A DNA stretch of 18,406 bases, from positions 1-18,406 of the forward strand of contig JAPKYY010000033.1 in assembly GCA_026394095.1 (NCBI GenBank), read 5' to 3'. Below the pieces are notes generated by a model, which had not been told where the DNA came from, ran no database searches, and saw only the letters and a program-made list of their open reading frames with translations. Position numbers and translations under genes: made by a program. Below, one piece after another: positions 1 to 18,406 of the stretch. Source of the stretch: Acidobacteriota bacterium (lineage in GTDB: Bacteria > Acidobacteriota > Terriglobia > Bryobacterales > Bryobacteraceae). Position 1 is the stretch's first letter. Each line of letters opens with the position of its first letter.

Positions 1-672
1 CAATGGCAGCGGGAGGCTCCAGATTCAGACCCGGCGCTCGATGCTCTGATTTACGCCGAGCTGGAACAAACGCGCCGTCTGCGGCGGCAAAGCCCTCAGG
101 CTGCACTCGATCAGCAAAGAAGCGTGGCTCAACTGGTGGAAAAGCTCCGCAAGCGCAGTGGCTCTGCGGCTTCGGTTCTCAAATTAACCGGCGATATCTA
201 TCGAACACTGGGTCTACTGGAAGGCGGGACACACCATGAGCCTGAGGCAATTGCCGCTTTCAGGAAAGCGACGGAAGCTGGCCTTGAGTGGCATTCCCGT
301 CATCCTGGTATCCCCAGCATCCGAGGCCTGGCCAACACATACTCGGATGCGATTTTCAGTTTGCTGCCCTTTGCCCCGGCGAGCATGCCTCAGGTGCAAG
401 CCTACGCAAAGGCCTATGTAGCCCTGATGAGTCGAGGTGACCTCCCGGATGCCCAGGCGGAGTTCTGGATTCAACACCGGCTGAATCTGCAATCCGCTCA
501 GGCTCACATTACGGTGGCACTTGGAAATCGGCAACTTGCGGAGAAAGAGCTGGAGGCCGTCGGCCGGGCTCTTGATGCGGTGATTCGGAACGGCGAAGGT
601 ACCTTCTGGGCCAGTGTCGAACGCGTACGCGTCGCCACCACCCTAGCCCAGTTACGCCGTCCGCAGCGCTAG
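1..672 (+). CDS. C-terminal part of a TPR-like helical protein (5' end outside window)
   Basis: The frame is open from base 1 to a TAG at 670-672, so this is the last 223 codons of a longer gene; the GTG at 124 is internal. The visible part is almost wholly alpha-helical and rich in Ala, Leu, Arg and Glu, with helix pairs such as 'EAIAAFRKATEAGLEW' and 'ELEAVGRALDAVIRN' that resemble degenerate TPR units. I see no catalytic motif. In Acidobacteria such tails often belong to serine/threonine kinases with C-terminal TPRs, which tend to lie near ECF sigma factors of the type encoded next door; the kinase domain would be upstream and cannot be seen. The stop overlaps the end of the convergent sigma gene by 4 bases. 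I am confident it is coding, not of its function. Confidence 0.75.
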   Translation, partial: QWQREAPDSDPALDALIYAELEQTRRLRRQSPQAALDQQRSVAQLVEKLRKRSGSAASVLKLTGDIYRTLGLLEGGTHHEPEAIAAFRKATEAGLEWHSRHPGIPSIRGLANTYSDAIFSLLPFAPASMPQVQAYAKAYVALMSRGDLPDAQAEFWIQHRLNLQSAQAHITVALGNRQLAEKELEAVGRALDAVIRNGEGTFWASVERVRVATTLAQLRRPQR

Positions 673-1223
673 GTGTCGAGTTCCCGCCTGAGCCAGCTTT
701 GCCCAAAGCGCAATTGCCGGCGCACCAGATGCACATCAAGCCCGAGTGCCTCTGCCGACTCTTCAGCGGTGAAGCCACCGAAGAAGCGCATTTCAACCAG
801 TTGCGCCGGTAGGGGTGCAGTAGCAGCGAGGGCCTTGAGCGCGTCATCCAGGCGAAGGAATACAGGTTCTGTTTCCTGGCCCGGTTCCCGTTCGAGGCTG
901 ACTTCGAGCTTATGATCGCGTCGAAGTGCCGACCTTGCCCGAGCATGATCTACCAGCACCTGCCGCATCACCCGGGCCACGAGGCCAAAAAAATGATCGC
1001 GGCCCTCAACCCATTCCGGCGCATGCCTCGTCCAGCGCAGATAGCACTCGTGGATCATCGATTCGGTGCTTTCGCGAGCCAGGGATTCGGCATTCAGGCG
1101 CTGACGGGCGATCCGCTGCAATTCCGGGTAGACGCGTTCAAACAATTCGCGCTCAGCGTCTTTGTCTCCACCGCGGGTCTTCCCAATCAGGGTTGTGATG
1201 TCTGTTGCAGGCTGGTCCAACAC
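669..1223 (-). CDS. ECF-family RNA polymerase sigma factor (TIGR02999-like)
   Basis: A 184-residue alternative sigma factor that would direct RNA polymerase to a small regulon. Region 2 covers about residues 8-95: 'FERVYPELQRIARQRL', then 'HECYLRW', then 'HFFGLVARVMRQVLVDHARA', a stretch very typical of the TIGR02999/Sigma70_ECF group of Acidobacteria and Planctomycetes. Region 4 is about residues 125-182, with 'LVEMRFFGGFTAEESAEAL' and the helix-turn-helix 'LDVHLVRRQLRFGQSWLRREL'. The start is GTG at 1223 or TTG at 1220; an AGGA sits just upstream inside the end of the HNH gene. Six bases separate it from that gene, so the two are probably co-transcribed. No anti-sigma gene is adjacent; this group is often found with Ser/Thr kinases instead, which may fit the convergent gene. 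Confidence 0.93.
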   Translation of the reverse strand: MLDQPATDITTLIGKTRGGDKDAERELFERVYPELQRIARQRLNAESLARESTESMIHECYLRWTRHAPEWVEGRDHFFGLVARVMRQVLVDHARARSALRRDHKLEVSLEREPGQETEPVFLRLDDALKALAATAPLPAQLVEMRFFGGFTAEESAEALGLDVHLVRRQLRFGQSWLRRELDT

Positions 1224-1229
1224 TCCATC

Positions 1230-1778
1230 CTAGTAGAAGAGGTACTTGCGCCACTGCTCATCGCTTCTGGCGAGCAGACGCATGAGATGCCGCGAGGTAT
1301 GGAGGCTGAAGGGCTTTGGCGGCTTCAAGAGCCGGAAGGCCGCCTCGTCTGGTGTGCGGTTGCCCTTGCGGTTATTGCAAGGATGGCAGCAGGCCACAAG
1401 GTTCTCCCAACTGGACGGGCCGCCGCGCGAGCGCGGCATCACGTGATCGAGCGTGAGCTCACCGGCAGGCATGATCTTCTGGCAGTACTGGCAAGTGTAC
1501 TTGTCGCGCATGAGGATGTTCTTGCGCGACAACGAGCGGGTCTGTTGCGGAATCCGGCGGTAGTCGTGCAGACGGATGACGCTGGGCAGGCGCATGTCCT
1601 TGCGGGAAGAGTGAACGTGCGCCTGGGAGTGCTCTTCGGCGCTGGCGGCACCTTTGAGAATCAGCACCAGAGCACGCCGCGCGGCACACACATTGATGGG
1701 CTCGAAACTGGCGTTGAGCACCAGCACGGGCTTGTGGAGTCGATCGAGGGCGTGTCGATCGTGCATTCTTTCAGTCAT
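1230..1778 (-). CDS. HNH endonuclease (McrA-like)
   Basis: A 182-residue protein of the common bacterial HNH family (COG1403). The nuclease core is at residues 90-140: a zinc-knuckle pair 'CQYCQ' (C96, C99), the '[13 protein letters not shown]' segment with the HNH D111-H112, then '[16 protein letters not shown]' with N126 and the second zinc pair C131/C134. The N-terminal '[15 protein letters not shown]' segment is typical of the chromosomal stand-alone members rather than intron-homing or phage enzymes. All key residues are present, so it is probably active, but its substrate is unknown for this subfamily. It lies 9 bases after comF and 6 bases before the ECF sigma gene on the same strand, which suggests one transcript. 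Confidence 0.94.
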
Positions 1779-1787
1779 CGGGGCTCC

Positions 1788-2561
1788 TTAGACAAACTGC
1801 GACAGGGCGATTGCAGCCTCCGGTCCTGCACCGATCCGGCGATCGGCACGAGCCAGAGCCAAGATTGCGACAAACGACGCTCCTGCCCTTTTGAGGGTGA
1901 GAGCGCAAGCATTAGCCGACGCGCCTGTGGTGAGCACGTCGTCTATCAGCAAAATTCGCTTTCCCCGAACTCGATCGGGGTTGGGCACACGAAAGGCGTC
2001 GCTGACATTCTTGCGACGCTCCTTGCCCGACAGGCCAGCCTGTTTTGCAGTGTGTCTGCGGCGTTCCACCAGTTTCTCGACAGGGAGCTGCGAGATTTGG
2101 GTCAATTCAAACGCCAGCACTTCGGCCTGGTTGAAACCGCGTTCGCGGCGGCGACGGCGGTGGATCGGCATGGGAACCAGACAATCAAAGGTCAGCTCAC
2201 GCGGGTAACCCGAGCGCAAGAATGTTCCCAGCGGCTTGCCCAGCCGCTCCATCGATTCGTACTTGAACAACTGAATCAAAAGCCGCAGGCGGCCCTCATA
2301 GGCACCTACGCAATACATGGCATCAAAGTGAGTTAAGCCGCTACGGCAGAGACGGCAACGCCCATCCAGATCCAGCGCGGCTTCAGAGTGGAAGGGAGCA
2401 TGGCACTGGATGCAGAAGGCGTCGGCAGAGAGAGGTTCAGGAAGAGCAAGGCAGGAAGGACAGACAGGGTAGGGGGGGAAACCAGCGAGGCGGGTGTTGC
2501 AGATTCTACAATCGTCGGGAAACGTGAGCGCAAGAACACCCTCGGCGGCTTTGGTGACTAT
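1788..2561 (-). CDS. comF: ComF family phosphoribosyltransferase-like protein, start unresolved
   Basis: A ComF-type protein. In other bacteria ComF is a cytosolic factor needed for uptake of single-stranded DNA during natural transformation. The C-terminal half has the type I PRTase fold, with the PRPP-loop 'RILLIDDVLTTGAS' and the family signature 'PMPIHRRRRRERGFNQAE'. The first ATG (2316-2318) would give only 176 residues and drop the zinc-finger domain. In the same frame upstream are four CxxC pairs, coded at 2499-2510, 2451-2462, 2403-2414 and 2346-2357, exactly as in full-length ComF. The frame stays open to a TGA at 2691-2693, but it contains no ATG, GTG or TTG. Only CTG (2646-2648, 2634-2636), ATT (2622-2624), ATC and ATA codons are available. 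The right end given here is the ATA at 2559-2561, the shortest extension with a usual family length; the true start may be further out. First gene of the comF-HNH-sigma operon. Confidence 0.85.
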   Translation of the reverse strand: MVTKAAEGVLALTFPDDCRICNTRLAGFPPYPVCPSCLALPEPLSADAFCIQCHAPFHSEAALDLDGRCRLCRSGLTHFDAMYCVGAYEGRLRLLIQLFKYESMERLGKPLGTFLRSGYPRELTFDCLVPMPIHRRRRRERGFNQAEVLAFELTQISQLPVEKLVERRRHTAKQAGLSGKERRKNVSDAFRVPNPDRVRGKRILLIDDVLTTGASANACALTLKRAGASFVAILALARADRRIGAGPEAAIALSQFV

Positions 2562-2695
2562 CTCGTGCGCCGCCGTAAATCTACCTCGGGGCGTCGCTTT
2601 TGGCGTCTTCCCGCGAGGTTTAATCGCATCTATCAGGTCGCGAAACAGAGTTGTCGCGAAGATGCACCTCCCTGAAGATATGATTGTATCTCAAG

Positions 2696-3787
2696 ATGGC
2701 TCTCGACGAACAGCACGAAGAAACTCTCGAAGTCGCCCAGCAGCGACGCCGCCTCGAGACGCTCGGGCGCCTTGCAGGCAATGTCGTACACGACTTCAAC
2801 AACCTGTTGATGGTAATCGACGGGTATGCTCGCATGCTGCTTGAAGAGCCACAATTGAGCAGGTCGGCACAAGAAAGTGCAGAGGAGATCCTGCGGGCTT
2901 CAGGCCGGGCAGCGGCATTCACGCAACAACTGCTTGCCTTCTCAAGGGGCAAGAGCCTTGAGCCAAAGCCTGTCGATCTGAACCTGCAGCTCACGCAGAT
3001 GCGCCCGATGCTGATGCGGCTGCTGGGCGAAACCGTGATGCTTGACTACGAGCTATCGGCAGAGCCTGCCTTGATCCTCGCCCACTTGAGCCAGGTAGAA
3101 CAAGTGCTGCTTAATCTCATTGTGAACGCCCGCGATGCGATGCCGGTTGGCGGCAGAATTGTGGTTCGAACCCGGCTCAGCCCCGACCGTATCTTTCTCG
3201 ATTTTGAAGACAATGGAGCCGGGATCCCGGCCGATTTGCAGCCCCGCATCTTCGAGCCCTTCTTCACAACCAAGCCGGAAGGCAAAGGTACAGGTATCGG
3301 TTTGGCGATGGTGGCCGAGACAGTTGCTGAATGGGCAGGCCAGATTCAGCTTTCATCTGCTCCTGGCCAGGGTGCGCAGTTTGTGCTTGATATTCCCCGG
3401 CTCAAACAGGTTGCTGAAGAGCCTGCCGAAGCTGGGAAAGAGGGCATCATTCTAGTGGTGGAAGACGAAGATGCCGTGCGCGCGCTGATACGGCGTGTTC
3501 TCGAGCAACGCCATTACCAGGTATTCGAGGCTGCTTCTGAAGACGCTGCCATCGAAATGGCCCGCCAGCAAAGCAGGATCGACCTGCTCATTACGGATCT
3601 CGAAATCAAAGGCGGGCAGGGGAAAAACGTAGCCAGCATGGTACGTCTACTACATCCAGACGTTCGAGTCATGTTTATTTCCGGCTACTTGCAGGATTCA
3701 CCTGGGCCGGAAGATCTTGCACTCCAGAAACCTTTTTCTCCAAAAACCCTAGTACTGGGAGTACAACATCTACTAAAATCTCAGTAG
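2696..3787 (+). CDS. Soluble hybrid sensor histidine kinase with C-terminal receiver
   Basis: A 363-residue cytoplasmic hybrid kinase without membrane segments or a recognisable sensor domain. From the ATG at 2696: a short coiled N-terminus, the H-box 'GNVVHDFNNLL' with phospho-acceptor H32, the N-box 'NLIVNARDAM' (N144), the G1 box 'DNGAGI' (172-177), the F box 'FEPFFTTK', the G2 box 'GKGTGIGLAMV' (196-206), and a receiver from about 250 to 360. The receiver has the acidic cluster 'VVEDEDA', acceptor D301 in 'LITDLEI', S329 in 'FISGY' and K345 in 'LQKPF', so it looks functional. The HDFNNLL type of H-box is typical of kinases related to CckA. A TTG at 2684 is an alternative start with GAAGA upstream; a TGA stop lies just before it. 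The following gene is an Hpt protein, which fits a His-Asp-His relay. Confidence 0.93.
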   Translation: MALDEQHEETLEVAQQRRRLETLGRLAGNVVHDFNNLLMVIDGYARMLLEEPQLSRSAQESAEEILRASGRAAAFTQQLLAFSRGKSLEPKPVDLNLQLTQMRPMLMRLLGETVMLDYELSAEPALILAHLSQVEQVLLNLIVNARDAMPVGGRIVVRTRLSPDRIFLDFEDNGAGIPADLQPRIFEPFFTTKPEGKGTGIGLAMVAETVAEWAGQIQLSSAPGQGAQFVLDIPRLKQVAEEPAEAGKEGIILVVEDEDAVRALIRRVLEQRHYQVFEAASEDAAIEMARQQSRIDLLITDLEIKGGQGKNVASMVRLLHPDVRVMFISGYLQDSPGPEDLALQKPFSPKTLVLGVQHLLKSQ

Positions 3788-3854
3788 TCTCATAAATGCA
3801 TTAAAGGCTGGGTCGGCTTCGGTCGATTCATATGAGTACAGAGATATATAAGAC

Positions 3855-4202
3855 GTGCAAGAACTTTTATTCGATCGTGAAGCTGCTCTGGCCCGTGTTG
3901 GCGATGATGAGGAATTGTTGACGGAACTCGTCAAAATTTTTCTCGACGACTATCCCAACAGCATGACTGCCATTGAAGACGCAGTAGCACGGCAGGATTC
4001 TCCACAGCTTGAACGTGCCGCGCACACACTGAAAGGCGCAGTTGCCAATTTTGGTGCGGATGCCGTTGTGAAAGAAGCCTTTGAGCTCGAGCGGCAGGGC
4101 CGTTCGGGTGATCTCTCGCATGCCACTGAGAATCTCAACCGATTGCACGAAGTAATTCGCAAGCTCGACTACGAACTGCGCCCCATCGCTGAGCACGCAT
4201 AA
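3855..4202 (+). CDS. Stand-alone Hpt (histidine phosphotransfer) protein
   Basis: A 115-residue single-domain phosphotransfer protein. The Hpt signature is 'ERAAHTLKGAVANFGA', with H57 as the residue that would accept the phosphoryl group; the upstream helix 'LVKIFLDDYPNSMTAIEDAV' is also typical. It has no output or kinase domain, so it should shuttle phosphate between receivers. It starts at a GTG directly after an in-frame TAA at 3849-3851, so no longer form is possible; I see no Shine-Dalgarno sequence, only the AT-rich stretch 3844-3850. It follows the hybrid kinase by 67 bases on the same strand and is the natural acceptor from its receiver. No separate response regulator is in the window, so the final target is elsewhere. 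Confidence 0.93.
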   Translation: MQELLFDREAALARVGDDEELLTELVKIFLDDYPNSMTAIEDAVARQDSPQLERAAHTLKGAVANFGADAVVKEAFELERQGRSGDLSHATENLNRLHEVIRKLDYELRPIAEHA

Positions 4203-4282
4203 TCGCGCTGCTAATTCCTCTATCCAAAAATCACTTTGGGCTTCTCTAAATCCCTGCTTTGTTAAACTGAATCCATAAAGAC

Positions 4283-5128
4283 ATGGAAGAAAATTCAGTC
4301 CGGGATATCGTCTGCGCTCACAGCCCAGACTCTGACGACGCCTATATGTTTTACGCGCTGGCGACCCGGAAATTGCGCAGCCCGCTGGTGAATTTTGTCC
4401 ATCAGCTCTCAGATATTCAGATCCTGAACCAAAAGGCGATGGTTGGCGAGTACGACCTGACGGCGATTTCTTATCACGCCTATCCTTATGTCGCCGACAA
4501 GTATCAACTGATGGCCTCTGGTTCCAGCATCGGTGACGGCTACGGCCCGATGGTGGTGGCAACCTCACCCATCTCGGTGGAAGAGCTCAAGGGCAAGCGT
4601 ATCGCTGTGCCTGGCAAGATGACCACCGCCTACCTCACGATGCGTATCATGCAGCCAGATTTTGAAGCTGTAGTTGTGCCCTTTGACAAGATCCTCGACG
4701 CGGTGACAGAAGGTGCGGCCGATGCGGGGCTGGTGATTCATGAAGCGCAGTTGACCTACGGGCGCGGCGGTTTTCACAAGATTGTCGACCTTGGCGCGTG
4801 GTGGATGAAAACCTATGATCTGCCCCTGCCATTGGGAGCCAATGCGATCCTTCGCAGCCTGCCTGCCGACGTCAAGAGCGAATGCTGCCGGATGATGCAT
4901 GACAGCATCCAGTACGCCCTCGACCATCAGGAAGAAGCGCTGAACTACGCCATGCAGTTTGCCCGCGATATGGAGCAGCCGCTGGCCGAAAAGTTTGTCG
5001 GCATGTACGTCAATCACTACACCGTCGATTGCGGAGAAGTGATTCCGCGGGCCGCTCAAAAACTTCTGGATATGGGTCATGAGCTAGGATTGATTCCAAA
5101 CCGTGTTGAACTGGAATTTGTTCGCTAA
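4283..5128 (+). CDS. mqnD: 1,4-dihydroxy-6-naphthoate synthase, MqnD family
   Basis: A 281-residue cytosolic enzyme of the MqnA/MqnD solute-binding-protein fold. MqnD acts late in the futalosine route to menaquinone, converting cyclic de-hypoxanthine futalosine to 1,4-dihydroxy-6-naphthoate. Recognition rests on the N-terminal 'AHSPDSDDAYMFYAL', the segment 'YDLTAISYHAYPYVADKY' followed by 'GSSIGDGYGPMVVA', the hinge 'LKGKRIAVPGKMTTAYL', and 'IHEAQLTYGRGGFHKIVDLG' followed by 'LPLPLGANAI'. The last two are diagnostic for MqnD rather than MqnA. The length is normal. No other mqn gene is in the window, so the pathway genes are scattered. The first 12 or so residues of the usual N-terminal strand appear slightly shifted (MEENSVRDIVCAHSP), which is ordinary variation. 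It ends 26 bases inside the next gene, suggesting translational coupling. Confidence 0.92.
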   Translation: MEENSVRDIVCAHSPDSDDAYMFYALATRKLRSPLVNFVHQLSDIQILNQKAMVGEYDLTAISYHAYPYVADKYQLMASGSSIGDGYGPMVVATSPISVEELKGKRIAVPGKMTTAYLTMRIMQPDFEAVVVPFDKILDAVTEGAADAGLVIHEAQLTYGRGGFHKIVDLGAWWMKTYDLPLPLGANAILRSLPADVKSECCRMMHDSIQYALDHQEEALNYAMQFARDMEQPLAEKFVGMYVNHYTVDCGEVIPRAAQKLLDMGHELGLIPNRVELEFVR

Positions 5129-6386
5129 ACCAATTTTCGCCGCTGTGCTGGGCATTTCCATGCTCACGGCACAAGACCGTCCTAAAGACAAGATCAAGAA
5201 CCTCGAGGCGCTTTCGAAGCAGGGCAAGAATGCTGTGCCTTCGATTGCCGCATACCAGAGGGACCCTGATCCCAGCGTCCGCTTTGCTGCGGCTGAAGCT
5301 CTGATTGAGGCCGGAGGCGTTGAATCTGTCGATGCCTTGCGAGTTAGCACTGAAGACGGAGCTTCAGAGGTGCAGCGTATCGCCGTTGCCGGCATCGTCA
5401 ACTTCTACAAACCCGGCTATGTAAAAAAGGGAATCCGGGCCAAGTTGGGTGCGGTGAGCGATAAGATCACCAAGACTCCGAATGAGGCTGTGATCGATTC
5501 CTATGTCCAGGCAAGGCCGGAAGATATCGCTGCCGTGCGCAAAGTGCTGTTGAACGGTGCAAGCCCCGCGGCAAAGCTGCAGGCGGCTCAGGCCTTGGGC
5601 AGCTTGCGTGCGAAATCAGCATTGGTGGATTTGTATCCGCTGCTCAAGTCGAAAGACGATCCGATGATGATGGCAGCTTTACGGGTAATCGAGCTTACTG
5701 GGGACAAGGCTGCGGCATCGGAAACGATTTTCCTGCTGCGCGATCTCAACGACCGCATTCAGGCACGGGCGATCTCGATCAACGGCGTTTTCCGCAACGA
5801 GGCGGCGCTTCCGGATCTCGCTGAAGTCTTTGCCAGAGGCCGCTCCCCACAAAGCAGGGCTGCTGCGCTTGAGGCCATCGCCATGATTGCTTCACCAGAA
5901 AGCCGGGGGCTCTTTGAGCAAAACCTGGAGAATCGGGATGAGAAGTTGCGAGGGTTTGCGGCTGAAGGGATAGGCCGTTTGCGTGTCCCGGAATTGAAAG
6001 CCAAGCTCGAAGAGCTTTACAAGGGTGAGGGTAATTCACGCGCCCGGATGGGGCAGGCCTTCGCGCTGGTGCAACTCGGGCAATACGATACTGGTGAATT
6101 CAGCCCCTTCACATATCTCTTCAACCTGATGAATTCAGCCGCCTGGCATGAATATGCAGAGGCTTACCTTGGGGAATTGAGCCGGGAAGATGAAGTAAGG
6201 AAATTGCTTCGGGCGAAGCTGGGGGATGCTACTCGTTCAGAGAAAATGGGGATGGCAAGAATTTTGAGTCGGGAGGGCAAAGCCTCCGACCGTGAAGCGG
6301 TGGACGCGCTGGCCCACGACCGGGACTCGGCTGTGGCTGAAGAAGGAATAAAGGCAGCACGTGCATTGGGTGCACGGCTGCCTTAA
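5103..6386 (+). CDS. Secreted HEAT-repeat protein
   Basis: A 427-residue protein with an N-terminal signal peptide (hydrophobic 'LFAKPIFAAVLGISMLTA', probable cleavage after 'LTAQ') followed by repeated helical pairs of HEAT / PBS-lyase type: 'DPDPSVRFAAAEALIEAGG', 'ASPAAKLQAAQALGSLRAK', 'RSPQSRAAALEAIAMIAS', 'NRDEKLRGFAAEGIGRLRV' and a last 'DRDSAVAEEGIKAARALGA'. These form a solenoid used for protein binding; no catalytic motif is visible. It should act in the periplasm. The GTG start at 5103 lies inside the last codons of mqnD and is needed to include the signal peptide; the ATG at 5160 would remove most of it. Whether the protein has anything to do with menaquinone is unknown; the overlap may only reflect coupling. 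A stem-loop covers its last codons and stop. Confidence 0.85.
   Translation: MLNWNLFAKPIFAAVLGISMLTAQDRPKDKIKNLEALSKQGKNAVPSIAAYQRDPDPSVRFAAAEALIEAGGVESVDALRVSTEDGASEVQRIAVAGIVNFYKPGYVKKGIRAKLGAVSDKITKTPNEAVIDSYVQARPEDIAAVRKVLLNGASPAAKLQAAQALGSLRAKSALVDLYPLLKSKDDPMMMAALRVIELTGDKAAASETIFLLRDLNDRIQARAISINGVFRNEAALPDLAEVFARGRSPQSRAAALEAIAMIASPESRGLFEQNLENRDEKLRGFAAEGIGRLRVPELKAKLEELYKGEGNSRARMGQAFALVQLGQYDTGEFSPFTYLFNLMNSAAWHEYAEAYLGELSREDEVRKLLRAKLGDATRSEKMGMARILSREGKASDREAVDALAHDRDSAVAEEGIKAARALGARLP
6351..6384. terminator. Stem-loop, probable two-way terminator
   Basis: The left arm AAGGCAGC (6351-6358), a bulged A, and CGTGCA (6360-6365) pair with TGCACG (6371-6376) and GCTGCCTT (6377-6384) around the loop TTGGG. 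That is 14 base pairs with one bulge. It lies between two convergent transcripts, at the last codons of the HEAT-repeat gene. Read on the minus strand it is followed by TTTATTCCTTCTTC, a fair U-rich tail for the photolyase operon; read on the plus strand the tail is only TTAATCTT, so termination there is less sure. Confidence 0.6.
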
Positions 6387-6412
6387 TCTTCCGGAGATTT
6401 GCGAGAGCGAAT

Positions 6413-6622
6413 TTACTTCGCTTTCTTCTGTTTCTGCTGACCGACGCGGACCTTGAACTGCTTTGCCTGAGCATCGCCGTAAGCCTTCCAGTCAAAACGC
6501 TTGGCAGCGTCTGAAAGGTAAGCAGTCACGTCGGCATCCTTGGGGAGCACGGCCATGATGGTGGCGGTCTGAGTGCCATCTGCATTCGAAATGCGATAGC
6601 GCTTTACATTCGGGATTGCCAT
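6413..6622 (-). CDS. Small basic protein of unknown function
   Basis: A 69-residue protein that I do not recognise. It starts with 'MAIPNVKRYRISNADG', has a short predicted beta then helix layout, and ends in a lysine/glutamine-rich tail 'VGQQKQKKAK'. There is no signal peptide, membrane segment or cysteine. An AAAGGG two bases before the ATG is a good ribosome-binding site. The start is 7 bases after the stop of the SDR gene, so it is probably the third gene of the photolyase operon. The good RBS, tight spacing and terminator-like hairpin just beyond it argue for a real gene. The basic tail could bind nucleic acid, but that is only a guess from composition. Confidence 0.65.
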   Translation of the reverse strand: MAIPNVKRYRISNADGTQTATIMAVLPKDADVTAYLSDAAKRFDWKAYGDAQAKQFKVRVGQQKQKKAK

Positions 6623-6629
6623 AACCCTT

Positions 6630-7529
6630 TTATTGTAGCAAGGAGCGGAGCCCAGACTCCAGTCCCCGGTAGCGGAACTCGTAACCTGATTTCAGGAGTG
6701 CTTCTGGAATCACCCTCTGGCTACCCAGAATCACAGTACTCATTTCGCCAAAAAGCAGCTTCAAGGCAAATTCCGGGACGGGCAGAAATGCGGGCCGATG
6801 CAGCACTTTACCGAGCAAACGAGTGAATTCCTCGCTGCGGCATGGCTCTGGAGCCGTGAGATTGTAGGGCCCGGAAGGGAGATCTTCCTGCAAGAGCCTG
6901 AGAACTGCTCCTACCCAGTCCTCCACATGAATCCAGCTCATCCACTGCTGTCCGCTCCCCAATTTTCCGCCGATCCCCAAGCGAAAAACCGGCAACATGC
7001 TCGGCAAAGCGCCTCCTCCGAGCCCGAGCACCACACCCGTTCTCAACAATTGAACCTTCACTCCCAGGGCTCGAGCAAGTGTTGCTTCTTTCTCCCAATC
7101 CACTGAGAGGGATGCCAGAAAGTTATCACCGGCACTGGAAGACTCAGTCAGTACTTCGTCTCCCCGGTCGCCATAGAACCCGGTTGCTGAGGCGCTGAGA
7201 AACAAAGGCGGACTTCGCGAAAGCGTTGACAGAGATTGCACGAGACTTCGGGTGGAATCGATGCGGCTGCTTCGCAGGAGTTCTTTGCTGTCTTTGGTCC
7301 AACGCTGGTTCACCGTTGCCCCGGCCAGGTGAATAATTGCATCGGCACCATCAAAGGCTTGGGGAGGTGCCTCTACTTTTGGCGGATTCCAGAGATAAGT
7401 CTCAACAGCAGAAGGCAACCCGGTCACCGGGCGCCTGCTCAGCAGGGCAATCGAATGACCATCCGCGCAGAGCCGATCGATCAGATGCCGGCCGAGAAAG
7501 CCCGTTGCGCCACTTAGTGCGATCCGCAT
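6630..7529 (-). CDS. TIGR01777 family epimerase (SDR39U1/YfcH-like)
   Basis: A 299-residue short-chain dehydrogenase/reductase of the atypical SDR39U1 group. The nucleotide-binding loop is 'GATGFLGRHL' (residues 7-16). The 'IIHLAGATVNQRWT' strand, the 'SASATGFYGDRGDE' active-site region and 'WMSWIHVEDWVGAV' are family hallmarks. The C-terminal 50 residues ('LGKVLHRPAFLPVPEFALKL' followed by 'GSQRVIPEALLKSGYEFRY') form the DUF1731 tail found in this family. Length is normal. The substrate is not known for the family, although E. coli YfcH and human SDR39U1 belong to it. It begins 7 bases after the photolyase stop codon, so the two genes are co-transcribed; a photolyase-SDR39U1 link may concern redox or stress repair but is unproven. 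Confidence 0.94.
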   Translation of the reverse strand: MRIALSGATGFLGRHLIDRLCADGHSIALLSRRPVTGLPSAVETYLWNPPKVEAPPQAFDGADAIIHLAGATVNQRWTKDSKELLRSSRIDSTRSLVQSLSTLSRSPPLFLSASATGFYGDRGDEVLTESSSAGDNFLASLSVDWEKEATLARALGVKVQLLRTGVVLGLGGGALPSMLPVFRLGIGGKLGSGQQWMSWIHVEDWVGAVLRLLQEDLPSGPYNLTAPEPCRSEEFTRLLGKVLHRPAFLPVPEFALKLLFGEMSTVILGSQRVIPEALLKSGYEFRYRGLESGLRSLLQ

Positions 7530-7536
7530 TCAGCGC

Positions 7537-8955
7537 CTATTGTACGGCAAAGGGATCTTTACCTGTGCTTTCGATGTATGCGATCTCGCGCAGGTAGGAA
7601 GCCGAGTCTGTCTTACGCTTCATCCCGTCGTAAGACATCCAGCGGATCTGCCCAAAAATCGGCCGCTCCACCCAGGGACGATCGTGCAACCCGAAGCACC
7701 ACAAGATGCCCGTGTAGGTATTCGGGTCGCGGCCGTCGAGCGCATATTTGTCGTGCAGGTAGATCATTGTCTCAAGTGCATCCTGACAGGTGGGTGACCA
7801 CTCAATGATTTTCTTGCCCCAATACATTCGGTAGTATCCGTGCATTTTGCCTCGGAAGAGAAGCTCTTTCTGGGTAGCATTCCAGATATCGTCGTGTGTT
7901 TCTGCGGATTCAAACTGCTGGCGTGTGTAAGAGGGCTTGCGTTCATCGGGCGCGTGGGTGAGCAAAGTCTTGCGTGCCCAGTCTGGCAATGCCGAAAGAC
8001 ATTCTACTTGAGGCCCGGCGTAGCGGGCGAAGTTAAACGCCAATTCTCTACGCACTACCATTTCTTCGATGTACTCGGCACTGGAGAGGTTATTCTCGAT
8101 GCCGTGTGACTGCACTTTGAGTGCAACATCGAGGGCACTGATCATTCCAAAGTGCAGGTAGGGGCTCATGTTGGAGGTAGCATGAGCTGCTGGCTGATTG
8201 CGATCAGAAGCATACCTTTTGAGGTTGTGATCGAGAAAGCGCTTCAGCCGCCGTTCTGCTTCGATCGCTCCGCCATGGAAGGTTGTCGAAACCGTTACAT
8301 GGTGATCTATCTCGCATCCATCCACAAGTTTGCCAATGTTGTCGCTAGAAACATGGGTATGAAAAGCAGGGATGGGGAGCGTCCAGCGCTGCCCTGGCTG
8401 GGGCATCTCCAGTGGCTGCATATAGGCGGGCAAGATTCGCTGGATCTTGGGCCGAATCGTGTAAGCGGCATACTCACGCTTTTCAAATTTGTTCATCGGC
8501 ACAACACAACTGGAATCAACCGCAAGGTAAGGCACTTTCAGCTTCGCCGGCACACTCTGGTTGTGGGTTGCTGCGATAAAGGTTGGGTAATCGTCGGTGA
8601 CCACGGCTGCAGCGTCTTCTGCCAGGCGATAGAGGATGTCGTTTGCATCCGAACGCCGGGCGCGGAGGTAGAAGACATAGCCAACCCCAAGCTTTTCGAG
8701 ACGGCTTGCCGTCTCAGGCACGCCCTCGAGAATGAACGTGTGCATTCGTCGGTTCGCCAGCCGGTAGGTACAGGTCAGGGCTTCATAGAAAAGCACGGGC
8801 AACTTCAACTGGTTTGCAAGAAAGATCGCATGGGCCAGAGCGTGATTTCCATCGACGCGACGGTTCATCTGACTCCAGTACAAAACGTATTTAGCGCGTG
8901 GTTGAAGCGGGGCTTCATTCAGACTTCGGATGCGGTCTTCAGCTGGAGATTTCAC
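7537..8955 (-). CDS. phr: Class II deoxyribodipyrimidine (CPD) photolyase
   Basis: A 472-residue DNA repair flavoprotein that uses blue light and FADH- to split cyclobutane pyrimidine dimers. The N-terminal alpha/beta antenna domain begins 'YVLYWSQMNRRVDGNHALAH' (about residues 23-42), which is class II-specific. The FAD domain carries 'MSPYLHFGMIS' (263-273), 'WNATQKELL' (358-366), 'GKMHGYYRMYWGKKIIEW' (369-386) and 'YALDGRDPNTYTGILWCFG' (404-422). These place it in class II (TIGR00591) rather than with class I PhrB or cryptochromes. It starts with GTG at 8955; an AGAG lies a few bases upstream. First gene of an operon with the SDR39U1 epimerase and a small basic protein; the 51-base divergent gap to the radical SAM gene must hold both promoters. 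Confidence 0.96.
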   Translation of the reverse strand: MKSPAEDRIRSLNEAPLQPRAKYVLYWSQMNRRVDGNHALAHAIFLANQLKLPVLFYEALTCTYRLANRRMHTFILEGVPETASRLEKLGVGYVFYLRARRSDANDILYRLAEDAAAVVTDDYPTFIAATHNQSVPAKLKVPYLAVDSSCVVPMNKFEKREYAAYTIRPKIQRILPAYMQPLEMPQPGQRWTLPIPAFHTHVSSDNIGKLVDGCEIDHHVTVSTTFHGGAIEAERRLKRFLDHNLKRYASDRNQPAAHATSNMSPYLHFGMISALDVALKVQSHGIENNLSSAEYIEEMVVRRELAFNFARYAGPQVECLSALPDWARKTLLTHAPDERKPSYTRQQFESAETHDDIWNATQKELLFRGKMHGYYRMYWGKKIIEWSPTCQDALETMIYLHDKYALDGRDPNTYTGILWCFGLHDRPWVERPIFGQIRWMSYDGMKRKTDSASYLREIAYIESTGKDPFAVQ

Positions 8956-8971
8956 TGCACTCTAACGATGA

Positions 8972-9000
8972 TTGAAATTTCATAGACGGTACAATAATAG
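8972..9000 (+). promoter_or_regulatory. Possible sigma-70-type promoter for the radical SAM gene
   Basis: TTGAAA (8972-8977) and TAATAG (8995-9000) are 17 bases apart. A start site 6-7 bases beyond the -10 would fall on the ATG at 9007, and no Shine-Dalgarno sequence is visible, so the transcript could be leaderless. An overlapping TACAAT (8990-8995) is a better -10 but has no -35 at the right distance. Confidence 0.25.
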
Positions 9001-9006
9001 TTTCTG

Positions 9007-10089
9007 ATGCGTGCCTGGAATCGCGCTCGGCTCCTGTGGGGCTACCTTCGCCGTAAATCCCGGCTGAGCGCTCTGCCCGTCGAGTACATCGTCGAAACCA
9101 CGGCCAAATGCAACATTTATTGCCCGATGTGTCCTCGCGAGACGCACAAGCAACCTAAAGAAGACATGAGTGACGAGGTCTTTGAAGGGCTGGTGCGAGA
9201 AAGCAGCGACAGCGCCGAGCACATGATGCTGATTGGCCTGGGAGAACCGTTGCTCGACAACAAGATCTTCGAGCGAATTGAGTTCTGCGACCGGCACAAG
9301 ATCTCGACTCTGCTATCCACCAATGGCACGTTGCTCGATGAGAAGGCGGCCGAGCGTCTGCTTCAGACTCCCGTCGAGCACATCACACTCAGTTTTGACG
9401 GTGCTACGCAGGAAAGCTTCGAGTTTTATCGCAAGGGTGCCAAATTTGACCGTGTGCGCGAGAACTTCGTACGCTTTGCCAGGATGAAAGATGCCATGAA
9501 GGCAAAGGTGCAGGTGGTAGTCCAGATGGTGCGCATGGAGAAGAACTGGGACGAAGTAGAAGACTTTGAACGCTTCTGGAAAGCAATTCCGGGTGTGGAT
9601 CAAACGAGGGTCAAGGCAGACGAGACTGACCTGATGAGCCCGGATGGCGGCCATGCCCCGGGAGACTTCTCACACCCCTGCCACTACCTATGGCGCGGGC
9701 CGATGTATGTGAAACAGAACGGCGACGTGTATCCTTGCTGCCAAAGCTACATGCTGGATGGCAAGCCGGTGGGCAAGATTGGCGAGGCACCGCTTGAGCA
9801 GATCTGGAATTCAGCGGAGATGGAGCGCATGCGAAAACTCCACACTACCGGACGGGCCGGTGAGGTCGATATCTGCTCCAAGTGCCGGACGGCAATCCCG
9901 CATCCTCTTCTGGTAGCGGGCAGCCTCATCTTTCACGGTAGAACCGTTCGGAAGCTACTGCCCTGGGTAGAGAAACTGGCGTATTGGAGCCGGCTTCCGG
10001 TACAGCTGCTGCGCCCCCAAAAACAGGCACGCCCGCTTGGCAGAAAGCCGGCTGATGATCTGGTTCAGATCACTTCACCGAAAGACTGA
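9007..10089 (+). CDS. Radical SAM protein with SPASM-like C-terminal domain
   Basis: A 360-residue iron-sulfur enzyme. The radical SAM cluster motif is C35-x3-C39-x2-C42 in 'CNIYCPMC'; the SAM-binding 'LIGLGEPLLD' (75-84) and 'STNGTLL' (104-110) follow on a partial TIM barrel. The C-terminal part has C225, 'NGDVYPCC' (C244, C245) and 'ICSKC' (C290, C293), a SPASM/twitch pattern that would hold an auxiliary [4Fe-4S] cluster. After that comes a basic, partly amphipathic tail of about 60 residues that could touch membrane. SPASM enzymes often modify peptides or act in cofactor maturation, but no precursor peptide or transporter is next to it, so the substrate cannot be told. It stands alone on the plus strand and overlaps the end of the convergent anti-sigma gene by 20 bases. 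Confidence 0.92.
   Translation: MRAWNRARLLWGYLRRKSRLSALPVEYIVETTAKCNIYCPMCPRETHKQPKEDMSDEVFEGLVRESSDSAEHMMLIGLGEPLLDNKIFERIEFCDRHKISTLLSTNGTLLDEKAAERLLQTPVEHITLSFDGATQESFEFYRKGAKFDRVRENFVRFARMKDAMKAKVQVVVQMVRMEKNWDEVEDFERFWKAIPGVDQTRVKADETDLMSPDGGHAPGDFSHPCHYLWRGPMYVKQNGDVYPCCQSYMLDGKPVGKIGEAPLEQIWNSAEMERMRKLHTTGRAGEVDICSKCRTAIPHPLLVAGSLIFHGRTVRKLLPWVEKLAYWSRLPVQLLRPQKQARPLGRKPADDLVQITSPKD
10056..10072. terminator. Short stem-loop at convergent gene ends
   Basis: TGATCTG (10056-10062) and CAGATCA (10066-10072) form a perfect 7-bp inverted repeat around GTT, exactly where the radical SAM gene and the anti-sigma gene run into each other. There is no U-rich tail on either side, so it is at best a weak or Rho-assisted stop signal. 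Confidence 0.25.
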
Positions 10090-10678
10090 ATTCCCGCAGT
10101 ATTTCCTGTTGCCCGCCAGCTTTGAGCCTCAGCCAATACTGACCGGCTTCAAGCCCTGAAACGCTAAGCCTGCCGGAAATCAGATCCAGCTTGCCGGTCG
10201 ATTTCAGCTGACCGTCCACTGCCGACAACTCCCAGTCGTAAGCAGTCGCCGGAAGACCGGTTAGATCCGGCTTGAGGTTCAACTTTTTGCCAGCAGGTGC
10301 CGTGAGCCTGGTTTCGTTACGCACAGCCACCAGGTCGATACTTGCAGGCTCATTGTTTTGCTCGAGCAGCCCAGGAACAAAAACCATCAAAGCAGCACTC
10401 GCAGCGATTGCGATCGGTAGATAATTGCGTGATTTGTTTGGTTCCGGGTTTGCAGCCACTGCCTTAGCCCCGGCGACAACAGCCTCCACAAATCCGTCCA
10501 TTTTTTCGAGCCTTGTCTGGCAATAGCCGCAGACAAGAATGTGCTCCTCCACAACAGCGATGTCTTCCTCCGACGACATTCGACCGAGTGAATACACCTC
10601 CAGTGCATCCTCGGTCAGGTGGGATCCCTTGAGAATCTGCGACGCAGATTGATCCCGTTCAGGCAAACGCCTATCCAT
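10070..10678 (-). CDS. Membrane anti-sigma factor-like protein (zf-HC2 type)
   Basis: A 202-residue protein with the plan of a transmembrane anti-sigma factor. The cytoplasmic N-terminus (1-85) holds 'EEHILVCGYCQTRLE', an HxxxCxxC motif (H46, C50, C53) as in zinc-binding anti-sigma domains, preceded by 'LTEDALEVYSLGRMS'. One membrane helix follows ('YLPIAIAASAALMVFVPGLL', 86-105). The outer 95 residues are beta-rich, and 'GQYWLRLKAGG' resembles an Ig-like domain. Its expected partner is the ECF sigma factor encoded just upstream; holding that sigma at the membrane is inferred from the motif and operon position. The ATG at 10678 is backed by a GGAGG six bases away. The same frame continues upstream beyond a TGA for 25 more codons. 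Alternatively it could be a sensor that does not bind sigma. Confidence 0.82.
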   Translation of the reverse strand: MDRRLPERDQSASQILKGSHLTEDALEVYSLGRMSSEEDIAVVEEHILVCGYCQTRLEKMDGFVEAVVAGAKAVAANPEPNKSRNYLPIAIAASAALMVFVPGLLEQNNEPASIDLVAVRNETRLTAPAGKKLNLKPDLTGLPATAYDWELSAVDGQLKSTGKLDLISGRLSVSGLEAGQYWLRLKAGGQQEILREFSLSVK

Positions 10679-10684
10679 TCATGG

Positions 10685-10689
10685 CCTCC
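10685..10689 (-). promoter_or_regulatory. Ribosome-binding site of the anti-sigma-like gene
   Basis: GGAGG on the minus strand, 6 bases before the ATG at 10678. It settles that ATG as the start even though the reading frame is also open for 25 codons on the other side of the TGA at 10679-10681. Confidence 0.7.
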
Positions 10690-10697
10690 AGTACGAT

Positions 10698-10730
10698 GTC
10701 GCCGATGCGGGGGAGGATACTTCCGGCGAC
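10698..10730 (-). repeat. Inverted repeat between sigma and anti-sigma genes
   Basis: GTCGCCG (10698-10704) and CGGCGAC (10724-10730) are perfect 7-bp arms around a 19-base loop in the 74-base gap. In the mRNA the stem would form just before the GGAGG of the anti-sigma gene and could modulate its translation. It lacks a U-rich tail, so it is unlikely to be a terminator. Confidence 0.35.
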
Positions 10731-10752
10731 TGGTTCGTGTATTGGAGTAGTG

Positions 10753-11025
10753 TCATGAGGCGGTTCTTTTTCTCACAAAAAATGACTTTAGATTACTTTT
10801 AGCCATCCGCCGCCGGCCTTCGTCGCTGAACCGCTGCTTGGCTCGAGACTTGAGAAGTCGAAATTGGGTGTCGTTGAGGCCCATTTCCTCACATATTTGT
10901 TCCTGAGGCTGCTCGAGCAGATAAAAACGCGTCAGAATCTCCCGATCCCGACGGGAGCAGTCACGCAGAATGTCTTCCATGATTTGAGAGTTTTGCGACC
11001 GGATCGCTCCTTCCTCCGTGCTCAT
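10753..11025 (-). CDS. ECF sigma factor, region 4 half
   Basis: A 90-residue reading frame from the first ATG after the TAG. It holds sigma region 4: 'LRDCSRRDREILTRFYLLEQ', then the helix-turn-helix 'EQICEEMGLNDTQFRLLKSR' (about residues 41-60) that would read the -35 element, and a basic tail. No clear Shine-Dalgarno sequence precedes the ATG, so independent translation would rely on reinitiation 66 bases after the TAG. A two-subunit sigma factor with regions 2 and 4 on separate chains has a precedent in Bacillus subtilis SigO-RsoA, although there the two genes are not halves of one frame. The helix-turn-helix itself shows no damage, which argues that any loss is recent. Confidence 0.7.
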   Translation of the reverse strand: MSTEEGAIRSQNSQIMEDILRDCSRRDREILTRFYLLEQPQEQICEEMGLNDTQFRLLKSRAKQRFSDEGRRRMAKSNLKSFFVRKRTAS

Positions 11026-11088
11026 GTGCGAATCTGCAATCTTTACGTATCCATCGATATCCAGCTCGTCGCGCCTCCGCGTGTAATT

Positions 11089-11478
11089 CTACTCGATGAA
11101 GCAGGCAATCTGCCGGCGCACAATGGTGCGCACAAAACCCATCAGCCGTTCAGGGTCTCTCAATTCTCCGCGCTGGATTGCTTGTACGACGATTACGAAG
11201 GTGTCGTGTACCCGGTCATCGATATCCTGGCGACCTAGTTGGCGAACGATGAGAAATTTGATGCCGCGAGAAAAAAGCGTGTAGAGTTCTTCGAGGGCTG
11301 GCTGGTCGTTGGCTTGAATTCGCTGCACCAGATCGGTCCAGTTGATGTCCTGTGTCGGACCTGGCGGCGGCGCCAGGGCAATTGGGCCCTCCGCCTGTAA
11401 ATTCGGATCGACACCAGCAGTATCTTTCTGCCTATCCTCAATACGCGAAGGTTCGTCAATGGATTGAATGACTAGCAT
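11089..11478 (-). CDS. ECF sigma factor, region 2 half (ends at TAG)
   Basis: This 129-residue product would carry sigma region 2, which binds the beta-prime subunit and melts the -10 element. After a 40-residue polar, proline-rich leader it reads 'WTDLVQRIQANDQPALEELY', then 'FLIVRQLGRQDIDDRVHDTF' and 'LMGFVRTIVRRQI', the standard region 2.1-2.4 helices of ECF proteins. It stops at TAG just after region 2, before the linker, so it lacks the -35-binding domain. The ATG at 11478 comes three bases after the CHAT gene's TGA, so the two are translationally coupled. It could work only with the region 4 piece supplied separately, by readthrough, or if the stop is an error. Confidence 0.8.
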   Translation of the reverse strand: MLVIQSIDEPSRIEDRQKDTAGVDPNLQAEGPIALAPPPGPTQDINWTDLVQRIQANDQPALEELYTLFSRGIKFLIVRQLGRQDIDDRVHDTFVIVVQAIQRGELRDPERLMGFVRTIVRRQIACFIE

Positions 11479-11481
11479 GAA

Positions 11482-13962
11482 TCAGCCTTTAGAAATCGCA
11501 AGATAAGCCGCCCAATAGGACGGCTTTGAGGTCCATCCGCCTTGGCGGATCATTTTCAGTTGTGCGGCTCGCAGCGACTCGGCAGCGGCTCTCGGACTCC
11601 ACTTCTGCTGGATTAATTCTTGATAAAAAGCCGGAAAAATCGGCCCATCTGTATCCTCAGTTGGCCACAACGTGGCGACAACGGTACTGACGCCAGAAAT
11701 AAGAAATGCCCTGGATAAACCGTTGATTCCAATACCTGAAATGACTTCTCCGGTTGATGAGTTGCAGCCGGAGAGTACAACGAGCTTTGTTTGGGTTCGC
11801 ACAGCATTCAAGTCAAGCGAGCTGAAAAGACTGGTTCCTGATGGCCCTTTTGCAGGACTCATTGCGATGTTCAAGAGGTTGGGGCTACCCACCTGAGGGA
11901 CGAAATGCGTGGACAGGTGCAGAATATCGGGCGACTGGCGCAATGCAGTCTCAAGCGTCTCTACTGTTGCCGATACACCTGTATGCTCTGTGACGAGCCA
12001 GCTTTGATTCTTTATCGTATTCAAGCTGTTTCGGAGTTCTTTGGCTGAGGCCGGTAGCCGATTTAGCTCCAATTTGCCAAAGGAAATATTTTTCAATGGG
12101 GTCAATCGCCGGTCTGCCTGGTTGTAAACAGCGTCACCGATCCCAACAGCCTGACGATTCCATTGCTGACTCGCTTCCGTTTGCAGAAAGATGGCGGAAG
12201 GCAAAACGCGCAGGCTGTGATCTTGAACAAGGTACTGCGTACCTGCCCTGTTGGTAGGCAGTGCCGCTATAGGAAGTGTCGAAAGTTCTTGATCTAACAC
12301 CATTGTCCAGAATGGAGTAGTGCGATGGGCGTATAAATCTTCTCCGAACAATTGCTTAGAAAGTTCCATTCCGGTACTAGAGTTTCCGTTTTGGGATGGA
12401 TCCTGAATTTCTTTGCGAAATTGTGTTACCCATTGCATCAATTGCTGTCGCGAGGCGATACGCCGCGCGGTGATTCCTTTTCGGGTTGCGGTCCAGGCAA
12501 GCGAATACGGTTCGGCCAGATAGAAGGAGAAAACGACTTCATCTGGAGATAAGGACTGAATCCACTCTTTGATTTTTGGGGCACCGTCAAGCTTGGATTG
12601 AGGTATGTTGAGCCCAGCCTGCATCTCAATAACGTGCAGCTTCCTTTCCAATTCAAGAAGTTTTGGCTCAGCTTCCGTATCTCGGGGTATGTTTGCCATC
12701 TGGAGCTTTCGAAAACTGGAGAGAGTTGACCAATATTCACTGGGGAGTCGGTTGGCTAAGTCAGAAGCCGGGAATTGAGAAGCTCGCATACTGGCGAAGC
12801 GTGCTTCCTCGGCAATCCAGAAGGACTCCGCGGCTGCTTCGGGCTGGTCGAGTGAAAATTCTGAATGGGTCATCGCGCTCAAAAAGGAATTTTGAATTTC
12901 GTAGTTCAAACTCACTTCAAAATTCAAAAAAGCGGCGTCAGACGGTAAGACTTCCATGCGCCAGGCGCGTGCTCTCGTCATTACCCTTCGCAGTGCTGGA
13001 AGCGCGCTGCCAAAATCTCCCTTGGCGAGCGAAATTTGGGCCTCTTCTCGATCCATTAGCAGCAGATGCATTGGCGTACGGTTTGAAGGATCAAGGCTCC
13101 TTGCCACCTGAAGCAGCAAGCTGGCTCCATGCAGATCATTGCGATGCCTCAGTATTACAGCGAGTTCCAGCGCATCACGGAGCCTGCCTTTTTCCTGGAA
13201 AATCGATCTTAATCGGAATGCTTCCAGGGAATACTTCTCCGCTTCCTCAAAATTCTTCAACCTGACCAGCGCCTGGCTATATGCGGCAAAAACCCAGGCG
13301 CGCTTTAATTCTCTAAGACTTTCAGGCCACTTCTCATACTTCTTTTTGTTGGCCGAAATGACGGCCGGTGACGCCTCTAATGTTGATTCTTTTAGCGCCC
13401 TTTCAAAGGCCAACCTTGCCTCACCTGCCCTCCCGAGGCGCGTAAATACATTCATTTGAAGCAGGTAGGAAGCAAGCCTCCCCTCAGGGTGAAGTGCTGA
13501 GGCATCTAGTGGGTATGCCAGCAATAAATCAGCAGCGCTTTTCACGTCGCCCATTTCCAGAAGAAGGCTGGCTATGTTATTTACGGCTACCCCCTCCCAT
13601 TGTTTGAGTTTGTGAAATTTTGCTTCTTCGAGCGCTTTTCTGTGTTGTCCCATGGCCTCTCGATAAGCCGAAATTGACTGATAACAGGCTGCAATGTTGT
13701 TAAGAAATTGAATTGCAAGCTCTGAATTGCCTTCCTTCAGAGCATATTCCCTCGCTTGCTGGTATTGAATTATTGCTGCTTCGAAGTCTTGCTTCATTAC
13801 CAACTGGAAGGCCAAGGTCCGTGCATTCTGCAAACGCGGCGAGGGGGCGGCCTTGCTGGACCCGGACGTCGCGCCTTGATTGGCTCCGCTTTTTAGGGCA
13901 CACCCTGTGAGGGATAGTAAAAATAGGAGTACAAGATGAAACAGTAGAAATTGCCGGTGCAT
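11482..13962 (-). CDS. TPR-CHAT lipoprotein, caspase-like protease candidate
   Basis: An 826-residue protein from the ATG at 13962. It starts 'MHRQFLLFHLVLLFLLSLTG' followed by Cys21, a lipoprotein signal peptide with lipobox L-T-G-C, so the mature protein is probably lipid-anchored outside the cytoplasmic membrane. Residues about 40-400 are helical repeats of TPR type, e.g. 'AIQFLNNIAACYQSISAYRE' and 'FEEAEKYSLEAFRLRSIFQE'. The C-terminal third is a CHAT domain (caspase/HetF-associated with TPRs): 'ILHLSTHFVP' has the catalytic His (H686), 'LVVLSGCNSSTG' the catalytic Cys (C733), followed by 'GLSRAFLISGVSTVVATLWP'. Both residues of the dyad are kept. The frame extends to a TTG at 14082 or an ATG at 14031, but those starts would bury the signal peptide. 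It precedes the sigma and anti-sigma genes. Its G+C looks lower than that of its neighbours. Substrate unknown. Confidence 0.9.
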   Translation of the reverse strand: MHRQFLLFHLVLLFLLSLTGCALKSGANQGATSGSSKAAPSPRLQNARTLAFQLVMKQDFEAAIIQYQQAREYALKEGNSELAIQFLNNIAACYQSISAYREAMGQHRKALEEAKFHKLKQWEGVAVNNIASLLLEMGDVKSAADLLLAYPLDASALHPEGRLASYLLQMNVFTRLGRAGEARLAFERALKESTLEASPAVISANKKKYEKWPESLRELKRAWVFAAYSQALVRLKNFEEAEKYSLEAFRLRSIFQEKGRLRDALELAVILRHRNDLHGASLLLQVARSLDPSNRTPMHLLLMDREEAQISLAKGDFGSALPALRRVMTRARAWRMEVLPSDAAFLNFEVSLNYEIQNSFLSAMTHSEFSLDQPEAAAESFWIAEEARFASMRASQFPASDLANRLPSEYWSTLSSFRKLQMANIPRDTEAEPKLLELERKLHVIEMQAGLNIPQSKLDGAPKIKEWIQSLSPDEVVFSFYLAEPYSLAWTATRKGITARRIASRQQLMQWVTQFRKEIQDPSQNGNSSTGMELSKQLFGEDLYAHRTTPFWTMVLDQELSTLPIAALPTNRAGTQYLVQDHSLRVLPSAIFLQTEASQQWNRQAVGIGDAVYNQADRRLTPLKNISFGKLELNRLPASAKELRNSLNTIKNQSWLVTEHTGVSATVETLETALRQSPDILHLSTHFVPQVGSPNLLNIAMSPAKGPSGTSLFSSLDLNAVRTQTKLVVLSGCNSSTGEVISGIGINGLSRAFLISGVSTVVATLWPTEDTDGPIFPAFYQELIQQKWSPRAAAESLRAAQLKMIRQGGWTSKPSYWAAYLAISKG

Positions 13963-13971
13963 CTTACTTAG

Positions 13972-14003
13972 TCCTAGAAGTACCAGACCTGGTACTTCTA
14001 GGA
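13972..14003. promoter_or_regulatory. 32-bp palindrome upstream of the CHAT gene
   Basis: TCCTAGAAGTACCAG (13972-13986) and CTGGTACTTCTAGGA (13989-14003) are perfect 15-base arms around the dinucleotide AC. The element ends 9 bases before the ATG at 13962. As DNA it could be an operator for a dimeric regulator; as RNA it would form a strong hairpin next to the start codon. On the minus strand TATATT (14003-14008), a fair -10 hexamer, touches its outer edge, so it would span the transcription start; I found no matching -35. Confidence 0.7.
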
Positions 14004-14094
14004 ATATATCAGATTTTTCGCTTAGGCCCATACCTAACTCGGAAATTTCCACAACAAATCCACGTAGGATGGGCCTTGGCAAGAAATTTCTCGA

Positions 14095-14133
14095 CTAGAA
14101 GAGAAACGGGATGATGATGATGATCGGGTCCAT
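14095..14133 (-). CDS. Possible 12-residue hydrophobic microprotein or leader peptide
   Basis: The minus strand reads ATG GAC CCG, five ATC codons, CCG TTT CTC TTC, TAG: MDPIIIIIPFLF. A GAGG lies nine bases before the ATG; an in-frame ATG at 14148 would add five residues. It is 132 bases upstream of the CHAT gene on the same strand. The peptide would be extremely hydrophobic and could insert in the membrane. Five identical codons in a row could also be a chance (GAT)n repeat, so the call is tentative. Confidence 0.3.
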   Translation of the reverse strand: MDPIIIIIPFLF

Positions 14134-14504
14134 GTTCACTAACCTCATGATTTAATTGGTGTTGCATAGCTCTCTGCCAGCGATCTGATCTTGCCAGCCG
14201 TGCGTTTTCACTTCGTCGATGAATTGCTGTAAGTTGTTGAAAAGTATGTGGAAAAAATATTTTCTTTTTCTGTGAACGCCTTTAGGTGCACGTAGGAGGC
14301 CATCCCAAATACCCGAAATGAAACGGTAAAGGGGTGAAAGCCGGTAGAGAGATGAGGTTGGAGCGCCCAGGCCGTCAGTAGAGGAGGATCAATGCCTGAC
14401 GTTTATGGGGGGTTGGGTTGGATGGAGTCGAGTTGGAAGGTGAGATCAGCAGCGGGGGGGCTGCATCGTAAATTGATGAAGCTACAGCAATATTCTGAAA
14501 CTGG
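14134..14504. other. Gene-poor intergenic stretch
   Basis: About 370 bases with no convincing gene. It includes an AT-rich segment around 14233-14275, which may hold promoter elements for the CHAT operon, and a G-rich segment at 14400-14460 with a GCAGC/GCTGC inverted repeat around a G run. On the plus strand an AGGAGG (14382-14387) stands four bases before an ATG at 14392 that opens a 48-codon frame ending inside the glycosyltransferase gene at 14538. That frame has no recognisable features and is listed only as a possibility. Confidence 0.5.
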
Positions 14505-16007
14505 TTATTGCGTCAGCTTTCGTTGCCAGAGCTCGTAGCCCGCCAAGTTGAGAGGATCCTTGAGCGGTTGGTAGTTTTGCTCCAGCCACGCTTCCAGAAT
14601 TCTGAAGTGCGGATCAATGCCAACAGCCGAAGGGAAGACGTGCAGGAAGCCTTCCTCTGTGAGCCGCTGGTAGAGTAGCCATTGGGGAGGCTTAGCTTTG
14701 AGGTCGTTTAATACTTTTGTCTCTTCTGTCGCGGTCATCATCCCCGGGCCCAGATAGGAAAATTTGGTAGGGTTGGCGGCCTGGCTAATGAAGTAATGCA
14801 CCGGCATGTAGGGATGCACGTAGAGAGAATTGCCGGGGCGGACCTGACTCAAAAGCCGCTGCATGGGGGCCACGAAAGCTTTGTCTACCCTGAGGGCGCC
14901 TACCGGGCTTTCGATCTTCTCTGTGCCTCGCCAGGTGCCAATCGTGTTGCTGGCAAAGGCTAGTGCCAAAAGAAGTGGGACGATGCCGTACGGGATGCCC
15001 TTTCCTGCCGGGATCAGCGTTGAGATGCCCACCACTGTCATGACGTAGGGCAGGGCGGATACAAAGGCGAGGTGGCCAACGTCGGGCCTCGGGTACGCAG
15101 TAGCCACCAGAGCCACCATCGAAACCAGCAAAAAACTGCTCTGTTGCTTCCTGAAGACCAGGTAGCCCCACACTGCAGCAGCTGTGATGGGAAGGATTGC
15201 AGGTAGCTCGATACAGGTGAGCATGATCAGAATTACGAGTTTGGCGATGCCTTCTGCACCTTCAAATACGTTGGCCAGGCCGCCGTTAACGGCTCCGTAG
15301 GGGGTGATGTTGACAGAAGAGTAGTTCGCTCTAAGCCATTGCATTTGATCCCAGAAGGGGAGCAGTGCGCCCTGGGTTGCCAGAAGGATGGCGCCGGCAG
15401 CTGCAGTGGCCGCCACCCCGGCCGTGAAAGGGATGAGGCCCTTTCGATAAGTGAAGACGAGGGTGACCAGGATGAGCACGGCTAGCGAAGGCGTGCACCA
15501 GGCGGCTGCAGCCAAGGCTGCACCTGCCGCGAAGTAGCAGGGGGTAGAGGCTTCGAGGATGCAACAGATGGCGATAAGCGCGAGCGTTGCACTATCCCAG
15601 CGGTGTTGGCCGATCAGAGCGGCTGTGTTGGCTGTTTGGAAGCAGGTGAAGAGGATGGTGGCAAGAGTGGCTGTGGCACGGGTCGAGAGTTTTGCCGCAA
15701 GCCAGAAGACAAGTGCGCATTGCAGGGCGAGATCGAGGATTACCGGGATTCTGGCGGCCTGGATTGAGATGCCGAAGAGCTTGAAGACCAGGGCCTGGAT
15801 CCAGTAGCTGCCAGGACCCATATGAATGAAGAAATCTTTGTACGGGACTGCACCGGCGGCAATGCGCTGTGCGGGTTCGAGCAGGATGCCTTCGTCTATC
15901 GCATCGAGCACCATGCGGTTGCCCTGCAGGATTAGCAAAAGCACGGCAACTGCCAGAAAGATCGCTGCCGGGATTAGAGTTCGCTGCACTTTTGCTGTGA
16001 TCGGCAT
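14505..16007 (-). CDS. GT-C fold membrane glycosyltransferase (ArnT/PMT-like)
   Basis: A 500-residue integral membrane protein with roughly ten hydrophobic helices up to about residue 360 and a soluble C-terminal domain of about 130 residues. After the first helix comes 'DAIDEGILLEPAQRIAAG' and then 'VPYKDFFIHMGPGSYWIQAL'. The acidic D-x-[DE] type motif in the first outer loop and the 'P..D.F...GP' loop are characteristic of GT-C enzymes that move sugars from polyprenyl-phosphate carriers on the outer face of the membrane. The exact donor and acceptor cannot be read. It begins 27 bases after the glycoside hydrolase-like gene on the same strand, so they are probably co-transcribed and may both concern a surface polysaccharide or glycoprotein. 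The family call is from topology and motif rather than strong identity. Confidence 0.8.
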   Translation of the reverse strand: MPITAKVQRTLIPAAIFLAVAVLLLILQGNRMVLDAIDEGILLEPAQRIAAGAVPYKDFFIHMGPGSYWIQALVFKLFGISIQAARIPVILDLALQCALVFWLAAKLSTRATATLATILFTCFQTANTAALIGQHRWDSATLALIAICCILEASTPCYFAAGAALAAAAWCTPSLAVLILVTLVFTYRKGLIPFTAGVAATAAAGAILLATQGALLPFWDQMQWLRANYSSVNITPYGAVNGGLANVFEGAEGIAKLVILIMLTCIELPAILPITAAAVWGYLVFRKQQSSFLLVSMVALVATAYPRPDVGHLAFVSALPYVMTVVGISTLIPAGKGIPYGIVPLLLALAFASNTIGTWRGTEKIESPVGALRVDKAFVAPMQRLLSQVRPGNSLYVHPYMPVHYFISQAANPTKFSYLGPGMMTATEETKVLNDLKAKPPQWLLYQRLTEEGFLHVFPSAVGIDPHFRILEAWLEQNYQPLKDPLNLAGYELWQRKLTQ

Positions 16008-16034
16008 TTCTAAGGCTATGGATTAGCCGCCCGG

Positions 16035-17294
16035 TCAGAGCAGAGGCATGTTCTGGAAGGTTTTCCACCAGAACATGGGTTCCAACTTTGCGGTGCCCAA
16101 AGAGTTGCGCAGCCCCATCGAGCCAAAGACTTTAAAGACGAATTCAGCCTGTGTTGGGGTCCAGAAGGATGCATAATCGGCTTGATAATCGGCCATGGCG
16201 AGGCACCAGAGGTTGCCGGCGCAGGATGCGGCACCGCGCTGGAGCGGGCCATAGCAGGTAGTCATGGGAAGCCGCTCGATCAGGTCGCGGTTGGACCACC
16301 AGGTGACCATATCAAAGCCCTCCACATAGGCGTGATAGAGCAGGAAGCGCAGGTAATCGGCAGCAAAGGTTTCTGTGGTGTAAGTCAGGTTCTGAACACA
16401 AGAGGAGTTGACCTGAACGGCAATATTGATGGTGTTCCAGCCAGTTTCGGCAATGTACATGCGCTTTTCCTGCGGGAATCGGACTTTCACGCGGGTGAGA
16501 TAGTCCTGGGGAAGGATGTAGGGATTGGCGGCAACGCCAGCCGGGTAGGTAGAGATTCCGAAGCGGTCTCGCTTGAGCACAGACATCGCATTGTACTGAG
16601 CGGTGTCAAAGCCATTGAGAGTGTTGCTGTAAAGCTGTTCGAGCTGGAATGAGGGAAATACAATCGCCGACGGTATGATCGCTTTCACCGCGTCATAGGA
16701 AGCTTGAGAGACGGCAACCATTGCATTCCAACCCGTGGATTCACGGCCGCAGGCAGTATAAAAAGCATTGATTTCGGCCATGTTGACCACATACCTTGGC
16801 TGGAACAATTGGGTAAGCCAGCGCACCATGTTGAGGTAAGCGGTAGAGATGTATTGGCCGAGTGGGGAGGACAGGTCGTAGCACTTGGGAGCCCAGGTGC
16901 GGTCAAGCTTGAGAACCCCGTTAACGGCATAGGCTTTGGAGACCATGTAATCACGGGAGAGGGCCAACTGGAGAGCAATTGGTTTCCCGGTGGCTTTGGC
17001 TCCATTGGCGAGTTTTTGGATTTCGATCGTCCAGGGGTGGTTGGCCTGGGGGGTGGTGCTGCCGATGAAGAGGTCTACCGGGAAGCCCAGATGCTCCGGG
17101 AAAACAGTGACTACATCTACATCCTCATTCATGGCGGTAAGCGGAAAGAAGGCGTTGTTCTGTTGGTAGAGAGGCACCTGGCCGGGCGTAGCTATGCTGC
17201 CGGTATTGGACATCAGAAAGGGCCGGCGGAATTGGGCAGTTGCCGACGTGGCGAGGATTGCGAAGACGAAGAGAGCCCGTAGTTGTAAAGTCAT
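16035..17294 (-). CDS. Secreted glycoside hydrolase-like TIM-barrel protein
   Basis: A 419-residue exported protein. The signal peptide is 'LRALFVFAILATSATA' with cleavage probably after residue 20. The rest looks like a beta/alpha barrel of clan GH-A type: strand 4 'YVVNMAEINAFY' would place a general acid/base at E174, strand 7 'RMYIAETGWNT' a nucleophile at E283, and 'FDMVTWWSNRDL' near strand 8 the usual aromatic platform. The 'AETGW' motif recalls GH53 galactanases and related families, but identity is too low to name one. Cysteines at 138, 182 and in the C-terminal third may form disulfides. It could hydrolyse a plant or microbial polysaccharide in the periplasm or outside. It follows the lipocalin-like gene by 60 bases and precedes the GT-C gene. 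Confidence 0.65.
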   Translation of the reverse strand: MTLQLRALFVFAILATSATAQFRRPFLMSNTGSIATPGQVPLYQQNNAFFPLTAMNEDVDVVTVFPEHLGFPVDLFIGSTTPQANHPWTIEIQKLANGAKATGKPIALQLALSRDYMVSKAYAVNGVLKLDRTWAPKCYDLSSPLGQYISTAYLNMVRWLTQLFQPRYVVNMAEINAFYTACGRESTGWNAMVAVSQASYDAVKAIIPSAIVFPSFQLEQLYSNTLNGFDTAQYNAMSVLKRDRFGISTYPAGVAANPYILPQDYLTRVKVRFPQEKRMYIAETGWNTINIAVQVNSSCVQNLTYTTETFAADYLRFLLYHAYVEGFDMVTWWSNRDLIERLPMTTCYGPLQRGAASCAGNLWCLAMADYQADYASFWTPTQAEFVFKVFGSMGLRNSLGTAKLEPMFWWKTFQNMPLL

Positions 17295-17354
17295 GCCCAG
17301 TGGTTCTGTGTGAGGCCCACGTATCGGGAATTCAATGGACCAGAGGTTGTGTTC

Positions 17355-18395
17355 TTACTTTTTGACGGCTTCGCGGCGGGTGAATTGAACCTTGTTGTCG
17401 TAGCCAGTCATTTCAAGATATCCGAAGCCGCGGTGGCTTCCTTCAAATTGCATCGCGCCTTCCCAGTAGCTGGGAGTGAGTTTGCTCTTGCTCGTGAGCT
17501 CCTGATTGTCGAGGCGCGGAGTGGCTTTAAGGCTGAGATTGAGCTTCGGAATTTTGATTTGCCACTCGATGGGGTAGAGCTTCCATTGGCGGCCTGGGCT
17601 CAACTCGATTTCACTGGCAGATAGGTGGGTGGTGTTGCCCTGGGCATCGATAAAAGTGCCGGCAGAGTGGGGGCTCGATTTGCCGTCTTTCTGGCGCAGC
17701 CGGTAGAGCATCAGCTCAGTGTTGTTTTCGAGCTGGATCGAGAACCAGTCCCAACCGGCGAGGTTGGGATCGAGTTCGCTCGAGAAATATTCGTGGTCCA
17801 TCCAGGTGCTGCCACTAACCTGGTGCACTGTGCCGTTGAGGATAATCTGGCCTTTGCTGGCCAGGCGCGGGAAGGAGATGTAGTGGCTGGCTTGCCCTGC
17901 TTGTGGGCCCTTTTGGCTGACGCCGTTTTGGCCATGGATTACGTGGGGTTTGGTGGGGCTAAGCGCAAGGTTGATTTGGAACCTATTGTCTACAGCACTG
18001 AGATGGTGGGCGGTGGGGGTGAGGCGGCATTGCCAGTTGCCGTTCCAGATGGTTTGGGTTTTGGGGTCGACGCCGGCAATGCCGGGGCCAGGACGATTGA
18101 GACGCTCGGCATGGAAGAATTGCTTGCCTTCGATGTCGGTCAGGGCGAGGTGGGCCATGTAGGCATCACGAGTGCTCCAGATGGATTTGGCTTCGATGTT
18201 TGGTTGGAGGGCGGCGCGGAAGAAGGTGAGCTCGTAGCCAAAGGGGCGGCCTTTGTCGCTGGTGAGGTTGCCGGTGTAATACCACCACTCGGTTTGGAAG
18301 TCTGGATGCGAGAAGTGGTCGCGCGGGAACTCGTATTTGTAGCCGGGCAGGGCCTTCAGAAAAGTAGCGGCGGCGAGGAAATCTCTTCTTGTCAT
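17355..18395 (-). CDS. CrtC/AttH-like lipocalin-fold protein
   Basis: A 346-residue protein of the COG5621 / CrtC-AttH group, annotated as 'predicted secreted hydrolase' or carotenoid 1,2-hydratase-like. The hallmark is 'FPRDHFSHPDFQTEWWYYTG' (residues 23-42); 'STWMDHEYFSSEL' followed by 'GWDWFSIQLENNTELMLYRL' marks the middle of the double-lipocalin fold. The N-terminus 'MTRRDFLAAATFLKAL' looks like a short Tat-type signal with twin arginine, consistent with export. The true biochemical role of AttH-like members is unknown; many sit behind an ABC transporter ATPase and an FtsX-type permease. The ATG at 18395 overlaps a TGA in another frame (ATGA), and four codons ahead of that TGA are open to the window's end, so an upstream gene probably overlaps it by four bases. 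Confidence 0.88.
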   Translation of the reverse strand: MTRRDFLAAATFLKALPGYKYEFPRDHFSHPDFQTEWWYYTGNLTSDKGRPFGYELTFFRAALQPNIEAKSIWSTRDAYMAHLALTDIEGKQFFHAERLNRPGPGIAGVDPKTQTIWNGNWQCRLTPTAHHLSAVDNRFQINLALSPTKPHVIHGQNGVSQKGPQAGQASHYISFPRLASKGQIILNGTVHQVSGSTWMDHEYFSSELDPNLAGWDWFSIQLENNTELMLYRLRQKDGKSSPHSAGTFIDAQGNTTHLSASEIELSPGRQWKLYPIEWQIKIPKLNLSLKATPRLDNQELTSKSKLTPSYWEGAMQFEGSHRGFGYLEMTGYDNKVQFTRREAVKK

Positions 18396-18406
18396 TCTTC
18401 GTGCAT

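Follow-up and report, generated by a model that had tools for sequence, protein, structure and literature searches.

An extracytoplasmic function (ECF) sigma factor gene on the minus strand (10753-11478) is interrupted by an in-frame TAG codon in the window, i.e. the whole 18,406-nucleotide stretch of Acidobacteriota contig JAPKYY010000033.1 that was analysed. We consider it about 90% probable that this is an ordinary sigma factor gene of a conserved operon, in which the private TAG of this one assembly represents either a very recent nonsense mutation or a consensus error; the odds of the two are roughly equal. In the case of a nonsense mutation the TAG would remove region 4, and the truncated product would probably be inactive. 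If real, the stop would represent the natural loss of one sigma factor. As it is, nonsense codons that occur in a single draft genome are commonplace, and this one matters little. Of the four options listed in the original prediction, two fit the data: a nonsense mutation of recent origin and a read error. The other two, a two-chain sigma factor and readthrough, find no support in the related genomes, the tRNAs, the restart signals or the predicted structure, as discussed below.

The minus-strand triplet at 11091-11089 reads TAG (CTA at 11089-11091 on the plus strand) and corresponds to codon 130 of the gene. With TAG read as X, positions 10753-11478 encode 241 residues, and this is the single internal stop, which confirms the predicted break in the frame. 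Sequence, relatives and the predicted model of the intact relative P0002 all place the stop near the end of region 2. The first half (11092-11478, minus strand, 129 codons) comprises a variable N-terminus and sigma region 2, and the second half (10753-11088, minus strand) the end of the region 2 helix, the linker and sigma region 4. Neither piece contains a further stop, and the neighbouring genes are open as well. Matches to domain models are marginal: the first piece scores 18.5 bits against Sigma70_r2, short of the curated cut-off (24); the second, with 25.9 bits against Sigma70_r4_2, just exceeds its cut-off (25.7). P0002 itself falls below both cut-offs (19.5 bits for region 2, 23.2 bits for region 4). 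Taken together, the matches of the pieces, those of P0002 and the predicted model indicate a protein with regions 2 and 4 only and a short linker, which is the architecture of ECF (group IV) sigma factors; the single continuous chain of that group is found in the relatives and is broken here by the TAG. No solved structure was found for the sigma family profile at E <= 0.001, and literature searches listed no paper that, judged by title and abstract, dealt with this sigma gene.

Codon 130 was examined in relatives by a DNA search of 101 genomes (the window's own and 100 relatives), of which 75, among them each of the seven from the same genus, gave a match at E <= 0.001. In these seven the codon is always a sense codon (AAG in four, AAA in two and CGC in one); in three of them (G002, G004 and G007) the sigma gene is truncated by the end of its contig. 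It had been proposed to ask whether the TAG is conserved in homologues; the stop is found in none of the seven. The suggested origin by a CAG-to-TAG change is unlikely, because relatives have Lys (AAG or AAA) or Arg codons at this position and not the Gln codon CAG. A protein alignment of 34 relatives, picked from the best 120 of 4570 matches, has Lys at residue 130 in 30 cases, Arg in three and Ser in one. This result is partly given by construction, since predicted proteins in a database never contain internal stops, and the DNA evidence therefore weighs more.

A conserved split of the gene was rejected on these grounds. Besides its absence from the same-genus genomes, stops flagged in three other same-family genomes (G021, G033 and G013) proved to be natural C-terminal ends of normal genes. 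This check covered the best match of each of the three; among the matches listed, the nine other rows with a flagged stop are all weaker (E 1e-12 or higher). The nearest protein among the matches listed, P0002, is intact and 97% identical to the window sigma factor. Generally, the intact same-genus orthologues (G003 and G007; P0002-P0012) are the same gene, with proteins that are 85-97% identical and with the same operon where the contig reaches, but unlike the window copy they have Lys at residue 130 and no internal stop.

The very close protein P0031 (198 aa) also has Lys at residue 130, but 43 residues of region 4 are missing in frame. This gap may be a second, different lesion in the species group, either real or an assembly effect.

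Private changes were counted in the window copy and in those of G003 and G007. A synonymous change was scored only if the other two copies had identical codons, resulting in an undercount in all three copies. The sigma gene has 32 private synonymous and 7 non-synonymous changes in the window (stop included), compared with 45 and 8 in G003 and 27 and 3 in G007. As judged from these codon counts the gene is under purifying selection and has not undergone a long decay. Thus, the break would be either very recent or not real, and we infer that the change to TAG is recent or artificial. For the anti-sigma gene of the same operon the corresponding counts are 17 and 4 in the window, and 19 and 23 and 15 and 16 in the two relatives.

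The most plausible of the competing explanations, although still very improbable, is an older pseudogene under decay. In its favour, the stop is accompanied by S126C, N144Y and P154T within 29 codons, substitutions that occur in none of the 34 aligned relatives. However, the balance of private synonymous and non-synonymous changes is much like that in intact relatives, and both pieces as well as the neighbouring genes have stayed open. Within the sigma core (residues 46-241) the number of private residue changes at the DNA level is five in the window, four in G003 and one in G007, whereas at the protein level, based on the 34-relative alignment, 11 of the 12 close proteins have 0-1 such changes and the remaining one has 4. 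The two yardsticks differ, and whether the window copy looks unusual depends on which of them is used. Its core changes are at residues 126, 130, 144, 154 and 239, the first four being those within the 29 codons. The change at residue 239 is common to the window copy and P0031. Pro154 is invariant in all 34 aligned relatives. The clustering of the first four could reflect consecutive local errors in the consensus, or a constraint that was lost after a very recent break, and proves neither. A transversion signature of errors was also considered, since conserved sites with a private change have all undergone transversions. It was dropped because the counts for six genes are unremarkable (private non-synonymous transitions/transversions 62/78 in the window, 47/79 in G003 and 41/48 in G007).

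TAG is in normal use as a stop codon in this genome. In the window, as originally predicted, it terminates ordinary genes, namely 5 of the 18 frames taken as genes, including those ending at 672, 669 and 1230. Two of these genes, 1-672 on the plus strand and 669-1223 on the minus strand, are convergent and overlap by four bases, so that the CTAG at 669-672 supplies both TAG stops. In a 399 kb sample, which includes the window and counts about 8 kb twice (three tRNA loci lie on contigs that were also taken whole), TAG is the commonest stop after open segments of >300 codons (TAG 97, TGA 64, TAA 53; n=214) and is thus far from rare, as a recoded codon would be. For a comparison of this stop census with G003, 400 kb of G003 plus L035 overlapped the sample by 24.6 kb, of which 7.8 kb were the window; this is too little. 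A search for an amber suppressor tRNA, which had also been proposed, identified the anticodon CTA (CUA) in none of the 29 tRNAs found, an incomplete set from a genome that is 88.9% complete. Similarly, no selenocysteine tRNA scored above the cut-off in this incomplete set. Amber recoding was rejected as very improbable on the basis of stop usage and, less firmly, of the tRNAs.

A scan of the 399 kb for in-frame stops gave nine candidates, of which one is the sigma gene and one (L048:707) is the border of two genes; the other seven, on visual inspection, look like gene borders or a shadow frame. A second private TAG was found elsewhere in the assembly (L075:1885-1887, G000:C368), in an ABC-F ATPase gene, at the position of the signature serine. 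This site is a serine in all six same-genus genomes compared. The scan overlooked this TAG and is therefore of limited sensitivity. The ABC-F TAG is the single in-frame stop in 200 assembly-wide domain matches of five families (PF00005, 1 of 43; PF08281, 0 of 35; PF12704, 0 of 39; PF00072, 0 of 61; PF00069, 0 of 22). The sigma gene is among the 35 PF08281 matches and does not count as interrupted there, because its stop is outside the region 4 domain. A control with ABC domains in eight genomes (484 matches) showed no stop among the matches listed, but it says little, as the ABC-F match of the assembly itself was too weak for listing.

A private stop at a conserved ABC-F serine suggests that the assembly contains consensus errors or strain variation, and less weight should be placed on the sigma TAG for this reason. 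The assembly, which we take for a MAG, is a fragmented draft of 1077 contigs. This fragmentation and the second private TAG favour a consensus error or a recent nonsense mutation as the source of the stop in the sigma gene.

The ABC-F gene could also be read the other way. Readthrough or recoding of the amber codon, giving a low level of full-length sigma factor, has in its favour this second in-frame TAG at a conserved serine in the same genome, both in-frame stops seen being TAG. We regard this explanation as very improbable, slightly more so than an old pseudogene: TAG is the commonest stop, the tRNAs found include no suppressor, and the four other families are free of in-frame stops. Furthermore, the residues of relatives differ between the two sites (mostly Lys in the sigma gene, Ser in the ABC-F gene), which argues against one reassigned meaning of the codon.

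According to the original prediction the break falls in the linker between the domains, where a split sigma factor could still work. This is not clearly so. The region 2 match of P0002 extends to residue 131, and in a predicted model of this protein, obtained with an alignment of 34 sequences (mean pLDDT 73.8, pTM 0.54), two helical parts are separated by a low-confidence loop at 142-153. The N-terminal part has helices at 41-44, 47-55, 59-81, 86-102 and 109-141, the C-terminal part at 154-172, 176-187, 192-199 and 203-239. Residue 130 is inside the last region 2 helix (109-141), and the loop comes only after it. Mean pLDDT is 89 at residues 121-130 and 67 at residues 131-140, the end of the helix. 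The position of the stop inside a predicted helix reduced the odds that we give to a two-chain sigma factor, which had been slight from the start, to an even lower value.

In such a factor, regions 2 and 4 would be made separately by termination and restart and would cooperate like SigO-RsoA of Bacillus subtilis, a two-subunit sigma factor that consists of two separate proteins from two genes (PMC8103513). The likeness would be that regions 2 and 4 sit on two chains; the difference is that the window has a single gene, interrupted by a private stop and lacking a proper start for the second half. After the sigma stop no in-frame ATG, GTG or TTG with a ribosome site was found. The first in-frame ATG of the second half, at 11025, corresponds to residue Met152 in the intact protein and is not preceded by a ribosome site. 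The sole restart signal seen, a weak one, is a GGAGG (codons 134-135) followed by an in-frame CTG (11062-11078, minus strand). The GGAGG is 9 bases ahead of the CTG (11064-11062), which is 24 bases past the sigma stop. A synonymous difference at codon 135, absent from the seven same-genus genomes, contributes to the GGAGG. Of the 83,162 codon positions counted in long frames, 3.4% have a signal of this class, or 2.2% when CTG is disregarded; the sigma gene has zero of the latter.

Searches with the separate halves also yielded no counterpart of a split protein. With the first half, no 129-residue protein was found in the best 120 of 789 matches; six matches of near length (P0124, P0148, P0155, P0179, P0226 and P0230) have ends that differ from the stop position, and P0122 and P0123 end earlier. 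With the second half, two proteins that contain region 4 only (P0233 and P0234, in the best 120 of 319) have starts that correspond to Met152 and Met167 in close relatives; the contigs that carry them are no longer than 1148 and 1427 bases. More distant matches, among those listed, begin at the conserved internal Met113, and P0238, P0239 and P0245 begin with a letter other than Met, as fragments would. Judging from these starts at Met113, we take P0233 and P0234 to be probable fragments called from internal start codons.

A two-chain sigma factor is therefore the least probable explanation: the stop does lie between two DNA-binding domains, a GGAGG stands ahead of an in-frame CTG and both halves are otherwise nearly unchanged, but the stop is private to one assembly among the genomes compared, CTG is a poor start behind a commonplace signal, a predicted helix is cut, and Pro154 of the second half is changed despite its invariance. 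Equally improbable is a sigma factor that is just beginning to split: translation would terminate at the TAG and, coupled to this, restart at the CTG that follows the new GGAGG, giving a region 4 chain that works with the region 2 chain and the anti-sigma factor.

The conserved operon to which the interrupted gene belongs may be worth more attention than the stop. It spans 10070-14082 on the minus strand and consists of TPR-CHAT, ECF sigma factor and anti-sigma candidate genes, an arrangement that is conserved in same-family genomes. The upstream gene (11482-14082, minus strand) is open and encodes TPR repeats and a CHAT protease-like domain (PF12770, 149.8 bits); its stop codon ends 3 bases before the sigma ATG. 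The CHAT domain keeps the candidate His and Cys in HLSTH and LSGCNS, which are presumably its catalytic motifs. The downstream gene (10070-10678, minus strand) is also open and encodes a candidate anti-sigma factor with the motif HILVCGYC (H-x3-C-x2-C), although its match to a ChrR-type model is weak (14.1 bits, far below the cut-off). Among 29 loci (L006-L034), the best-scoring sigma matches besides the gene itself, a CHAT relative is found upstream on the same strand at 26; of the three loci without one, L009 and L012 lie at the end of a contig. Relatives of the H-x3-C-x2-C protein are found downstream on the same strand at 23 of the 29, with two of the six misses (L010 and L021) at contig ends; the matches of the window protein to anti-sigma models are weak, and it is a candidate anti-sigma factor.

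Csx29 is a TPR-CHAT protease whose substrate, Csx30, inhibits a sigma factor (PMC10028731). Like the Csx29/Csx30/CASP-sigma set of type III-E CRISPR systems described there, the operon encodes a TPR-CHAT protease-like protein together with an ECF sigma factor and its likely inhibitor. In contrast to that set, none of the window proteins scanned was named as a type III CRISPR effector, and the candidate inhibitor would be the H-x3-C-x2-C protein, the proteolysis of which is putative. By analogy, the operon is possibly a non-CRISPR parallel of Csx29-Csx30-CASP-sigma.

The same assembly has an uninterrupted paralogue of the sigma factor on another contig (L002:425-1162, G000:C501; 49% identical), and loss of the interrupted copy need therefore not be lethal. 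In the same-genus genomes the matches besides the orthologue, among those listed, are partial (G002 and G004) or much weaker. The paralogue has an H-x3-C-x2-C neighbour of its own.
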